Shown here: one piece after another, positions 1 through 64,000 of the stretch
Layout of the letters: every line of letters begins with the position of its first letter
How positions within the stretch are numbered: position 1 is the first letter of the stretch
NCBI RefSeq assembly: GCF_000371785.1
Contig: NZ_AQUI01000002.1
Location: 4,699,352-4,763,351 of the forward strand
Length of the DNA: 64,000 nucleotides
Source: Actinopolyspora halophila DSM 43834
Lineage (GTDB): Bacteria > Actinomycetota > Actinomycetes > Mycobacteriales > Pseudonocardiaceae
Reading direction: 5' to 3'
Made by a program: the position numbers and the translations under genes
Notes under the pieces: generated by a model
What the model was told of the DNA's origin: nothing
The model's input: only the letters and a program-made list of their open reading frames with translations
The model's database searches: none

Positions 1-763
1 CGTGCAGGTGCGCCGCTATCTCGGCCCGCTCCTGCGATCTGATCCTGGTGGAGCGCTCCACATCGAGATCACCGACCAACCTCATCCACCAGGGCACGGT
101 GAGCACGGCCATCCCGATCAGGGTCGCGCTCACCGCGGCGAGAACCACGGGAACCTCGCTGCCCGCGGCTCCCCGGACGAAGAAGAGCAGACCGATGACC
201 ACCAGCAGCGCCCCGGCCAGCACCCGGAGCCTCGCGGCCCGCCCGCCGTCGGCCAGCATGCCCAGCACGCTCGACCTGGCCTCCCGGCGCCACTGGTCAC
301 GCTGGGATTCGTCCGCCTCCCGCCAGAGCACGGCGCCACCGACGAGTATCGAAGCCAGGGTCCCGACCAGCCACGGGGGAACGGCACTGGCCGATGCCAC
401 CACCACGGCCAGTCCGATACCGAGAACCAGCAGCACCAGACCCTGCTGACGCTCCCGCACCGAAGCCTGCCCGCCCCCGTCCGCACGCTGGCGCACGAAC
501 ATCCACAGCAGCCCGTAGGCCAACACCCCGGCACCACCGAAGGAGGCCAGCACGGCGAACGCCGCCCGCACCCAAAGCACGGGAAGTTCCAGGTGCCGCG
601 CGAGCCCCACGGCCACTCCGGCCACGATCCGTCCGGAACGGAGGCGGTACAGTCTGGGGCCCTCTCCTTCCGCGAAGCGGTACGGCCGGGTCCGTCCCTC
701 CGGTCCGATCGCTTCTCCCGCACCCGGGGAACGCTTCTTGGGACGTTTGGATCGGACCTGCAC
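1..763 (-). CDS. PspC-domain sensor protein, probable histidine kinase (3' part outside window)
   Basis: An open minus-strand frame runs off position 1 and begins at GTG 763 (an in-frame GTG at 790 is an alternative; neither has a clear ribosome site). The visible 254 codons begin with a basic stretch (RSKRPKKR), then a PspC domain at about residues 30-85 (RLRSGRIVAGVAVGLARHLE), followed by four or five hydrophobic segments. The last residues (VERSTRIRSQERAEIAAHLH) resemble the linker and dimerisation start of actinobacterial PspC-histidine kinase fusions, so a C-terminal ATPase domain is expected but not visible. It diverges from the LiaF-like PspC gene, the arrangement of PspC/LiaFSR-type envelope-stress systems. 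The kinase assignment is inference from family architecture; the PspC domain and membrane segments are seen directly. Confidence 0.7.
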   Translation of the reverse strand, partial: MQVRSKRPKKRSPGAGEAIGPEGRTRPYRFAEGEGPRLYRLRSGRIVAGVAVGLARHLELPVLWVRAAFAVLASFGGAGVLAYGLLWMFVRQRADGGGQASVRERQQGLVLLVLGIGLAVVVASASAVPPWLVGTLASILVGGAVLWREADESQRDQWRREARSSVLGMLADGGRAARLRVLAGALLVVIGLLFFVRGAAGSEVPVVLAAVSATLIGMAVLTVPWWMRLVGDLDVERSTRIRSQERAEIAAHLH

Positions 764-861
764 GACACCGATGGTTACACGCGCGCCCACAGCCCGACAT
801 CGGGGAAGCGCGCGATCACGTGCGGGGGATCTCAGGGGTTTCCCCGAGGACGAGGAGACGG

Positions 862-2196
862 ATGCGCACGCAGAGTGGAAACATGAGCGGACCAGTGGGC
901 AGCGGCGAGACGGGCGGCTCCGGACGGACCGATGAGTCCGGGAGACGTACCGAACCCGACGAGGAGGGCTTCCAGGAATCGCTGCGGCGGATCTGGAACA
1001 CCCGTCCCACGCGTACGGACGGGAACCGCAAGATCGCCGGGGTCTCGGCCGCGCTCGGTGAGCGCTACGGAATCGACCCCGTGCTGTTCCGGGTCGGTTT
1101 CGCGGTCGGCACCTTCTACGGCGGGACCGGCCTGCTGCTCTACGTACTCCTGTGGCTCGCCCTGCCGAAGCTGGACACGAACACGGGCAGGGTCAGGGGG
1201 ACCTCCCCGGTGCTGCTGGTACTGGCCGCGCTGGTGCTGGTACCGACCATGTTCGCGATGTTCGACCTCCCCAGCGTGTTCGGTCTGCTGCTCGGCCTGC
1301 TCCTGCTGTACCTGCTGCACCGGCACTACAGCGGTCGAACACCCCCGGGCCCACCGGCCGGAACGACCGCCGCGCCGACCGAGCACACCACCGCATCCAC
1401 GAACGTCGCACCGACACCCGGCGCGGACGACCCCGTCAACACCTGGGTGTATCCCGGGACGGAAACGACGACCGCGCACAGCGCGGCACCCGCCGAGGAG
1501 CCCCCTGCTCCCGCCACGGCGCACACCCCTCCTCCGGAACAGGGTCCACCCCCCGCCACGCCCCCACCGGTTCCGGAACCACCACGCTCACCCTCGGCCG
1601 AGAGCCGCTCGCGCCACTCGGTGACGCTGTCCACCCTCGGAGCCGCGCTGCTGGCGGGAGGCTTCGCGGTGGCGCTGAGTCTGCCTCCCGTGAAGGTGGG
1701 AGCGCTGATGCTCGGCGTGCTCGGCTGCGGAATGCTGGTGGGGGCGTTCCTGCGCGGCGGCAGAGGGCTGATCGCCTTCGCGATCCCGCTGGCTCTGCTG
1801 AGCATGGTGGCGAGCGTGCTGCCCGACGACCCGTGGCACGGGATCACCCGGGTCACGACCGCCCCGGACACGGCGGCCGAGCTGGCGCCGGTGTACTCGG
1901 AATCGATGGGCAGCATCACGCTGTACCTGGACCGCATGCGGCTGCCACCCGGCGAGGAAACGCACTCCTCGGTGCGCTTGGGTGCGGGAACCACGACCGT
2001 CTACCTGCCGCGGAACGCGGACGCGCACCTCACGTGCTCCGCGGAGTTCGGTTCGGTGGACTGTCTCGGCCAACACGGTTCGGGCCGGGACGTGCACCTC
2101 GGCAACACCGATCTCGGACCGGACGGCCCCGGTGGGGGCACCATCAGGCTCGATCTGAGTACGAAGACAGGGACCGTGGAGGTTTTCCGTGGTTGA
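862..2196 (+). CDS. PspC-domain membrane protein with LiaF-like C-terminal domain
   Basis: A 444-residue membrane protein. A disordered, Gly/Thr-rich start is followed by a PspC domain at about residues 48-104 (NRKIAGVSAALGERYGIDP, then a hydrophobic LLLYVLLWLALP), more membrane segments, a Pro/Thr-rich linker at roughly 155-245, two further membrane segments, and a C-terminal soluble part (about 330-444) with alternating beta-strand pattern like the LiaF/DUF4097 'toastrack' domain. LiaF-type proteins restrain a cognate sensor kinase until the envelope is damaged. The divergent partial PspC sensor fits that partnership. ATG 862 is chosen because AGGAG lies just upstream; ATG 883 is possible. 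The stop overlaps the next small membrane gene, implying translational coupling. Confidence 0.75.
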   Translation: MRTQSGNMSGPVGSGETGGSGRTDESGRRTEPDEEGFQESLRRIWNTRPTRTDGNRKIAGVSAALGERYGIDPVLFRVGFAVGTFYGGTGLLLYVLLWLALPKLDTNTGRVRGTSPVLLVLAALVLVPTMFAMFDLPSVFGLLLGLLLLYLLHRHYSGRTPPGPPAGTTAAPTEHTTASTNVAPTPGADDPVNTWVYPGTETTTAHSAAPAEEPPAPATAHTPPPEQGPPPATPPPVPEPPRSPSAESRSRHSVTLSTLGAALLAGGFAVALSLPPVKVGALMLGVLGCGMLVGAFLRGGRGLIAFAIPLALLSMVASVLPDDPWHGITRVTTAPDTAAELAPVYSESMGSITLYLDRMRLPPGEETHSSVRLGAGTTTVYLPRNADAHLTCSAEFGSVDCLGQHGSGRDVHLGNTDLGPDGPGGGTIRLDLSTKTGTVEVFRG

Positions 2197-2410
2197 CGAC
2201 CGAGCGGAACAGCAGGTGAGCCCGCGGGCTCAGCACACCGGAGCACGGCGTTCCTGGCCGGACCCGATCGCGTTGACCGCGGGGATCCTCACCGTGGCGA
2301 CATCGGCCTACCTCCTGATCGGAGGGACGTGGACCGCTCAGCGGGTGCTCGCCTTCGGCGCCGTCGCCGTCGGGGTGCTCATGCTCGTCAGCGCACTGCG
2401 GCGGCACTGA
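2189..2410 (+). CDS. small membrane protein coupled to the PspC/LiaF-like gene
   Basis: A 73-residue protein with two hydrophobic segments (about residues 27-45 and 51-67) and a short basic tail (ALRRH). GTG 2189 starts inside the end of the preceding gene, with GGAGG at 2178-2182, so translation is coupled to the LiaF-like protein. It has no catalytic motif and no recognised family. Small two-helix proteins of this sort accompany PspC/LiaF genes in many actinobacteria, so a role in the same envelope-stress complex is a reasonable inference. A strong hairpin follows directly, marking the end of this short operon. Confidence 0.65.
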   Translation: MVDDRAEQQVSPRAQHTGARRSWPDPIALTAGILTVATSAYLLIGGTWTAQRVLAFGAVAVGVLMLVSALRRH

Positions 2411-2413
2411 CGC

Positions 2414-2437
2414 CCCGGGCCCGTTCCCGGGCCCGGG
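2414..2437. terminator. bidirectional hairpin between convergent genes
   Basis: A 10-bp perfect stem (CCCGGGCCCG and its complement) with a 4-nt loop lies between the stop of the small membrane gene on the plus strand and the stop of guaA on the minus strand. There is no T-run, as is usual in high-GC actinobacteria. It can serve both convergent transcripts. Confidence 0.7.
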
Positions 2438-2452
2438 AGTCGCAACCGCGGG

Positions 2453-4075
2453 TCACTCCCACTCGATCGTCCCCGGCGGCTTGGACGTCACGTCGAGGGT
2501 CACCCGGTTGACCTCGGAGACCTCGTTGGTGATCCGGGTGGAGACGCGTTCGAGCACCTCGTAGGGCAACCGGGTCCAGTCGGCCGTCATCGCGTCCTCA
2601 CTGGACACCGGGCGCAGCACCACCGGGTAACCGTAGGTGCGCCCGTCCCCCTGCACGCCGACCGACTGCACGTCGGCGAGCAGCACGACGGGGCACTGCC
2701 AGATGTCGTGGTCCAACCCAGCGGCCGTCAGTTCCTCGCGGGCGATCGCGTCCGCGGCGCGCAGGGTGGCGAGGCGCTGCGGGGTAACCTCTCCGATCAC
2801 CCGGATCGCCAGTCCCGGACCCGGGAAGGGCTGGCGCTGCACTATCGTCTCCGGCAGGCCGAGCTCGGAACCGACCCTGCGCACCTCGTCCTTGAACAGG
2901 GCACGCAGCGGCTCGACGAGATCGAACTGCAGGTCCTCGGGCAGGCCGCCGACATTGTGGTGGCTCTTGATGTTGGCGGTGCCGGTCCCCCCGCCGGATT
3001 CCACGACGTCCGGGTACAGCGTTCCCTGGACCAGGTACTCGATCCGTTCCCCTGCCTCGCCTGCCTCCGTCTGCAGATCCCGCGCGGCCTGTTCGAAGGT
3101 CCTGATGAACTCGCGACCGATGATCTTGCGCTTTTCCTCGGGGTCGGTCACCCCCGCCAGCGCGTCGGTGAACTGCTGCACGGCGTCGATCACGACGAGT
3201 CGTGCGCCCGTGGCCGCGACGAAGTCGCGTTCCACCTGAGTACGTTCACCGGAGCGCAGCAGCCCGTGGTCCACGAAGACGCAGGTCAGCCTGTCGCCGA
3301 TGGCCTTGTTGACCAGAGCGCCCGCCACGGCCGAGTCCACCCCTCCGGAGAGCGCGCAGATCGCGCGCGCGTCGCCGATCTGCTCCCTGATGGCGGCGAC
3401 CGTCTCGTCCACGATCGAAGTGGTGGTCCAGCGCGGACGGATTCCCGCGATCTCGTGCAGGAACCTGCGCAGCACCCCCTGGCCGTGCGGGGAGTGCGCC
3501 ACCTCCGGGTGGTACTGCACCCCGGCCAGGCCGAGCTCGGGGTTCTCGAAGGCGGCCACCGGGGTGTCCACGGTCTCGGCGATGACCCGGAAACCGTCCG
3601 GGGCCTTGCTCACGGAGTCACCGTGGCTCATCCACACCGGGTGGTGCCCGGGCAGTTCCTGGTGCAGCGTACCCCCGGCGGCACAGACGGAGAGGTCCGT
3701 CCTGCCGAACTCCCTGATCCCGGTCTGCTCGACGGTTCCGCCCAGTGCCTTCGTCATGGCCTGGAAGCCGTAGCAGATCCCGAAGACCGGCACACCCGAG
3801 CGGAACAGCGCACCGTCCACCTCCGGGGCGCCCTCCTCGTAGACGCTGGCCGGGCCACCGGACAGCACGACGGCAGCCGGATCCCTGCGCAACATCTCCT
3901 CCACAGGAGTGTCGTGCGGGACCACCTCGGAATATATCTGTGCCTCGCGCACCCGGCGGGCGATCAGCTGCGCGTACTGCGCGCCGAAATCGACCACCAG
4001 GACGGGGCCGCTGCCGGATCGTCCTTGCGCGGAATCCTGTCCGGCGGGGCCGATACCCCCTGCGGTGTCGGACAC
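2453..4075 (-). CDS. guaA: GMP synthase (glutamine-hydrolysing)
   Basis: Converts XMP, glutamine and ATP to GMP in the last step of guanylate synthesis. The 540-residue length is normal for bacterial GuaA. The N-terminal class I glutamine amidotransferase domain has the nucleophile Cys101 in GICYGFQ and the His/Glu pair in QYHPE (residues 187-191). The ATP pyrophosphatase domain carries the P-loop SGGVDS (243-248). The C-terminal dimerisation domain ends in the conserved [12 protein letters not shown] 4075 is preceded by GGAGG at good spacing. It stands apart from guaB3/guaB, separated by a decayed insertion sequence and a GMC oxidoreductase, but the order guaA, choD-like gene, guaB3, guaB2 matches other actinobacteria. 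Confidence 0.97.
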
Positions 4076-4151
4076 GACGTCGAACCTCCAGGTGAGAACA
4101 CTACGCTGTTGACGTGCTCCCCGCTGTGGGCGGCGGGGATTCTCCGCGCGA

Positions 4152-4934
4152 CTATGCCGCGCGCGGAGCGGCGTCCCCTCGCGGGGTTCCGCTGCTTCCT
4201 GCTTCGTCGACCTGCGCCCCGGTGTGGGGTCTTACCTGGTCTCCACAGGCGTTTAGCCTCTCCGCACGCCCTGCGGCGAGGATATTGCATGCAGCGTTGC
4301 GGTCACGATCGTGGGTCGCGCCGCACGGGCACGACCACTCCCGGACATCGAGCGGCTTCTTCCCGTCGATACGTCCGCACACTGAGCAGGTCTGCGACGA
4401 CGGCAACCACCGGTCGAGCACGATCAGCTGGCGGCCGTAGCGTGCGGCCTTCTCCTCCAGCAGTCGTCGGAAGGTGCCCCAGCTGGCGTCGTGCACCGAC
4501 TTAGCCAGTCGAGTGCGGGCCAGACCCGAGACTGCCAGCTCTTCCAGCACGATCGTCTGGTTCTCACGAACGATACTGGTCGTGGCCTGGTGCAGCCAAT
4601 CCGCCCTGGTGTCGGACACCTTCGCGTGCTGACGGGCAAGCTTCTTGCGTGCCTGGGCGCGGTTGTTCGAACCCCGCTGCTTGCGGGACACCGCGCGCTG
4701 CAGCCGTTTGAGCTTGCGCTCGGCACGGCGCAGGAAACGCGGGTTCGTGATGACGCGACCGTGCTGGTCCACCACGAACGCCGCCAGCCCCAGATCAAGG
4801 CCGATCTCGACGTCCCGGCCGCGTTCGTCAGCGGCGGCCGGGAGGGCTTCGTCTCCGACCTCGACGACGAAGCTGGTGAACAGCCTCACAGGCGTGGCAC
4901 CACGGCGACTCAAACAGCACTTCCGACTGCGCAC
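4152..4934 (-). pseudogene. tnpB: TnpB (IS605 OrfB) N-terminally truncated RNA-guided nuclease
   Basis: The 260-codon frame holds the C-terminal two-thirds of a TnpB/OrfB protein. The RuvC triad is complete: Asp47 in GLDLGL, Glu131/132 in VLEEL and Asp211 in HDRDRNAACN. The zinc ribbon cysteines are present as CSVC (183-186) and CPC (202-204). Family members are about 380-400 residues, so the whole N-terminal REC/wedge region that binds the omega-RNA is missing. The first about 20 residues before SFVVEVGDE are read through antisense tnpA sequence and are not TnpB. Without the RNA-binding half it should be inactive. Whether the 3' omega-RNA region next to guaA survives cannot be judged by eye. 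Confidence 0.75.
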
Positions 4935-5040
4935 CTACCAAGGGCAGCTGTGGTCACCATCCTACTTCGCAGCCTCCTGCGGCGGGGCGCCACCGAGCAT
5001 CATCCGGCAGTACGTGGAAAACCAGCGACGCCCTGCGTAG
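4873..5040 (+). pseudogene. tnpA: TnpA (IS200/IS605 Y1 transposase) C-terminal remnant
   Basis: The plus frame from 4873 to the stop at 5040 encodes about 55 residues. It starts LVNSLTGVAPRRLKQHF and ends SPSYFAASCGGAP followed by IIRQYVENQ. This matches the C-terminal part of actinobacterial IS200-like TnpA, including its usual tail. The catalytic HUH motif and the N-terminal half are gone. A longer open frame extends upstream to 4645, but that part is antisense to tnpB and is not transposase. The remnant is oriented away from tnpB, as in IS605-type elements. Confidence 0.65.
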
Positions 5041-5075
5041 CGTGCCCGACCAAGAGCACTCCCGATCGGCTCACC

Positions 5076-5091
5076 CCGGCCCGGAGGCCGG
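5076..5091. terminator. hairpin after the GMC oxidoreductase gene / IS edge
   Basis: CCGGCC, loop CGGA, GGCCGG. It lies 24 bp past the stop of the oxidoreductase on the minus strand and 36 bp past the tnpA remnant stop on the plus strand. It may be a terminator or the subterminal hairpin of the insertion sequence; sequence alone does not decide. Confidence 0.45.
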
Positions 5092-5114
5092 AGCTTGCAC
5101 CGATAAACGCCGGG

Positions 5115-6830
5115 TCAACGGCGCAGCGCGGCGGGAGCCTCGGCGGGCACGGCCGGGTGACGCGGTTCCACCGGTTCCACCGGGCGGTACTCCTCGGACT
5201 GCGCGGCGCGCGGATCCGTCTCGCCCTTGTTCGGCCACATGGAGAAGGCCCGCTCCGCCTGCGCGGTGATGGTCAGCGAGGGGTTGACCCCGAGGTTCGC
5301 GGTTATGGCCGATCCATCCACTATCGACATGTCGGGGTAGCCCCACGCGCGGTGGTACGGGTCGATCACTCCGCTGCTCGGGCCCGAACCGATCGGGCAC
5401 CCGCCGATGAAGTGGGCCGTCAGCGGAATGTCGAACAGCTCGCCCCAGGTTCCCCCGGAGATCCCGTCGATCTTCTCCGCTGCCAGTTCGTTGGCGCGCT
5501 CCCCCGCGGGGATCCAGGTCGGGTTGGGGGCCCCGTGCCCCTGGCTCGAAGTCAACCTGCGCCTGCCGAACAGTCCCCTGCCCAACCTGGTCCGCAGCGA
5601 GTTGTCCAGGCTCTGCATCACCAGCAGGATCACCGTGCGTTCGCTCCAGCGACGTACCGACAGCAGCCGCAGCGTGGTGAGCGGACGCGTGAGCGCCGAG
5701 CGCAGCCACTGCCTCCAGCGTGGGGTGCTCTTCCCACCGCTGGTCTGGAGTGTCTGCAGCAGCCCCATCGCGTTGCTGCCCCTGCCGTAGCGGACCGGCT
5801 CGATGTGCGTGTCCTCGTCCGGGTGAAACGAGGAGGTGATGGCCGTTCCCTCGGAGAAGTTCCGGTTCGGGTCGACCGCGTTCCGCTGTGCCCCGATGAT
5901 CGCTTCCGAGTTGGTCCGGGTCAGCTCACCCAGCCTGCGGGAGAGCGCGGGCAGGTCCCCGTTGTCCCTGCAACGGTGCAGCAGATTCTGCGTTCCCCAC
6001 GTGCCCGCCGCGAGCACGACCTGGTCGGCGGTGAACGTGCGGGGGCGTTTCGCCAGCACGGCCCCCGTCCTGCTGGTCCGGATCCTCCACTGCCCGTCCG
6101 AGTCCTTGCTCAGCCCGTCGACCGTGGTCATCGGCCACACCTCGGCGCCCTTCGACTCGGCCAGGTAGAGGTAGTTCTTCATCAGGGTGTTCTTGGCACC
6201 GACCCGGCAACCGGTCATGCAGGCACCGCACTCGGTGCAGCCGGTGCGCTCCGGCCCCGCTCCGCCGAAGTAGGGATCGCTCGTGCGTTCGCCGGGTTTT
6301 CCGAAGTAGACGCCCACCGGGGTGGGGTGGTAGCTCTTCTCAGCTCCCATTTCCGAGGCGATCTGCTTGATGACGCGGTCGGACGGGGTCACGGTCGGGT
6401 TCGTGACCACGCCCAGCATTCGACTGGCCTGTTCGTAGTGCCGGTCGAGTTCGGCTTCCCAGTCCGTGATGTGGGCCCACTGGGAATCGGTGAAGAACGG
6501 CTTCATGGGGCGGTACAGCGTGTTCGCGTAGACCAGCGAACCGCCGCCCACTCCGGCACCGGCGAGGATCAGCACGTTCCGCAGCATGTGGATGCGCTGG
6601 ATGCCGTAGCAGCCGAGCCGCGGGGCCCACAGGAAACGGCGGAAGTCCCAGGAGGTCTTGGGGAACTCCTCGTCGGCGAACCGTCTGCCCGCCTCCAGCA
6701 CGGCAACGCGGTACCCTTTCTCGACCAGGCGTAACGCGGCCACGCTGCCGCCGAATCCGGATCCGATCACGACCACGTCGTAGTGCTCGCGAGCCGAACT
6801 CTCCCCGCGAGGGTGTTTCCGATCACTCAT
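5115..6830 (-). CDS. GMC family FAD-dependent oxidoreductase (ChoD-like)
   Basis: A flavoenzyme of the glucose-methanol-choline family, 571 residues from ATG 6830. The track could extend 20 codons further upstream, but the segment before the Rossmann fold would be unusually long; neither start has an obvious ribosome site. The dinucleotide-binding motif GSGFGGSVAALRL is near the N-terminus, then AGAGVGGGSLVYAN, a cysteine cluster TGCTECGACMTGC near the middle, and the C-terminal GGCPIG and SIVDGSAITANLGVNP typical of the cholesterol-oxidase branch. Mycobacterium choD (Rv3409c) occupies the same position beside guaB3/guaB2, so orthology is likely. Whether the substrate is a sterol or another alcohol is unknown. 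No signal peptide is visible. Confidence 0.85.
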   Translation of the reverse strand: MSDRKHPRGESSAREHYDVVVIGSGFGGSVAALRLVEKGYRVAVLEAGRRFADEEFPKTSWDFRRFLWAPRLGCYGIQRIHMLRNVLILAGAGVGGGSLVYANTLYRPMKPFFTDSQWAHITDWEAELDRHYEQASRMLGVVTNPTVTPSDRVIKQIASEMGAEKSYHPTPVGVYFGKPGERTSDPYFGGAGPERTGCTECGACMTGCRVGAKNTLMKNYLYLAESKGAEVWPMTTVDGLSKDSDGQWRIRTSRTGAVLAKRPRTFTADQVVLAAGTWGTQNLLHRCRDNGDLPALSRRLGELTRTNSEAIIGAQRNAVDPNRNFSEGTAITSSFHPDEDTHIEPVRYGRGSNAMGLLQTLQTSGGKSTPRWRQWLRSALTRPLTTLRLLSVRRWSERTVILLVMQSLDNSLRTRLGRGLFGRRRLTSSQGHGAPNPTWIPAGERANELAAEKIDGISGGTWGELFDIPLTAHFIGGCPIGSGPSSGVIDPYHRAWGYPDMSIVDGSAITANLGVNPSLTITAQAERAFSMWPNKGETDPRAAQSEEYRPVEPVEPRHPAVPAEAPAALRR

Positions 6831-7025
6831 GCCGGAGAGACTAGAGCAACTTACTCGCCAGTAGCCATAGTTCGCGGCAAATGCGTTCACCGGTTGGACA
6901 CTTCCCGGGGGCAGGTTCGGTCACCGGACGAGCGGTCCGGCCGCTCGCCACCCCGAGCCGTCACGAAACCCCGGGCAGGAACTCCCACTCAAGAGCTCCA
7001 CGCCAACGAAAGTGCTTACGAGCCT

Positions 7026-7262
7026 GCGCAGTCGGCACCGCCGCGAGCCAACCGATCCGACGCAAAACCCGAACAGGAACTCCCGACCAGGGCATCACGC
7101 CAGCCCAAGCGCTGTGAGCCTGGGCAGTCGGCCCCGCCGCGGGTTCTCGGTCGAGTGCCCGGCGAGGACGGCCGGAGACGTTGTGTAGGTCGCTACCCGA
7201 TGTCGGGGCACCCGCAGCCGGGCGCCGACCGAGGTTCCGCCAAGCGACCACCCACGCAGGCC
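7026..7262 (-). repeat. dispersed palindromic element, copy A (downstream of guaB3)
   Basis: This fills most of the 457-bp gap between the oxidoreductase start and the guaB3 stop; no gene is credible in the gap. The core (about 7137-7242) is a long imperfect palindrome whose arms are TCGGTCG (left) and CGACCGA (right), closed by a loop shared with copies at 36.2 and 58.1 kb (TTGTGTAGGT, then GCTACCCGATGTCGGG). The outer flank carries two tandem versions of a GAGCCTG(C/G)GCAGTCGG motif (7022 and 7115). On the guaB3 sense strand it begins about 25 bp after the stop with GCGTGGGTGGTCGC followed by GGCGGAACCTC. Confidence 0.7.
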
Positions 7263-7287
7263 GACCCCGCCGAACCACCCAAGAACA

Positions 7288-8418
7288 TCAGCGGCACAGC
7301 ATGAGACCGACCTTCTGAAACTCCTTGAGCTCCGAGTAACCGGTTTTGGCCATCGCGCGGCGCAGGGCGCCGAACAGGTTCAGCGTGCCGTACGGATCGT
7401 TGCTCGGGCCGAACAGCAGCGTCTCCAGATCCACACCCGCGCTGTTGAACCCGACGACCTCACTGCGCGGCAGGTTCGGATGCGCTGCCGCGGCGGTCCA
7501 GTAGTAGCCGTGTCCGGGAGCCTCCGAGGTCTCGGTGAGCGGCTCGCCGAGCATGACCGCGTCCGCGCCGCACGCGATCGACTTGGCGATGTCACCCGAG
7601 TAGGTGAGTCCGCCGTCGGCGATCACGTGCACGTAGCGACCACCGGTCTCGTCCAGGTAGTCCCTGCGCGCGGCAGCGGCGTCGGCCACGGCCGTGGCCA
7701 TGGGCACCCCGATTCCCAGCGTCTGCGTCGTCGTCGCCGAACGGGACTGCCCGAACCCGACGATCACCCCCGCTGCGCCGGTGCGCATGAGATGCATGGC
7801 CGTGCGGTAGTCGCCGACACCACCCGCGATCACGGGAACGTCGAGATCACCGATGAACTGCTTGAGGTTGAGCGGATCGCCGTCACGGGAGACGTGCTCG
7901 GCCGAGACGATGGTGCCCTGCACCATCAGCACCTCGACTCCCGCGGCCAGCAACGTGGGCGTGAGTTCCTCCGCGTGCTGCGGACTGACCCGCGCGGCGA
8001 CCGTGACCCCCGAGTCCTTGATCTGCTTGATCGCCTCGGTGAGCAGATCAGTGCGGACGGGAGCCGCGTGCAACTGCTGCAGCATGGCGATCGCCGCCTC
8101 CGGGCCCTCGCCCTCCTCGGCGACACGCACGATCTGGTTGAGCTCCCCCTCGACGTTCTCGTGACGGGCCCAGAGCCCCTCGGCGTTGAGGACTCCGAGA
8201 CCGCCGAGCTCGCCGATGCGGATAGCCGTCGCCGGGGACACCACCGCATCGGTCGGATGGGTCACCAGCGGAATGTCGAGTCGGTAGGCATCGATCTGCC
8301 AAGACAACGAGACGTCCTTGGACGAACGAGTACGCCGCGACGGCACGATCTCGACGTCTTCCAAGTCGTAACCGCGCATGGCCGTCCGGCCCATGCCGAT
8401 TTCCACAAGATCCCGCAC
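7288..8418 (-). CDS. guaB3: GuaB3 family IMP dehydrogenase-related protein
   Basis: A 376-residue TIM-barrel protein of the GuaB3 branch, lacking the CBS pair of true IMP dehydrogenase. It opens with VEIGMGRTAMRGYDLEDVEIVPSRRTR, and keeps the phosphate-binding GGVGDYRTAM and VIADGGL segments and the C-terminal GLRRAMAKTGY-like motif (here GALRRAMAKTGYSELKEFQK). The active-site loop, where IMPDH has GSICTTR with the catalytic cysteine, reads QSRSATTTQ here, so that cysteine is replaced by alanine. The same loop lacks cysteine in Mycobacterium Rv3410c as far as I recall. GTG 8418 follows GGAAGGAC at good spacing. It is transcribed with guaB 75 bp upstream. A role in guanine nucleotide balance is likely; canonical IMPDH activity is doubtful. 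Confidence 0.9.
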   Translation of the reverse strand: MRDLVEIGMGRTAMRGYDLEDVEIVPSRRTRSSKDVSLSWQIDAYRLDIPLVTHPTDAVVSPATAIRIGELGGLGVLNAEGLWARHENVEGELNQIVRVAEEGEGPEAAIAMLQQLHAAPVRTDLLTEAIKQIKDSGVTVAARVSPQHAEELTPTLLAAGVEVLMVQGTIVSAEHVSRDGDPLNLKQFIGDLDVPVIAGGVGDYRTAMHLMRTGAAGVIVGFGQSRSATTTQTLGIGVPMATAVADAAAARRDYLDETGGRYVHVIADGGLTYSGDIAKSIACGADAVMLGEPLTETSEAPGHGYYWTAAAAHPNLPRSEVVGFNSAGVDLETLLFGPSNDPYGTLNLFGALRRAMAKTGYSELKEFQKVGLMLCR

Positions 8419-8493
8419 GTGTGTCCTTCCCGCGGTACCGCTCCGTACTGTCCGAGGGCCGGCCGCGCACCCCGTCCGACCCGGCGAGGCACG

Positions 8494-10325
<1,832 letters not shown>

Positions 10326-10715
10326 GTGCCGCATGACCCATTGCCACCAGACCCGTTCGCGGGCGATCCGGAAGACCCGAGCATGGCCCTCGGCGATCAG
10401 GACGAGCAGGACCAACAGCTCGGTGACGAGGAACGGGCCGAACTGCTCTCGGACCTGGCCGACCTGGCCGTGTATCAGGCGCTGCTGGAGCCGCGCGGTA
10501 TCCGCGGGATCGTCGTGGACTGCGCGGACTGCGGCGAAGCGCACTACCACGACTGGGAGTTGCTGCGGTCCAGCCTCGAACAGCTGCTCAACGACGGACG
10601 GATGCGCCCGCACGAACCGGCTTACGAACCGAATCCGGGCAGCTACGTCAGTTGGGAGTACTGCCGCGGGTTCGCGGACGGAGTGATCGAGACCGAGGAC
10701 CAGCGCAGCCGCTGA
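10326..10715 (+). CDS. DUF5319 family protein
   Basis: A 129-residue acidic soluble protein from GTG 10326. The N-terminal PHDPLPPDPFAGDPEDP is the signature of the DUF5319 family, which lies between guaB2 and the sigD/rsdA pair in actinobacteria (Rv3412 in M. tuberculosis). The central VVDCADCGEAHYHDW contains a CxxC pair with nearby histidines that could bind a metal; a third cysteine lies in SWEYCRGFADG. No function is established. The start is chosen by family similarity; nothing resembling a strong ribosome site is present. It ends just before a perfect 40-bp palindrome. Confidence 0.85.
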   Translation: MPHDPLPPDPFAGDPEDPSMALGDQDEQDQQLGDEERAELLSDLADLAVYQALLEPRGIRGIVVDCADCGEAHYHDWELLRSSLEQLLNDGRMRPHEPAYEPNPGSYVSWEYCRGFADGVIETEDQRSR

Positions 10716-10729
10716 GCGAAGCCGAACAC

Positions 10730-10769
10730 CCGAGGGGGTGGCACCACCGCGGTGGTGCCACCCCCTCGG
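10730..10769. terminator. perfect 40-bp palindrome, bidirectional terminator
   Basis: Twenty bases starting CCGAGGGGGTGGC are followed at once by their exact reverse complement with no spacer. It lies 14 bp after the DUF5319 stop, in a convergent gap with rsdA. There is no U-tract, so the strength rests on the stem alone. Confidence 0.8.
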
Positions 10770-10886
10770 ATCCGTGAAGTGATCCGCCCCGGGGAGATTC
10801 CCCGTACAGGCGGCGCACCGATGTTTTCGGGTCGTGTTGACGGGCCCCGACGTCGATCACCGGGACGTTCGCGAGGAATCAGCCCC

Positions 10887-11000
10887 GCCGTGGGTCTCCC
10901 GTGGTGCTCTCGCGGCCACGACGTCGTGCAGAACCTGCCCCCTGCCGAGGCGCCCACTCACGAGACCGCGAGAGGCTCCACTCGGCGATCACCCACGCCA
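10887..11000 (-). repeat. dispersed palindromic element, degenerate copy D (downstream of rsdA)
   Basis: On the rsdA sense strand this starts about 20 bp after the stop with GGCGTGGGTGATCGCC, resembling the lead-in of copies A and B. Its arms (GTGGTGCTCTCGCGG at about 10901-10915 and CGAGACCGCGAGAGG at 10961-10975) are complementary over CTCTCGCGG. The conserved loop of copies A-C is not kept. Confidence 0.45.
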
Positions 11001-11019
11001 AGTGGCACCGAAAGCTCGA

Positions 11020-12279
11020 TCAGTCGAAGCTCGAACTCGTCGAATCGTCACTGCTGCTGCCCGAGAAGCCGCCGTCACTGCTCGGACTCTCGCTTCCGGT
11101 CGAACTCGATTCCCCGGACGAGGAGGTGGGCGGCTGCTTCGAGGTGCTGCTCGGCACGCTCGAACTCGTGGGAGGCGAGGTCGGCTCGGAACTCGGGGAA
11201 GTGGTGCTTTCCGAGGACTCCTCGGAGGAATCGGACGGAGGAGGACCCTGCTGATCCGAACCGCTCGACTCCGTGGAGGAGCTCTCCGGCGGTGTCGGCG
11301 GTTGTTGGAACTTCGCGCTCAGCGAGGCGTGCGCGGCACGGAGTTCGGAGCGTCGTTCACCGGGGTCGATGGTGCTGAACTGTTGCTCGGCCTGCTGCAA
11401 CGCCGTCTCCGCGGCTTGTTCCTGCCCTTGCTGCCAGGCATTGCTGGCATGTTCCAGCTGGGTTTCCGCGCGGGAGGCGGCCGCTGCCGAAGCGGCGCGA
11501 TCACTGTAGAGAACCTGGGTGACGCTCCACAACGCGTCCCCGGGGCCTGCGTCCCGTGCTGCCAGCCCAACCCCGGTGAAGGTGATCATCAGCACGGCCG
11601 CGGCCGTGGCCACCGGGACCAAGTGCCTTCGCTTGCGAGCGCGGCGCTTGGGTTTGCCCTCCTCCACCGCCGCGACGGCGCTGTCCGTGTCGACGAGCTC
11701 ACCGACGGGTGCGGAGTCGACATCGCGTCGCCATGCCAACAACAGGGCCTCGACATCGACACCTGACTCGTCGGAGAAGGACTCACTCCCGGACTCCGTT
11801 CCGCCGAGCGTGTTCAACAACTCGTCGTCGGCCCGCAGCTGAGCGAGATCCAGCGGGTCCTCGTCCTCGTCCAGGTCCTCGGTGAGATCGAGAGCCTCGT
11901 CGAGGTCGGTCTCCGCGGGATCCGCACCGCGCTCGCCCGGGGCTCCGGCCCCGTCAGCGGTATCCTCGCGCGGCCGGAACTCGAGCACCTCGGCACCTTC
12001 CGAATCCCCCGGAACCGGCCCCTCGACAGTTCCACGCTCCGGGGTCGTGCTCTCGGCACCACCGGACGAAGTCGTTTCGGTCCCGCCCGTGCCACCCGAT
12101 CCGGAGTCCTCCGAATCGGCTTCCGGACGGGAGAACCGGTCATCCGACTCGGAATCACCGCCGACGGGAGAGAGGGAACTCGTCCCGCCTTCCTCGACGT
12201 TCAACCGGTCGTCCTGCTGGCCGGGCTCGACGGAGTCACGCCCGTTGTCGTCTCCTCCGGAGCCTCTGTCTTCCGCCAT
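11020..12279 (-). CDS. rsdA: anti-sigma-D factor RsdA
   Basis: A 419-residue single-pass membrane anti-sigma factor that holds SigD inactive. The SigD-binding region is visible at about residues 143-200 (DPLDLAQLRADDELLNTLGG, later VDVEALLLAWRRDV). A basic stretch (KPKRRARKRRH) precedes one membrane helix at about 233-255. The extracellular part is helical (AAETALQQAEQQF) then a long Ser/Thr/Pro tail of about 100 residues. The acidic, Ser/Gly-rich N-terminal extension of about 140 residues before the binding motif is longer than I would expect for the family. The ATG abuts the sigD stop, with GGAGGAGG inside the end of sigD, so the two are co-translated. Confidence 0.88.
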   Translation of the reverse strand: MAEDRGSGGDDNGRDSVEPGQQDDRLNVEEGGTSSLSPVGGDSESDDRFSRPEADSEDSGSGGTGGTETTSSGGAESTTPERGTVEGPVPGDSEGAEVLEFRPREDTADGAGAPGERGADPAETDLDEALDLTEDLDEDEDPLDLAQLRADDELLNTLGGTESGSESFSDESGVDVEALLLAWRRDVDSAPVGELVDTDSAVAAVEEGKPKRRARKRRHLVPVATAAAVLMITFTGVGLAARDAGPGDALWSVTQVLYSDRAASAAAASRAETQLEHASNAWQQGQEQAAETALQQAEQQFSTIDPGERRSELRAAHASLSAKFQQPPTPPESSSTESSGSDQQGPPPSDSSEESSESTTSPSSEPTSPPTSSSVPSSTSKQPPTSSSGESSSTGSESPSSDGGFSGSSSDDSTSSSFD

Positions 12280-12852
12280 TCAGACCACCTCCTCCGCGGA
12301 CAGCGTCTTTCGCAGCCGGGCGAGCGCACGGTGTTGCGCCACACGCACAGCTCCCGGCGTCGAACCGACCGCTTCGGCGGTTTCCTCCGCGGACAACCCG
12401 ACGACCACCCGGAGCAGCAGGATCTCCCGCTGCTTGGCCGGTAGCACACGCAGCAGTTGCGCCATCCTGCCCGAAAGCTCGCCCTGTATCGCTCGCTGTT
12501 CCGGCCCGGCCTCGGACTCCGGAGTGTCCGGAGGATCCGCGACCGGTTCGGACCGGTTGCGAGCCGATGCACGGTGCGCATCGGCCACTTTGTGTGCGGC
12601 GATGCCGTACACGAACGCCAGGAATGGACGACCCTGGTCCCGGTAGGTCGGTAGTGCCGTCAGCACGGCGAGACACACCTCCTGGGCAACATCGTCAGCC
12701 GAAGCGAACGAGCGTTCGTTTCGGCCCACCCTGGCGCGGCAGTACCGCACCACCAAAGGACGGATTTCGGCGAGTAAGCGCTCGATCGACTGGCGGTCGC
12801 CGTCGATGGAGGCGCTGACCAGAGCGTCCAGCCCGTCCCCCACGTTGCTCAT
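12280..12852 (-). CDS. sigD: RNA polymerase sigma factor SigD (ECF)
   Basis: A 190-residue extracytoplasmic-function sigma factor. Region 2 at about residues 24-95 contains the core-binding DDVAQEVCLAVLTALPTYRDQGRPF. Region 4 at about 128-185 holds LPAKQREILLLRVVVGLSAEETAEAVGSTPGAVRVAQHRALARL. ATG 12852 (MSNVGDGLDAL) is preferred over a 24-codon longer form because that extra part looks non-coding. It is directly followed by its antisigma gene rsdA. The sigD-rsdA pair beside guaB2, bldM/whiB3 and groEL1 is conserved between mycobacteria and streptomycetes. In mycobacteria SigD responds to starvation. Confidence 0.9.
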   Translation of the reverse strand: MSNVGDGLDALVSASIDGDRQSIERLLAEIRPLVVRYCRARVGRNERSFASADDVAQEVCLAVLTALPTYRDQGRPFLAFVYGIAAHKVADAHRASARNRSEPVADPPDTPESEAGPEQRAIQGELSGRMAQLLRVLPAKQREILLLRVVVGLSAEETAEAVGSTPGAVRVAQHRALARLRKTLSAEEVV

Positions 12853-13390
12853 CGCAGACGCCAGCCTCGGTGTTACGCGTTGACTCGAATCGAAGTTGCC
12901 CGGATCCAATGACGTGCCAAGCACGCCGATCCCGTGGTCACACTACCGGCCGGGTGTAGCGGCTCGTACACCGACTGGACATCACCCGGAACCGGGGAAA
13001 CACCGCGAGGTGCGGACGAGGCTTCGCCCGTCGTCCGGCCCGATCGCCGCCCTCCGGGTGCTCTCGCCGCGCCTCAGCAGCCCAAAAAAGCCGCTGACCT
13101 GCTTCGACAGCGGAGAACCCACTCGCGATGACGCACGGTCGGGCGCACACACGAGCGCGCGGAACGCCGTTCTCCCGACGGCCTTCCGCGCTCAGCCCAG
13201 CTCAGCAAAAATGAGTGATTTTCAGCACAGATCAGTTGTGCTGCGAAATCCCGCACGGGGAGACTTGTCACAAGGCTCGCCGGGTTTCGGTGACGAACCG
13301 AAACCCCAAGAAAAAGGCAACCCGACGAGCCGGCGACACGAATCGCCCCCGAACGCGGACACCTGCGTCACCCCGAACGGAAAACCCGGT
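12853..13390. other. 538-bp gap upstream of sigD
   Basis: This gap holds the sigD promoter and the terminator of the BldM-like gene. The segment 13180-13260 is less GC-rich than its surroundings. Short open frames here lack starts, ribosome sites and family features. I see no further feature. Confidence 0.45.
13282..13306. terminator. hairpin downstream of the BldM-like gene
   Basis: A perfect 10-bp stem GGGTTTCGGT / ACCGAAACCC with a 5-nt loop, about 85 bp after the stop of the BldM-like gene on the minus strand. Confidence 0.6.
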
Positions 13391-13987
13391 TCAGGCGACC
13401 AGTCCGCGCCGGAAACCGTGCGCGACGGCCTGAGCCCGATCACGCACCCCCAGCTTCCGGAACAGCCGTCGCGCGTGAGTCTTCACCGTGTCCTCGGAGA
13501 GGTAGAGCTCACGCCCGATCTGCCCGTTGCTCTTGCCCTGCGCCATTCCACGCAGCACCTGGAGCTCACGGTCGGTGAGCTGCACACCGGGGTCGGAAGG
13601 CTGACGCGGAGCAGGCACCGAGGTGCTCGCCAGGGTGTGCGCCAGAGCCGCGACCAGCTCGGGACGGGAAGCGTCCCAACGCAGATACCCACGTGCCCCA
13701 CCCGCGATCGCCGCGGCGATGCTGCCCGCGTCGTCCGGTGCGCCGAAGACGATCACGTTGGCCTGGGGATGGGCGGACACGAGTCTGCGGGTGGCCTCCA
13801 CTCCGTTGGGCACCGCGCGCTGGGTACCCACCAGAACGACATCGACCGCCTGCCGGGCGAACCGGGAAAGCAGCTCGTCACCGTGGGCCACGCAATCGAT
13901 TCGACTCACTCCCGGTACGGCCGACATCACGCGAGTGAGCCCCTCCCGGACGCTCCGCCGGTCATCGCAAATCAAGACCGTCGTCAC
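13391..13987 (-). CDS. bldM: BldM-like orphan response regulator lacking the phospho-acceptor aspartate
   Basis: A 198-residue protein with an N-terminal receiver domain (TTVLICDD at the start) and a C-terminal LuxR-type helix-turn-helix (LTDRELQVLRGMAQGKSNGQIGRELYLSEDTVKTHARRLFRKLG). Position next to sigD and a WhiB gene, and the tail VRDRAQAVAHGFRRGLV, match Streptomyces BldM, which works with Whi proteins in sporulation. The acidic pair Asp8/Asp9 is kept, but residue 54, the phosphorylation site, is Gly (DVVLVGTQR), and the switch-region Lys in GYLHKDAS is replaced (GYLRWDAS). It cannot be activated by ordinary phosphotransfer. GTG 13987 is preceded by GGAAGGGAG; longer forms upstream lack support. 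A CRP-type site and an inverted repeat lie upstream. Confidence 0.85.
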   Translation of the reverse strand: MTTVLICDDRRSVREGLTRVMSAVPGVSRIDCVAHGDELLSRFARQAVDVVLVGTQRAVPNGVEATRRLVSAHPQANVIVFGAPDDAGSIAAAIAGGARGYLRWDASRPELVAALAHTLASTSVPAPRQPSDPGVQLTDRELQVLRGMAQGKSNGQIGRELYLSEDTVKTHARRLFRKLGVRDRAQAVAHGFRRGLVA

Positions 13988-14113
13988 GGGAACTCCCTTC
14001 CTACAGGCGAGTGAACGTTCCACTTCCCCCATCGGACACAAAACGGCGGAGCTTGACCCGCACGACGAACTCTCTCTCCACTTTCGGTCTATGAACTCGC
14101 CACGCAGGCTTCA

Positions 14114-14156
14114 CCGGAACGGAGTAACCAAGTCGTAAAAATTTCACCCGTTCCGG
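14114..14156. promoter_or_regulatory. 9-bp perfect inverted repeat upstream of the BldM-like gene
   Basis: CCGGAACGG (14114-14122) and CCGTTCCGG (14148-14156) are separated by an AT-rich 25-nt spacer containing GTCGTAAAAATTT. It lies about 127-169 bp upstream of the GTG. It could be an operator or the end of a leader. The protein that would bind it is unknown. Confidence 0.4.
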
Positions 14157-14266
14157 GGTAGGCGCCTCAACACGCCCCATAACCTGCGAGATTCATCCGA
14201 GCTCCTCCCGGTTGACCATCCCCTTAGGACAAACAAGAGGCCGCGGGCCGCTCCCGACGAGACCGT

Positions 14267-14282
14267 TGTGATATAAATCACC
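14267..14282. promoter_or_regulatory. CRP/GlxR-type binding site
   Basis: TGTGATATAAATCACC matches the actinobacterial CRP/GlxR consensus TGTGANNTANNTCACA at every fixed base except the last. It lies in the 409-bp gap upstream of the BldM-like gene and downstream of the MerR gene, in a local AT-rich patch. The rest of the gap holds the inverted repeat at 14114 and, at about 14330-14396, a remnant of the dispersed element (CGTGGGTGGCCGCTCGGC on the MerR sense strand). Confidence 0.5.
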
Positions 14283-14396
14283 CGTAATGTCCTCCCGTAC
14301 TGTCCCGGACCGCCGTACCGCTCCAGCACCCCCACGCCGAAGCAGTCCCGAGCGGTCGCGCCGAGCGGCCACCCACGCAAAGCTGCGCCGTGAGCC

Positions 14397-15596
14397 CTAG
14401 GAACCCTCCGAGGGGGCCAAATCCTCCAGAGAGGTGAGCGCGCCCTCCCAGGAGTCCAAGTGTTCGACGTGCTCCGGCAGGGCCTCGGTCGACCATCCGG
14501 GCCCGGCGGCGAACATCCGCACACGTTGCCGGGGCCGCGGCAGCCCCGTGAGCACCTGGGGATCGGCGAAAACCGCGTGCTCGGACCAAACGAGCACAGC
14601 GGCCGGGGCCGCCCTCCGGATAGCCGCCTCCAGCCCCTCTCTGGGCAGTGCGGAGGCGAACAAGCGGTGCCCCACTCCCCGCTGGGCCAGCGCGGCCGCC
14701 AGCGCGACCAGCTCGAGGGACTGCTGCTCCCCGGGAGCGGTCACCAGCAGCACGGGGCGCGGATTGTGCGGCGGTGCGGAGTTGGCGATCACCGAGCGCA
14801 GCACCGTAAGCGCCGAGTCCTCCAGCAGCTTCGGCATCTCGGATCCGGTCCCCGTACGCTCCCGCAACTCGGCCAGCGCCCTGGTCACCGGGCTCAGCAC
14901 TTCCCGACGCATCACGCAGGCTCCCTGCCTGGTGACGCTTTCCAGCAGGATGCGCTGCGCGGCCGGGGAGTCCAGTGCGAGCACGGCCCGCCCCAGTCCC
15001 CGTGCCAGCGGCGTCGCTCCGGCCAGGCGCAGGCCACGTCCACCGGTGTTGGCGGTGTCGACGGTTTCTTCGGAGACTTCCCCGTCGCTTTCGAGCACCC
15101 CGGACATCAGCACGGCGCCGTCGGTGTTCTCCGCCGGCTCCTCCGGGGCGGGGTCCCGCCCGGATCCGCGTTGAGCGGTCTCCCCTCCGGGCGCCGCCCG
15201 CCCGTCACCACCTCGCGCGGAAGCCGCGTGCGCGTAGCGCGCCGCCTCGGCCGGGGACGCTCCGCGCAGCAGGGCGTGCTGCATCAGCTCGAGACGAGCC
15301 ACGTCATCCGGCCCGTACCGCCGGTGGCTTCCGGAGGAGTGCTCCGTGGGGCCGAGCCCGTACCGGCGATCCCAGGTACGCAGTGTCGCGGGTGCCACTC
15401 CCAGCCGGCGAGCCACAGCCGCGACCGAGAGCTTCGGAGCTACCCCCGAGTCGGTTTCCTCGGGGCACACGTCCCCGCATCCAGCGGAGTCACTGCCTTC
15501 GGACTCGTTCGCTGTGGCGGAGCGCGTTCCGCACACGGACGATTCGGCGTCCACAGCCGACCACCTCGTCACCTCGACCACATCATCACGGGACAT
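14397..15596 (-). CDS. MerR family regulator with B12-binding-like C-terminal domain
   Basis: About 399 residues from ATG 15596; no convincing ribosome site is seen and internal GTG starts are possible, so the start is uncertain. The MerR helix-turn-helix is at about residues 55-100 (LSVAAVARRLGVAPATLRTWDRRYG). A Gly/Ala/Glu-rich linker follows, then a helical region and a Rossmann-like domain (about 275-399: RPVLLVTAPGEQQSLELVALAAALAQRGVG) resembling the cobalamin-binding part of CarH/LitR-type light regulators. The ExH motif that supplies the cobalt-ligand histidine is GEQQSLE here, so B12 ligation by His is unlikely. It lies between the BldM-like gene and the divergent whiB gene, in the developmental block. 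Confidence 0.8.
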   Translation of the reverse strand: MSRDDVVEVTRWSAVDAESSVCGTRSATANESEGSDSAGCGDVCPEETDSGVAPKLSVAAVARRLGVAPATLRTWDRRYGLGPTEHSSGSHRRYGPDDVARLELMQHALLRGASPAEAARYAHAASARGGDGRAAPGGETAQRGSGRDPAPEEPAENTDGAVLMSGVLESDGEVSEETVDTANTGGRGLRLAGATPLARGLGRAVLALDSPAAQRILLESVTRQGACVMRREVLSPVTRALAELRERTGTGSEMPKLLEDSALTVLRSVIANSAPPHNPRPVLLVTAPGEQQSLELVALAAALAQRGVGHRLFASALPREGLEAAIRRAAPAAVLVWSEHAVFADPQVLTGLPRPRQRVRMFAAGPGWSTEALPEHVEHLDSWEGALTSLEDLAPSEGS

Positions 15597-15683
15597 GTTC
15601 GTGGTAGCGCACGCGTCGAGGCAAGCCGTGCCTGGCCAACACATTGTCACTCCAACGTGAACCATCTTTACCAGCAAAAAGGG

Positions 15684-15712
15684 TTGAACAAGCTTTGACT
15701 CGGTTTTACTGT
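15684..15712 (+). promoter_or_regulatory. probable sigma-70-type promoter of the whiB gene
   Basis: TTGAAC (15684-15689), a 17-bp spacer and TACTGT (15707-15712), about 70 bp before the ATG of the WhiB gene. The spacing is ideal and both boxes fit the principal-sigma consensus reasonably. Confidence 0.45.
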
Positions 15713-15782
15713 GATCCGTGCGAGGCCGCGGTGACACACCGTGGCAGGGAGGGGACCCACCGAATTGGAGGTGGTTGTCGCA

Positions 15783-16085
15783 ATGGCGGACACACGACGT
15801 CTTCCGGGGCCGAACGCCGATATCTGGGATTGGCAGATAGAGGGTCTGTGCCGGGGGATGGACAGCGCGTACTTCTTCCACCCGGACGGAGAACGCGGCC
15901 CGGCCAGGGCCAGGCGAGAGGCGAAGGCGAAGGAAGTGTGCCATCGCTGCCCGGTTCTGGAGCAGTGCCGAAAACACGCACTGACAGTTCAGGAGCCCTA
16001 CGGGATCTGGGGCGGACTGTCCGAGTCCGAACGCGAGGTCATCATCAAGAACAACCGCAAAACGGACGCACCGATGCCCGCGTGA
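15783..16085 (+). CDS. whiB3: WhiB family iron-sulfur transcription factor (WhiB3/WhiD type)
   Basis: A 100-residue WhiB protein. Four cysteines that bind a [4Fe-4S] cluster are at residues 23, 53, 56 and 62 (GLC, then CHRC and QC), followed by the GIWGG turn at 74-78 and a basic C-terminal tail that contacts DNA. The position between the BldM/SigD block and groEL1 corresponds to whiB3 (Rv3416) in M. tuberculosis and whiD in Streptomyces. Members sense redox state and partner with the primary sigma factor. ATG 15783 is used: GGAGG at 15767-15771 lies 11 nt upstream, slightly far, but longer starts would extend past the conserved N-terminus. Confidence 0.93.
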   Translation: MADTRRLPGPNADIWDWQIEGLCRGMDSAYFFHPDGERGPARARREAKAKEVCHRCPVLEQCRKHALTVQEPYGIWGGLSESEREVIIKNNRKTDAPMPA

Positions 16086-16208
16086 TCGGACACCGCCGGG
16101 CGGCACGACCAACTGCGATCACCGTTGGCCCAGTTCCGCTTTCGGAACTTCCAGCACGGGGTTCGGTCGACTCGGGTGCTCCGCCGACGCAGCGTGAGTC
16201 GCTCGGAG

Positions 16209-16263
16209 CGCGTGAGTCGGATGCGTTGCGCGGGGCCGACCACGCGGGTGGCTACCCGAGCAG
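16209..16263 (+). repeat. short dispersed repeat shared with 49364-49424
   Basis: The segment GCGTGAGTCGGATGCGTTGC followed shortly by CACGCGGGTGGCTACCCGAG recurs on the opposite strand at 49364-49424 with about three-quarters identity by eye. Both lie downstream of a gene (whiB here, aceB there). The GGTGGCTACCCGA part is also in the loop of the palindromic element at 7.1, 36.2 and 58.1 kb. Confidence 0.5.
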
Positions 16264-16415
16264 TTGCGCGAACTCCTGTTGTGAGTTCTTCGGGCCACCG
16301 CGGAACGTCCGGTTCGACCAGGTGGCACCGTGAGCCGTGTCGCGGCACGAAGAGTTTCCGACGTGTCGGAGTCAACGGGGGGAGCACGTCGGAGACGACC
16401 CGAACCGCGACACGA

Positions 16416-16450
16416 AATCGGGGCGGCACCCACGAGGTGCCGCCCCGATT
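16416..16450. terminator. bidirectional terminator between whiB and groEL
   Basis: A perfect 15-bp stem AATCGGGGCGGCACC with loop CACGA, in the convergent gap 36 bp past the groEL stop. It serves groEL and probably the whiB transcript. Confidence 0.75.
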
Positions 16451-16485
16451 CTCATGTGTGGCTCGCACACAGCGCACGGACGTCG

Positions 16486-18096
<1,611 letters not shown>

Positions 18097-18165
18097 TCAA
18101 CAGCCCTTCAGCGTGAATGCCGGGATGTCTGTTCGCCGAACGGGCGCGCAGTCGAACGCGAGCGC

Positions 18166-18258
18166 GCGGTCGGTTCCCGACCGCCTGCCTACGTCCGGCG
18201 AGCAGTGACTCGCAGGCAAACCGCCCCGGAGGTCCGCACCTCGGGACCGCCGGGGCGG
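18166..18258 (-). promoter_or_regulatory. hairpins in the groES-groEL intergenic region
   Basis: Two stems lie in the 238-bp gap: GCGGTCGG/CCGACCGC at 18166-18184, and CCGCCCCGG/CCGGGGCGG at 18221-18258 with an inner AGGT/ACCT pairing. They may partly terminate or process the transcript so that groES is made in excess of groEL. That role is inference; the stems are seen directly. Confidence 0.5.
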
Positions 18259-18331
18259 CACTTACCCACGAGGACGTTCACGTCCCCCGTCGGTTCGACG
18301 AGAAACCCTCGTCAGGCGGACGAGCCGGTCG

Positions 18332-18622
18332 TCAGTTGACGACGGCCAGCACGTCGCGGGCGGAGAGCACCAGGTACTCATCACCGTTGTACTTGACCTC
18401 GGTCCCGCCGTACTTGGAGTAGATCACGACGTCACCCTCGTTGACGTCGAGCGGGATGCGGTTGCCTTTGTCGTCCACACGACCAGGACCCACAGCCAGG
18501 ACCTTGCCCTCCTGCGGCTTTTCCTTGGCCGTGTCCGGGATCACGATGCCGGACGCCGTCGTCGTCTCGGCCTCACTTGCCTGGACAACGATCTTGTCCT
18601 CAAGCGGCTTGATGCTCGCCAC
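18332..18622 (-). CDS. groES: 10-kDa co-chaperonin GroES
   Basis: A 96-residue lid protein for GroEL. The sequence [28 protein letters not shown] contains the mobile loop, and [28 protein letters not shown] is the family's C-terminal signature. The open frame extends 35 codons upstream, but GTG 18622 is the start: GGAGG lies 8 nt before it and the protein then matches family length. It is first in the groES-groEL1 operon, with a CIRCE operator about 105 bp upstream of the start codon. Confidence 0.95.
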
Positions 18623-18727
18623 GGTCTTGACCTCCACCTTCTGGGGCCTTCGAAGCGTTGGCTGGATGTCTGACGGCTCCGTGACTCCCCGCCGTCGCGG
18701 GTGCCGGGGCGCTCCGGCGCCGTTCAT

Positions 18728-18754
18728 CTAGCACTCTACCGATGCGAGTGCCAA
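18728..18754. promoter_or_regulatory. CIRCE operator (HrcA site)
   Basis: CTAGCACTC, nine spacer bases, GAGTGCCAA. The consensus is TTAGCACTC-N9-GAGTGCTAA, so 16 of 18 arm bases match. Its position upstream of groES is standard. It predicts heat-shock derepression through HrcA. Confidence 0.85.
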
Positions 18755-19544
18755 CCTTCAACACGACCCTCCCGAAAGCACGAAAATTCGCTCGGCGGTG
18801 TTCAACCCACCTGGGCACGCGACGACGTCGACCCGGAGGCGTCCACTCCGCGCGCACGCAATACGTGAACAGAGTTCGCTTTTGTTCGGGACCATGTCCC
18901 CACGAGGCTCGACGAAGAAACAGGCCCGAGCGGGTCGGGCCGCTCCGTTCGGTTCACGTGGCGGAGGGGACGGCCGAGCCTCCCTCCTGTTCGTGAGCGG
19001 ACGCCCGACGCCGGGGGCGCCCGGCAGCGCCGCCCTCCCCGCTCCAAGGCACGAAAACGGGTGATCGACGCCCGGAGCACCCCCTCGCCCCAGGGTGCGT
19101 GCACCGTGATCAACTGTGTGCTCTAGGTTGCCGGGTATGCCCGCACCGACCAGGCCGACGAGCCAACCCTGGAAACGTCGTCCCCGTCCATCCCGTCCCC
19201 CCGGGCCGTTCGGTCCACCCAGGAGACCCACCAACCAGCGAATCTGACTCCCGGGAAGAGTTTCTCGGCTCGGTTGGCGTGGGTGGTCGCGTGGCGGGAC
19301 CTCTCGGGACGGCGCCGACCGCGTAGTGGGGTGTCCCGGCACCGGGAGCGTCGCAGGACGTCGAGCTCGAGTGATGGTTCTGCGCCAACACTCGAAAGAG
19401 ACGAGCTCTTCTCACCCGAACAGGTGGCGACTTCTCCGTCTTCGAGAGTTAACCCGATGACCATCGGATCGCGGTGGTCCGGGCCCGCCGCACGCGAGAT
19501 CGTGTCCGACGGTTGGTTTTCGAACGGCTATCTGGAGGAGCGGG
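18755..19544. other. 790-bp gap between the groES promoter and phoD
   Basis: No convincing gene is found: the open frames on both strands are Arg/Pro/Gly-rich with no family features. It contains two remnants of the dispersed element in plus orientation: TTCACGTGGCGGAG near 18955, and GCGTGGGTGGTCGCGTGGCG near 19276. The phoD promoter should lie near the right end. The gap is long for this compact neighbourhood, so a lost gene or a small RNA is possible. Confidence 0.4.
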
Positions 19545-21137
19545 ATGTCCGAATCCACCACGTCCGGTTCGCACAGTCCACTCGGTCGTCGCTCGGTGCT
19601 GCTGGGCGGGGCCGCCGCGGTCGGCGGTGCCGCGCTCGCGGGCACGACCGCGGGAATCGCGCACGCCGGAAGTCACGAACACCCCGGGGCCGGCGCGGGC
19701 AGACTGAAGGAACCGTTCGCCCTCGGGGTCGCCTCGGGGGATCCACTCCCGACCGGCATCGTGCTGTGGACCCGTCTCGCCCAGGATCCGACGGCCCCGG
19801 ACGGCATGGGGGGCATGCCGAACAGGACCTTCCCGGTGCTCTGGGAGATCTCCGAGGACGAGAACTTCGCGCGTCCCGTGCAACGCGGGCGCGCCTGGGC
19901 GAGCCCGGAACACGGACACAGCGTCCACGTCGAGGTCGACGGCCTGCGTCCCGGCGCCGAGTACTTCTACCGCTTCCGCGTGGGCAACGAGGTCTCGCCC
20001 ACCGGACGGACACGCACGGCACCGCCTCCGGGCCACATGGACGACCTGACGTTGTGCTTCGCCTCCTGCTCCCACTTCGGACAGGGCTACTTCACCGCCT
20101 ACCGCCGGATGGCCGAGGAGGAGCCGGGGCTGATCCTGCACCTCGGCGACTACCAGTACGAGTACCCCGCCTCGGACGACGACGTGCGGACAGTGCTCGG
20201 CCCGGAAACGAAGACGCTGGCCAACTACCGGCAGCGGCACGCGCAGTACAAGACCGATCCCGACCTGCAGCTGGCCCACTCCGTGGCTCCCTGGCTGGTG
20301 GTCTGGGACGACCACGAGACCGAGAACAACTGGGCCGACGAGGTGCCGGAAGCACCGCAGGAGGACTTCCTGAAGCGCCGTGCCGCGGCGTTCAAGGCCT
20401 ACTACGAGAACATGCCGCTGCGCAGTGGTGCCCGACCCGACGGCATCGACATGCGGCTCTACCGGCGGATCCGCTGGGGTGGACTGGCCAACTTCCACAT
20501 GCTCGACACCAGGCAGTACCGCGACGACCAGCCCTGCGGTGACGGTTACAACAAGGAGTGCCCGGAGCGTTTCGACCCGAACCGCACCATCACCGGGCAG
20601 CGCCAGGAGAAGTGGATCCTCGACGGTTTCCGCAAGACGGACGCGCGGTGGGACGTGCTCGGCCAGCAGGTGTTCTTCTCCAAACTGGACCTGACCGCCG
20701 GCCCGGGCGAGGGCTACAACATGGATTCCTGGGACGGCTACGTCACCAACCGGGACCGGATCGCCCATGCCATGGCGGACAGCAACGTGCGCAACGGGGT
20801 GGTGTTCACCGGCGACGTGCACCAGCACTGGGCCGCCGAGATCCGCGACTCGCACGAGCACCCCGACTCGCCCCCCGCAGGCACGGAGTTCGTCACCACC
20901 TCGATCACCTCCGGTGGGGACGGCAGCGGCGAGCCCCAGCGGGGAGTGGTCGACGACAACCCGCACGTGAAGTTCAACCAGGACAGGCGCGGCTACGTGC
21001 GCACCCGGTTCAGCGCCGAGGAGCTGCGGGTGGACTACCGGACGTTGGACTACGTGTCCGAGCGCGGGGCTTCCGCCAGGACCGAGGCCACCTTCGTGGT
21101 CACCGACGGGGAGCCGAAGCTGCACCGGCGGAAGTGA
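19545..21137 (+). CDS. phoD: PhoD-like alkaline phosphatase, Tat-exported
   Basis: An extracellular phosphodiesterase/phosphomonoesterase for phosphate scavenging, 530 residues. A twin-arginine signal is at the N-terminus (LGRRSVLLGGAAAVGG, Arg15/Arg16), so it is folded with cofactor before export. An N-terminal Fn3-like PhoD domain precedes the catalytic part, with metal/phosphate motifs ASCSHFGQGYFTAY, HLGDYQYEY, WLVVWDDHETENNW and FTGDVHQHWAAEI. The C-terminal FNQDRRGYVRTRF is also typical; Ca2+/Fe3+ dependence is known for the family. ATG 19545 has GGAGG at ideal spacing. No phosphate-regulon box was recognised upstream. The gene ends before a 20-bp terminator stem. Confidence 0.92.
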   Translation: MSESTTSGSHSPLGRRSVLLGGAAAVGGAALAGTTAGIAHAGSHEHPGAGAGRLKEPFALGVASGDPLPTGIVLWTRLAQDPTAPDGMGGMPNRTFPVLWEISEDENFARPVQRGRAWASPEHGHSVHVEVDGLRPGAEYFYRFRVGNEVSPTGRTRTAPPPGHMDDLTLCFASCSHFGQGYFTAYRRMAEEEPGLILHLGDYQYEYPASDDDVRTVLGPETKTLANYRQRHAQYKTDPDLQLAHSVAPWLVVWDDHETENNWADEVPEAPQEDFLKRRAAAFKAYYENMPLRSGARPDGIDMRLYRRIRWGGLANFHMLDTRQYRDDQPCGDGYNKECPERFDPNRTITGQRQEKWILDGFRKTDARWDVLGQQVFFSKLDLTAGPGEGYNMDSWDGYVTNRDRIAHAMADSNVRNGVVFTGDVHQHWAAEIRDSHEHPDSPPAGTEFVTTSITSGGDGSGEPQRGVVDDNPHVKFNQDRRGYVRTRFSAEELRVDYRTLDYVSERGASARTEATFVVTDGEPKLHRRK

Positions 21138-21154
21138 CGCGATCTCGGCCGTGC

Positions 21155-21198
21155 GCCGCGGGTGTTCCAGTTTTAGGCAAAACTGGAACACCCGCGGC
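21155..21198. terminator. 20-bp perfect stem, bidirectional terminator
   Basis: GCCGCGGGTGTTCCAGTTTT, loop AGGC, then the exact complement ending CCCGCGGC. The AT-rich top of the stem lies next to the loop. It is 17 bp past the phoD stop and downstream of tsaD on the other strand. Confidence 0.8.
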
Positions 21199-21341
21199 AC
21201 CACTCGCGAAACTTCTAGTAGCTACATCGGGTGAAAAACCGGTTCCTCGTTTTCCGTCGCTTCTCCCAGCGGCACCATTCCACCGCGAGAGCCGCCGTGG
21301 CGTGGGTGAATCCCCGCGTCCGGGCTCGCAACCGGGCTCGC

Positions 21342-21368
21342 AGCCGGGCACCGACCGAGGTTCCGCCA
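21342..21368 (-). repeat. fragment of the dispersed palindromic element (downstream of tsaD)
   Basis: CACCGACCGAGGTTCCGCC matches the right arm and edge of copy A. It lies about 40 bp after the tsaD stop in the same sense orientation as copies A-C. A direct repeat CGGGCTCGCA(A/G)CCGGG is adjacent at about 21320-21342. The left arm and loop are absent. Confidence 0.45.
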
Positions 21369-21405
21369 GGACCCCATCGCGCCGATCACCCCCGGAAAAC
21401 CCGGA

Positions 21406-22473
21406 TCAACGCACCACCGCGGTGTCCACCGACAAGCCGGGCACGGCCGAGATGCCGAGCGGTGAGGGCTCGACGTCCGTGGCCATCACGTGCGCTCCGA
21501 CGGCGGCGATCATCGCCCCGTTGTCCGTGCAGAGTCGCGGCCGGGGCACCCGCAGCGTGACACCGGCCTCCGAACAGCGTTCCTTCGCCAGCTCGGAGAT
21601 CCGCGAGTTCGCAGCCACACCGCCGGAGAGCACCATCGTGTCCAGCCCGAGCTCCACAGCGGCCCGCACGGCCTTCCGGGTGAGCACATCGGCCACGGCC
21701 TCCTGGAACGAGGCTGCGATGTCGGCGATCGGCAACTGCGACCCCGCCTCGCGGGTCTGCTCCACCCAACGTGCCACGGCCGTTTTCAGGCCGGAGAAGG
21801 AGAAATCGAACTTCGCGTCCCGCGGGCCGGTCAGCCCGCGCGGGAACGCGATCGCGTTCGGATCGCCCTCGCGGGCCATTCGGTCGATCGGTGGACCACC
21901 CGGGTAGGGAAGCTCCAGGATGCGCGCGACCTTGTCGTAGGCCTCCCCCGCCGCGTCGTCGATGGTCGAACCGATCTCGGTGACCTCCCCCGCGATCCCG
22001 GCCACCGAAAGCAGCTGGGTGTGCCCACCGGAAACGAGCATGGCCAGGCAGCGGGGAGGCAGTGGTCCGTGCTCGAGGGCGTCCACGGCCACGTGGCCGA
22101 GCAGGTGGTTGACCCCGTAGAGCGGGACGTTCAACGCGGCGGCGTAAGCCTTCGCCGCGGACACCCCCACCATCAACGCACCGGCGAGCCCCGGACCGGC
22201 CGTGACCGCGACGGCATCCACATCGGACAGGCTCAGCCCCGCCTCGTCCAGTGCCCTGCGGACCGTCGGCTCCATCGCCTCCAGATGTGCCCTGCTCGCG
22301 ATCTCCGGTACCACGCCGCCGAACCGCGCGTGCTGCTCGACGCTGGAAGCCACCGAATCGGCCAACAGCCGCACCGAGCCGTCCGGGTCCAGCCGGACCA
22401 GCCCAGCCCCGGTCTCGTCACACGACGTCTCGATACCGAGCACGATCCGGCCGGGGCCACCCTTCGCACTCAT
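21406..22473 (-). CDS. tsaD: tRNA N6-threonylcarbamoyladenosine synthase catalytic subunit TsaD
   Basis: Transfers the threonylcarbamoyl group to A37 of ANN-decoding tRNAs, with TsaB and TsaE. 355 residues, normal length. The ASKHA fold begins [12 protein letters not shown]. Metal ligands are His123 and His127 in VNHLLGHV, and DNGAMIA near residue 328 supplies the aspartate. VSGGHTQ and [11 protein letters not shown] are also present. Its start overlaps the rimI stop by 4 bp, so translation is coupled in the order tsaB, rimI, tsaD. Confidence 0.96.
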
Positions 22474-23009
22474 ACCGCTCCACCTTCCTGCTCAGCCGAT
22501 CGCACCGGGCGCCGCATGGTGTAGGCGTCCGCCCCGGACGGCTGGTAGTAGCGCTTGCGCACCCCGACCACTTCGAAACCGTGCCGCCGGTAGAGCGCCG
22601 TCGCCGCTTCGTTGTCAGTGCGCACTTCCAGGAACACCTGCGCACGCTCCTCGTCGGCACGGTCGAGCAGCCTGCGCAGCAGCTTCTTCCCGACGCCACC
22701 GCCCTGAACCTCCGGATCCACGGCGATCGTGTGCACCTCGGCCTCCGCCCTGGGCCCCCTGGCCACGAAGGCCAGTCCGGCGTAGCCGATCAGGGAGTCG
22801 GCGGGGTCATAGGCTCCGACGTAGAAGTCCCCGCGGTCGAGGGCTGCCGTGAAGGCGCCTTCGGGCCAGGGGTCGTCCGTGGGGAAAAGCCTGCGTTCCA
22901 GCTCGGCACAACGCGCGACGTCCTTCCTGCGGAGTTTCGCCACGAAGGGCTCGACCCCGCCACGCGCCATCGAGATCCGGCCTCCACCGGTGTGCTGATT
23001 CTCGGTCAC
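22470..23009 (-). CDS. rimI: ribosomal protein S18-alanine N-acetyltransferase RimI
   Basis: A GNAT acetyltransferase, 179 residues. The acetyl-CoA-binding motif is [24 protein letters not shown], followed by [33 protein letters not shown], the RimI signature. It acetylates the N-terminus of ribosomal protein S18 and possibly others. It has 4-bp overlaps with tsaB upstream and tsaD downstream. The first about 20 residues ([13 protein letters not shown]) are poorly conserved, and an internal start is possible. Confidence 0.93.
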
Positions 23010-23710
23010 GTCTTCCCCCGCTCGACCGTCACCGTCTTGGGCGGGCCCGGCGTGGCCGCGTCCGGCCTGCGCAGGTACATCGGCACCAACGGTCGCGGAT
23101 CGGCTCCGGAACCGAGTTCCTCCCGCGCGACGGCCACCAACCCCTCCGGCGTGGGATGGGCGGGGTCGACCACTTCGAGTCCCAGTTCCGCCGCGTGCGC
23201 GGCGGCCGAGTCCCCCGCCGCGGAGACCACCGGGCTCCCGTCCAGTTGCCCCGGCAGTTCGGAAGGACTGTTCACGGCCGGTGCGGTCAGCCGTTGCCGC
23301 GTGCCCTGCCCCCCGCCGGGGCCATAGGTGGCCCAGTAGACCTCTTTGCGCCGCGCGTCGGTCAACACCAGGACCGGGGCTTCCGCGGAAACCTGGGCCG
23401 CTGTGGCGTCCAGGCTGCTCACGGGATGGACCCTGGTCCCGGCCGCGTGGCCCAGCGCGGCGGCGGTGACCATGCCGACGCGTAAGCCGGTGAACGGCCC
23501 CGGACCGGCGCCGACGACGATCGCGTCCACGTCGGCGAGACCGTGCCCACCTTCCGCGAGCACCTCGAGCAGTTGGGGGGTCAGCAGTTCACCATGGGCG
23601 CGCGGATTGACCGTTACGCGCTCGGCCAGGGAATGCGGCCAGGAGTCCGCGAGCTCGACCAGCCCCGCGGTTACCGCGGGGGTCGAGGTATCCAGCGCGA
23701 TGACGAGCAC
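23006..23710 (-). CDS. tsaB: tRNA threonylcarbamoyladenosine biosynthesis protein TsaB
   Basis: A 234-residue partner of TsaD. The ASKHA start LVIALDTSTPAVTAGLVE and the GPGPFTGLRVGMVTAAALGHAA segment are diagnostic. TsaB lacks catalytic metal ligands and scaffolds TsaD and TsaE. It is first of the three-gene overlapping set tsaB-rimI-tsaD. In related actinobacteria tsaE lies immediately upstream; here tsaE is about 30 kb away (53548-54030) and the interval is filled with accessory genes. Confidence 0.95.
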   Translation of the reverse strand: MLVIALDTSTPAVTAGLVELADSWPHSLAERVTVNPRAHGELLTPQLLEVLAEGGHGLADVDAIVVGAGPGPFTGLRVGMVTAAALGHAAGTRVHPVSSLDATAAQVSAEAPVLVLTDARRKEVYWATYGPGGGQGTRQRLTAPAVNSPSELPGQLDGSPVVSAAGDSAAAHAAELGLEVVDPAHPTPEGLVAVAREELGSGADPRPLVPMYLRRPDAATPGPPKTVTVERGKT

Positions 23711-23792
23711 GGTGCTCCAGAGTACTCCGACTCCAGGTCACCGAGGTAACGCGGGTCGAAACCCGAGTACGCCCGCACCGGCCCGGGGCGGA

Positions 23793-23901
23793 CGGGTTCG
23801 TCGGAGCGGCTGGTGACCGTTCCGACGAACCCGGTGCCTCACCGACGTTTTCCGTTCGATTCGTCGGTTCGGGATTTCCTCTCGGCGCAGGCGGCGCCGA
23901 G
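23793..23901. terminator. paired hairpins between the beta-galactosidase and tsaB
   Basis: A 13-bp stem CGGGTTCGTCGGA / TCCGACGAACCCG (23793-23833) is followed by an 8-bp stem CTCGGCGC/GCGCCGAG (23881-23901). Both lie past the stop of the beta-galactosidase on the minus strand and upstream of tsaB. They should end the beta-galactosidase transcript. Confidence 0.6.
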
Positions 23902-23932
23902 ACCACCACCTACGACGACCCGAACGGAAACA

Positions 23933-26900
23933 TCAATCACTCTGGGTGGGCCGCAGCGTCACCGAGTAGGTGTGCGGACGATCGGCCCGCACCTTGTACT
24001 CGTCCATCACCGAGTTCGGTGTGTCACCGAGCCCGGTGACCTCGGCGGAGACGTGCAGGGTGACGAACGGATCGGTGCGCAACTGGTGCGCGAAATCCGT
24101 GCGCTGGGCGTTGGAGTGCCGGTCGGCGGAGACCGCCAGGGAGTCGCCCTCGACGGAGATCCCACCGCTGCTTCCGGACAACTCGGCCCATTCGGTGTTC
24201 GTCTTCACACCGTTGTCCTGCGGAGGCAGGAAGTCGAACCACTGCTCTTCCACGCCGCCCGACCAAGTACCCATGCGCTGCGCGTCCTTGCGGTCGGGGT
24301 ACGACTCGCCGGGACCGCGCCCGTACCAGGTCATCTCCCCGAAGGACTTCGGAACGCGCATCGACATGCCGACCCTGGGAAGCCAGGGCAGCGAGCGCAT
24401 CCGCTCCCCGTAGGCCTCGACCCGGTGCTCGAGTTCCACCTGACCGGACTCGTCGATCAGGTAGGTCCATCGGCTGTCGAAGCCGTTGCCCTCCACGTCG
24501 GGGGCCGAGGACCGCGTGTCGACCACGACCCGCACCCCGTCGGAGGAGGACCGATCCACCTCGAGGGAACGCACCTTCGTCTCCAACCGGTCGAGCCCGA
24601 CCGAGCGGAACTTCGCCTCGGGGTTCACCCCGCTCCAGTTGCTCCACTCGTTGCCGAGCGGAGCGCGGAAGACGTCCAGCTTCGGACCTTCGAGCAGCCG
24701 CCGCTCGCCCGCGGCGTTCATCGAACTCAGCGAGCCGGTGGAACGGTCGAAGGAGTACTCGAAGTCCGCTCCCCGCACACCGAGCTGCTCCGCGGAGCGC
24801 TCGACGGACAGCTCCTCGACCCCGGAGGCCTCGACGTTGCTTCCCGGGGCGGCAGGCGTGACGCTTCCACCCGCGTCGAACTGCTCCGAGGAGACCGTGT
24901 GGCCCTTCGGCATGCCGCGGGACGACTCGGTGAGCCGGGCTCGCAGATCGAGATGCCGCTGCTTCTCGCCCGCTTCCGGCAGGTCGAGGTCGACCTCGCG
25001 ACTCCCGCCCGGGGGCACGGTCACGTCGATGGGCCCCTCGGCCACCTCCGTTCCGTTCTCGGTGAGTTTCCAGCTCAGCTCGTAGGCCGAGGTACCGAGG
25101 GTGTGGTTGAAGTTGCGCACCACGAACCTTCCGTCGGAAGCGTCGGAAGCTCCCTCCACCTTCTCGAACCGCACCGGGGCGTGGCTGTAGGCCAGCTGCT
25201 TCAGCTCGGGCTGAGGCGTGCGGTCGGCGTTGACCAGGCCGTTGGCCACGAACTGCGAGGACCCGTACGTCTCGTACCGCCCCTCGCGGCGCTGCTCGTC
25301 GAAGTTCAGCGCCAACACGGCGTCCTCGGCCGGGTCCTTGCCCGCCACGAGCTGCCCCGGTGGCAGCGCCCGGTCGTAGACGCGAGCGTTGTCCACCACG
25401 GCGTGCGCCGTGCGGCCGGCGAAGCTGTCGCTGTGCTTTTCCTGGTTGCGCCCGACGGTGACCGTGTACATCGTGTTCTCGGCGATGCCACCGTCGTAGG
25501 ACTCGGAGTCCACCCGCTCACCGTCGAGGAACAGCCGAACCTTGTTCCCGTCGTAGGTACCGGTGATCCGGTGCCAGTTGTCCCACCAGTCCTCGGGGAC
25601 CTTCACCCGCGCGGTGTGCCAGTCCCCCTCGCCGTAGACGAAGAACTCCACGTGCTCGCGGTCGGACATCTGCAGCGCCCACTGCTTGTCCCCCTTGGCG
25701 AGGAACGTGTTCGAACCTTCCCAGGAGAGCGGTTTGACGTTGACGTCCAGTGACACGGCGTCGCCGGATATGTCCAGCTTCGGATCGCGGTAGGACTGAG
25801 CCCAGTCGTCCAGTCCGGACAGCTTCAGTCCCTTGCCGTCCACTCCCTCCACCAGGGAGGGGTTTCCGTTGACGTGCACCGGGATGTCGTTTCCGGAGGA
25901 GTCGGGCAACTTGCGCAACGGTCTGGACAGGCCCTGATCGACCCAGTCCCAGACGAATCCGCCCTGCAGGGCGGGTTCTCGTCTGATCGTTTTCCACATG
26001 TCCTCGTAGTTGCCGAGGCTGTTGCCCATGGCGTGCAGCCACTCGCCCATCACCACCGGCTTGTCCGTGGTGCGGGCGTAGTCCTTCAGCGATCCGGGCG
26101 AGGGGTAGCGCGGTCCCATCACGTCCGCGAAGGGAGCATCGCCGTGGTGGCCGTTCGCCTGGTGGTACAGCAACCTGCTCGGATCGTGGGAATCGGCGTA
26201 CTCGGCCATCTTGTAGTGGGCCTCACCCAGTCCGGCCTCGTTGCCGGTGTCCCAGAAGACCACGCTGGGGTGGTTCTTGTCGCGCTGCACCATCCCGGCG
26301 AAGCGGTCGGCGAAAGCCGCCTGCCACTCCGGACGGTCCGCCAGGCAGTCCCGTTCCGGTTCGGCCGAGCAGTCCTCCCTGTAGTGGGTCTCGATGTCGA
26401 CCTCGTCGGCCAGCAGCAGACCGTTGCGGTCGGCGAGCCGGTACCAGTACGGATCGTTCGGGTAGTGCGAGGTCCGGACGGCGTTGATGTTGTTGCGCCG
26501 CATCAGCTCGACGTCCCGGCGCTGACTCTCGCGACTGACCGTCCGCCCCGTCCTGGGGTCGTGCTCGTGGCGGTTGACCCCGCGCATGTAGACGGGTTCG
26601 CCGTTGAGCAGGATCTGCTTGTCCTTCGTGGTGACCTCGCGGAAACCGACCGGCTGCTGGGTGGTTTGCAGCACGTTCCCGTCGGGGCCGAGCAGTTCCA
26701 GCACCACCGTGTAGAGCGCGGGGTTCTCGTCGCTCCACAGCTCCGGCGATTCGACCTCGCGGTCGAGTTCGACCTCGGCCGAATCACCGTCGATCCCGGT
26801 GCTCTTCCCGAAGCGGGCCACCCGCTCGCCGCCGGGACCGTGCAGGCTCGCGCGCACCCGGTGCTCACCGGTGGTCCCGCCCGCGACGCGGCTGAACTCC

Positions 26901-27766
26901 ACCCCGACGCGGAGATTCGCGTCGGTGTAGGAGTCGTCCAGTTCGGGGCGGACGGTGACGTCGGACATGTGCGTGCGTGGGACGCTGTACATGTTGACGC
27001 TGCGGAACATCCCGGACATGTGCCAGAAGTCCATGTTCTCCAGGTAGCTCCCGGAGCTCCAGCGGTGCACCCGCACGGCGATGGTGTTCTCGCCCGGTTC
27101 GAGGTGCTCGGTCACGTCGTACTCGGCCGGGGTGTAGCCACCCTGGTCGTAGCCGACGTACTCCCCGTTGACCCACACGAAGGTCCCGCCGGTGGATCCT
27201 TCGAAGCGGAGGAGCTGCCGCCTGCCGTCCCAGTTCTCGGGTACCTGGAACTCGCGCACGTAGGCGCCGGTCGGGTTGACGTCATCGGGGACCTTCGGAG
27301 GATCGTAGGGTGAGATCTCCGAGGGCACGTTGCGGTATATGGGATTGCCGTGGCCCTGTTGCTGCCACACACCGGGTACCGAGATACCGCCCCAGTCGCC
27401 CGTGGAACCTCCCGCCTGCCAGTCGTCTCCCAGCTCGCGGTGGTGCTCCACGTACCGGAACCGCCACTCACCGTCCAGGGACTTCGTCCACTGCGTGGGG
27501 CGGTCCGCTTTCGCCGCGGTGTCCTCCCGAGCGCTGCGCAGCGCCTGCTGCGCGTTGTCGTACGGCCGCAGATAGGCGTGATGCGGCTGCTGGTTCTCCC
27601 CGACCCTGCTCGGGTCCTCCAAATAGGACTCGGCCGTCGCCGGGTCGACGGGTCCGTTCGGTGGCTGCTCCGCCTGAGCCGCGGCGGGCAGCAGCGGAAG
27701 GAGTATCGCCACCGCCGCCGCCGGGACCAACCAACCGGAAGGACGTAATCGAAGCGTCCTGTCCAT
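23933..27766 (-). CDS. secreted GH2 beta-galactosidase with a LamG-like insertion
   Basis: A 1277-residue glycoside hydrolase family 2 enzyme. Residues 1-32 form a Sec-type signal ending PAAAQA. The sugar-binding and Ig-like domains (about 95-385) precede a TIM barrel with the acid/base Glu510 in WDTGNE and the nucleophile Glu575 in VVMGEWLHAMGNS, as in LacZ-type enzymes. After FVWDWVDQGL (about 614) a concanavalin/LamG-like domain of about 200 residues is inserted (VEGVDGKGLKL, later DNARVYDRALPPGQ), before the barrel resumes with FVANGLVNADRTPQPEL near 855. The C-terminal part is the LacZ small-chain domain (TWYGRGPGESYPDRK). ATG 27766 follows GGAGG. An inverted repeat in the leader overlaps the ribosome site. 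The polysaccharide substrate is unknown. Confidence 0.92.
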   Translation of the reverse strand: MDRTLRLRPSGWLVPAAAVAILLPLLPAAAQAEQPPNGPVDPATAESYLEDPSRVGENQQPHHAYLRPYDNAQQALRSAREDTAAKADRPTQWTKSLDGEWRFRYVEHHRELGDDWQAGGSTGDWGGISVPGVWQQQGHGNPIYRNVPSEISPYDPPKVPDDVNPTGAYVREFQVPENWDGRRQLLRFEGSTGGTFVWVNGEYVGYDQGGYTPAEYDVTEHLEPGENTIAVRVHRWSSGSYLENMDFWHMSGMFRSVNMYSVPRTHMSDVTVRPELDDSYTDANLRVGVEFSRVAGGTTGEHRVRASLHGPGGERVARFGKSTGIDGDSAEVELDREVESPELWSDENPALYTVVLELLGPDGNVLQTTQQPVGFREVTTKDKQILLNGEPVYMRGVNRHEHDPRTGRTVSRESQRRDVELMRRNNINAVRTSHYPNDPYWYRLADRNGLLLADEVDIETHYREDCSAEPERDCLADRPEWQAAFADRFAGMVQRDKNHPSVVFWDTGNEAGLGEAHYKMAEYADSHDPSRLLYHQANGHHGDAPFADVMGPRYPSPGSLKDYARTTDKPVVMGEWLHAMGNSLGNYEDMWKTIRREPALQGGFVWDWVDQGLSRPLRKLPDSSGNDIPVHVNGNPSLVEGVDGKGLKLSGLDDWAQSYRDPKLDISGDAVSLDVNVKPLSWEGSNTFLAKGDKQWALQMSDREHVEFFVYGEGDWHTARVKVPEDWWDNWHRITGTYDGNKVRLFLDGERVDSESYDGGIAENTMYTVTVGRNQEKHSDSFAGRTAHAVVDNARVYDRALPPGQLVAGKDPAEDAVLALNFDEQRREGRYETYGSSQFVANGLVNADRTPQPELKQLAYSHAPVRFEKVEGASDASDGRFVVRNFNHTLGTSAYELSWKLTENGTEVAEGPIDVTVPPGGSREVDLDLPEAGEKQRHLDLRARLTESSRGMPKGHTVSSEQFDAGGSVTPAAPGSNVEASGVEELSVERSAEQLGVRGADFEYSFDRSTGSLSSMNAAGERRLLEGPKLDVFRAPLGNEWSNWSGVNPEAKFRSVGLDRLETKVRSLEVDRSSSDGVRVVVDTRSSAPDVEGNGFDSRWTYLIDESGQVELEHRVEAYGERMRSLPWLPRVGMSMRVPKSFGEMTWYGRGPGESYPDRKDAQRMGTWSGGVEEQWFDFLPPQDNGVKTNTEWAELSGSSGGISVEGDSLAVSADRHSNAQRTDFAHQLRTDPFVTLHVSAEVTGLGDTPNSVMDEYKVRADRPHTYSVTLRPTQSD

Positions 27767-27773
27767 GTGTCCT

Positions 27774-27834
27774 CCTGCTCGAAAACACCGTGTAATCTTG
27801 TTTTTTCTTGTTTGGAACTGTGTTTTCGAGCAGG
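27774..27834 (-). promoter_or_regulatory. leader inverted repeat of the beta-galactosidase, overlapping its ribosome site
   Basis: CCTGCTCGAAAACAC (27774-27788) and its exact complement (27820-27834) are separated by 31 nt that are A-rich on the mRNA strand. The 3' arm on the mRNA ends CAGG and runs straight into AGG of the Shine-Dalgarno sequence, 5 nt before the ATG. As RNA it would form a 15-bp stem next to the initiation site. As DNA it could be a two-site operator. Confidence 0.6.
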
Positions 27835-27945
27835 ATCGTGTAGGGGAACACCCTTCCGATCAAGGTCTACCGTTCGGTAACCTCCAAACAGGGTAGTTCG
27901 CCCGAAGTGGACGAAATTCACGAAGGAGCGAGCCGCCTCGTGCCC

Positions 27946-28938
27946 CTATCCCGCTGCCACGTGTTCGGCGAAAGTGGGCACGACCTCCCGCAACGCGTAG
28001 CGCATCCCGGGGACCGAACCGCTGGAGAAGGCCTTGACCAGCTGCGGGTCGTCGATCACCACGAGATTGCCGGACTCGGCGGCCCGGGTCCGCTGCAACA
28101 GCGGGTCCGCGCGCAACTGGCTCGAATCACCGTTCACGGCGAACACGACGGTGAGATCGGCGCTGAGCACGTCCAACCGCTCCTGCGAGATGTCCACGTA
28201 GAAGCTGCCCGAACCGAGCTCGTCTATCTCCGGCTTGTTCCGCATCCCCAGCTCGCGCATGAACCGCACCCGCGAGTCCTCGCCGAGATAGGCGCCGTAC
28301 CCGTTCCCGTAGTGGCCCCCCACCCCAACGGTTTTGTCCTTCAGCACCGGGTGTTCGGAGACCGCTTGTTCGAACGCCCGCTCCGTATCGGCCAGCAACC
28401 GCTCCCCGCGTTGCTTCTCGCCGACAGCGGTGGAGACCATCCGCAGCTGCTCCCGCCAGCCGGTGCCGTACGCGGCGGTGTCCTTCGGGGGGCCGACGGT
28501 GGGGGCGATCCCGGACAGCGTGCTGTGGGTCTTCGCGGAACCGGCCGAACGCGTGTTCAGGATCAGATCCGGTTCGAGGGCGGCCACGGCCTCGTAGTTG
28601 ATCTCGTTCGTACCGACCAGCTCCGGCGATCCGGTGTACTCGCCGGACGACCACGGCCCCACGCCGTTGCCCCCGAAGTCCAACCAGTCGCTGGCGCCGA
28701 CCGGCTGAACCCCGAGTTCCAGGGCGGTTTCGGCGTCGGACCAACCGAGCGCCACGACGCGTTCCGGCCGTTCGGGTACGCGCACCTCGCCGAACCGGGT
28801 GGAGATGGTGACCGGGAACTGCCCCGAGCCCTCCGCCGCGCCGTCGGAGTCCGACTCCGACGGGCCGCAGCCGACCAGCCCCAGCCCCAACAACGCGGCG
28901 CCGAGCAACGCGCCGACCCGCCGAACGTGTCCGTGCAT
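27946..28938 (-). CDS. iron-siderophore ABC transporter substrate-binding lipoprotein (FecB-like)
   Basis: A 330-residue lipoprotein. The lipobox LVGC places the modified cysteine at residue 24, followed by a Ser/Asp/Gly linker. The mature part has the FecB/FepB-type two-lobed pattern: ISTRFGEVRVPERPERVVALGWSDAETALELGVQPVG at the N-lobe and PDLILNTRSAGSAKTHSTLSGIAPTV. It captures ferric siderophore outside the membrane. No permease or ATPase gene is adjacent, so it must use a transporter encoded elsewhere. A near-perfect iron box sits 69 bp upstream of the ATG. The ATG choice is supported by the lipoprotein signal. Confidence 0.9.
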   Translation of the reverse strand: MHGHVRRVGALLGAALLGLGLVGCGPSESDSDGAAEGSGQFPVTISTRFGEVRVPERPERVVALGWSDAETALELGVQPVGASDWLDFGGNGVGPWSSGEYTGSPELVGTNEINYEAVAALEPDLILNTRSAGSAKTHSTLSGIAPTVGPPKDTAAYGTGWREQLRMVSTAVGEKQRGERLLADTERAFEQAVSEHPVLKDKTVGVGGHYGNGYGAYLGEDSRVRFMRELGMRNKPEIDELGSGSFYVDISQERLDVLSADLTVVFAVNGDSSQLRADPLLQRTRAAESGNLVVIDDPQLVKAFSSGSVPGMRYALREVVPTFAEHVAAG

Positions 28939-29006
28939 CCTTGCCCTCCCCTACTGGACCGCCGCGTCCCGCGTGAGCGGGAGACGATCGGCCACGACGA
29001 ACCAAG

Positions 29007-29025
29007 TTAAGGCTAGCCTAACCTA
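29007..29025. promoter_or_regulatory. IdeR/DmdR iron box
   Basis: On the minus strand TAGGTTAGGCTAGCCTTAA matches the actinobacterial iron box TTAGGTTAGGCTAACCTAA at 16 or 17 of 19 positions. It is placed upstream of the siderophore-binding lipoprotein, so iron repression through a DtxR-family regulator is expected. Confidence 0.8.
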
Positions 29026-29132
29026 GTTGACTGCTTCGGGAGGGACGGCGGGGGCGGACACCGGCGGCACAGCGATTCCGCGAGAAGTCGATCCGTACTC
29101 GCACCGGCGCCGCCCCCTCCGGGAGGCCGGGA

Positions 29133-30311
29133 TCAGACCTCCAACAGCTCCCACAGCTCGTTCGGGAGCTCTTCACCGGCCGCGAACGGCCTGCGCGCGA
29201 GCAGCTCCTCGACGGCAGCACCGTCGAGCCCGCCTTCGGCGGTGAGCACCGCCCGCGCGTGCTCCGGGGGCAACCGGTCGAACCAACGTGCCGCCAGCTC
29301 GCGCATCCCGCTCTCGGCGGCCCGCCCGTACAACCGCAAACGGGCCATGCCGCCGTCGGGGAAGACGTCCAGCCGCACGTGGGTGACCTCGCTGCGCACC
29401 GGAAGCCTGAACCGGTGCCGGGTGTCCGGCTGCAACCGGGTCCGCGGCAGCAGCTCGGTCCAGGAATCGGGATCGTCCGGGTCGGCCACGCGCGCGTCGC
29501 ACCCGGACAGCGCGGCCCAACCCGGCGCGTTGCCCTTGAAGTAGCTGGTGTCCAGCTCGACCCGGTCGACGGTTCCGACCGCGGCGAGCCGCACCGAGAC
29601 CCAGTCGTTGCCGTCGTCCCTGCGGCGGGAGGTCTCCCAGCCCTCGCCCATCACCCGGGCGAGTCCGGGAGCCAACAGGTTCGCCGGGGAGGAGAAGAAC
29701 ATGTTGCTGCACCCGGTCACCGTGCCGCCGTTCTCCAGCGCGGCCAGGTCGAACCGGTCCGAGGTCCACCTCGGGTCGGCCACCGGTTCGCCGTGCACCC
29801 GCAGCCGCGCGATGCCGCCGTCCGGGTGCATGCACAGCCGCACGTGGGTGTAGCGGTACTCGGGGTCCACGTCGAAGACGTTCCTGGTGTGCCCCTCGAC
29901 CGGGGTGGGAGGCAGGATCTCCTCCCAGCCCGCCTCGTCGAACTCGGCCGGATCGGGATGGCCGTCGGCGGCACGCGCCTGCACCGAGACCTTCGGCGGG
30001 TAGTTGCCCTTGAAGAACGAGGTGTCCACCACGAGCCTGCGGATCAGACCGGCAAGACCCAGCCGGACGACCGCGTGGTCGAACCCGGCCTCCCTGCGCC
30101 TGCGGGTCTCCCAGCCGTCGTAGACCTGACCCTTGTGCCCGAAACTGTAGGGCTGGAAGACGGGCTCCTCGGGCTTCACGAGGTTCTCCCGCTCGGCGAA
30201 CAACTCGTCGTTGGCGTGTCCCACCGATCCGCCGAAAGTGCGGGAGGCCAGATCGGGCAGTGCCGAACGGTACGAGTCGTCGGCCGCCGCGGAATCCTGG
30301 TGCTGAGTCAT
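29133..30311 (-). CDS. alc: allantoicase
   Basis: Hydrolyses allantoate to ureidoglycolate and urea. 392 residues, with two tandem copies of the allantoicase (galactose-binding-like) fold: the first around VDTSFFKGNYPPKVSVQARAAD, the second around LDTSYFKGNAPGWAALSGCDA. The N-terminal ASRTFGGSVGHANDELFAERENLV is diagnostic. ATG 30311 overlaps the end of allB by 4 bp and has GAGGAGA upstream, so the two enzymes of consecutive steps are co-translated. A longer reading frame upstream is only the antisense shadow of allB. No ureidoglycolate lyase follows. Confidence 0.95.
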   Translation of the reverse strand: MTQHQDSAAADDSYRSALPDLASRTFGGSVGHANDELFAERENLVKPEEPVFQPYSFGHKGQVYDGWETRRRREAGFDHAVVRLGLAGLIRRLVVDTSFFKGNYPPKVSVQARAADGHPDPAEFDEAGWEEILPPTPVEGHTRNVFDVDPEYRYTHVRLCMHPDGGIARLRVHGEPVADPRWTSDRFDLAALENGGTVTGCSNMFFSSPANLLAPGLARVMGEGWETSRRRDDGNDWVSVRLAAVGTVDRVELDTSYFKGNAPGWAALSGCDARVADPDDPDSWTELLPRTRLQPDTRHRFRLPVRSEVTHVRLDVFPDGGMARLRLYGRAAESGMRELAARWFDRLPPEHARAVLTAEGGLDGAAVEELLARRPFAAGEELPNELWELLEV

Positions 30312-31681
30312 ACTTCTCCTCGGTTGAGCAACTTGCCCGTTGGTGCGGCCCCGGCATCCGGACCCGCGATCGGCGTGCCGCGCAACCAGGTGGAGCGCAC
30401 CACACCGGCCAGCGCACGACCGTGGTAGGCGGTGACCGCATTGCGGTGGTGCAGTTCCTCCGCGTCGACCACGTAGGCGGAGTCCGGCGCGAACACGCAC
30501 AGGTCCGCGTCCGCGCCGACGGCGATGGCCCCCTTGTTCCGCAGCCCGGACACCCGGGCCGGTCCCGCCGACATCCACGAAACGACCTCGGCCAGCCCGA
30601 AACCGCGTGTTCGGGCCTGGGTCCAGACCGCCGAGAGCCCCAGCTGCAGGCTGGAGACCCCGCCCCACGCGACGCCGAAGTCCCCGATGTCGAGCTGCTT
30701 GAGGTCCGGGGTGCACGGCGAGTGGTCGCTGACCACGCAGTCGATCGTCCCCTCGGCCAACCCGCGCCAGAGCAGCTCGCGGTTGCCCGCTTCCCGCACC
30801 GGCGGGCAACACTTGAACTGGGTGGCCCCGTCCGGGATCTCCTCGGAGACGAAGGACAGGTAGTGCGGGCAGGTCTCCACCGTCACCCGCACGCCGTCGG
30901 CCCGCGCCGAGGCGATCATCGGCAACGCGTCGGAGGAGGACAGGTGCAGGATGTGCACTCTGGCTCCCGTGCGCCTGGCCGCTTCCAGCACCTGCGCGAT
31001 CGCCGTGTTCTCCGCGCCGCGCGGGCGCGAGTCCAGGAAGTCGCGGTAGTTCTCACCGTGTGCGCTCGGCGCGTGCTCGATCGCGGCCGAGTCCTCGGCG
31101 TGCACGATCATCAGCGCGTCCAACTCGGCCACCGTCCGCAACGCCCGTTCCAGCTCGGCCGGGTCCAGCGGCGGGAACTCGTCCACCCCCGAGTGCAGCA
31201 GGAAGCACTTGAACCCGTAGACACCGCTCTCGTGCAGCCCGCGCAGCTCGTCGAGGTTGCCGTGCACGGCTCCGCCCCAGAATCCGACGTCGACGTGCAC
31301 GTTGCCGCTCGCGACGCCGCGCTTGGTCTCCAGGGCCCCGGAGTCGATCGTGGGCGGCAGGCAGTTCAGCGGCATGTCCACGATCGTGGTGATGCCGCCC
31401 TCGGCCGCGGCCCGGGTCGCGGTGGGGAAGCCCTCCCACTCGGAACGTCCGGGGTCGTTGACGTGCACGTGGCTGTCGACCATGCCCGGAAGCAGCACTT
31501 CGTCCGCGGCGAGCTCGACCGTGCGGTCGCCCCGCATGGGGGTGTCGAGGGCCTCCACGGCCGCTATGCGACCGTTGCGGACCCCCACGCTGCCGGAGCC
31601 CTCCCCGTTAGGGCCGATCAGCCTCCGCGCGCGGAACACGACATCGAATTCCGGAGCGGAGGAGTTGGCGGATTCGACCAC
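30308..31681 (-). CDS. allB: allantoinase
   Basis: Opens the hydantoin ring of allantoin to give allantoate. 457 residues of the cyclic amidohydrolase superfamily. Metal ligands are visible: His71 and His73 in DSHVHVNDPGR, carbamylated Lys158 in YGFKCFLLHSG, His194 in IVHAED, His246 in HILHLSS and Asp319 in VSDHSPC. GTG 31681 follows GGGAGG at 8 nt. It is first of the allB-alc operon. The 17-bp palindrome at 31705, overlapping the probable -10 region, is shared with the uraD promoter and likely represses both. Confidence 0.96.
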   Translation of the reverse strand: MVESANSSAPEFDVVFRARRLIGPNGEGSGSVGVRNGRIAAVEALDTPMRGDRTVELAADEVLLPGMVDSHVHVNDPGRSEWEGFPTATRAAAEGGITTIVDMPLNCLPPTIDSGALETKRGVASGNVHVDVGFWGGAVHGNLDELRGLHESGVYGFKCFLLHSGVDEFPPLDPAELERALRTVAELDALMIVHAEDSAAIEHAPSAHGENYRDFLDSRPRGAENTAIAQVLEAARRTGARVHILHLSSSDALPMIASARADGVRVTVETCPHYLSFVSEEIPDGATQFKCCPPVREAGNRELLWRGLAEGTIDCVVSDHSPCTPDLKQLDIGDFGVAWGGVSSLQLGLSAVWTQARTRGFGLAEVVSWMSAGPARVSGLRNKGAIAVGADADLCVFAPDSAYVVDAEELHHRNAVTAYHGRALAGVVRSTWLRGTPIAGPDAGAAPTGKLLNRGEV

Positions 31682-31704
31682 CGCGGCTACCTCCCAACTC
31701 GATT

Positions 31705-31721
31705 TTCAACAAAATGTTGAA
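31705..31721. promoter_or_regulatory. allB operator palindrome
   Basis: TTCAACA AAA TGTTGAA, a perfect 7+3+7 palindrome 24 bp upstream of the allB GTG. A possible -35 box TTGACC on the minus strand (31738-31743) puts the palindrome over the -10 region. Nearly the same word (TTCAACA AAC TGTTGAC) overlaps the -35 of the uraD promoter at 38055-38071. This is a likely site for an AllR/IclR-type repressor. Confidence 0.65.
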
Positions 31722-31818
31722 CCCGGGGGCGGTGTCCGGTCAACCCCGAAGTTCACGCGGACCCTCGGGACCAGTAGTGCTTCGTCAGGTGTGTTCGTTC
31801 GGTCGTCCGGGAGCTTCC

Positions 31819-31838
31819 TTCGGCGCGGCAGCGCCGAA
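31819..31838 (-). terminator. terminator of the glycerate kinase gene
   Basis: TTCGGCGC, loop GGCA, GCGCCGAA, starting 37 bp past the stop of the glycerate kinase on the minus strand and upstream of allB. Confidence 0.55.
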
Positions 31839-31874
31839 ACGGCCACCTGAGCGAACCGCTACGACAAAGTCCTA

Positions 31875-32999
31875 CTAGAGCCAGTCCTCGGCCATGTGCT
31901 CACCCAGTCCACGCAGCAGCGCGGCAGCCCCGCTCATCGAGCGCTGGGCGTCCGGCTGCACGTGGGACAGCGCGTACACCGCCGAGAACCCGCCCGCGCT
32001 CAACTGGCGCGCCGACAGCGAGCACTTGCCCGTCACCGCCACGGCGGGAACCCCGGCCCCGACCGCGCGCGAGGCCACCGTCGCGGGCACCTTGCCGCGC
32101 AGCGTCTGCTCGTCCAGCGCCCCCTCGCCGGTGACCACCAGGGCGGCCCCGTCGAGATGCCGGTCGAACCCGGCCAGCTCCAGCACCACGTCGCTGCCGG
32201 ACCGGAAACCCGCCGACAGCACCGCCATCGCCCCGAAACCGACACCGCCCGCCGCTCCGGCACCCGGGGTGTCCGCGAGCGAGGTCCCCGTGGCGCGGTC
32301 GACCACCCTCGCGAAACGTTCCAGCGCCGCGTCGAGCGCGCGCACCTCCTCGGGGCCGGCCCCCTTCTGCGGACCGTAGACCTGCGCGGCCCCGCCGCTC
32401 CCGCACAACGGGTTGTCCACATCGGAAGCAAGGACCAGATCCGCACCGGACAGCCTGGGGTCCAGTCCGCTCAGGTCCACTTCGGCCAGGCGGTCGAGCG
32501 GACCTCCGCCCATGGGCAGCGGTTTCCCCGTCTCGTCGCGGAAGCGCGCCCCCAGCGCGGCGAGCATGCCCGCTCCCCCGTCGGTGCAAGCACTGCCGCC
32601 GACCCCGAGCACGATCGTGCGCACCCCGCGGTCCAGCGCGGCACCGATCAGTTCCCCGGTGCCGAAGCTCGAAGCGGCCAACGGGTCGAACTCGCCGGGA
32701 GTGAGCAGCGCGAGTCCGGAAGCAGCGGCCAGCTCCACCACCGCGGTGTCCTCGTTCACCGCGGCCTCGGCGCACACGCGCCTACCGGTCGGCCCGGTCA
32801 CCCGAACCGGCAGCCCCTCGAACATCCCGGTGGCCAGCGCGGCCCGCACCGTGCCGTCCCCGCCGTCGGCGACGGGCACGCACCGCACCTCCGCGTCCGG
32901 GACCCTGCCGCGCACCCCGGAAGCGACCGCCTCGGCCACCTCGGGGGCCGTGAGCGACCCCTTGAACTTGTCCGGCGCGACGAGAACATGACCAGTCAC
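31875..32999 (-). CDS. glxK: glycerate 2-kinase (GlxK/GarK type)
   Basis: Phosphorylates D-glycerate to 2-phosphoglycerate, the exit of the glyoxylate-to-glycerate branch. 374 residues. The family start HVLVAPDKFKGSLTAPEVAEAV and the motifs VPVADGGDGT, GVGGSACTDGG, DVDNPLCG, GPQKGAG and VTGEGALDEQT are all present. GTG 32999 follows GGAG at 4 nt; a longer frame upstream is low-complexity and rejected. The gene follows gcl on the same strand after a 166-bp gap, so it may be expressed from its own promoter or with gcl. Confidence 0.93.
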   Translation of the reverse strand: MTGHVLVAPDKFKGSLTAPEVAEAVASGVRGRVPDAEVRCVPVADGGDGTVRAALATGMFEGLPVRVTGPTGRRVCAEAAVNEDTAVVELAAASGLALLTPGEFDPLAASSFGTGELIGAALDRGVRTIVLGVGGSACTDGGAGMLAALGARFRDETGKPLPMGGGPLDRLAEVDLSGLDPRLSGADLVLASDVDNPLCGSGGAAQVYGPQKGAGPEEVRALDAALERFARVVDRATGTSLADTPGAGAAGGVGFGAMAVLSAGFRSGSDVVLELAGFDRHLDGAALVVTGEGALDEQTLRGKVPATVASRAVGAGVPAVAVTGKCSLSARQLSAGGFSAVYALSHVQPDAQRSMSGAAALLRGLGEHMAEDWL

Positions 33000-33165
33000 A
33001 ACACGCTCCGCATCTTCGGCTGGTGGGACAACGGGACGGGTGCCCCCCGCCATTGAGCCCGGCACCGCGGCGGGGGGCACCCGGAGGGTTGCGCGCCGCT
33101 GGGGCGAGCAACCCGGTCGGCACGTCCCGCGGCAGCGCACGCGGGACGCGGGACGTCACCGGCGA

Positions 33166-34860
33166 TCAGTCGAGGGGTTCCGGCTCCTTCAAGGCGTCGA
33201 TGCGCACCCCGTTGGCGGTGTTGGCCTCCCGCTCGATCATCACCTCGACCAGCACCGGCCTGCTCGTGGCCACGGCCTCCTTGCGGGCCCACTCGATGGT
33301 CTCGCCCAGCTCACCCGGTTCGTACACACGTCGGCCGGAGCACCCGTAGGCCTCCATCACCTTCACGTTGTCCGTGCCGTGCTCGTCGTAGTGCAGGTCG
33401 ACCTCGGTGTTCATCCCGTAGCCCTGCTCGGCCATCCTGATCAGACCCAGGTACTCGTTGTTCAGCATGATGACCACGAAGCCGACGTCGTACTGCGCGG
33501 CCACGGCCAGCTCCTCGACGAGGAACTGGAACGAGTAGTCCCCGACCACGGAAACGACCTCGGCCTCCGGACGGGCCGACTTCACCCCGATCGCCGCGGG
33601 AACCTCCCAGCCGAGCGGCCCGGCCTGACCGCAGACCTGGTAGTGCCGCGGCTTGTAGGTGCGCTGGAACTGACCGGACCAGATCTGGTACAGCCCGATC
33701 GCGGTGGTGAAGTAGGTGTCCGGCCCGAAGATCTCGTTGATCTCCTTGAACACCCTGGGTGCCTTGATCGGCACGCTGTCGTAGTCGTCCGGCCTGGTGT
33801 GGGTCTTCTTCAACTCGTTGACCCGGTCCACCCACGAGTGGTGCCGCGGCTCCGCACCACGCCGCCGGGCCGTGTCCAGCGCGGCCTCCAGGAAGGGACC
33901 GGTGTCGGAGACGATCCCCAGGTCAGGTCCGAAGACCTTGCCCAGCTGGGTCGGCTCGATGTCGACGTGGATGAACTCGCGCTCGCCCCGGTACACGTCC
34001 AGCGCACCGGTGTGCCGGTCCCCGAAACGAGCGCCCAGCGCCAGCACGAGGTCGGACTCCACGAAGGACTGGTTGCCGTAGCGCTGGCTGGTCTGGATCC
34101 CGGTCATGCCGGACCACAGCTCGTGGTCCTCGGGGAAGGATCCCTTGCCCATCAGGGTGACCTGGACCGGGATTCCGAGCAGTTCGGCGAACTCCCGCAA
34201 CCGTTCGTGGGCCTCGCCGAGCACCACGCCCCCGCCGGCCAGGATCAGCGGTCGTTCCGCCTCGCGCAGCATGTCCAGCGCGCGTTCCACACGCGGCTGG
34301 TGCGGCTCGACGCGCTGCACCGGCAGCGGCGCGTCTATGCTCGAGTCCCATTCGATCTCCTGCTGCTGGACGTCCAGCGGAAGATCCACCAGCACCGGCC
34401 CCTGCCGTCCCGAACGGGCGACGCGGAAGGCCTCCCGGAAGATCCACGGAGCCTGCGCGGCCTCCTTGACCTGCACCGCCCACTTGGTCACCGGCCGGGC
34501 GACATCGACGATGTCCACGGCCTGGAAGGCCTCCTGGTGCAGCTTGCCGGACACGGCCTGACCGGTGATGCACAGCATCGGCACCGAATCGGCCTGTGCG
34601 GTGTAGAGCCCGGTGATCATGTTCGTTCCGGCCGGGCCCGACGTTCCTACGGCCACCCCGACTTGGCCGTTGGTGCGCGCCCAGCCGTCGGCCATGTGGG
34701 TCGCGCCCTCCTCGTGGCGCACGGTCAGGTGCTCGATGTCGCGGTGTTCCAGGGCCGCGTACAGCGGCAGGATCGCCGCTCCTGGACAGCCGAACGCGAT
34801 GTCCACCCCCTCGGACTCGAGGACATCGACGACGGCCTGCATGACGGGAACCTTGGGCAT
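33166..34860 (-). CDS. gcl: glyoxylate carboligase
   Basis: A thiamine-diphosphate enzyme that joins two glyoxylates to tartronate semialdehyde with CO2 release. 564 residues. Features are the N-terminal PYR domain (GVDIAFGCPGAAILPLYAAL), GTSGPAGTNMITGLYTAQADS, the ThDP motif GDYSFQFLVEELAVAAQYDVGFVVIMLNN and the tail NTANGVRIDALKEPEPLD. Similarity and its neighbours glxR, hyi and glxK support Gcl over acetolactate synthase. At the position of E. coli Val51, the residue that sets Gcl apart from other ThDP enzymes, this protein has Glu50 (VRHEEGATHMADG). ATG 34860 has only a weak AGAGG upstream. The 284 bp upstream hold no gene. Confidence 0.92.
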   Translation of the reverse strand: MPKVPVMQAVVDVLESEGVDIAFGCPGAAILPLYAALEHRDIEHLTVRHEEGATHMADGWARTNGQVGVAVGTSGPAGTNMITGLYTAQADSVPMLCITGQAVSGKLHQEAFQAVDIVDVARPVTKWAVQVKEAAQAPWIFREAFRVARSGRQGPVLVDLPLDVQQQEIEWDSSIDAPLPVQRVEPHQPRVERALDMLREAERPLILAGGGVVLGEAHERLREFAELLGIPVQVTLMGKGSFPEDHELWSGMTGIQTSQRYGNQSFVESDLVLALGARFGDRHTGALDVYRGEREFIHVDIEPTQLGKVFGPDLGIVSDTGPFLEAALDTARRRGAEPRHHSWVDRVNELKKTHTRPDDYDSVPIKAPRVFKEINEIFGPDTYFTTAIGLYQIWSGQFQRTYKPRHYQVCGQAGPLGWEVPAAIGVKSARPEAEVVSVVGDYSFQFLVEELAVAAQYDVGFVVIMLNNEYLGLIRMAEQGYGMNTEVDLHYDEHGTDNVKVMEAYGCSGRRVYEPGELGETIEWARKEAVATSRPVLVEVMIEREANTANGVRIDALKEPEPLD

Positions 34861-35144
34861 GTTGGATACGACCTCTTTCGAAGCGGAGCTCGTCCGCGGG
34901 GGCGCTGTTGCTTCCGCGTGCCCTCGGGTGCGAAGCTCTCGCGTGACGCTCGGTGCGGGTTGTTTCTCGACAACGTCGGTGCGGTCGGTGACCGCACCGT
35001 TCGCCGCGGGCCGCGGCCCGGCGACTGCCTGTCCGGGTGTTCCGGCGGACGGGTGGCCCTGATGCTTGGCGGCGCTGAGCCACCCGGTCGCCCGCCGGAC
35101 TCACGTTCCGGTGTCTGCCCCGGGAGATCCGTCGTGCCCTCGGA

Positions 35145-36023
35145 TCATTCCGTCCCGTTGAGCTTGGCTATCTGCTTGAACAGCCCGGAGTGGTCCAGCG
35201 AACCGTCGCCCTGCGCGACGGCGGCCTCCATCAGTTGCGCGACGAGACCGCTCAGCGGAGCGGAGACCCCGGATTCGCGCGCGGCGCTCTGCACGATCCC
35301 GAGGTCCTTGTGGTGCAGCTCGATGCGGAATCCCGGTTCGAAGGTGCGCTCGCGCATCCCCTTGTTCTTGGCGTCGAGCACCTTGCTGCCCGCCAGCCCG
35401 CCACCGAGGACCCGGAAGGCGGACTCGGTGTCCACCCCGTGCTTCTCCAGGAAGACCAACGCCTCGGCCACCAGGGCGATGTTGCCCGCGACGATCAGCT
35501 GGTTGGCCGCCTTGACGGTCTGCCCGGACCCGGCGGGACCGACGTGCACCACGGTCTTGCCGACGACGTCGAACACCTCTCCGGCCGCGGCGAAGGCCTC
35601 GGAACCCCCACCGACCATGATGGACAGCGCACCGTCGATGGCGCCCTGCTCACCACCGCTGACCGGGGCGTCGAGCGCACGCACGCCCCGTCGCTGCGTC
35701 TGCTCGGCCACCTCGCGGGAGACCTCGGGGCGGATGGTGCTGCAGTCGATCAGCAGCGCCCCCTCCCGCGCGTTGGCCAGTACCCCGTCCTCTCCGAGCA
35801 CGGCGCTCTCGACGTCGGGGGAGTCGGGCAGCATCGTCACGATCACGTCGGCGGCGGAGACCGCTTCCGCGATGCTGCCCGCCGCCTTGCCGCCCTCGGC
35901 GGCCAACTTCTCGGCCTTGGCGCTGCTGCGGTTGTAACCGGTCACCTCGTAACCGGCCTCCACCAGATTGGCGGCCATCGGGCCGCCCATGATGCCGAGT
36001 CCGACGAATCCGACCTTGGTCAT
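35145..36023 (-). CDS. glxR: 2-hydroxy-3-oxopropionate (tartronate semialdehyde) reductase
   Basis: Reduces tartronate semialdehyde to D-glycerate with NAD(P)H, after Gcl. 292 residues of the beta-hydroxyacid dehydrogenase family: the Rossmann motif GFVGLGIMGGPMAANL, substrate-binding DAPVSGGEQGA and the catalytic Lys in the GSGQTVKAANQLIVAGN helix. ATG 36023 has GAGAAGGGA upstream. It lies between hyi and gcl on the same strand, so the pathway genes hyi, glxR, gcl and glxK run in one direction, each with its own gap of 140-340 bp. Copy B of the palindromic element separates it from hyi. Confidence 0.94.
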   Translation of the reverse strand: MTKVGFVGLGIMGGPMAANLVEAGYEVTGYNRSSAKAEKLAAEGGKAAGSIAEAVSAADVIVTMLPDSPDVESAVLGEDGVLANAREGALLIDCSTIRPEVSREVAEQTQRRGVRALDAPVSGGEQGAIDGALSIMVGGGSEAFAAAGEVFDVVGKTVVHVGPAGSGQTVKAANQLIVAGNIALVAEALVFLEKHGVDTESAFRVLGGGLAGSKVLDAKNKGMRERTFEPGFRIELHHKDLGIVQSAARESGVSAPLSGLVAQLMEAAVAQGDGSLDHSGLFKQIAKLNGTE

Positions 36024-36185
36024 CGAAGTTCCCTTCTCCTCGTCCAGGTTTTCCGTTCGGGGTCTTCCCGTTCGTGTTGTCGTGGGGGTCAGCGTGGCAG
36101 CGCGAACCGCTCAGGTGGATTCCTCGACCCTGCCTGCACCGAGACACACCACCCGAGCCAACCCACTCCCCCGGCAGCCTTCGCC

Positions 36186-36345
36186 CCAACGCGGGCGCTT
36201 TGAGCCTGCGCAGCCCGATCGACCGCGGGTTCTCTCGTGGTGCTCTCGCGAGGAAGGCCCGACGTTGTGTAGGTGGCTACCCGATGTCGGGCCTGTCCGG
36301 AGCGAGAGCCCGCGAGAGGTTCCGCCACTCGCACCGCCACGCAGC
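36186..36345 (-). repeat. dispersed palindromic element, copy B (downstream of hyi)
   Basis: This occupies the centre of the 336-bp gap between glxR and hyi; no gene is credible there. An inner 9-bp perfect stem AGGCCCGAC/GTCGGGCCT (36255-36263 and 36286-36294) closes a 22-nt loop nearly identical to copies A and C. Outer arms TCTCTCGTGGTGCTCTCGC and GCGAGAGCCCGCGAGAGG extend the stem. On the hyi sense strand it starts about 15 bp after the stop. Confidence 0.75.
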
Positions 36346-36359
36346 AAGAGCCCCCCTTC

Positions 36360-37154
36360 TCACATCCAGGTGAAGCTCTCGTTGGTGGCCTTGCTCGGCT
36401 TGTACTCCAGGGCCACGTGTCCGCGGTAGCCGGCTTTCTCCAGTTTCGCGAAGTAGGCCGCGAAGTCCACTTCACCGGTTCCAGGCTCGTTCCTGCCCGG
36501 AGCGTCCGCGATCTGCACGTGCCCGATCCTGTCCGCGTACCTGTCGATGGCGGCGCTCGGGTCGTCACCGTTGGCGATCAGGTGGTAGAGGTCGAACAGC
36601 AGCCGCAGGTTCTCCACACCGCCCGTCTCGCGCACCCTGTCGATGACGGTCACCGCATCGGCGGCGGTCTTGAGCGGATAGCTCGGTGTGCCGCTGACCG
36701 GTTCGACCAGCACGGTGCCGTCGATCCGGGCGGCTGCCCGCGCCGCGGCGGTGAGGTTCTCCACGGCGGTCACGTCCTGGTCGGCGGGCAGCATCCCCTC
36801 GATGCGGTTGCCGTAGAGGGCGTTGAACGCCGTGCAGCCCAGCCGGGCGCCGATCCCCACAGCGACGTCCACGTTGTCCCGGAACTCCGTGGAGCGTTTC
36901 GGGTGCGACAGCACACCACGGTCTCCGGCGGGCATGTCACCGGCGAAGAAGTTCAGCCCCACCAACGAGACCCCGGCCTCGTCGACCGCGCGGACGAATT
37001 TGTCCACTTCGCCGTCACCGGGCACAGCCTCGCCGAAGGGCCACCAGAACTCGATCGCGTCGAACCCGGCCGCCTTCGCCGCGGCCGGACGTGAGAACAC
37101 GTCCAGTTCGGTGAACAGGATCGAGGTGTTGACGGCGTACGGGAACCGATGCAT
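36360..37154 (-). CDS. hyi: hydroxypyruvate isomerase
   Basis: Interconverts hydroxypyruvate and tartronate semialdehyde beside Gcl and GlxR. 264 residues, a xylose-isomerase-like TIM barrel: FPYAVNTSILFTELDVFSRPAAAKAAGFDAIEFWWPF, the metal-binding Glu in VLVEPVSG, LLFDLYHLIANGDDP, and IGHVQIADAPGRNEPGTGEVDF. Gly/Ala-rich barrel ends and length agree with the Hyi family. Only 16 bp separate the ATG from a TTTCGC-GAA-GCGAAA palindrome, so the operator must overlap the promoter or the 5' end of the message. Confidence 0.93.
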   Translation of the reverse strand: MHRFPYAVNTSILFTELDVFSRPAAAKAAGFDAIEFWWPFGEAVPGDGEVDKFVRAVDEAGVSLVGLNFFAGDMPAGDRGVLSHPKRSTEFRDNVDVAVGIGARLGCTAFNALYGNRIEGMLPADQDVTAVENLTAAARAAARIDGTVLVEPVSGTPSYPLKTAADAVTVIDRVRETGGVENLRLLFDLYHLIANGDDPSAAIDRYADRIGHVQIADAPGRNEPGTGEVDFAAYFAKLEKAGYRGHVALEYKPSKATNESFTWM

Positions 37155-37170
37155 CCGTGCCCCCTAATGT

Positions 37171-37185
37171 TTTCGCGAAGCGAAA
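37171..37185. promoter_or_regulatory. palindrome upstream of hyi
   Basis: TTTCGC GAA GCGAAA, a perfect 6+3+6 palindrome in an AT-rich patch of the hyi/thiamine-binding-protein divergent gap, 16 bp from the hyi ATG. It resembles TTTCGT AA ACGAAA at 40014 before the permease. A weaker relative, TTTCGAAGCGGA, lies before gcl at about 34876. Confidence 0.5.
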
Positions 37186-37306
37186 CTTTTATTTCGTACA
37201 GCGATAGATTAATGAGTATCCGCCACAGGGTCAACACCGGCACGACAGCCACGGGCTACCGTGACGGGCGAGCACGCGAAATCGAACCGGAAGCGACAGG
37301 TGTCCG

Positions 37307-37561
37307 ATGAACCTCAGGGCCGAGTTCACGACGGAACCGTTCGAGGGCGAGGGTGACCCCCCCATCCACGCCGCCGTCGCGCGGGACGTGCTGCGCGAGT
37401 CCGGCCTGGAACCCGAGTTCGGACCACTGGGCACCGCGATCAGCGGCGAACGCGAAGTGGTGCTCACCGCGCTGTCGAACGTGCTCGAACGGACGCTCGA
37501 GGCGGGCGCGGACCGGATCACCATGCAGGTCAGCGTCGACGGCGCCCCCGAGGACAGTTGA
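37307..37561 (+). CDS. thiamine-binding (DUF77/MTH1187-like) small protein
   Basis: An 84-residue protein of the thiamine-binding YkoF/MTH1187 superfamily: NLRAEFTTEPFEGEGDPPIHAAVARDVLRESGLE, a central GPLGTAISGEREVVLTALSNVLERTLEAGADRITMQVSV. Members form ferredoxin-like tetramers that bind thiamine or its parts. It diverges from hyi and is followed 10 bp later by a helix-turn-helix protein, suggesting a two-gene operon. Being placed among genes for a thiamine-diphosphate-dependent pathway (gcl) is suggestive, but no function in ureide metabolism is established. The ATG is supported by family length; upstream bases GGTGTCCG are a weak ribosome site. Confidence 0.75.
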   Translation: MNLRAEFTTEPFEGEGDPPIHAAVARDVLRESGLEPEFGPLGTAISGEREVVLTALSNVLERTLEAGADRITMQVSVDGAPEDS

Positions 37562-37571
37562 GGTTATCCGC

Positions 37572-37928
37572 GTGCACCCGCTGACTTCAGCGATTCAGCC
37601 CCTGCTCAGCCACATCGGCGCCACGACGGTTCCCGTGGAGGAGCGCGAGCCCGGTGACGTGCTGCTCTACTGGGAGGGCAGCCCCGCCGTCGCCGTCCGG
37701 CTGCCCGGGGAGGAGCTCACCAGCGCCCTGGACAGGGTGATCGCCCAGGTGGAGTCCGAGCTCGGCGCGAAACTGTCCGACCTCTCCCGCGCGGACAAGC
37801 AGCGCGCGGTACGCCTGCTGGAGGAACGCGGCGCCTTCACGCTGCGCAAGTCCGCCGAGTCCGTGGCCAAGGCCCTCGGCGTCAGTCGCTTCACCGTCTA
37901 CAACTACCTCAACCGCGAGCGCTCCTGA
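37572..37928 (+). CDS. small helix-turn-helix regulator (YheO/HTH_22-like C-terminus)
   Basis: A 118-residue protein from GTG 37572 with TTGAGG upstream. The C-terminal half, LSRADKQRAVRLLEERGAFTLRKSAESVAKALGVSRFTVYNYLNR, is the HTH_22 (YheO/DauR-type) DNA-binding domain. The N-terminal half (QPLLSHIGATTVPVEEREPGDVLLYWEGSPAVAVRLPG) is a short sensor-like part without the full PAS domain of YheO. It sits between the thiamine-binding protein and the uraD-uraH-uox operon, all on the plus strand, and is a candidate regulator of the ureide genes alongside the IclR protein at 51.6 kb. The ligand is unknown. Confidence 0.7.
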   Translation: MHPLTSAIQPLLSHIGATTVPVEEREPGDVLLYWEGSPAVAVRLPGEELTSALDRVIAQVESELGAKLSDLSRADKQRAVRLLEERGAFTLRKSAESVAKALGVSRFTVYNYLNRERS

Positions 37929-38054
37929 CCGCAAGGCCGCCGCGCCCCGCGGTTCCCGGCAGGCGATCCCCACCCCACACGTCCGGGTGCGAGCGAAACC
38001 GAGCCGGAGCACACTACGTCCGTTGTGCGAGTGCACAGCCATCGACCCGCAAAT

Positions 38055-38096
38055 TTCAACAAACTGTTGACACCTCTGCGGGGCCGGACTTAGCTT
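38055..38096 (+). promoter_or_regulatory. uraD operon promoter with overlapping operator
   Basis: -35 TTGACA (38067-38072), 18-bp spacer, -10 TAGCTT (38091-38096). The palindrome TTCAACA AAC TGTTGAC (38055-38071) overlaps the -35 box by five bases and matches the allB operator at 31705 at 15 of 17 positions. This arrangement indicates repression. Confidence 0.65.
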
Positions 38097-38171
38097 TTCC
38101 CATCAACCGCTCCGAGGGGACATTCAGGTGAACCCGAGGAGAACGACCACGCGAACCGTGGGGTTTTGCCA

Positions 38172-38699
38172 ATGTCAGCACCATCTTCCACCGGGACCGG
38201 TCCGGGGCTGGCCAAGCTGAACAGTCTTCCTCGTCCGGAGCTGATCAAACAGCTGCTGGCCTGTCTCGACGTCCAGCGTTGGGCCAACGAGATCGCCGAC
38301 CGGCGTCCCTACCGATCGGACGACGAACTCTACGAAGTCGCCGACCGCGCCGCGACCGAGCTCACCGAGGACGAGATCCACTCGGCGCTGGCCGCTCATC
38401 CGCGCATCGGACAGCGCTCCACCGGCAAGGACGCCTCGGCGTCCTGGTCCCGCAGGGAACAAGCCGGGGTCGACGCCGACGACACGAAACTGGCCGTGGA
38501 GCTCGCCGAGGCCAACGAGGAGTACGAGCGCCGCTTCGGGCACGTGTACCTGGTGTGCGCCAGCGGTCGCAGCGGGCCGGAACTGCTGGAGATCCTGCGT
38601 TCCCGGCTGGACAACGACCCGACCACCGAAATGCGCGTCGTCGCCGACGAACTGCGCAAGATCGCACGACTGCGGCTGGCGAGGGTGATAGAAGCGTGA
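38172..38699 (+). CDS. uraD: 2-oxo-4-hydroxy-4-carboxy-5-ureidoimidazoline decarboxylase
   Basis: Decarboxylates OHCU to S-allantoin, third step from urate. 175 residues from ATG 38172; a TTG two codons upstream is less likely. Family features are LNSLPRPELIKQLLACLDVQRWANEIADRRPY, the catalytic-histidine segment ALAAHPRIGQR, SRREQAGVDADD, and FGHVYLVCASGRSGPELLEILRSRLDNDP. Its stop overlaps the uraH GTG. Clustering with uraH and uox in pathway order, behind an operator-containing promoter, leaves little doubt. Confidence 0.94.
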   Translation: MSAPSSTGTGPGLAKLNSLPRPELIKQLLACLDVQRWANEIADRRPYRSDDELYEVADRAATELTEDEIHSALAAHPRIGQRSTGKDASASWSRREQAGVDADDTKLAVELAEANEEYERRFGHVYLVCASGRSGPELLEILRSRLDNDPTTEMRVVADELRKIARLRLARVIEA

Positions 38700-39046
38700 G
38701 CGGAACGAACAGGAGCGCCGTCACGACGCACGTCCTCGACTCCTCCAGGGGACTGCCCGCTGCGGGGATCACCGTCGCCCTGGAACAGGCCACCGACGGA
38801 GGGTGGAACCTGATCGGCGAGGCCGTGACCAACGACGACGGCCGGGTCGGACAACTCGGACCGGGCCGCCTGGACGAGGGCACCTACCGGCTGACCTTCG
38901 AGACCGGGGACTACTTCCAAAGGCTGAACGTCGACTCCTTCTATCCGCAGGTGCAGATCGCCTTCCGCCTCGCGGATCCGGAGCAGCACTACCACGTGCC
39001 GCTGTTGCTGAGCCCGTTCGCATATTCCACATACCGAGGGAGCTGA
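38696..39046 (+). CDS. uraH: 5-hydroxyisourate hydrolase (transthyretin-like)
   Basis: Hydrolyses 5-hydroxyisourate to OHCU. 116 residues from GTG 38696, which overlaps the uraD stop (GTGA). The transthyretin-like fold has the active-site TTHVLDSSRGLPAAGI, the RLTFETGDYF strand, FYPQVQIAF and the C-terminal YRGS tetrapeptide diagnostic of HIU hydrolases. It is translated between uraD and uox. All three urate-degrading enzymes are therefore made from one message. Confidence 0.95.
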   Translation: MSGTNRSAVTTHVLDSSRGLPAAGITVALEQATDGGWNLIGEAVTNDDGRVGQLGPGRLDEGTYRLTFETGDYFQRLNVDSFYPQVQIAFRLADPEQHYHVPLLLSPFAYSTYRGS

Positions 39047-39053
39047 TCAGCTC

Positions 39054-39944
39054 ATGGGCATCGTCATGGGCCCGAACCAGTACGGCAAGTCCGAATGCCG
39101 AATCGTCACCGTCAACAGGGGCAGCAGCAGGCACGGCATCAAGGACCTCAACGTAAGCACCTCGCTGCGCGGTGACTTCGACGAGACCCACCACACCGGC
39201 GACAACTCCAAGGTGCTGCCGACCGACACCCAGAAGAACACCGTCTACGGGCTCGCGAAGGAGCAGCCGGTCGGCGAGATCGAGGACTTCGCCATGCGCC
39301 TCGGTCGTCACTTCGTCGACACGCAACAGCCGGTGACCGGAGCGCGCGTGCTCATCGACGAGTACGCCTGGGAGCGCATCCCGGTCGGTGGTGCCGGGCA
39401 CGACCACTCCTTCGCCCGTTCCAGCGACGAGAAGCGCACCACCGCGGTGACCATCGAGGGCTCGGAGACCCACGTCGTCTCCGGCCTCAAGGACCTCGTC
39501 GTGCTCAAGTCCACGGGCTCGGAGTTCTGGGGGTACCCCAAGGACCGGTTCACCACCCTCGCCGAGACCGACGACCGGATCCTGGCCACGGCCGTGACCG
39601 CGCGCTGGCGTTATCTCAGCACCGACGTCGACTGGGCGAAGAGTTTCGAGGCGATCCGCGAGATCATGCTCGAAACGTTCGCCACCACCCACAGCTACGC
39701 GCTGCAGCAGAGCCTGTACGAGATGGGCAAGGCCGTGCTGGAGAAGCGCCCCGAGGTCGCGGAAGTCCGCATGTCCCTGCCGAACAAGCACCACTTCCTG
39801 GTGGATCTCGAACGGTTCGGGATGGAGAACGAGAACGAGGTCTTCTTCGCGGCCGATCGTCCCTACGGCCTCATCGAAGGCACTGTGACCCGCGACGACG
39901 TCGATCCGGCCCCCATGGCCTGGTACAGCTTGCCGGAATTCTGA
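39054..39944 (+). CDS. uox: urate oxidase (uricase)
   Basis: Cofactor-free oxidation of urate to 5-hydroxyisourate. 296 residues, typical. Two tunnelling-fold repeats: NQYGKSECRIVTVNRGS near the N-terminus, the active-site TGDNSKVLPTDTQKNTVYGLAK with the catalytic Thr, and in the second half LKSTGSEFWGYPKDRFTTL, FATTHSYALQQSLYEMG and MSLPNKHHFLVDL. It lies 7 bp after uraH, with GAGGGAG about 12 nt before the ATG; ATG 39066 is a possible alternative start. It is the last gene of the operon, ending at a hairpin with a T-rich tail. Confidence 0.96.
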   Translation: MGIVMGPNQYGKSECRIVTVNRGSSRHGIKDLNVSTSLRGDFDETHHTGDNSKVLPTDTQKNTVYGLAKEQPVGEIEDFAMRLGRHFVDTQQPVTGARVLIDEYAWERIPVGGAGHDHSFARSSDEKRTTAVTIEGSETHVVSGLKDLVVLKSTGSEFWGYPKDRFTTLAETDDRILATAVTARWRYLSTDVDWAKSFEAIREIMLETFATTHSYALQQSLYEMGKAVLEKRPEVAEVRMSLPNKHHFLVDLERFGMENENEVFFAADRPYGLIEGTVTRDDVDPAPMAWYSLPEF

Positions 39945-39953
39945 TTCCGCCGC

Positions 39954-39985
39954 CGGGGCCGTCGGACCGCGAACCGGCGGCCCCG
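39954..39985 (+). terminator. intrinsic terminator of the uraD-uraH-uox operon
   Basis: Stem CGGGGCCG/CGGCCCCG followed by TTGTTTTC, one of the few classical T-tailed terminators in the window. It begins 9 bp after the uox stop. Confidence 0.75.
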
Positions 39986-40013
39986 TTGTTTTCACCGCTG
40001 TAGACACCCCCTT

Positions 40014-40027
40014 TTTCGTAAACGAAA
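40014..40027. promoter_or_regulatory. palindrome upstream of the NCS2 permease
   Basis: TTTCGT AA ACGAAA, a perfect 6+2+6 palindrome about 90 bp before the permease ATG. It resembles the hyi palindrome at 37171 in its TTTCG...CGAAA arms, though the spacer differs by one base. It is a candidate operator for a regulator shared by the two. Confidence 0.5.
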
Positions 40028-40117
40028 CCTTCACTCGGCAGCAACACCTGATCCGAGATCCGGCAGCAGAATTGATTTAGCTACCTCTCATATCTTCTCC
40101 GCGCTCAGGAGTCCCCT

Positions 40118-41611
40118 ATGCCCCTGTTCATCAGTAGGCGCAATCGCGGAACGCGAAACGGAAGAAACGATTCCCATCCGGTGGACGAGGTACTACCGCC
40201 GGGCAAGCTGTTCGCCTACGGTGTGCAGCACATCGCCGCGATGTACGCGGGCGTGGTAGCACCCCCACTCATCATCGGACAAGCGCTCGGGCTCAGCCCG
40301 CTCAACATGACGCTGTTGATCGGCGCCAGTCTGTTGACCGCCGGGCTGGCGACCCTGTTGCAGTCGATCGGTGTATGGCGCATCGGCGCCAGGATGCCCT
40401 TCGTCAACGGTGTCACCTTCGCGTCCGTGGCTCCGATCCTGGCCATCGTCACCCAGCACGACAAACAACAAGCTCTGTCCATTGTGTATGGATCGGTGCT
40501 GGTGGCCGGTATTCTGGCCTTTCTGGCCGCTCCTTATTTCTCCCGAATCGTGCGGTTCTTCCCACCGCTGGTCAACGGAACCGTGATCACGCTGATCGGG
40601 TTGTCGCTGTTCCCGGTGGCGGCCGACTGGATAGCCGGTCAGGACCCCGAAGCGGCCAACTACTCCTCCCCGCTGCGCATCGGACTCGGCGCGGGGACCT
40701 TCCTGCTGGTGCTGGTACTGAACCGGGTGCTGAGGGGCTTCCTGAACCGAATAGCGATACTGATCGGCCTGGTCGTGGGCACGTTCGTCGCCTGGCCGCT
40801 GGGAATGGTGGACACCAGCACGTTCGAGCGCGCCCCGGTCTTCGACGTGCCGATGCCGTTCGAGATGGCCTCTCCGGCCTTCAGCCTCACGGCCACGATC
40901 TCCATCTGCATCGTGATGCTCGTGGCCATGATGGAAAGCACCGCCGACATGATCGCGCTGGGCGAGATCGTCGACCGCCCGGCCGGGGAGAAGACCATCG
41001 CGGCCGGGCTGCGCGCCGACGGCGCCGGTAGCGCGCTCAGCGCGGTGTTCGGTGGCTTCACCTGCAGCGCGTTCGCGCAGAACGTCGGACTGGTCGCGCT
41101 GACCAGGGTCAAGAGCCGTTTCGTCGTGGCCGCGGCAGGCGGAGTGCTGATCCTGATGGGACTCTTCCCGGTCGTGGGAGGCGTGGTCTCGCTGGTGCCC
41201 AAACCCGTGCTGGGCGGTGCCGCGCTGGTGCTGTTCGGTTCGGTGGCGGCCAGCGGTGTGCGCACTCTGGGCAAGGCGAACCTGGGCGACCCGCTGAACG
41301 CGCTGGTGGTCGCGGGCGCGTTCGGCGTGGGCATGATCCCGATCATCTCCCCGGATTTCTACGAGCACTTCCCCGCCGCGCTGCGCACCGTGCTGGACTC
41401 CGGGATCAGCACCGGCTGCCTGATCGCGGTGTCGTTGAACCTGCTGTTCAACGGATCCCGAGCAACGGGAGGAGAGCAGGACCAGGCCCCCGAGGAAGAC
41501 ACCCCGCCCGCCGCTCGCGAAGCTGTGGACGCGGACGACTCCCGGGCGGAGCCCGTGCCCACCCCCCGTTCCAACGACGTGCGCAGCGAAGCCGAACCGA
41601 CCGGCTACTGA
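40118..41611 (+). CDS. NCS2 family purine (xanthine/urate) permease
   Basis: A 497-residue membrane transporter of the nucleobase-cation symporter 2 family with about 14 hydrophobic segments. Signatures are LFAYGVQHIAAMYAGVVAPPLIIGQALGL, the QSIGVWRIGARMPFVNGVTF segment, a conserved Glu in MESTADMIALGEI, and GGFTCSAFAQNVGLVALTRVKSRFV with the NVG-type substrate motif. These favour xanthine/urate over uracil. The 55-residue C-terminal tail is acidic and disordered. It is the uptake step for the urate pathway beside uox. No xanthine dehydrogenase is in the window. ATG 40118 has CAGGAG upstream. Confidence 0.9.
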   Translation: MPLFISRRNRGTRNGRNDSHPVDEVLPPGKLFAYGVQHIAAMYAGVVAPPLIIGQALGLSPLNMTLLIGASLLTAGLATLLQSIGVWRIGARMPFVNGVTFASVAPILAIVTQHDKQQALSIVYGSVLVAGILAFLAAPYFSRIVRFFPPLVNGTVITLIGLSLFPVAADWIAGQDPEAANYSSPLRIGLGAGTFLLVLVLNRVLRGFLNRIAILIGLVVGTFVAWPLGMVDTSTFERAPVFDVPMPFEMASPAFSLTATISICIVMLVAMMESTADMIALGEIVDRPAGEKTIAAGLRADGAGSALSAVFGGFTCSAFAQNVGLVALTRVKSRFVVAAAGGVLILMGLFPVVGGVVSLVPKPVLGGAALVLFGSVAASGVRTLGKANLGDPLNALVVAGAFGVGMIPIISPDFYEHFPAALRTVLDSGISTGCLIAVSLNLLFNGSRATGGEQDQAPEEDTPPAAREAVDADDSRAEPVPTPRSNDVRSEAEPTGY

Positions 41612-41627
41612 AGTTCCCGTTCGGTTC

Positions 41628-41665
41628 GCGTGGCGGTGCGGGTTCCCCGACATCGGGCAGCGGCA
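41628..41665 (+). repeat. fragment of the dispersed element (downstream of the permease)
   Basis: TTCGCGTGGCGGTGCGGGTT and CCCCGACATCGGGCAGC resemble the lead-in of copy B followed directly by the loop edge, as if the arm had been lost. It begins 17 bp after the permease stop in sense orientation. Confidence 0.4.
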
Positions 41666-41724
41666 CGTACGCGGTGCAACCGAACCGATCGAAAGGTCTC
41701 CGCGGAACTCGCGGAAGACCCCCG

Positions 41725-41753
41725 CGGGCCCGGTCGACGACCGGGCCCGTTTT
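41725..41753 (+). terminator. intrinsic terminator downstream of the permease
   Basis: An 11-bp stem CGGGCCCGGTC/GACCGGGCCCG with a GAC loop and a TTTT tail, 114 bp past the permease stop. The remaining 240 bp before the amidase gene are AT-richer promoter-like sequence with nothing else recognised. Confidence 0.75.
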
Positions 41754-41996
41754 CGCGGGCGCTCGGCTTTTCGGCCCATCCCGTCGGATCCGGGCGACCG
41801 AGAACACTCGACCGGACATCCGATAAATCGGACTGTTTTAGGACATTCACTTGTCCGTTCCGCTCGATTCCGGGAAAAATCCCCCTCGTCGGCCGTCGAA
41901 TCGAAAATCGTCCACTTTCGAACATCCACTGGACCGCGCGAGTTTCCCGGAAAACGCTCCCGGTGCTGCCGCCGGTACCAGTTCGCGGAGTGACAC

Positions 41997-43079
41997 ATGT
42001 CGGATTCGTCCCGTGATTCAGCGCCACGTTCAACGACCGGCCCGAACAGACGGAGCCTGCTCGGTGCCGCCCTCGGCGGGTGTGCCGGGCTGCTGGTCCT
42101 CGACCGGAAAACGGCGGCCGCGGCCCCGGTGCCGCGCAGCTCGACGATCGCGGACACCGCGGCCTGGGGCGCCAGAGCCCCGAACGCGACGATCGACGTG
42201 CTCGGACACGCCCCTTCCAAGATCGTAGTCCACCACACCGCCACCCCCAACAGCACCGACTACTCCCGGGCGCACGCCTTCGAACTGGCACGGTCCATTC
42301 AGGACCACCACATGGACGTCAACGGGTGGATCGACACCGGCCAGCACTTCACGATCAGCCGTGGCGGATACGCGACGGAGGGCAGGCACCGCAGTCTCGC
42401 GGCGCTGGAGGACGGATCGCGGCACGTGATCGGGGCGCACACGGCCGGGCAGAACCGGCTGGCCGCGGGTATCGAGAACGAGGGCACCTACGACGGCGTC
42501 GCCCCGAGGGACGCGCAGTACACGAGGCTGGTCGAGCTCTGCGCCCGACTGTGCCGCCGGTACGGCATCGAACCCCACGAGATCTACGGTCACCGGGACT
42601 TCAACGCCACCGACTGCCCCGGCGACCGGCTCTACGCCCTGCTGGGGCAACTGCGCGCGGACGTGGCGGCCGAGGTCGGCGGGGACCCGACCGGTGTGAG
42701 CTGGCCGCTGCTGCGCCCCGGCGAGGAGGGCGAGCGAGTACGCGTACTGCAGTACCTGCTCAACGAGCACGGAGCCTCCCTGACCGCCGACGGGGTCTAC
42801 GGTCCCGCCACCGAGAGCGCGGTGGGCGACTTCCAACGCGCCACCGGGGCCATCGTGGACGGTCTGGCGGGTAACCAGACCTGGAACCAGGCCGTCCGCG
42901 AACGCGGCGACGGCGACCGCGGTCCGGCCGTGCGGGCGGTGCAGCACCGGCTCGGTACCACGGTGGACGGGGTCTTCGGGCCGAACACCGAGACGGCGGT
43001 GCGCTCGTTCCAGTCCGCCAACGGAATCTCCTCCGACGGAGTCGTCCGGGTCCGCACCTGGCAGGCACTCGTCGGATGA
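41997..43079 (+). CDS. Tat-exported N-acetylmuramoyl-L-alanine amidase with two peptidoglycan-binding repeats
   Basis: A 360-residue PGRP/amidase_2 enzyme that cleaves the glycan-peptide amide bond of peptidoglycan. The twin-arginine signal is NRRSLLGAALGGCAG (Arg18/Arg19). The catalytic domain (about 50-215) starts with DTAAWGARAP; zinc ligands are His79 in VVHHTAT, His199 in YGHRDFNATDCPG and Cys207. Two PG_binding_1 repeats follow (about 228-290 and 298-360), each ending in a DG(V)(F/Y)GP-TE-AV motif. ATG 41997 follows GGAG. It is 63 bp upstream of another secreted peptidoglycan hydrolase, so the pair probably acts together in wall remodelling or in attacking other cells. Confidence 0.9.
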   Translation: MSDSSRDSAPRSTTGPNRRSLLGAALGGCAGLLVLDRKTAAAAPVPRSSTIADTAAWGARAPNATIDVLGHAPSKIVVHHTATPNSTDYSRAHAFELARSIQDHHMDVNGWIDTGQHFTISRGGYATEGRHRSLAALEDGSRHVIGAHTAGQNRLAAGIENEGTYDGVAPRDAQYTRLVELCARLCRRYGIEPHEIYGHRDFNATDCPGDRLYALLGQLRADVAAEVGGDPTGVSWPLLRPGEEGERVRVLQYLLNEHGASLTADGVYGPATESAVGDFQRATGAIVDGLAGNQTWNQAVRERGDGDRGPAVRAVQHRLGTTVDGVFGPNTETAVRSFQSANGISSDGVVRVRTWQALVG

Positions 43080-43141
43080 GCCGCGCGCCCCACCACCGCG
43101 GTGGACGCGCGGACCGATTTCACCCGAGCAAGGAGGTAGTC

Positions 43142-43891
43142 ATGACAGCGAGACGAAGAGGACGCGGGGTGGTGGGCCTGCTCGGCGCGTTCGCCCTGAG
43201 CCTCGGCCTGGTGAGCGGTGCGAGCGTGCTCGACCCGGCACCCGCCGCCGCTGACTCCTGCTACACCTGGGGACAGACCCTGTCCCAGGGCGACAGCGGA
43301 AGCGCCGTGCGCAAGCTGCAGGTCCGCGTGGCAGGCTGGGCGGCGTCCGGAAACCCGGTGAACATCGACGGTGCCTACGGGCCGGAAACCGCGAACGCGG
43401 TGGAGCGGTTCCAACGTGGCTACGGTCTGTCGGTGGACGGTGTCGCGGGCCCGGAGACCTACGGTCAGATCTACGACCTGCAGGACGCCGACTGCACCCC
43501 GGCGCACTTCGCGTTCTCCGAGTTCACCTCCAACGACGGCAGCGGGTTCTCCGGTGGCAACACCAGTGCCTCCAACGTTCGCACCAACGTGCTGCGCAAC
43601 ATGTGGAAGCTGGAGGCGCTGCGGCACAAACTCGGTGACAGCCCGCTCTACATCAGTTCAGGATTCCGCAGCGTCTCGCACAACGACGACGTGGGCGGCG
43701 CGCCGAACAGCAAGCACACCTACGGAACCGGCCTCGACCTGACCGGCGCTCCCTCGCTGTGCGACCTGGCCCGTGAAGCCAGGAGTTCCGGCTTCAACGG
43801 CATCATCGGCCCCGGAGCGTCCGGGCACAACGACCACACGCACCTGGACACCCGCTCGGGTCGGTACTGGAACGCGCCGAACTGCTTCTGA
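43142..43891 (+). CDS. secreted D-Ala-D-Ala carboxypeptidase (M15-like) with a peptidoglycan-binding domain
   Basis: A 249-residue zinc peptidase of the Streptomyces albus G type. Residues 1-37 form a Sec signal (LLGAFALSLGLVSGASV) ending around PAAADSC. A PG_binding_1 domain follows (about 45-112: LSQGDSGSAVRKLQVRVAGW, AYGPETANAVERFQ). The M15 domain (about 118-249) has zinc motifs SKHTYGTGLDLT and HNDHTHLD. It trims or cleaves the stem peptide. AAGGAGG precedes ATG 43142, which decides the start over upstream codons. It is co-oriented with and close to the amidase. A fragment of the dispersed element lies 25 bp past the stop. Confidence 0.9.
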   Translation: MTARRRGRGVVGLLGAFALSLGLVSGASVLDPAPAAADSCYTWGQTLSQGDSGSAVRKLQVRVAGWAASGNPVNIDGAYGPETANAVERFQRGYGLSVDGVAGPETYGQIYDLQDADCTPAHFAFSEFTSNDGSGFSGGNTSASNVRTNVLRNMWKLEALRHKLGDSPLYISSGFRSVSHNDDVGGAPNSKHTYGTGLDLTGAPSLCDLAREARSSGFNGIIGPGASGHNDHTHLDTRSGRYWNAPNCF

Positions 43892-43915
43892 GACGTAAGG
43901 GCGCCGCCGCGGCTC

Positions 43916-43985
43916 GCGTAGGTGGTCACGTGGCGGACCCCCTCACGAGCTCTCGCCGCGAGTGCCCCGACGTCGAGTGACCACG
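43916..43985 (+). repeat. fragment of the dispersed element (downstream of the M15 peptidase)
   Basis: GCGTAGGTGGTCACGTGGCG then GACCCCCTCACGAG and CTCTCGCCGCGAG in plus orientation, starting 25 bp after the M15 stop. The lead-in matches that of copy A in sense orientation. A full loop is absent. Confidence 0.45.
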
Positions 43986-44063
43986 AAGCACGGCGGGACG
44001 ACCGTGTCGCCTGGTGCGGCACGGTCGTTACTTCGTCGAGTTACCGATAGCCTTCCCTCCGTG

Positions 44064-44558
44064 ATGAGCACCGCGCGGCACGGCTCGCACCTGCCGCACC
44101 ACCTGGCTCTGGCGTGGGCGCTGCTGTTCGCAGCGCTGAGCGTGTTCTGGGCCCTCGGCGGGGAGACCGGCCTCCACCCGCTGGAGACCCCCGATCCGAC
44201 GTCGCTGTTCGTGCTGGTCAATCTCGTGGCGGCCGCTCTCAAGACGGGTATCGGCGTCGCTGCGTGGCTGGCCACCCGCGAGTGGCGGCGGCGCGTGGTG
44301 CGCGGCCTGCTGGCGCTGGCGCTCTGGGGTTCCGGGGTGGTGTGCGCGCTGTACGGCGTGTTCGGCCTGGTGGGCAACAGCCTGGTGCTGGCCGGAGTCC
44401 TACCGGTCGCGGGTGGGATCAGCCGCTGGTACTGGTACTACGTGCTGCTCTGGGATCCCTTCTGGGTGCTGGGTGGAGCGCTGCTGCTCGCGGCGGCGCT
44501 GCGCTCCGGCCAACCACGCGAACCAGGGGAGTCCGGCTCCGGGTGGCGGATGTTCTGA
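44064..44558 (+). CDS. DUF3995-like four-helix membrane protein
   Basis: A 164-residue integral membrane protein with four hydrophobic segments (ALAWALLFAALSVFWALGG; LVNLVAAALKTGIGVAAWLA; VVRGLLALALWGSGVVCALYGVFGLVG; YVLLWDPFWVLGGALLLAAAL). The motif GG..GLHPLE after helix 1 and WYWYYVLLWDPFWVLGG near the end are typical of DUF3995. Function is unknown. ATG 44064 is used; GTG 44061 directly before it is equally possible. Upstream bases show no ribosome site. It precedes the erythromycin-esterase-like gene by about 100 bp, and joint transcription is likely. Confidence 0.75.
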   Translation: MSTARHGSHLPHHLALAWALLFAALSVFWALGGETGLHPLETPDPTSLFVLVNLVAAALKTGIGVAAWLATREWRRRVVRGLLALALWGSGVVCALYGVFGLVGNSLVLAGVLPVAGGISRWYWYYVLLWDPFWVLGGALLLAAALRSGQPREPGESGSGWRMF

Positions 44559-44655
44559 AAGCGCACCGCGTGCCTGTGCCAGAGGGCGGCAGGGCCTCGA
44601 CCTTCCGCAGAATCCGCGTCCGACCAGCGACAGCGACGAGCCGGAGCGAGCGTTC

Positions 44656-45840
44656 ATGCCAGCGGACTCGATCACGGAACTCACCACTCCACTGCGGACT
44701 CTCGATCCCGATGCCGACGACGCCGACCTGGGAGTGTTGCGCGAGGTGGTCGGGCGGGCCAGGGTCGTCTTCCTGGGCGAGAGCGCGCACTTCACCGCCG
44801 AGTTCAACCGGATCCGAGACCGGGTGCTGCGCTTCCTGGTGCGGCAACTGGGCTTCTCGGCGCTCGTGCTCGAGTCCGGACTGCCCGAGGGGCTCGCGGT
44901 GGACCGGTGGGTCCGGGGTGGTCCGGGTGAGCTCGCCGATGTCGCCCGCGACGGCCTCACCTACGAGTTCGGCCGCTGCGTCGAGATGCACGAGCAGCTG
45001 GACTGGATGCGCCGGTGGAACGCCGACCACGAGCGGCAGGTGGGCTTCCACGGCATGGACGTTCCCGGTTGGTGCGTTTCACCGGGACCCGGGGTCGCGG
45101 CGTGCCTGGAGCGGCTGCCCGCCGAGCCCGGCGACCACGAGCTGCTGCTGGCGGCCGACCTGGGGAGCAGGATCACTCCTCCTCCCGACCCGGCCGCCGC
45201 CCCGAGCGTGCCCGCGGGGCTGGCGGACGCGATCAACGAGCTGGTCGGTCGCGCCGATGCTGCGGGAGACACCGTGGCCCGGCAGTGCGCCCGTGGTGCG
45301 GCGCGGGTCGTGGAGTTCCTGGAGCACGGGCTCTACCCCGGCGCGGGCCGCAACCTGCGCAACGAGGTGATGGCCGAGAACCTGGAGCGGATCCTCGAAC
45401 GCGAGCAGCGCGTCCTGGTGGCGGGGCACAACGTCCACCTGCAACGCGCGCTCTCGTTCGACGGCACCACCTCGGTCGGCGGCCTGCTTGCTCCCGCGCT
45501 GGGCGAGGACCTGGTCGTCATCGGCGGTACGCACGCCTCCGGACGCGTGCCGGACCTCGATCCGGAGGCTCCCCCCGAAGGGCGTTACTTCGCGGCAGGA
45601 GAGGAACCTCCGCCTCCGGCGGAGCACACCCTGGAGGCCGCGCTCGACGCGGCCGGGCACCGGGCTCACCTGGTCGACCTGCGCCGCCTCCCGGAGGAGG
45701 CCCTCGCGGGCACCACCGCCCTCCGGGCGCAGACCCCGCACCACACCGTGCTGCTGGACACCGCACCGCGCGAGGCCTTCGACGCCGTCTGCCACGTGCA
45801 CGCCGTCCACCCCGCGCGGGGGGCCGCGGACGCTCCCTGA
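44656..45840 (+). CDS. erythromycin esterase family protein
   Basis: A 394-residue protein with the EreA/ChaN-like fold. The catalytic pair is visible in FLGESAHFTAEF (Glu42 and His45), with later VLESGLPEGLAVDRWVRGG, FHGMDVPGW, and VLVAGHNVHLQRAL carrying the second histidine. Some family members hydrolyse the macrolide lactone ring; most actinomycete copies are uncharacterised, so resistance is not implied. The C-terminal part (HTLEAALDAAGHRAHLVDLR) is normal. ATG 44656 has GGAGCGAG upstream. It follows the DUF3995 gene. Confidence 0.82.
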   Translation: MPADSITELTTPLRTLDPDADDADLGVLREVVGRARVVFLGESAHFTAEFNRIRDRVLRFLVRQLGFSALVLESGLPEGLAVDRWVRGGPGELADVARDGLTYEFGRCVEMHEQLDWMRRWNADHERQVGFHGMDVPGWCVSPGPGVAACLERLPAEPGDHELLLAADLGSRITPPPDPAAAPSVPAGLADAINELVGRADAAGDTVARQCARGAARVVEFLEHGLYPGAGRNLRNEVMAENLERILEREQRVLVAGHNVHLQRALSFDGTTSVGGLLAPALGEDLVVIGGTHASGRVPDLDPEAPPEGRYFAAGEEPPPPAEHTLEAALDAAGHRAHLVDLRRLPEEALAGTTALRAQTPHHTVLLDTAPREAFDAVCHVHAVHPARGAADAP

Positions 45841-45878
45841 CACCGCGGCAACGCTGGTTACGGCCCCGTGGTCGAGGT

Positions 45879-46271
45879 TCACCGGAGGCGGTGGAGTCCG
45901 TCGAGGACGCGGCGCATGAGCACCAGCTCCGGGTGATCGAGCTCGTCACCGGCACCGCTGCCCGCCTTCGCGGCGGGAGCCGGTGCTGCCGGTTCCGGTG
46001 GTGCCTGCGGTGCGCCGGGCGGTGGACCGGGTCCGAACAGGTGCGGATGCCGGTCGGGGTCGTGCGGCGGCCAGCGGATGAGCTCGGTGGTGGGCTGTTC
46101 GGGGCGGAAGAGCGATTCCGGTTGGAGCGCTGCCAGGCGGCGGGCCGCACCTCCGCTGCCACCCGCGTGGCGGGGCCGGTAGCTGACGCGGTTGCCCCAG
46201 GCGCCGAGCACGACCGCCGTGCCCGCCAACAGCACCACCGTGCTCAGCAGCATCACGGGGTGCGTGCTCAT
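45879..46271 (-). CDS. small membrane-anchored hypothetical protein (third gene of small-ORF operon)
   Basis: A 130-residue protein with one N-terminal hydrophobic helix (VMLLSTVVLLAGTAVVLGAWG) and a Pro/Ala-rich cytoplasmic or extracellular tail ending DHPELVLMRRVLDGLHRLR. No family is recognised. Its ATG overlaps the preceding small gene by 4 bp, so it is translationally coupled. The three genes 46722-45879 run away from the XRE/DUF397 pair, sharing the promoter gap. Confidence 0.6.
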   Translation of the reverse strand: MSTHPVMLLSTVVLLAGTAVVLGAWGNRVSYRPRHAGGSGGAARRLAALQPESLFRPEQPTTELIRWPPHDPDRHPHLFGPGPPPGAPQAPPEPAAPAPAAKAGSGAGDELDHPELVLMRRVLDGLHRLR

Positions 46272-46510
46272 TCCGGATCACCTCGCCCGCCCGGTTCGTC
46301 GGAATCCACAGTGGTTGGTGAATGGCCGCCGCCGAAGGCGAGCGTCGCCGCGTGGTCGCGGAGCTCCCGGGCCAGGCGTTCCAGCACCCCGGCGGTCTCG
46401 GCGCACCTCTTGGCCGTGGCCCTGCCCGCCGCGATGTCGTAGGAGGCCTGCTCCAGCTCCCACTGCTCGTGGGCCAGCACGATCGCCAGCTTGCCCGCGT
46501 GAGTGGTCAC
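46268..46510 (-). CDS. small helical hypothetical protein (second gene of small-ORF operon)
   Basis: An 80-residue protein from GTG 46510, predicted nearly all helical (LAIVLAHEQWELEQASYDIAAGR, CAETAGVLERLARELRDHAATLAF) with a disordered acidic tail. The length and pattern resemble small WXG100-like or coiled-coil proteins, but no WxG motif is present. It has 4-bp overlaps with genes on both sides. Function unknown. Confidence 0.6.
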   Translation of the reverse strand: MTTHAGKLAIVLAHEQWELEQASYDIAAGRATAKRCAETAGVLERLARELRDHAATLAFGGGHSPTTVDSDEPGGRGDPE

Positions 46511-46722
46511 GACGCCTCACCCCCGCTCCGCAGCGCCGCGTCCAGCACGTCGCGCAGCTCGCGCGCCTGCTCCACCGTCCACAGCGTCCGGTGGTAGATC
46601 GTCGGCGTCCGAATCCGGATCCGCTCCCCCACCCGGGAGACCCGCAGTGCCGACGGGCCGGACTCGTCCCGGCAGGGCACCCGAGCTCCCGGACCCGACA
46701 GGTCCCTGGATCTCGACGACAT
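46507..46722 (-). CDS. small hypothetical protein (first gene of small-ORF operon)
   Basis: A 71-residue protein. ATG 46722 is chosen because GAGGAGG lies 8 nt upstream; the frame extends 7 codons further without support. The sequence is basic, with a beta-type segment SALRVSRVGERIRIRTPTIY followed by a helix WTVEQARELRDVLDAALRSG. No family is recognised. It is divergent from the XRE regulator across a 123-bp gap, suggesting shared control by that regulator. Confidence 0.6.
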   Translation of the reverse strand: MSSRSRDLSGPGARVPCRDESGPSALRVSRVGERIRIRTPTIYHRTLWTVEQARELRDVLDAALRSGGEAS

Positions 46723-46845
46723 GACGCGACCTCCTCGCCGCAATCAGCTTTCAATTTCTAGAAACAGCATGATTTTCCGGAAACAACGCCGCAATCGCTC
46801 GATCGAGTGTTCCTGTGAGGATTCACCACTGGATACGGTTGTTTC

Positions 46846-47694
46846 GTGGCCGGAAACAGCGAGCAGACACCCAAGGCACGTGCGCTCGGCGCCGAACTGC
46901 GGGAATGCCGCAACGACGCCGAGATGACGCAGCGCGCACTGGCTCAGCACCTCGACGTGAGCTACGTGACGTTGTCTCGGTACGAAAGCGGCGCAAGGAC
47001 ACCGAAACCGGAAGACGTCGCTCAGATCCTCACGACACTCGGGGTGCGGGGCGCCAGGTACCACGAACTGGTCGAGATGGCACGAGACGCCGATCAACCG
47101 AACTGGGTGTCCGGCCCGACCGGGGCACGGCGTGAGCTGACCACGCTGATCGAATTCGAGACCAGTGCCCAGCACATCACCGATGTGTGCACCGACGTGA
47201 TGCCCGGCCTGCTGCAAACTGCCGACTACGCCACCGCTGTCATGGGAGGTCACGCGGACGCGGACACCAACGCACGTGTGACCATGCGGGTGGGTCGTCA
47301 GAACGTCCTACACAGGACCGACGCACCCACGCTGGAAGTGGTCATCACCGAGCACACGCTCCGCGAGCCCCTCGGCGGCCACGACGTGCTGCTCGAACAA
47401 CTTCGGCACCTGGCCAAGATGAGCGAGCTCGACAACGTGACGATCAGGATCGTCCCCGACAGGTCCACCGAATGGACACCGGCGCACGCGGGCTCCTTCG
47501 TACTGTTCGAATTCGCCAAGGCCGCACCGATCGTGCACCTGGAGCACGTCGCCTCATCCACCTCCGTGTACAGCGCCCGGGAAACCCGGGCCTATCAGGA
47601 AGCGACTACTACGCTGCGCCGGATAGCGATGGCTCCTCACCAGTCCGTGCAACTCATCAGCGAAATCGCCGATCAACTGGAAAGGCATCGATGA
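46846..47694 (+). CDS. XRE-family regulator with DUF5753 domain
   Basis: A 282-residue protein from GTG 46846. The helix-turn-helix (about residues 12-67) reads LGAELRECRNDAEMTQRALAQHLDVSYVTLSRYESGARTPKPEDV. The C-terminal DUF5753 part includes MPGLLQTADYATAVM, VGRQNVLHR and APIVHLEHVASSTSVYS. Such regulators pair with DUF397 proteins in actinomycetes (WhiJ-like systems) and often regulate secondary metabolism or development. Its stop overlaps the DUF397 start codon (ATGA). The divergent small-ORF operon is the probable target. The upstream gap is AT-rich. Confidence 0.9.
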   Translation: MAGNSEQTPKARALGAELRECRNDAEMTQRALAQHLDVSYVTLSRYESGARTPKPEDVAQILTTLGVRGARYHELVEMARDADQPNWVSGPTGARRELTTLIEFETSAQHITDVCTDVMPGLLQTADYATAVMGGHADADTNARVTMRVGRQNVLHRTDAPTLEVVITEHTLREPLGGHDVLLEQLRHLAKMSELDNVTIRIVPDRSTEWTPAHAGSFVLFEFAKAAPIVHLEHVASSTSVYSARETRAYQEATTTLRRIAMAPHQSVQLISEIADQLERHR

Positions 47695-47885
47695 CTTCAC
47701 AGCACCCCTCCGGCTGGCGCACGTCCAGTCGTTCCAAGCAGCACACCCACTGCGTCGAAATAGGACACTTACCCGACGGCGCCGCCGTCCGGGACACCAA
47801 GAACCGCGCGGCGGGCCACCTCACCACCACCGGCCGGCAGTGGTCGGCGTTCATCGACGCCGTCAAGGCCGAACGCTTCGGCTGA
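47691..47885 (+). CDS. DUF397 domain protein
   Basis: A 64-residue DUF397 protein: HPSGWRTSSRSKQHTHCVEIGHLPDGAAVRDTKNRAAGHLTTTGRQWSAFIDAVKAERFG. The SGWRTSSRS start, CVE strand, RDTKN turn and W..F..VK end are the family signature. It is translationally coupled to the XRE/DUF5753 regulator, as in most actinomycete pairs; the small protein is thought to antagonise or assist its partner. A 13-bp stem terminator follows. Confidence 0.92.
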   Translation: MTSQHPSGWRTSSRSKQHTHCVEIGHLPDGAAVRDTKNRAAGHLTTTGRQWSAFIDAVKAERFG

Positions 47886-47915
47886 ACTCCGGCCGAACGA
47901 GGCGAGCACGAAGAA

Positions 47916-47953
47916 GGCGCCTCCGGAGAACCACGACAAACTCCGGAGGCGCC
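47916..47953. terminator. terminator between DUF397 and the aldolase-like gene
   Basis: GGCGCCTCCGGAG and its exact complement with a 12-nt loop, in the convergent gap between the DUF397 gene and the aldolase-like gene on the minus strand. Confidence 0.75.
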
Positions 47954-48006
47954 GCCCATTTCCGCTGAATCACCGCCCCGCCCCGGGCGCGGCGATCCGG
48001 GGAAAA

Positions 48007-49266
48007 CTACACCCGCCCGAGCTCACGCAGCTCGGACTCGGAAACACCGGTCATCCGGGTGACCTCCTCGGCATCGGTGGCTCCGTTGTCCAGCGCCCGC
48101 ACGAACGACGCCGCCAGCGCCCGCGCGGTGGCAGGCTCGTCCAGCACGACCCCCTCGGTGGCCGAGACGTAGGCGGCCAGCCGGGCGGCCTCGGACTCGG
48201 CGGATTCCCGGAACTCGGCGAACACGGCCGCGTAGCGCGTCACCAGCTGCGCCGGGTGCAGATCCCAGCCCTGGTAGAAGCCGTGCTCCAGCGAACGCCG
48301 AACCAACCCGTAGTGGGTCCGCCAGCCGTGCAGCACCTGCTCGGCATCACCCACCGGCAGGACGTTGGTGGACCCGTCGGACAGGAAGATCCCGGTCCCC
48401 GCGGCCGAAACCTGCATCACGTGCCTGGCGAAGTCGCAGGCCCGGTGCGCCAGGTGCTGGTGGGCTGCCGTGAGCCCGCAACCTGCCGTGTAGTCGTAGG
48501 TTCCGAAGTGCAGCCCGCTGATCCTGTCGTCGCCCGCACCGATGAACCTCGGCAGCGCCAGCCTGCCCTCAGTGTCCACTATGGACTGAGTCGTCTCCAC
48601 CTGGATCTCGAAGCGCAGCGATCCCGCGGCGAGCCCGAGGGTCTGCTCCAGCATCTCCAGGATCCCGACGAACGTCTCGACCTGGCGCACGTCGACGACC
48701 TTCGGGAAGGTCAGCAGGAACCCCTCCGGCAACCCGCCGTGCCTGGCGAGCAGCTCGGTGAGGAAGACGTCCAGCGTGCGCACCGAGCGGGCGCGCAGCT
48801 CGGGGTCGTCGAAGGACTTCACGCGCAGCCCGAAGTTGCCGGGGGCCGTGCCCTGCCGCAACCACTCGGCCACCACCCCGGCGGTGCGCTCGGCGTCGGC
48901 GTCCTCCGCCTCGTCGCCGGGCGCGCCGTAGCCGTCCTCGAAGTCGATCCGCAGGTCCTCCACCGGCGAGTCGTGGAGCTTGGCCCGCACCCGCGGCAGT
49001 ATCTCGGCGGCACGCCGCTCGGAGACGTCGACGATCCCGGCGAACTCCGCCGCGCCGGGGGCGTGCTCGTCGAGCGCGGCCAGGGCCCCGTCTCCCCAGT
49101 TCCGCAGGGTGTCGGCGTCGACCCTGCTCGCGGGGACGTAGCAGGTGTGCACCGGCTGGCGCGCCGCGGTGGTTCTCCGGAACCTGGCCGCGATCCGCTC
49201 GTCCACATCGGTCAGCGGCGCCAGCCGTACGTCCACATCCGCCCGGTTCAACGAGGTGCTGGGCAC
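48007..49266 (-). CDS. HpcH/HpaI aldolase/citrate-lyase-like protein (DUF6986 family)
   Basis: A 419-residue protein from GTG 49266 with GGAGGAGG upstream; a longer frame lacks support. It resembles the citrate-lyase-beta/HpcH fold: RIDFEDGYGAPGDEAEDADAERTA (acidic metal-binding segment), LTFPKVVDVRQVETF, IQVETTQSIVDTEGR and HFGTYDYTAGCG, then SDGSTNVLPVGD. Family members are found beside malate synthase and allantoin genes in actinobacteria, as here with aceB 383 bp upstream on the same strand. A role in making or using glyoxylate is plausible: related enzymes condense or split glyoxylate and malyl-CoA-type substrates. The exact reaction is unknown. It is a candidate for the missing ureidoglycolate step. 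Confidence 0.8.
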   Translation of the reverse strand: MPSTSLNRADVDVRLAPLTDVDERIAARFRRTTAARQPVHTCYVPASRVDADTLRNWGDGALAALDEHAPGAAEFAGIVDVSERRAAEILPRVRAKLHDSPVEDLRIDFEDGYGAPGDEAEDADAERTAGVVAEWLRQGTAPGNFGLRVKSFDDPELRARSVRTLDVFLTELLARHGGLPEGFLLTFPKVVDVRQVETFVGILEMLEQTLGLAAGSLRFEIQVETTQSIVDTEGRLALPRFIGAGDDRISGLHFGTYDYTAGCGLTAAHQHLAHRACDFARHVMQVSAAGTGIFLSDGSTNVLPVGDAEQVLHGWRTHYGLVRRSLEHGFYQGWDLHPAQLVTRYAAVFAEFRESAESEAARLAAYVSATEGVVLDEPATARALAASFVRALDNGATDAEEVTRMTGVSESELRELGRV

Positions 49267-49363
49267 TTGTCCTCCTCCGAATTTTCTTGGCCCCAAAACG
49301 GAGCTTTGCGTGCGTGCTCTGGTAGCCGGCACGTGAGTCGGCGCCTTGGGAGTGTTGGGCCGC

Positions 49364-49424
49364 TCTTGAGTAGCCACCTACGCGGCGAGCGGCCCGGCCT
49401 TGCAATGCATCCGACTCACGCACC
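49364..49424 (-). repeat. short dispersed repeat shared with 16209-16263
   Basis: On the minus strand: GTGAGTCGGATGCATTGC, then after a spacer GCGTAGGTGGCTACTC. It is the reverse-strand match of the 16209 segment. It lies in the 383-bp gap between the aceB stop and the aldolase-like gene; no gene is credible there. Confidence 0.5.
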
Positions 49425-49606
49425 GGAGCTCCTCGTCCTGGTCAGGCTCAAAGCGCCCGCGTCGAGCGAAGCCCTCTGTCAGAAGTTCCGGGTCGAGCTC
49501 TTCCGGAGAGGTCGGCGTAGGTGGTGACAAGCGGCAGCGCCGCTCACCCGACGAACCGCCCCGTCGACTCCCGTTCCCGGTGGCCCGGCCTCGAGCAGGC
49601 ACGCGC

Positions 49607-49637
49607 GGTGGCCGCCCGGAGCACCCGGGCGACCACC
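49607..49637 (-). terminator. terminator of aceB
   Basis: Stem GGTGG-C-CGCCCGG / CCGGGCG-A-CCACC with one internal mismatch and a 5-nt loop, beginning 12 bp after the aceB stop on the minus strand. Confidence 0.55.
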
Positions 49638-49649
49638 GTCGTGGTCGTT

Positions 49650-51251
<1,602 letters not shown>

Positions 51252-51384
51252 GAGTCCACCTCTTTCTGGTGCCGGGTTACAGACGGTGGCTGGTGACACA
51301 GCTTGCCGCGCCGACGGCTCCCTCGCATCCCTCGGAACGAGTTCGCTACTGGCTCGCGGTACACCCGTTATGTTTTTTGCATCG

Positions 51385-51400
51385 TGGAGGTTAGTTTCCA
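51385..51400. promoter_or_regulatory. possible IclR-type operator between aceB and the regulator
   Basis: TGGAGGTTAGTTTCCA resembles IclR-family sites (TGGAAAT-ATTTCCA in enterobacteria) in its outer TGGA/TCCA arms but is imperfect inside. It lies in the 334-bp divergent gap, 134 bp from aceB. The gap contains no gene. The TTCAACA-type palindrome of allB and uraD was not found here. Confidence 0.3.
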
Positions 51401-51585
51401 CATGTCGTCATAGACAAGATGAGGTGGACCACCCGAAGCACGGAGGAACGTGTGAAACGCCGGTCACCGAGGGCTCAGCGGAGCATCCGCCGAACGGCGG
51501 ACGGCTACACTGGTTCATCGCCGTACGGTGGGCGGAACCGACCCACCGACGAGGCCGAGCACCACACGGGAAGAGGAAAACTGGG

Positions 51586-52392
51586 ATGGCGGCTGGACAG
51601 GACGCGAACGGCACCGGCACCGATCGCGCCAAACCCACTCAGGGCGGCGTTCAGTCGGTCGAACGCACCTTCGAACTGCTGGAACTCATGGCCGACGCGG
51701 GAGGCGAGGTGACCCTCAGCGACCTCGCCGAGGCCTCCGCGCTGCCGCTGCCCACCATTCACCGGATCATGCGCACGCTGGTACGCGCCGGTTACGCACG
51801 CCAGCAGCCCTCCCGCAGGTACGCGCTGGGGCCGAGCCTGATCCGGCTCGGCGAAACGGCCAGCCGCACGCTCGGCTCCTGGGCCCGCCCCTACCTGTCC
51901 GAACTGACCGAGGCCACCGGCGAGACGTCCAACATGGCGGTGCTGGACGGAGCCCAGATCGTCTACGTGTCCCAGGTGCCCTCGGGGCACTCCATGCGGA
52001 TGTTCACCGAGGTGGGCAGGCGCGTGGACGCCCACGCCACGGCGGTGGGCAAGGCCGTGATGGCGACCATGCCGGAGGAGAGCGCGGTCCAGGTGCTCAA
52101 CCGCACCGGTATGCACCCGCAGACCGAACGCACCATCACCGACGTCGCGACGATGCGCGCCGAGCTCGAACGCATCCGCGAGCTCGGCTACGCCCTCGAC
52201 GACGGCGAGCAGGAGGTCGGGGTGCGCTGCTACGCGGTGGCGATCCCCGACGCGCCCGCCGCCTCGGCGATCTCCATCAGCGGTCCCGAGGCGCGGATGA
52301 AACGGATCGCGGCGGAGGACGTGGTCCCGCTGATGCGCAGGCTGGCCACCGAACTGGGCAACGAGCTCAGCGCGGCGGGGGAGCCGACCTGA
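51586..52392 (+). CDS. IclR family regulator (AllR-like)
   Basis: A 268-residue repressor. The winged helix is at about residues 22-85 (GGVQSVERTFELLELMADAGGEVTLSDLAEASALPLPTIHRIMRTLVRAGYARQ). The IclR ligand domain follows: LRTWDR-like region absent, but LGSWARPYLSELTEATGETSNMAVLDGAQIVYVSQVPS, GRRVDAHATAVGKAVMA and LGYALDDGEQEVGVRCYAVAI are typical. Actinomycete AllR represses allantoin and glyoxylate genes and responds to allantoin/glyoxylate. The divergent position from aceB makes it the first candidate for the TTCAACA palindromes of allB and uraD. ATG 51586 has GAAGAGG upstream. Confidence 0.88.
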   Translation: MAAGQDANGTGTDRAKPTQGGVQSVERTFELLELMADAGGEVTLSDLAEASALPLPTIHRIMRTLVRAGYARQQPSRRYALGPSLIRLGETASRTLGSWARPYLSELTEATGETSNMAVLDGAQIVYVSQVPSGHSMRMFTEVGRRVDAHATAVGKAVMATMPEESAVQVLNRTGMHPQTERTITDVATMRAELERIRELGYALDDGEQEVGVRCYAVAIPDAPAASAISISGPEARMKRIAAEDVVPLMRRLATELGNELSAAGEPT

Positions 52393-52431
52393 GCGCGAGC
52401 GCACGAGGCCACGAGGCTCCGGACAGGCGGC

Positions 52432-52635
52432 TCAGTCCCGGAACACCCGCGGCAGTTGCCGCTCGACGTCCAGGAGCTCGGCGCCGAGCGGCTGCCCGTC
52501 CGCGGCGAAGTCGGGAACGGCGGCGACCTCGTCCGCCGCGGGAAGCGACTTCGCCACCTCCCCCCGCGCGATCTCACCGAAGTAGACGTAGGCGGCGTTG
52601 GCTTGGCTGTCCAGGCAAGCACGTAGGTGATCCAT
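52432..52635 (-). CDS. DUF2283 domain protein
   Basis: A 67-residue protein, MDHLRACLDSQANAAYVYF then GEIARGEVAKSLPAADEVAAVPDFAADGQPLGAELLDVERQLP. The pattern D..A.AAYVY, then .V.DFA.DG.LLG.E.L matches DUF2283. Function unknown. ATG 52635 has AGGA 7 nt upstream; the longer open frame reads through a terminator stem and is rejected. It is convergent with the IclR gene across a 39-bp gap. Confidence 0.75.
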   Translation of the reverse strand: MDHLRACLDSQANAAYVYFGEIARGEVAKSLPAADEVAAVPDFAADGQPLGAELLDVERQLPRVFRD

Positions 52636-52691
52636 TCGCGGATCCTGCCGGAGAGCCGCCCCACCCACGTCGACACCCCGTCCGGACGAGC

Positions 52692-52730
52692 ACAGCGCCC
52701 CGAGGTCCAGGGGCGACCTCGGGGCGCTGT
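52692..52730. terminator. 16-bp stem downstream of the DUF4232 gene
   Basis: ACAGCGCCCCGAGGTC and its exact complement with a 7-nt loop, 49 bp past the DUF4232 stop and upstream of the DUF2283 gene. Confidence 0.75.
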
Positions 52731-52778
52731 CGTGGCAGTGCTCTCCACCCGTCGAGGAGCGACGGAGGGAGGACGGAG

Positions 52779-53312
52779 TCATGCCTGGCTGACCGGGGTG
52801 ACCTTCAGATCGGCACCGTGCACGGGGTCCTCGGGCCAGGCCACCTCGACTTGATTCCGCTGGACACCGGTGGGAGTGCGGAACGAGACCGATCCGACCG
52901 CGTTGTGCTGGCCGGTCGCGGGCTGGACGAAGTAGGACACTCCCGAGTGATCGGCGTCGATGGTGACCGCCTCGGCCACGGTGTGTTCCGCGGTGGCGAA
53001 AATCCCCGTCGCGATCTCACCGTTGGGCTGGTAGAACCTCACGTTGGTGGGAAAACCCTGCATCAGGCAATGGGTGTCGGCGTCGGCGGCGGTGTAGCGC
53101 ACCGCGAATGCCTGCTGCCCCGCCCCGCCGTGCGGATCCTTGGTGATGTCGATGGACAGGTCCCCGGCGGTGCACGAGGAAACCGGTGCGGCGGCCCGCG
53201 AGGAATCCTGCTCGCCCTGAACAGCGGCCGTGGCACCGAAGGCCGTGCTCACCATAGCCCCTGTTGCCAGCAGGGTAGCGGCGATGCTGGTGGTAATCGT
53301 CGAACGTTTCAC
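52779..53312 (-). CDS. secreted DUF4232-like protein
   Basis: A 177-residue exported protein. A Sec signal covers residues 1-29 (MKRSTITTSIAATLLATGAMVSTAFG). The mature part has two cysteines (47 and 82) placed to form a disulfide, as in DUF4232: CTAGDLSIDITKDPHGGAGQQAFAVRYTAADADTHCLMQGFP. The beta-rich remainder ends VEVAWPEDPVHGADLKVTPV. Function unknown; members are extracellular. GTG 53312 follows GGGAG. The 235-bp gap upstream is unusually AT-rich (53400-53460) and contains no recognised gene. Confidence 0.75.
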   Translation of the reverse strand: MKRSTITTSIAATLLATGAMVSTAFGATAAVQGEQDSSRAAAPVSSCTAGDLSIDITKDPHGGAGQQAFAVRYTAADADTHCLMQGFPTNVRFYQPNGEIATGIFATAEHTVAEAVTIDADHSGVSYFVQPATGQHNAVGSVSFRTPTGVQRNQVEVAWPEDPVHGADLKVTPVSQA

Positions 53313-53525
53313 GGGAAAACTCCCTGTCGCACATTATTGGAACGATCTGTTCGATCGAATTTCACCCCGGAGGACGGGAATTCAAGAAACGTGGTTCACC
53401 GACGGTGAAACAAGTCACACAAAAACAACCCGAAAAACAAATCAATTTTGCGGACGACGACAGGGGATCCGGAACCCGATTCGTCCCTTTTTGGGAGGAT
53501 CGTTTTTCGGCGTCCCCTGTCGCGC

Positions 53526-53541
53526 TCCCCCATCAGGGGGA
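53526..53541 (-). terminator. terminator after tsaE
   Basis: TCCCCC, loop ATCA, GGGGGA, 7 bp past the tsaE stop on the minus strand. It closes the nnr-alr-hydrolase-tsaE cluster. Confidence 0.5.
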
Positions 53542-53547
53542 ATCGCC

Positions 53548-54030
53548 TCACTCGAAGGCGGGCGGCAGTCGATCCTGCCAACGCCGCCCCTGCGGCAGCA
53601 GGGACAACTCCCGCGTGTCGTCCCCGCGACGGCTCATCCGCACCAGCAGATGGTCCTCGGCCAACCGCTCGGCGAAACCACCGCCCCACTCCACCACGAC
53701 GGCGGCCTCGGTCAGCTCCGTGTCCAGGTCCAGGTCGTCGAGCTCGGCCAGGGAAGTGAGCCGGTAAGCGTCCACGTGAACCAGGGTGGTGCCCCGCCAG
53801 TCCGCGGGGTGATGCTCCCGGGCCAGCACGAAGGTGGGCGAGGTGATCCGCCCCTCCACCCCCATGCCGGTGGCGATCCCCCGAACGAGCACCGTCTTGC
53901 CCGCCCCGAGCGGGCCGTCCAACAGCACGAGGTCCCCCGGAACGAGCAACGCCCCGAGCGCGGTACCGAAACGCCCGGTCTCCTCCTCGGTCGCCAGCTC
54001 GAACGTCCAGGGCGCAGAATCGGAAGTCAA
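53548..54030 (-). CDS. tsaE: tRNA threonylcarbamoyladenosine biosynthesis ATPase TsaE
   Basis: A 160-residue ATPase that supports TsaB-TsaD in t6A synthesis. The P-loop GPLGAGKT is at residues 39-46, followed by TSPTFVLAREH and the Walker-B-like HVDAYRL; VVVEWGGGFAERL is the family end. It overlaps the upstream alpha/beta hydrolase by 4 bp. In related genomes it directly precedes tsaB; here the next gene downstream is an accessory gene and tsaB is about 30 kb away in the same orientation. Confidence 0.95.
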   Translation of the reverse strand: MTSDSAPWTFELATEEETGRFGTALGALLVPGDLVLLDGPLGAGKTVLVRGIATGMGVEGRITSPTFVLAREHHPADWRGTTLVHVDAYRLTSLAELDDLDLDTELTEAAVVVEWGGGFAERLAEDHLLVRMSRRGDDTRELSLLPQGRRWQDRLPPAFE

Positions 54031-55124
54031 CTGCCGCTCACCTTCTCCGCGGAATCCGCGGCCCGCGTTCTCCGCACCGCGCGCCGCACCAGATCTCCCA
54101 GCCGGGCGGTGACCAGCTCCGCCCGCTCGAGAACCACCATATGCCCGGCCCCCTCGACCCGGACCAGCTCGGCCTCGGGCAGCTCGGCGGCTATCGCCTC
54201 CGAGTGGGCGAAGGGGGTGAGCCGGTCGGCGTCACCGCCGAGCACCAGAACCTCGCAGGACCGCAGCCCGGTCAGCGCGGCCCTGCGGTCGTGCGAACCG
54301 AGAGTGTCCAGGAAGTCCGTCACGGTCTCCACAGCGGTGCCCGCGATCATCGCGTCCGTCAGGTCGACCAGCTCCGTGCCGACCTCCCGGCCCCCGAAGG
54401 CCAGCCCGTGGACCAGGCTCCGCGTCACTCCCGCCCCGGTGCGGCGGGCGTACTCCACCAGACCGGGCTGCCAACCGGCCAACACCCCCAGAGTCCTGGT
54501 GACCGGGTTGTGCTTGGACAACCACGGCCTGGGCAACCCGCTCGCCCCCACCTCACCGGCCGAGGTCCCGAGCAACGCCACGCCACGCACCCGCTCCCGG
54601 AACAGCTCGGGGCGCTGCTCCGCCAGAGCCATGATCGCCATACCCCCCATGGAGTGGCCGACCAGCACGACGGGCCCACCGCCCGTGGTGGCGCGCAACA
54701 CCGCGTCCAGATCCCTGCCCAACTGTTCGATGGTGTTGTTGGCCCGGGCGGAACGGCCGGAACGGCCGTGGCCGCGCTGGTCGTAGAGCACGAGCCGCAC
54801 TCGGGGATCGGTCGATCCGGGCAGCTCCGCGCACTGAAAACGCCAGCAGCGCGAGTCCAGGCTGTACCCGTGCACCAGGATCACGGTCAACTCGGCCCGT
54901 CCTCCGTCGGCGGGATCCACCTCCCGCACGGACAGTGGAACCCCGTCGTCGGCGGCGACGGTGGACCTGCGGGCGGAACCCGACTCGCCCGGCGGCACCG
55001 CACCGGGTCCGATCCCGCCGGGTTCGGCTTCCCGCGCGCCCCGGGAGGCGAGACTCACCGCGGTCCCGGTCACCGCGGCGCCGAGCACGCCGGCGGACCA
55101 GGCCAACGCCCGCCGAGTCCTCAT
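54027..55124 (-). CDS. alpha/beta hydrolase
   Basis: A 365-residue hydrolase with one N-terminal hydrophobic segment (ALAWSAGVLGAAVTGTAVSLAS) that may be a membrane anchor. The fold has the oxyanion HGYSLDS, YDQRGHGRSGRS, the nucleophile Ser158 in GHSMGG, an acid in VLGGDADRLTP and the His in VEGAGHMVVLE. It is located between alr and tsaE with 4-bp overlaps on both sides, which is conserved in Pseudonocardiales and mycobacteria. The substrate is unknown. Confidence 0.88.
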   Translation of the reverse strand: MRTRRALAWSAGVLGAAVTGTAVSLASRGAREAEPGGIGPGAVPPGESGSARRSTVAADDGVPLSVREVDPADGGRAELTVILVHGYSLDSRCWRFQCAELPGSTDPRVRLVLYDQRGHGRSGRSARANNTIEQLGRDLDAVLRATTGGGPVVLVGHSMGGMAIMALAEQRPELFRERVRGVALLGTSAGEVGASGLPRPWLSKHNPVTRTLGVLAGWQPGLVEYARRTGAGVTRSLVHGLAFGGREVGTELVDLTDAMIAGTAVETVTDFLDTLGSHDRRAALTGLRSCEVLVLGGDADRLTPFAHSEAIAAELPEAELVRVEGAGHMVVLERAELVTARLGDLVRRAVRRTRAADSAEKVSGS

Positions 55125-56266
55125 GCCGGCTCCTCCGAGACCAGTGTCCTGCTCACCCGGGGACGGTACATACCGGTGACTATCTCGTAGTGGATCGTGC
55201 CCACCTCACGAGCCCATTCGGCGGCCGTGGGCTCCCCGCCTTCCCCCGGACCGAACAGCACGACCTCGTCGCCCTCCTCGACCTCGTCGTCGTCGCAGCA
55301 GACCACGAGCTGGTCCATGCACACCTTGCCGACCACGGGGCGACGCTTCCCCCGCAACCAGACGGACATGCGCCCGGACAACGAGCGCGGAACCCCGTCG
55401 GCGTAGCCCACCGGGACCAGGGCGAGGTTCGTCTCCGCGGGGGCCACCCACACGTGGCCGTAGGAGACGGATTCCCCCGCCTGGATCCGCTTGGTCAGCA
55501 CCACGGTGGAACGGAAGGTCATGGCCGGGCGCAGGTCGTGGCTGCCCTCCTGGGGAACGGGATCCAGCCCGTACAGCGCGATACCGGGACGGACCATGTC
55601 GAAGTGCAGGTCGGGTCGGGTGAGCAGCGCGGCCGAGTTGGCCAGGTGACGCAGCGGGCGCAGCCCCGCGTCCACCGCCTGCTGGTGGGCGAGCCGGAAC
55701 CGCTGGGCCTGCATGTCGATGGACGGATGTCCCGGTTCGTCGGCACAGGCCAGGTGCGACCAGACCGCGAAAACCTCGACCGTCCCGTCCGCTTCCGCCT
55801 TGGCCGCCTCCTCGACCAGCCGTCCCCAGTCCTCGGGCAGCGCACCGTTGCGGTGCAGGCCGGTGTCGATCTTGAGGTGGACCCGGGCGGGCCTGCCGAC
55901 CTCGCCCACGGCCTCCAGGACCCCGGTCAACTCCCGTGAACTGGACACGGAGAGGTCCACGCCCGCGGACACGGCGGCGGCGATGTCGTCCTCCCGGCGG
56001 TAGAGCCAGCACAGCACGGGAGCTTCGACGCCGCACGCGCGCAGTTGCAACGCCTCGGGTATCGAGGCCACGCCCAACCACTCGGCCCCGGAGCGCAGCG
56101 CCGCCGAGGCGACGGCAGGCGCCCCGTGTCCGTAGCCGTCGGACTTGAGGACCGCCATCGTCCGCGCACCGGAACGTCGGGCGCGGTCGGACAGCGTCCC
56201 CACGTTGTGCCGGATCGCGGCTAGATCGATGCACACATCGGCACGGTGCGCGGCCTGGTCGTTCAT
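55121..56266 (-). CDS. alr: alanine racemase
   Basis: Makes D-alanine for peptidoglycan. 381 residues, PLP-dependent. The PLP-lysine Lys41 is in AVLKSDGYGHG, with the usual A replaced by S-D-G; the catalytic Tyr is in SVSYGHVW. YADGVPRSLS and GKVCMDQLVV are conserved. The N-terminal barrel and C-terminal beta domain are intact. It overlaps the downstream hydrolase by 4 bp and lies 40 bp after nnr, probably one transcript. ATG 56266 is taken from family length. Confidence 0.95.
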   Translation of the reverse strand: MNDQAAHRADVCIDLAAIRHNVGTLSDRARRSGARTMAVLKSDGYGHGAPAVASAALRSGAEWLGVASIPEALQLRACGVEAPVLCWLYRREDDIAAAVSAGVDLSVSSSRELTGVLEAVGEVGRPARVHLKIDTGLHRNGALPEDWGRLVEEAAKAEADGTVEVFAVWSHLACADEPGHPSIDMQAQRFRLAHQQAVDAGLRPLRHLANSAALLTRPDLHFDMVRPGIALYGLDPVPQEGSHDLRPAMTFRSTVVLTKRIQAGESVSYGHVWVAPAETNLALVPVGYADGVPRSLSGRMSVWLRGKRRPVVGKVCMDQLVVCCDDDEVEEGDEVVLFGPGEGGEPTAAEWAREVGTIHYEIVTGMYRPRVSRTLVSEEPA

Positions 56267-56306
56267 CGCGGCTCATGGTCGCACAGCACCGGTGCGCTGT
56301 CGGTTT

Positions 56307-57860
56307 CTACCTCGCCGAAACGGTCGCGGCGGCACGAACCTCGCGAATCGCGGTCGGCACCGCGGCCAGCAGCGCCGAGGCACCGATCGGAGCCCCCACC
56401 GTCGGCTCCGCGCGATCTTCCGCATCACCTCCCGCGCGGGGAACTCGCCCACCGTGCTCGACGACTCCGGTCGCGGCGATCTCGGCGGCCCTGGCGTGCA
56501 CCAGCACGGCACAGCCACAGGCCCACAACGGGTCCACACCGGCAGCGAGCAGCCTGCCGAGCATCCCGGTGAGCACGTCCCCCGAGCCGGCCGTCGCGGG
56601 CCAGGCGTGCCCGGAAGGATGTGCCAGCACCCGTCCGTCGGGGGCCGCCACGACCGTGGAGTTGCCCTTCAACAGCAGCAACACGCCGTAGCGCCGGGCC
56701 GTCTCGCGCGCGGCCGCCACCCTGTCCCCCGGCTGCTCGCCTGCCAACCTGGCGAACTCCCCGTCGTGCGGAGTGAGCACCAGCGGGGCGTCCGGGTCCC
56801 GCGCGTCCCACAGGGCCGCGTCACGAGCGAGCAGGGTGATCGCGTCCGCGTCGGCGACCACCGGCCTCGCCTCCTCCAGGACCCTGGCCAACACCTCGCG
56901 GCCGTTGCTCCCCGTGCCGATCCCCGGTCCGATTCCCCAGGCCTGCACTCGCCCCGCGTCCCCGACCGAACCGGTGGCCACGACCTCGGGCCAGCTCTCC
57001 CGCACCGCGTCGGCGGCGGGACCCGCGTAGCGGACCATGCCGGAAGCGGTCCGCACGGCCCCTCCCGTGGTGAGCACCGCCGCCCCGGGGAAGTTGGCCG
57101 AACCGGCGGCCACGCCGAGCACGCCCTGGCTGTACTTGTCGTCCTCAGGGGAGGGCACGGGCCACGCGGCACCGGCGTCGGCGGGGTCGAGCACCGTGAG
57201 GTCCGGCTCGTCCAGGTGAGGAGCCAATCCGATGTCGACGAGCCGCACCCGGCCGGAGCGCACCAGCCCCTCCTCGAGCACGTGGCACGGTTTGAGCCCC
57301 CCGAAAGTGACCGTCACCTCGGCGGAGACCGCGGGTCCCTCGACCAGCCCGGTGTTCGGATCGACCCCGCTGGGCAGGTCCACGGCCACCACCGGGGCCT
57401 CGACGTGTTCCACCGCTTCCGCGGCGAGCGGCCGCAGCCCCCCGCTCGCGGAGAGTCCCACCACTCCGTCGACGACCACGTCGCCCCGGCGCAGCGCCCC
57501 GACCGCTTCCGAAGTCAGGCCGGAACCTCCCTCCGCCGCCAGGGCACGTCCACCTGCCGCCCGCAACGCGCGCAGGCCTTCGCGGTGCGTCTTGTCGGGA
57601 GCGAGCAGCACTGCGGTGACCCCGACCCCGCGACCACGCAGCAGCGCCCCGGCCCAGAGGGCGTCACCACCGTTGTTGCCCGCCCCGACGAGCAGCGTCA
57701 CGTGCCTGCCCGCGACACCGCCCGCGCGCTCGCCGAGCAGGCGCCGCACGTGCAGTGCCACCCCGTTCGCGGCGCGCCGCATGACCACCGGTTCAGCCAC
57801 GGTTCCGAACAACCGTTCCTCCGCGGCCCTGATCCGGTCCGGTGTCCACACTCCGCGCAT
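56307..57860 (-). CDS. nnr: bifunctional NAD(P)HX epimerase/dehydratase
   Basis: Repairs hydrated NADH and NADPH. 517 residues. The N-terminal epimerase domain has GAGNNGGDALWA (59-70) and VVDGVVGLSASGGLR, VDLPSGVDPNTG. The C-terminal ADP-dependent dehydratase has YSQGVLGVAAGSANFPGAAVL, GPGIGTG, LTPHDGEFARL, KGNSTVV and the catalytic AGSGDVLTGML. ATG 57860 has GGAGCAG upstream. It is upstream of alr as in mycobacteria. The 401-bp gap to the glmS stop contains copy C of the palindromic element. Confidence 0.95.
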   Translation of the reverse strand: MRGVWTPDRIRAAEERLFGTVAEPVVMRRAANGVALHVRRLLGERAGGVAGRHVTLLVGAGNNGGDALWAGALLRGRGVGVTAVLLAPDKTHREGLRALRAAGGRALAAEGGSGLTSEAVGALRRGDVVVDGVVGLSASGGLRPLAAEAVEHVEAPVVAVDLPSGVDPNTGLVEGPAVSAEVTVTFGGLKPCHVLEEGLVRSGRVRLVDIGLAPHLDEPDLTVLDPADAGAAWPVPSPEDDKYSQGVLGVAAGSANFPGAAVLTTGGAVRTASGMVRYAGPAADAVRESWPEVVATGSVGDAGRVQAWGIGPGIGTGSNGREVLARVLEEARPVVADADAITLLARDAALWDARDPDAPLVLTPHDGEFARLAGEQPGDRVAAARETARRYGVLLLLKGNSTVVAAPDGRVLAHPSGHAWPATAGSGDVLTGMLGRLLAAGVDPLWACGCAVLVHARAAEIAATGVVEHGGRVPRAGGDAEDRAEPTVGAPIGASALLAAVPTAIREVRAAATVSAR

Positions 57861-58018
57861 GGGCTGCTCCTTCCGAGATGACTTCGGGCGAGTACCCGGC
57901 CCGACCGCTCTCGCTCGGGTCGTCCTGGAAGTTTAGTGTCCGCGCGGGCAGGGCGAGTGCTCGCGCGGTCGTGTGATCGACGGACCACGGACAAGCGGCG
58001 CCAGCCCCTTTTCACCAT

Positions 58019-58222
58019 CCGCGCAGTCGGCACCGCCGACCTCCCAACCGGAACTTTCGACCAGGAGTTCCGTTCAGCGCAGGCGCTTTGAGCCTACGAA
58101 GCCCAACCGACCGCGGGTTCTCAGTCGAGTGCCCGGCGAGGACAGCCTCGACGTTGTGTAGGTGGCTACCCGATGTCGGGCCTGACCGCGGCGAGACCCC
58201 GACTGAGGTTCCCCCACGGAAC
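58019..58222 (-). repeat. dispersed palindromic element, copy C (downstream of glmS)
   Basis: The core (about 58113-58215) has arms TCAGTCGAGTGCC and CGACTGAGG, with the loop ACGTTGTGTAGGTGGCTACC then CGATGTCGGGC matching copy B exactly. The outer part GCGCAGTCGGCACCGCC (58021) also occurs in copy A. On the glmS sense strand it starts about 40 bp after the stop. The rest of the 401-bp gap is the nnr promoter. Confidence 0.75.
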
Positions 58223-58261
58223 CCCCCGAGCAAGCCGAACCGCCGATTCTCCAAAAACGGG

Positions 58262-60121
58262 TTACTCCACGGTCACCGACTTGGCGAGGTTGCGGGGCTT
58301 GTCCACGTCGTAACCGCGGTTGCGCGCGACCTCGGCCGCCAGCACCTGCAGCGGAACTGCCGAAACCAGCGGTTGCAGCAACGTGGGCACGGCGGGCACC
58401 TCGATGATCTCGTCGGCGAACGGGCGAACCACGTCGTCGCCCTCCTCGGCGATGACGATGGTGTGCGCACCCCGCGCCTGGATCTCGCGGATGTTGGAGA
58501 CGAGCTTGGCGTGCAGCTGCGAATTCCCCTTGTTCGAGGGCATGTTCACCACCACGGGCAGACCGTCCTCGATCAGCGCGATCGGGCCGTGCTTGAGCTC
58601 GCCCGCCGCGAAGCCCTCCGCGTGCATGTAGGCGAGCTCCTTGAGCTTGAGCGCCCCCTCCAGAGCCACCGGGTAGCCCACGTGCCTGCCGAGGAACAGC
58701 ACCGCCTTCGCTCCGGCGAACCGCTCGGCCAGCTCGCGCGTCTGCTCCACGGTCGACAGGGCGGAACGCACCGCCTCCGGCATGGCAGCCAGCTCCTCGA
58801 ACTCGCGCTCGAGCTCCTCGGGGTACTTGGTGCCCCGTGCCTGGGCCAGCGCCAACCCCACCAGGTAGTTGGCCGCGATCTGGGCGAGGAACGTCTTGGT
58901 CGCCGCCACACCGATCTCCGGGCCCGCGTGGGTGTAGAGCACGGCGTCCGATTCGCGCGGAATCTGCGAACCGTTGGTGTTGCTGATGGCGAGCACCCTG
59001 GCGTGCTGGGTGCGCGCGTGGCGAACCGCCTCGAGGGTGTCGGCCGTCTCCCCCGACTGGGAGATCGCCACGACCAGCGTGTCCCGCCCGAGCACCGGGT
59101 CGCGATAGCGGAACTCGCTGGCCAGTTCGACCTCGACGGGGATCCGGCACCAGTGCTCGATCGCGTACTTGGCGAGCAGCCCCGCGTGGTAGGCGGTTCC
59201 GCAGGCCACGACGAACACCTTGCCGATGTCCCTGAGGTCCTGTTCGCTGAGCCGCTGCTCGTCGAGGACCACCCCGTCGGAGAAGTGACCGCGCAGCGTG
59301 TTGGCCAGCGCCTCCGGCTGCTCCTCGATCTCCTTGAGCATGAAGTAGTCGTGGCCACCCTTTTCCGCCGCGGACAGGTCCCAGTCCACGGTGAAGGGCT
59401 TGGTCTCCACTTCGACGCCCGCGAAGTCGGTGACCCGGTAGCCGCCCCTGGTGATGGTGACCACCTGGTCCTGACCGAGCTCGACCGCGTCCCTGGTGTG
59501 CTCGATGAAGGCGGCCACGTCCGAAGCCACGAAGGTCTCGCCGTCGCCGACCCCCACCACCAGGGGGGAGGAACGCCGGGCCGCGACGATCCGCTCGGGT
59601 TCGGCGGCGTGTGTGACCACCAGGGTGAACGCACCGGTCAGGCGGTCGGCGATCTTGCCGAGGGTCGCGGGGAGATCACCGGCGGTCTCTCCTCCCTCGT
59701 AGGCTCGCGCGATCAGGTGAGCGACGATCTCACTGTCCGTGTCGCTGCTCAGCTCGATCCCGTCGGCCTCGAGTTCGGTGCGCAACGCCGCGAAGTTCTC
59801 GATGATCCCGTTGTGCACCACCGCGACCCGCTCCGAACCGTCGCGGTGCGGGTGGGCGTTGCGATCGGTCGGAGCCCCGTGCGTGGCCCAACGCGTGTGC
59901 CCCATGCCACCGGTCCCCGCGAAGTGTTCGCGCTCGGAGGTGGCGAGGCGTTCCTCCAGGTTCGACAGCGCCCCCGCGGAACGCTCGACCGCCAACGAGT
60001 CCGAGCCGTTCAGCAGGGCGACGCCCGCGGAGTCGTAACCGCGGTACTCCAGTCGCCGCAGCCCTTGAATCACCACGTCAAGAGCAGGGCGATGTCCTAG
60101 GTAACCCACAATGCCGCACAC
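58262..60121 (-). CDS. glmS: glutamine-fructose-6-phosphate aminotransferase
   Basis: Makes glucosamine-6-phosphate for cell wall. 619 residues. The start is fixed by chemistry: the N-terminal nucleophile must be Cys2, so GTG 60121 (then CGIVGYLG) is right although the frame extends 47 codons upstream. The glutaminase domain has YRGYDSAG, TRWATHG and HNGIIEN. Two SIS domains follow (VVACGTAYHAGLLAKY, SQSGETADT, and later GRHVGYPVALEGALKLKEL, HAEGFAAGELKHGPIAL). The C-terminal KPRNLAKSVTVE carries the catalytic Lys. No ribosome site is visible and no glmS ribozyme is expected in actinobacteria. Confidence 0.97.
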   Translation of the reverse strand: MCGIVGYLGHRPALDVVIQGLRRLEYRGYDSAGVALLNGSDSLAVERSAGALSNLEERLATSEREHFAGTGGMGHTRWATHGAPTDRNAHPHRDGSERVAVVHNGIIENFAALRTELEADGIELSSDTDSEIVAHLIARAYEGGETAGDLPATLGKIADRLTGAFTLVVTHAAEPERIVAARRSSPLVVGVGDGETFVASDVAAFIEHTRDAVELGQDQVVTITRGGYRVTDFAGVEVETKPFTVDWDLSAAEKGGHDYFMLKEIEEQPEALANTLRGHFSDGVVLDEQRLSEQDLRDIGKVFVVACGTAYHAGLLAKYAIEHWCRIPVEVELASEFRYRDPVLGRDTLVVAISQSGETADTLEAVRHARTQHARVLAISNTNGSQIPRESDAVLYTHAGPEIGVAATKTFLAQIAANYLVGLALAQARGTKYPEELEREFEELAAMPEAVRSALSTVEQTRELAERFAGAKAVLFLGRHVGYPVALEGALKLKELAYMHAEGFAAGELKHGPIALIEDGLPVVVNMPSNKGNSQLHAKLVSNIREIQARGAHTIVIAEEGDDVVRPFADEIIEVPAVPTLLQPLVSAVPLQVLAAEVARNRGYDVDKPRNLAKSVTVE

Positions 60122-60245
60122 TCGACTCAGCATAGCCACGAGATGTGGTCTGAACCTGATACGCATCCACCACCCGGGTGACGGACCCCCCGTCCGACCG
60201 GTCGCTGGCACGGTACGCGAGAAACATCCGCTACCGTTGCGAGCC

Positions 60246-61064
60246 ATGTCCCACAACGCCAAGAAGGTGCTGCACGAGCTCGCTCAGCGCGGACCGCACG
60301 ACGTACTGCACGGGGATCTCGCTCTGGTCGGACTGCCCGGTGTCGTGTGCGCACCACGCAGCGGGCGCGGACTGGCTGCCATCGCGTTCGGGCACGGCTG
60401 GCTACAGCCACCCCGGCGTTACGTCCGACTGCTGCGACACCTGGCCTCCTGGGGGTTCGTGGTGGCGGCGCCCGCAACTCACACGGGACCGTTCGCCTCG
60501 CACCGGTTGTTCGCCGCCGACCTGCGTACCGCGCTCGACGTCTGCGTCGGCGTACGGCTCGGCGAGGGCGAGATCAGCGTCGACGAGCGGAAGCTCGGAG
60601 TCGCCGGGCACGCCATGGGCGCGGGCTGCGCGGTGTTGGCGGCCGCCGAGGACCCCCGCATCCGCGCGGTCGCCGGTATGGCCCCCGCGGAGACCATGCC
60701 CTCCGCGATCGGAGCGGCGCGGCAGATCTCGGTGCCCGGACTGCAGCTGGCCGCCGAGGACGATCTGCTCGCCCCGGCCCGGGCCAACGCGGAGCCGATC
60801 TCCTCCGCCTGGGGCGGCCCGGTGCAGCTGCGGACCCTGCGCAAGGCCGGGCACCTCGGCTTCACGGAAGGTCGGCACTGGAGCGAACTGCTGCTGCAGG
60901 GCAGATCGCACTACGGGACACAACGGTTGTCCCGCGCACTGCTGACGGCGTTCTTCCTGCGCACACTCGTGGGGGACAAGCGGGGTCAGTTGCTGCTCTC
61001 CTCGGATGTCGGGGGATCGAGCATCGACGAGGAGCACAGCACGGGCGCACTGGCCGCGGCCTGA
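60246..61064 (+). CDS. alpha/beta hydrolase-like protein with alanine at the nucleophile position
   Basis: A 272-residue protein of the dienelactone-hydrolase/chlorophyllase-like group. The fold is clear: IAFGHGWLQPPRRYVRLLRHLASWGFVVAAP, GVAGHAMGAGCAVLAAAEDPR, LQLAAEDDLLAP and LRKAGHLGF. The nucleophile elbow should be GxSxG; here residue 123 is Ala (GHAMG). The acid and His appear present. It is likely a non-hydrolytic member, or uses another residue. It diverges from glmS across a 124-bp gap. Function unknown. ATG 60246 is taken from the start of conserved sequence. Confidence 0.78.
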   Translation: MSHNAKKVLHELAQRGPHDVLHGDLALVGLPGVVCAPRSGRGLAAIAFGHGWLQPPRRYVRLLRHLASWGFVVAAPATHTGPFASHRLFAADLRTALDVCVGVRLGEGEISVDERKLGVAGHAMGAGCAVLAAAEDPRIRAVAGMAPAETMPSAIGAARQISVPGLQLAAEDDLLAPARANAEPISSAWGGPVQLRTLRKAGHLGFTEGRHWSELLLQGRSHYGTQRLSRALLTAFFLRTLVGDKRGQLLLSSDVGGSSIDEEHSTGALAAA

Positions 61065-61158
61065 TCCGACGGGCGCGGTTCGCACGGGAATCCCGTCCGC
61101 CGGGGTCCCGGCCCGCCAGCGAGGGGACCGCGAGCCGGGAACCGCCACGGGCCAGGAC

Positions 61159-61611
61159 TCACTGAAGCCAGCTGCGCTGGGAGAAGTCCTCCTCGTCGTC
61201 CCAGTCGTCCTCGGAGGAACGGCGCCGACGCGGAGGAGCCGGGGCGGCAGGCGGTTGGGCGGGCGGCGGAGCGGCAGGCGCGGGAGTCCGTTCGCTCCCC
61301 CCGCTCAGGTGCTCCGCGGAGTACTCCTCGTCCTCCTCGACCACACCGATTCGCAACTCGTTACTGCTCTTCCCGGATTCCGCCCCCCAGGGGCCTGAGT
61401 CCTTGTCCTTCTCCGCATCGGCCACTGCCTGCCGGCTCTGCTCCAGAACCCGCTGCTTCCGATCAGCCGACTCACGCTCTATCTCTTCTCGGGACCGCTC
61501 GGACTCGGCCTCCGCGGCGCTGATCTCGTCCCTGCCGTCCGCGAGGCTGTACCCCTGGCGGGCGACCAAAGTTTCGACTCCCTCAGCTACCCGTTCATTG
61601 ACGAGTGCCAT
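61159..61611 (-). CDS. acidic coiled-coil hypothetical protein linked to the WXG100-type gene
   Basis: A 150-residue protein. The N-terminal half is a charged helix (RDEISAAEAESERSREEIERESADRKQRVLEQSRQAVADAEKD), the second half Pro/Ala-rich (PAPAAPPPAQPPAAPAPP) and the end acidic (SEDDWDDEEDFSQRSW). It follows the large WXG100-like gene after 7 bp, so the two form an operon. Similar small proteins accompany type VII-type substrates in Pseudonocardiales, probably as chaperone or partner. No known domain. Confidence 0.65.
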   Translation of the reverse strand: MALVNERVAEGVETLVARQGYSLADGRDEISAAEAESERSREEIERESADRKQRVLEQSRQAVADAEKDKDSGPWGAESGKSSNELRIGVVEEDEEYSAEHLSGGSERTPAPAAPPPAQPPAAPAPPRRRRSSEDDWDDEEDFSQRSWLQ

Positions 61612-61618
61612 TCAGAAC

Positions 61619-64000
61619 TCACCTCTCCTCGGGGTCACCCAGCACCGCGCTGTACTTCCAGTCGGCGGAGGCGTCGATGCCGTCGTCGAACAGATTCCCC
61701 TCGGTGCGCCACGGGCTGTCGTTGCTGCGTTCCTCGTCGCCACCCTGTTGTCCTGCACCGCCGCCCATGCCTCCCATGGGCATCATTCCGCCGCGTCCGG
61801 AGCCCTGGTCGTTCTGACCCGATCCACCGGACTCCCCCATGGAGGCCAGTCCGGTCGTTCCCTGTGAATCCGTCCGCTCCGACTTGTCCTCCATACCCGG
61901 CAACCCGGCCGATCCGGACACCTCACCCACTTTGTTGTTCGGGCGTTCGCCCCACACGCTGCCCCCGCTGTCCTCCGCGGAACTGAACAGATCTCCGGAA
62001 AAGGCGGTGAACGTCTGGCGCGGGCCGGAATCGGACTGGGAGCCGGTGAACATGTTGTCCCCGGCCCACTGCGAAGTGGTCTGCGCGGGGGCGTCGAGCG
62101 GATCCGTGCTCTGCTGCCCGGTTGGTGCTTCCCGGACACCCGCGTCCGGCGGTTCTGCCGCCGATTCCGCGTAGGCCTCGCGTCCGACCGGCGCCCCCGC
62201 GGAACTCGGCACCTCACCCGGAGCGTCCGAAGCCGGGCCCGCGGTGTCGCCGGCACCGCCCGCGGCAGGCGTAGCCGCACGTTGCGCGTCGCTCCCGCTC
62301 GGTCGCGCGTTGCCCTCGTCCTGCTGCGCGGTCTCGCCGTTCGACTGCGCGGTGTTCTGGCCGGGAGCTGCGGGCTGCTCGGCCGTCGCGCCCGCGGCGA
62401 CAACATCGGGGGATTCCCCGGACTTGCTGTCCTGTCCGAAGTCCACGGTCCTGGTCTCGGGGGGCTGGTCGCCGCCGTCGTCCACTGAGAGCTGCAACTG
62501 ACCGCCCGGGGTCCGCTCCACTTCGATGGTCCGGCCGCCCTGCTCGATAACCGCGGTTCCGTCCTCGTTCGGACGAACAGTGGTTACCTGGCGAGCACCG
62601 TCAGCCCCCGCACCGGCGGCCGGCTTGCCGGACGTCGCACCATCCTGGCCGGATTGATCGGAGGTGGCCGCACCACCCGTGCCGGAGGCAACACCGGCTA
62701 CGTCCGAAGCACCGGGCGTGAGCCGTTCCCCCGCTGCGAACTCCCCATCGGAAGAACGTTGTGCTGCCTCCCCCGTCCGGGGGTCGGCATCCTGCTGAGC
62801 ACCCGCGGAGTCGTCGAAAGCGATCTCGTAGGTCTGTGGCTCACCATTCGGGCCGATCAACGTGACCTGGGGGTTTCCCTGCTCAGCGGCTTCCCGGACG
62901 GTGATCTTCTCCTCACCCTCCCCCAGAGTGACCTCGTCCGGGTTCTGCTCGGAGGACTCACCGTTCTTCGATCCCGGGAGATCTTCCTTCATCTCCCCGT
63001 CGTCGGGCGTACCGGGAGGCTGCTGGTCGGCTCCCCCCGCTCCGGGCGGCCCCGCTCCCGCGGTACCCGCGCCCGCCCCGGTGCCACCGGTTCCACCGCC
63101 ACTCCCGCTGCCGCTCCCAGCGCCGCTCGAAGTGCCGGACCTGCCGTCCTTCCCGGAGCCGTCACCGCTTCCCTCCGAAACACCCTTGAAAGGATCATCG
63201 CTGACCTTCGCCTCTTGGAGCAGCTGCTGGTAACACTGCTCCACGGTGCTGGTCGTGTTGGAAGTCTGCTGATCGAACTGCGTCAGCTTGTTCTGGAACT
63301 CCGGAACGAAAGAAGAGTCCAGCCACTTCTTGGCATCGTCTATAATTCCTTGGCGAATGCTGTCCACGGCATTTTTCGCGCCTACCGTATTACCTATGAC
63401 AGCGCCAACAGGGCCTCCGAGTACCGCTCCTACAGCGGCACCTTTCAGGTTCTCCCAGGTCCCGGAAAAAATATCGTCGATACCTACATCGTTCAGATCT
63501 TCCATTTTGAGGTTTCCACGAGCCTTGCGAATCTCGTCAGCCGTCTCCTCCGGAGACTTCCCGGAGCACTTGAGCTCTTTGCCCACGTCGAGCACGAACT
63601 TCGCGTACTCACGAACCGCCTTCTGGATACCGTCCATCGCGGGAACGATCGCTCCCGCCAAGCTCTCGACCTCGTCGATGACCACGGTTCCACTGCTCGT
63701 GTAGGAATCTACCTTCCCGGCCGCCGCTTCCGAGGCCTCGCCCTGCCAGGTCTCCCGAACACCGCCGAAATCCCTCTTCATGCTGCCGCTCTGATCCAGC
63801 AGCGCCGAGTGAACCTTTTCCAGGCGATCGGCGTCCTCACGAAAAGCGGCGAAATCTATACCCCGCAGATCGTCGTACCGACGCTTGATCTCACCTTCGA
63901 AGTCCGGTCCGTTTCCCGTCCAGTCCTTGAAGTGCGGCAGGAACTTGGAATAGTACTCCAATCCGGGAGTTCCGTCATCGAGCAACCGGTCCGAGTTCGG
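61619..64000 (-). CDS. large WXG100/PPE-like protein with disordered C-terminus (5' end outside window)
   Basis: An open minus frame of at least 794 codons that continues past the window end; the TTG at 63985 is probably not the start. The N-terminal about 230 residues are helical, with features of type VII secretion substrates (FREDADRLEKVHSALLDQSGSMKRDFGGVRETWQGEASEAAAGKV: a W-x-G turn within a WXG100-like helical pair). A glycine-zipper segment follows (GAAVGAVLGGPVGAVIGNTVGA), then a long Gly/Ser/Pro/Gln-rich region and a C-terminal part with NPQVTLIGPNGEPQTYEIAF and SPWRTEGNLFDDGID. It is probably exported by an ESX-type system encoded elsewhere or beyond the window. Function unknown. 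Confidence 0.7.
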   Translation of the reverse strand, partial: PNSDRLLDDGTPGLEYYSKFLPHFKDWTGNGPDFEGEIKRRYDDLRGIDFAAFREDADRLEKVHSALLDQSGSMKRDFGGVRETWQGEASEAAAGKVDSYTSSGTVVIDEVESLAGAIVPAMDGIQKAVREYAKFVLDVGKELKCSGKSPEETADEIRKARGNLKMEDLNDVGIDDIFSGTWENLKGAAVGAVLGGPVGAVIGNTVGAKNAVDSIRQGIIDDAKKWLDSSFVPEFQNKLTQFDQQTSNTTSTVEQCYQQLLQEAKVSDDPFKGVSEGSGDGSGKDGRSGTSSGAGSGSGSGGGTGGTGAGAGTAGAGPPGAGGADQQPPGTPDDGEMKEDLPGSKNGESSEQNPDEVTLGEGEEKITVREAAEQGNPQVTLIGPNGEPQTYEIAFDDSAGAQQDADPRTGEAAQRSSDGEFAAGERLTPGASDVAGVASGTGGAATSDQSGQDGATSGKPAAGAGADGARQVTTVRPNEDGTAVIEQGGRTIEVERTPGGQLQLSVDDGGDQPPETRTVDFGQDSKSGESPDVVAAGATAEQPAAPGQNTAQSNGETAQQDEGNARPSGSDAQRAATPAAGGAGDTAGPASDAPGEVPSSAGAPVGREAYAESAAEPPDAGVREAPTGQQSTDPLDAPAQTTSQWAGDNMFTGSQSDSGPRQTFTAFSGDLFSSAEDSGGSVWGERPNNKVGEVSGSAGLPGMEDKSERTDSQGTTGLASMGESGGSGQNDQGSGRGGMMPMGGMGGGAGQQGGDEERSNDSPWRTEGNLFDDGIDASADWKYSAVLGDPEER

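Follow-up and report, generated by a model that had tools for sequence, protein, structure and literature searches.

The small genes A, B and C of Actinopolyspora halophila DSM 43834 and the divergent XRE/DUF397 pair X-D form a conserved unit that is multiplied in Actinopolyspora, a genus of halophilic, filamentous bacteria. Alignments show that, at fixed chromosomal loci, a cassette made up of the intergenic gap, X and the 5' half of D has often been substituted en bloc, whereas A, B and the flanks mostly remain in place, and that this cassette is exchanged both between species and between loci. The block is probably a switch of the WhiJ/BldB type with a new effector operon, A-B-C, and an exchangeable regulator cassette; the wholesale swapping of such a cassette at one chromosomal locus is new here.

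The five-gene block and its copies

In the window, that is, the whole stretch of 64,000 nucleotides that was analyzed, A (46507-46722, minus strand; ATG start, 71 amino acids) heads the proposed effector operon and is followed by B (46268-46510, minus strand; GTG, 80 amino acids), which represents the core family of the module, and C (45879-46271, minus strand; ATG, 130 amino acids). The A/B overlap at 46507-46510 and the B/C overlap at 46268-46271 are 4 bp each. Divergent from these genes, X (46846-47694, plus strand; GTG, 282 amino acids), a WhiJ-like XRE/DUF5753 regulator, overlaps D (47691-47885, plus strand; 64 amino acids), a BldB-like DUF397 protein, by 4 bp, and the A-X gap (46723-46845), a putative shared promoter/operator stretch, is exactly 123 bp long. 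The protein sizes, 4-bp overlaps and gap length claimed in the original prediction were all recovered from the ORF coordinates; its description of the three small proteins as basic, helical and membrane-anchored narrows to one property per protein, with A basic, B helical and C carrying a hydrophobic stretch.

Specifically, A has a pI of 11.0 and was modeled as four strands and a C-terminal helix (mean pLDDT, 81.5); its paralogues and orthologues gave an alignment of 41 rows, and in the Actinopolyspora modules A comes as two types, the window type or a zf-HC3 type. B (pI 5.2) was modeled as a two-helix hairpin (H4-27 and H33-59; mean pLDDT, 82.7). In C (pI 9.9), a hydrophobic stretch with a mean hydropathy of 2.33 starts at residue 6; in the family alignment, one such stretch at the N terminus is followed by a middle part rich in proline and a conserved motif at the C terminus. 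Judging from their sequences, A, B and C are real genes rather than chance ORFs, because dN/dS is below 1 in same-locus orthologues from two other genomes (A, 0.19-0.27; B, 0.21-0.46; C, 0.22-0.51; simple counting, with few substitutions and without a significance test) and because the block recurs as paralogues elsewhere in its own genome.

X matched HTH_31 (2e-15) and DUF5753 (6.1e-47) in Pfam, both above the cut-offs, and D matched DUF397 (7.2e-18) and contains the CVE and RDTK motifs. Thus, the block has the XRE HTH with DUF5753, the adjacent DUF397 gene and the many paralogues per genome that characterize WhiJ-BldB modules. The adjacent AbaA-type (HATPase_c) effector of such modules is absent from the block, given that none of A, B and C had a Pfam match above the family cut-off. 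The same three proteins had no credible NCBIfam match (best, 0.013, taken as chance). Neither the fold of A (best E, 0.25) nor its sequence (best E, 0.36) had a significant counterpart in the PDB. The matches of B to PDB sequences were mainly to designed coiled coils (best E, 3.3e-11) and were dismissed as composition. A was also considered as a relative of DUF397, both being small with strands and then a helix, and this was rejected after profile comparison (probability 0.1%, E 0.5). In PADLOC, A, B and D had no match, C matched only PglZ (E 0.016, taken as chance), and X matched over its HTH part only (best E, 7.8e-8), so that the block is not assignable to described families of anti-phage defence proteins.

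Across ten Actinopolyspora genomes, all of which carry the B family, 108 of 112 B matches were placed; the remaining four are two pieces on G001:C30, G007:C3:4 and G007:C22:77280. A complete D-X|A-B module surrounds 74 of the 108 placed B genes, with 5 to 10 complete modules per genome. C was recognized in 65 of these 74, by HMM only, so that a module without C may be one in which C went unrecognized. The X-D partner is absent for the other 34 B genes; at the inspected loci of this kind, A-B adjoin other XRE-type regulators or B adjoins a small HTH gene. The A. halophila genome also has X-D pairs without A-B. A pattern in which the small genes are missing beside the pair and nowhere conserved together was looked for, and the 74 of 108 genes in modules run counter to it. 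The notion of a dedicated, regulator-controlled system is therefore well supported as far as the dedicated unit goes, both by these modules and by the exchange of the shared gap together with X; control by X would follow from the anatomy and by analogy with the related systems discussed below.

In wider searches, B was found at the family level in at least 22 of 150 genomes and at least 7 of 46 genera (at 1e-6), and at the order level in at least 9 of 298 genomes and at least 3 of 76 genera; these are lower bounds, as scoring covered only 37 candidates per genome in the family search and 19 in the order search. Twenty regions outside the genus were retrieved, from 15 of the 16 genomes that the family search had matched there. 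A and B had no match at E 1e-3 among 72,556 plasmids, nor did B among 50,697 phage records, and an origin from plasmids or phages was rejected on these grounds.

Recognized cargo genes follow the operon in 34 of the 74 modules. The search used ten queries, with families assigned on representatives, and yielded DddA-like deaminases (13 modules, 12 with Imm1), WXG100/T7SS genes (7), ATP-grasp with PIMT (6), PIMT only (2), radical SAM (1), Methyltransf_19 (2) and an unnamed protein (3). With the same ten queries, no cargo was recognized in 40 modules, among them each of the three same-locus copies of the window block. These neighborhoods raise the alternative that A-B-C helps to export or mature cargo such as graspetides, DddA-like deaminases or WXG100-type proteins, or to confer immunity to it, and that the window copy has lost its cargo. 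The 34 cargo-bearing modules fit this idea, but the 40 modules without recognized cargo include window-locus copies whose A-B-C show dN/dS below 1, the cargo kinds have no evident common chemistry, and A-B copies next to other regulators likewise have cargo genes after them, which together make a helper role unlikely.

Deaminase or WXG100/T7SS-like genes follow the operon in 20 of the 74 modules, the window copy excepted. Such toxin/immunity and WXG100-like neighbors, together with the one hydrophobic stretch of C (single in 44 of the 65 recognized C frames and absent in 21, rough counts because some frames are wrong), would suit a signalling or contact-dependent module in which C displays or transmits a membrane signal, as the original prediction had proposed. 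However, the block contains no receptor or export gene, and the 21 C frames without the stretch do not fit. The arginine-rich side of a membrane stretch faces the cytoplasm (the positive-inside rule), and the arginine-rich sequence directly after the stretch in C would thus point the long part of the protein inward. A signalling module is accordingly very unlikely, and a switch with A-B-C as effectors remains the preferred reading.

Replacement of the regulator cassette at fixed loci

Modules were paired as occupants of the same locus when both flanks matched, which gave 58 non-independent pairs (a single group supplies 18). X identity was 37-54% in 37 pairs, 62-71% in 5 and 92-100% in 16. In the 37 pairs with low X identity, the median identities of the other parts were 91% for A (67-97), 92% for B (73-100), 81% for C (54-100; rough, as some recognized C stretches are in wrong frames) and 73% for D (56-91). 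Swaps were found in 10 of 14 locus groups. For example, the window X is 44% identical to X at the same locus of A. biskrensis and 94% identical to the same-locus X of another genome (G008). Within the HTH of X, conservation is lowest where the recognition helix is expected.

To either side of X, the change in identity is sharp. Among 13 hand-picked swapped pairs (10 of the 37 and 3 with one matching flank), identity was 80-100% in the 3' half of D, 64-81% in its 5' half, 48-60% in X and 36-65% in the gap, and in the 5' half of A it was 81-98% in 11 pairs and 64-68% in 2. Between the window locus and that of A. biskrensis, gap identity is 56%, compared with 94 and 97% for the two halves of A. 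The outer swap junction (46719-46723) lies where near identity begins in the alignment, at the A start codon, and base-by-base alignment of the same two loci puts the inner swap junction within D, at approximately 47774-47776. At the window locus and one further locus group, those viewed at base level, the junctions are abrupt.

Fast divergence of X in place, co-evolving with D and without exchange, is the main reading given to the high divergence of bldB/hpb pairs in Streptomyces pratensis, for which lateral transfer is also mentioned (PMC4239341). In Actinopolyspora this reading is highly improbable: X identity has an empty range between 71 and 92%, the base-level junctions are abrupt, and the swapped-in X has close relatives at other loci of other species.

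The X proteins fall into 23 types, 20 of which occur at more than one locus, as far as loci could be grouped, and 11 of 80 same-type X pairs not recognized as same-locus span both A types. For same-type X at different loci, the median gap identity is 76%, although the same measure gives 66% for unrelated flanks, and the 3' half of D is as similar as the 5' half (81.5%). At the tree level, the contrast between X and the effectors is modest, with 23 locus-group changes on the X tree versus 17 on the B tree (minimum, 13; shuffled, about 36), and 16 versus 15 on the A tree when only window-type-A modules are considered. As a control for whether swapping is particular to X-D, XRE-TPR regulators beside A-B without X-D were compared; the reading frames chosen were poor at several loci, and among those that looked right, some same-flank pairs were alike (91%, 98%, 83%) and others were not, so that this comparison was left out of the argument.

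The regulator swap resembles the swapping of phage immunity regions. In lambdoid phages, the repressor gene is swapped as a unit along with its operators while the flanks are conserved, and this yields types that do not cross-react. Unlike the lambdoid region, the Actinopolyspora block is chromosomal, is present in multiple copies and includes a DUF397 partner, and no phage genes were seen in it.

Within genomes, 2 same-type X pairs were counted versus 9.2 expected from free shuffles (P = 0.002); once same-type copies within a locus group had been collapsed, 1 pair remained versus 4.7 (P = 0.042). These numbers are only suggestive of non-redundancy of X types within a genome. Vertical inheritance, too, lowers the within-genome same-type count. 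Tentatively, and with considerable doubt, the genus may share at least 23 XRE/DUF397 regulator-operator types, mutually orthogonal and passed from species to species as immunity-like cassettes, with selection favoring diversity, the near-non-redundant genome sets then forming private, strain-identity-like switches over a shared A-B-C.

Near-non-redundant types would also suit orthogonal antitoxins. A toxin-antitoxin nature of XRE-DUF397 pairs was predicted by Makarova in 2009 (PMC2701414) and taken up by Doroghazi and Buckley in 2014 (PMC4239341); under that reading, X-D would be a type II system with an XRE antitoxin and a DUF397 toxin, A-B-C a passenger, and swapping the outcome of competition between addiction modules. 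It is quite unlikely here. Scr1/Scr2 showed no toxin-antitoxin behavior under the tested conditions (PMC6262351), Streptomyces DUF397 and WhiJ proteins have regulatory roles (PMC10294661), and a toxin-antitoxin pair requires neither a linked divergent operon nor a gap exchanged with X.

Gap dyads and the proposed switch

The window gap contains two putative operator dyads, both perfect 10-bp palindromes: dyad 1 (46774-46783; TTTCCGGAAA), 52 bases from the A start, and dyad 2 (46755-46764; TTTCTAGAAA), 33 bases from it. They are spaced by 19 bp, and the gap has a 14-bp self-match of 11 at period 19. With one representative for each of the 23 types, the gap self-match at period 19 was 8.74 versus 7.02 +- 0.23 in shuffles, and 19 was the best period in 12 of the 23. 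Palindromes with arms of at least 6 occur in some member of 13 of the 23 types and in 31 of the 74 gaps; in the window palindromes, the arms measure just 5. Thus, many X types, but not every type, have gap dyads of their own, and the 19-bp spacing is enriched.

In the WhiJ-BldB modules of Streptomyces, the XRE protein acts on the neighboring effector gene iosA through gap repeats, and BldB, a DUF397 protein, does not bind DNA, its loss raising iosA and the abaA paralogues (PMC10294661). By analogy, X would bind the gap dyads and switch A-B-C, and D would bind X and hold it in check. X would be an activator if it worked as WhiJ9 does on iosA; the closeness of the dyads to the A start would suit a repressor equally. 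Downstream, A, B and C would influence growth, development or the products of the frequent cargo genes, C doing so at the membrane. With the regulator swapped together with its operators, each switch would keep working while the regulator that it answers to changes.

Related systems and meaning

The block is like Streptomyces iosA-whiJ9-bldB9 in that WhiJ-like XRE and DUF397 genes adjoin an effector across a gap and have many paralogues per genome; an AbaA-type effector is not strictly required, because in Streptomyces venezuelae abaA lies near 5 of 10 paralogue loci, with iosA instead at one (PMC10294661). It differs from WhiJ-BldB-AbaA/iosA in having the three-gene operon A-B-C in the effector place (the IosA sequence was not compared). 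The WhiJ9 site consists of direct repeats 113 bp upstream of iosA (PMC10294661), in contrast to the window dyads close to A. Scr1/Scr2 and their paralogues share the XRE and DUF397 two-gene unit, and the accessible parts of these studies treat the pair and describe neither an A-B-C operon nor exchange of the pair (PMC6262351, PMC10364602). In S. pratensis, bldB/hpb pairs are anomalously divergent, accounting for 19 of the 59 most divergent genes of an otherwise conserved core, and one pair was flagged as a possible transfer or gene conversion (PMC4239341). That divergence was read mainly as co-evolution (PMC4239341), whereas in Actinopolyspora the alignments point to replacement of the gap, X and 5' D with junctions. 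Finally, graspetide groups 11 and 13 may co-occur with a DUF397-DUF5753 pair, and group 13 is almost always accompanied by PIMT, as are some Actinopolyspora modules; unlike graspetide clusters, the window copy has no recognized biosynthetic genes, and A, B and C go unmentioned in the accessible parts of the graspetide study (PMC13097080).

Published work disagrees on whether XRE-DUF397 pairs act as toxin-antitoxin systems or as regulators, and the literature covered holds no settled explanation for the number and divergence of these pairs in actinomycetes. With regulator and gap sharply replaced at fixed loci, the divergence can be explained in concrete terms, namely, by recombination of specificity cassettes, which can be tested on predicted operators, on pairs predicted not to cross-react and on natural D chimeras. 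Three small protein families without known function are probably the effectors, and A-B-C, as the leading genes of RiPP and toxin/immunity operons, provide a handle for genome mining.

The five-gene module and its copies

The arrangement originally predicted at 45879 to 47885, with three small genes (A, B, and C; 71, 80, and 130 aa) divergent from a regulator gene (X) and its partner (D), was confirmed: all five genes are in place, the 4-bp overlaps at A/B, B/C, and X/D are exact, and the gap between A and X is 123 bp. Pfam identifies X as an XRE/DUF5753 protein and D as a DUF397 protein; searches of Pfam and NCBIfam with A, B, and C yielded only weak matches, far below the cutoff, and no family. 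The A model consists of four strands and a helix and had no match among known folds, the B model is a two-helix hairpin, and a hydrophobic stretch is present in 44 of the 65 recognized C frames. An erythromycin-esterase-like gene (44653 to 45840, plus strand, start uncertain; PF05139, E = 2.4e-42) points toward C and occupies the same place in A. biskrensis and in genome G008.

The block is one of a set of paralogous modules: searching the same 5.35-Mb, two-contig genome at the DNA level detected several more copies, and protein searches with ORF listing located D-X divergent from A-B-C at five further places, along with partial forms. Two versions of the first gene exist, between which no likeness was noticed: the window type (A1) and a zinc-finger type (A2; Pfam zf-HC3). 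Every one of the 10 Actinopolyspora genomes has matches to B, between 6 and 15 each, and the surroundings of 108 of the 112 were established: 42 are D-X-A1-B-C, 23 are D-X-A2-B-C, 5 (D-X-A1-B) and 4 (D-X-A2-B) are without a recognized C, and 34 are without the full D-X-A set. Comparison of the window block with its orthologues in A. biskrensis and G008 gives dN/dS values of 0.19 to 0.51 for A, B, and C, which is consistent with constraint, with few substitutions behind them.

Among 20 regions examined in 15 genomes outside the genus, the forms D-X-A2-B (G134) and D-X-B (G044 and G077) were found; in G077, B is overlapped by 4 bp by a 73-aa zinc-finger-like ORF. In loci L122, L126, L129 to L131, and L134 from other genera, B homologues without X-D adjoin a small HTH gene (about 64 to 100 aa), in surroundings that give the impression of integrative elements.

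Regulator exchange at fixed loci

Sequence comparison indicates that X is replaced by other regulator types at fixed loci. Between the window and A. biskrensis, the flanks and A-B-C are mostly 87 to 99% identical in 100-base steps; identity is 45 to 69% from about the A start codon across X into D and then recovers. Base by base, the boundaries are the A start codon and a point inside D near 47775. The genus-wide comparison covered 58 pairs of modules that occupy the same locus in two genomes, with matches in both flanks; the pairs fall into 14 locus groups and are not independent, as 18 belong to one group. Identity of X is 37 to 54% in 37 pairs, 62 to 71% in 5, and 92 to 100% in 16. Swaps (X below 60%) occur in 10 of the 14 groups, and one more group differs at 64 to 65%. 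Median identities in the 37 swapped pairs are 91% for A (range, 67 to 97), 92% for B (73 to 100), 81% for C (54 to 100), and 73% for D (56 to 91).

Segments were mapped in 13 swapped pairs, namely, 10 from these 37 and 3 others in which a single flank matches. The 3' half of D is 80 to 100% identical and its 5' half 64 to 81%, the X halves are 48 to 60% and the gap 36 to 65%, and the 5' half of A is 81 to 98% in 11 pairs and 64 to 68% in 2; in a contrast set of 6 unswapped pairs, X is 86 to 99% identical. Past the intact pair, L082, L084, L085, and L109 carry another D accompanied by an X stretch, as though older cassettes had remained after replacement; in all of these except L084, the spacing suggests that this X is shortened.

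Regulator types and putative operators

The 74 X proteins form 23 types at 75% identity, 20 of which occur at two or more loci by the grouping that could be made, and the types adjoin differing downstream genes. Eighty same-type pairs were not recognized as same-locus, although some may share a locus, with the flank hidden by a contig end; in 11 of them, the type is found beside both kinds of A. Their median identities are 46% for B, 81.5% for each D half, and 76% for the gap compared with 66% for the outer flank, a modest excess because the measure allows gaps freely and has a floor of about 66%. Placing the locus groups on the trees takes 23 changes for X and 17 for B, where the minimum is 13 and shuffling gives about 36; for modules with window-type A alone, the X tree takes 16 and the A tree 15. 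The trees agree with swapping, less strikingly than the same-locus comparison; the counts imply that A and B recombine too, and the single-locus comparison is the stronger evidence. Within genomes, X types are nearly non-redundant (P = 0.002, free shuffle; P = 0.042 when a type is counted once per locus group), which is only suggestive of a pool of orthogonal, exchangeable types. A rare redundancy is a module present twice in one genome with identical X (L097 and L098; G004:C1:2270410 and 4377479).

In the window, the gap contains the palindromes TTTCCGGAAA and TTTCTAGAAA, spaced by 19 bp; their distances from the start codon of A are 52 and 33 bases, respectively. When periods of 12 to 29 were compared in one representative gap for each of the 23 types, the best 14-bp self-match was highest at period 19 (8.74, versus 7.02 ± 0.23 after mononucleotide shuffling), with raised values at 18 and 20 as well. 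Period 19 is best in 12 of the 23 representatives, and at least 11 of 14 positions match in 5. The mean longest palindrome arm per gap is 5.35 versus 4.52 in dinucleotide shuffles, but only 13 of the 23 types include a gap with arms of at least 6. The dyads differ among types, for example, TGTCTCCGGAGACA, ATCTGGTGCACACCAGAT, GTGTTGCTAGCAACAC, and a pair of TGGTTCTAGAACCA. In the HTH of X, the least conserved positions lie around the recognition helix, as expected to be placed in XRE folds in general, and are flanked by conserved scaffold residues.

Downstream genes and relation to the WhiJ-BldB system

Further genes follow the operon in 34 of the 74 modules; the 40 with none recognized are no proof of absence, since only ten cargo queries were used. 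Assigned on representatives, the families are a DddA-like deaminase (13 modules, 12 with Imm1), WXG100/T7SS-like proteins (7), ATP-grasp with PIMT (6), PIMT only (2), Methyltransf_19 (2), radical SAM (1), and an unnamed protein (3). Several modules are followed by a gene for a protein of some 146 aa that contains an RWRDHELHWHAHL motif and has no family match in Pfam or NCBIfam (L010:5140-5580 and homologues). In A. xinjiangensis, a radical SAM/SPASM gene downstream of a C gene (L107:6899-7885, minus strand) is possibly part of a RiPP cluster. At L118 (C2:352397-360564) in the window's own genome, A-B is without X-D and adjoins an XRE-type regulator; next come a graspetide-like precursor and genes that group with the ATP-grasp and isoaspartyl-methyltransferase genes from other loci.

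The XRE-DUF397 pair was predicted to be a toxin-antitoxin system (PMC2701414), but Scr1/Scr2 showed no such behavior under the conditions used (PMC6262351). Of the 59 core genes that diverge most in S. pratensis, 19 belong to such pairs; the divergence was ascribed mainly to coevolution, and one pair was suspected of transfer or gene conversion (PMC4239341). Co-occurrence of the pair with graspetide clusters is already published (PMC13097080). In Streptomyces, the XRE protein WhiJ9 acts on iosA, the effector gene beside whiJ9, through repeats in the gap; loss of BldB, a DUF397 protein that does not itself bind DNA, strongly raises iosA and the abaA paralogues, and co-overexpression of iosA and abaA6 mimics the bldB mutant (PMC10294661). 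The Actinopolyspora block shares this anatomy, with A-B-C standing where the effector gene would be. By this analogy, X would switch A-B-C through the gap and D would hold X back. Support was gained for the proposal of a dedicated, regulator-linked system, and none for a signalling or contact-dependent role.

Neither the A-B-C operon nor joint swapping of gap and regulator was found described in the accessible parts of the open-license literature. The block is a variant of the WhiJ-BldB kind. The swap can be likened to lambdoid phage immunity regions and would keep X together with its own operators. The further idea that Actinopolyspora maintains a pool of regulator types, orthogonal to each other and open to exchange, is a tentative and rather doubtful extension of these findings.
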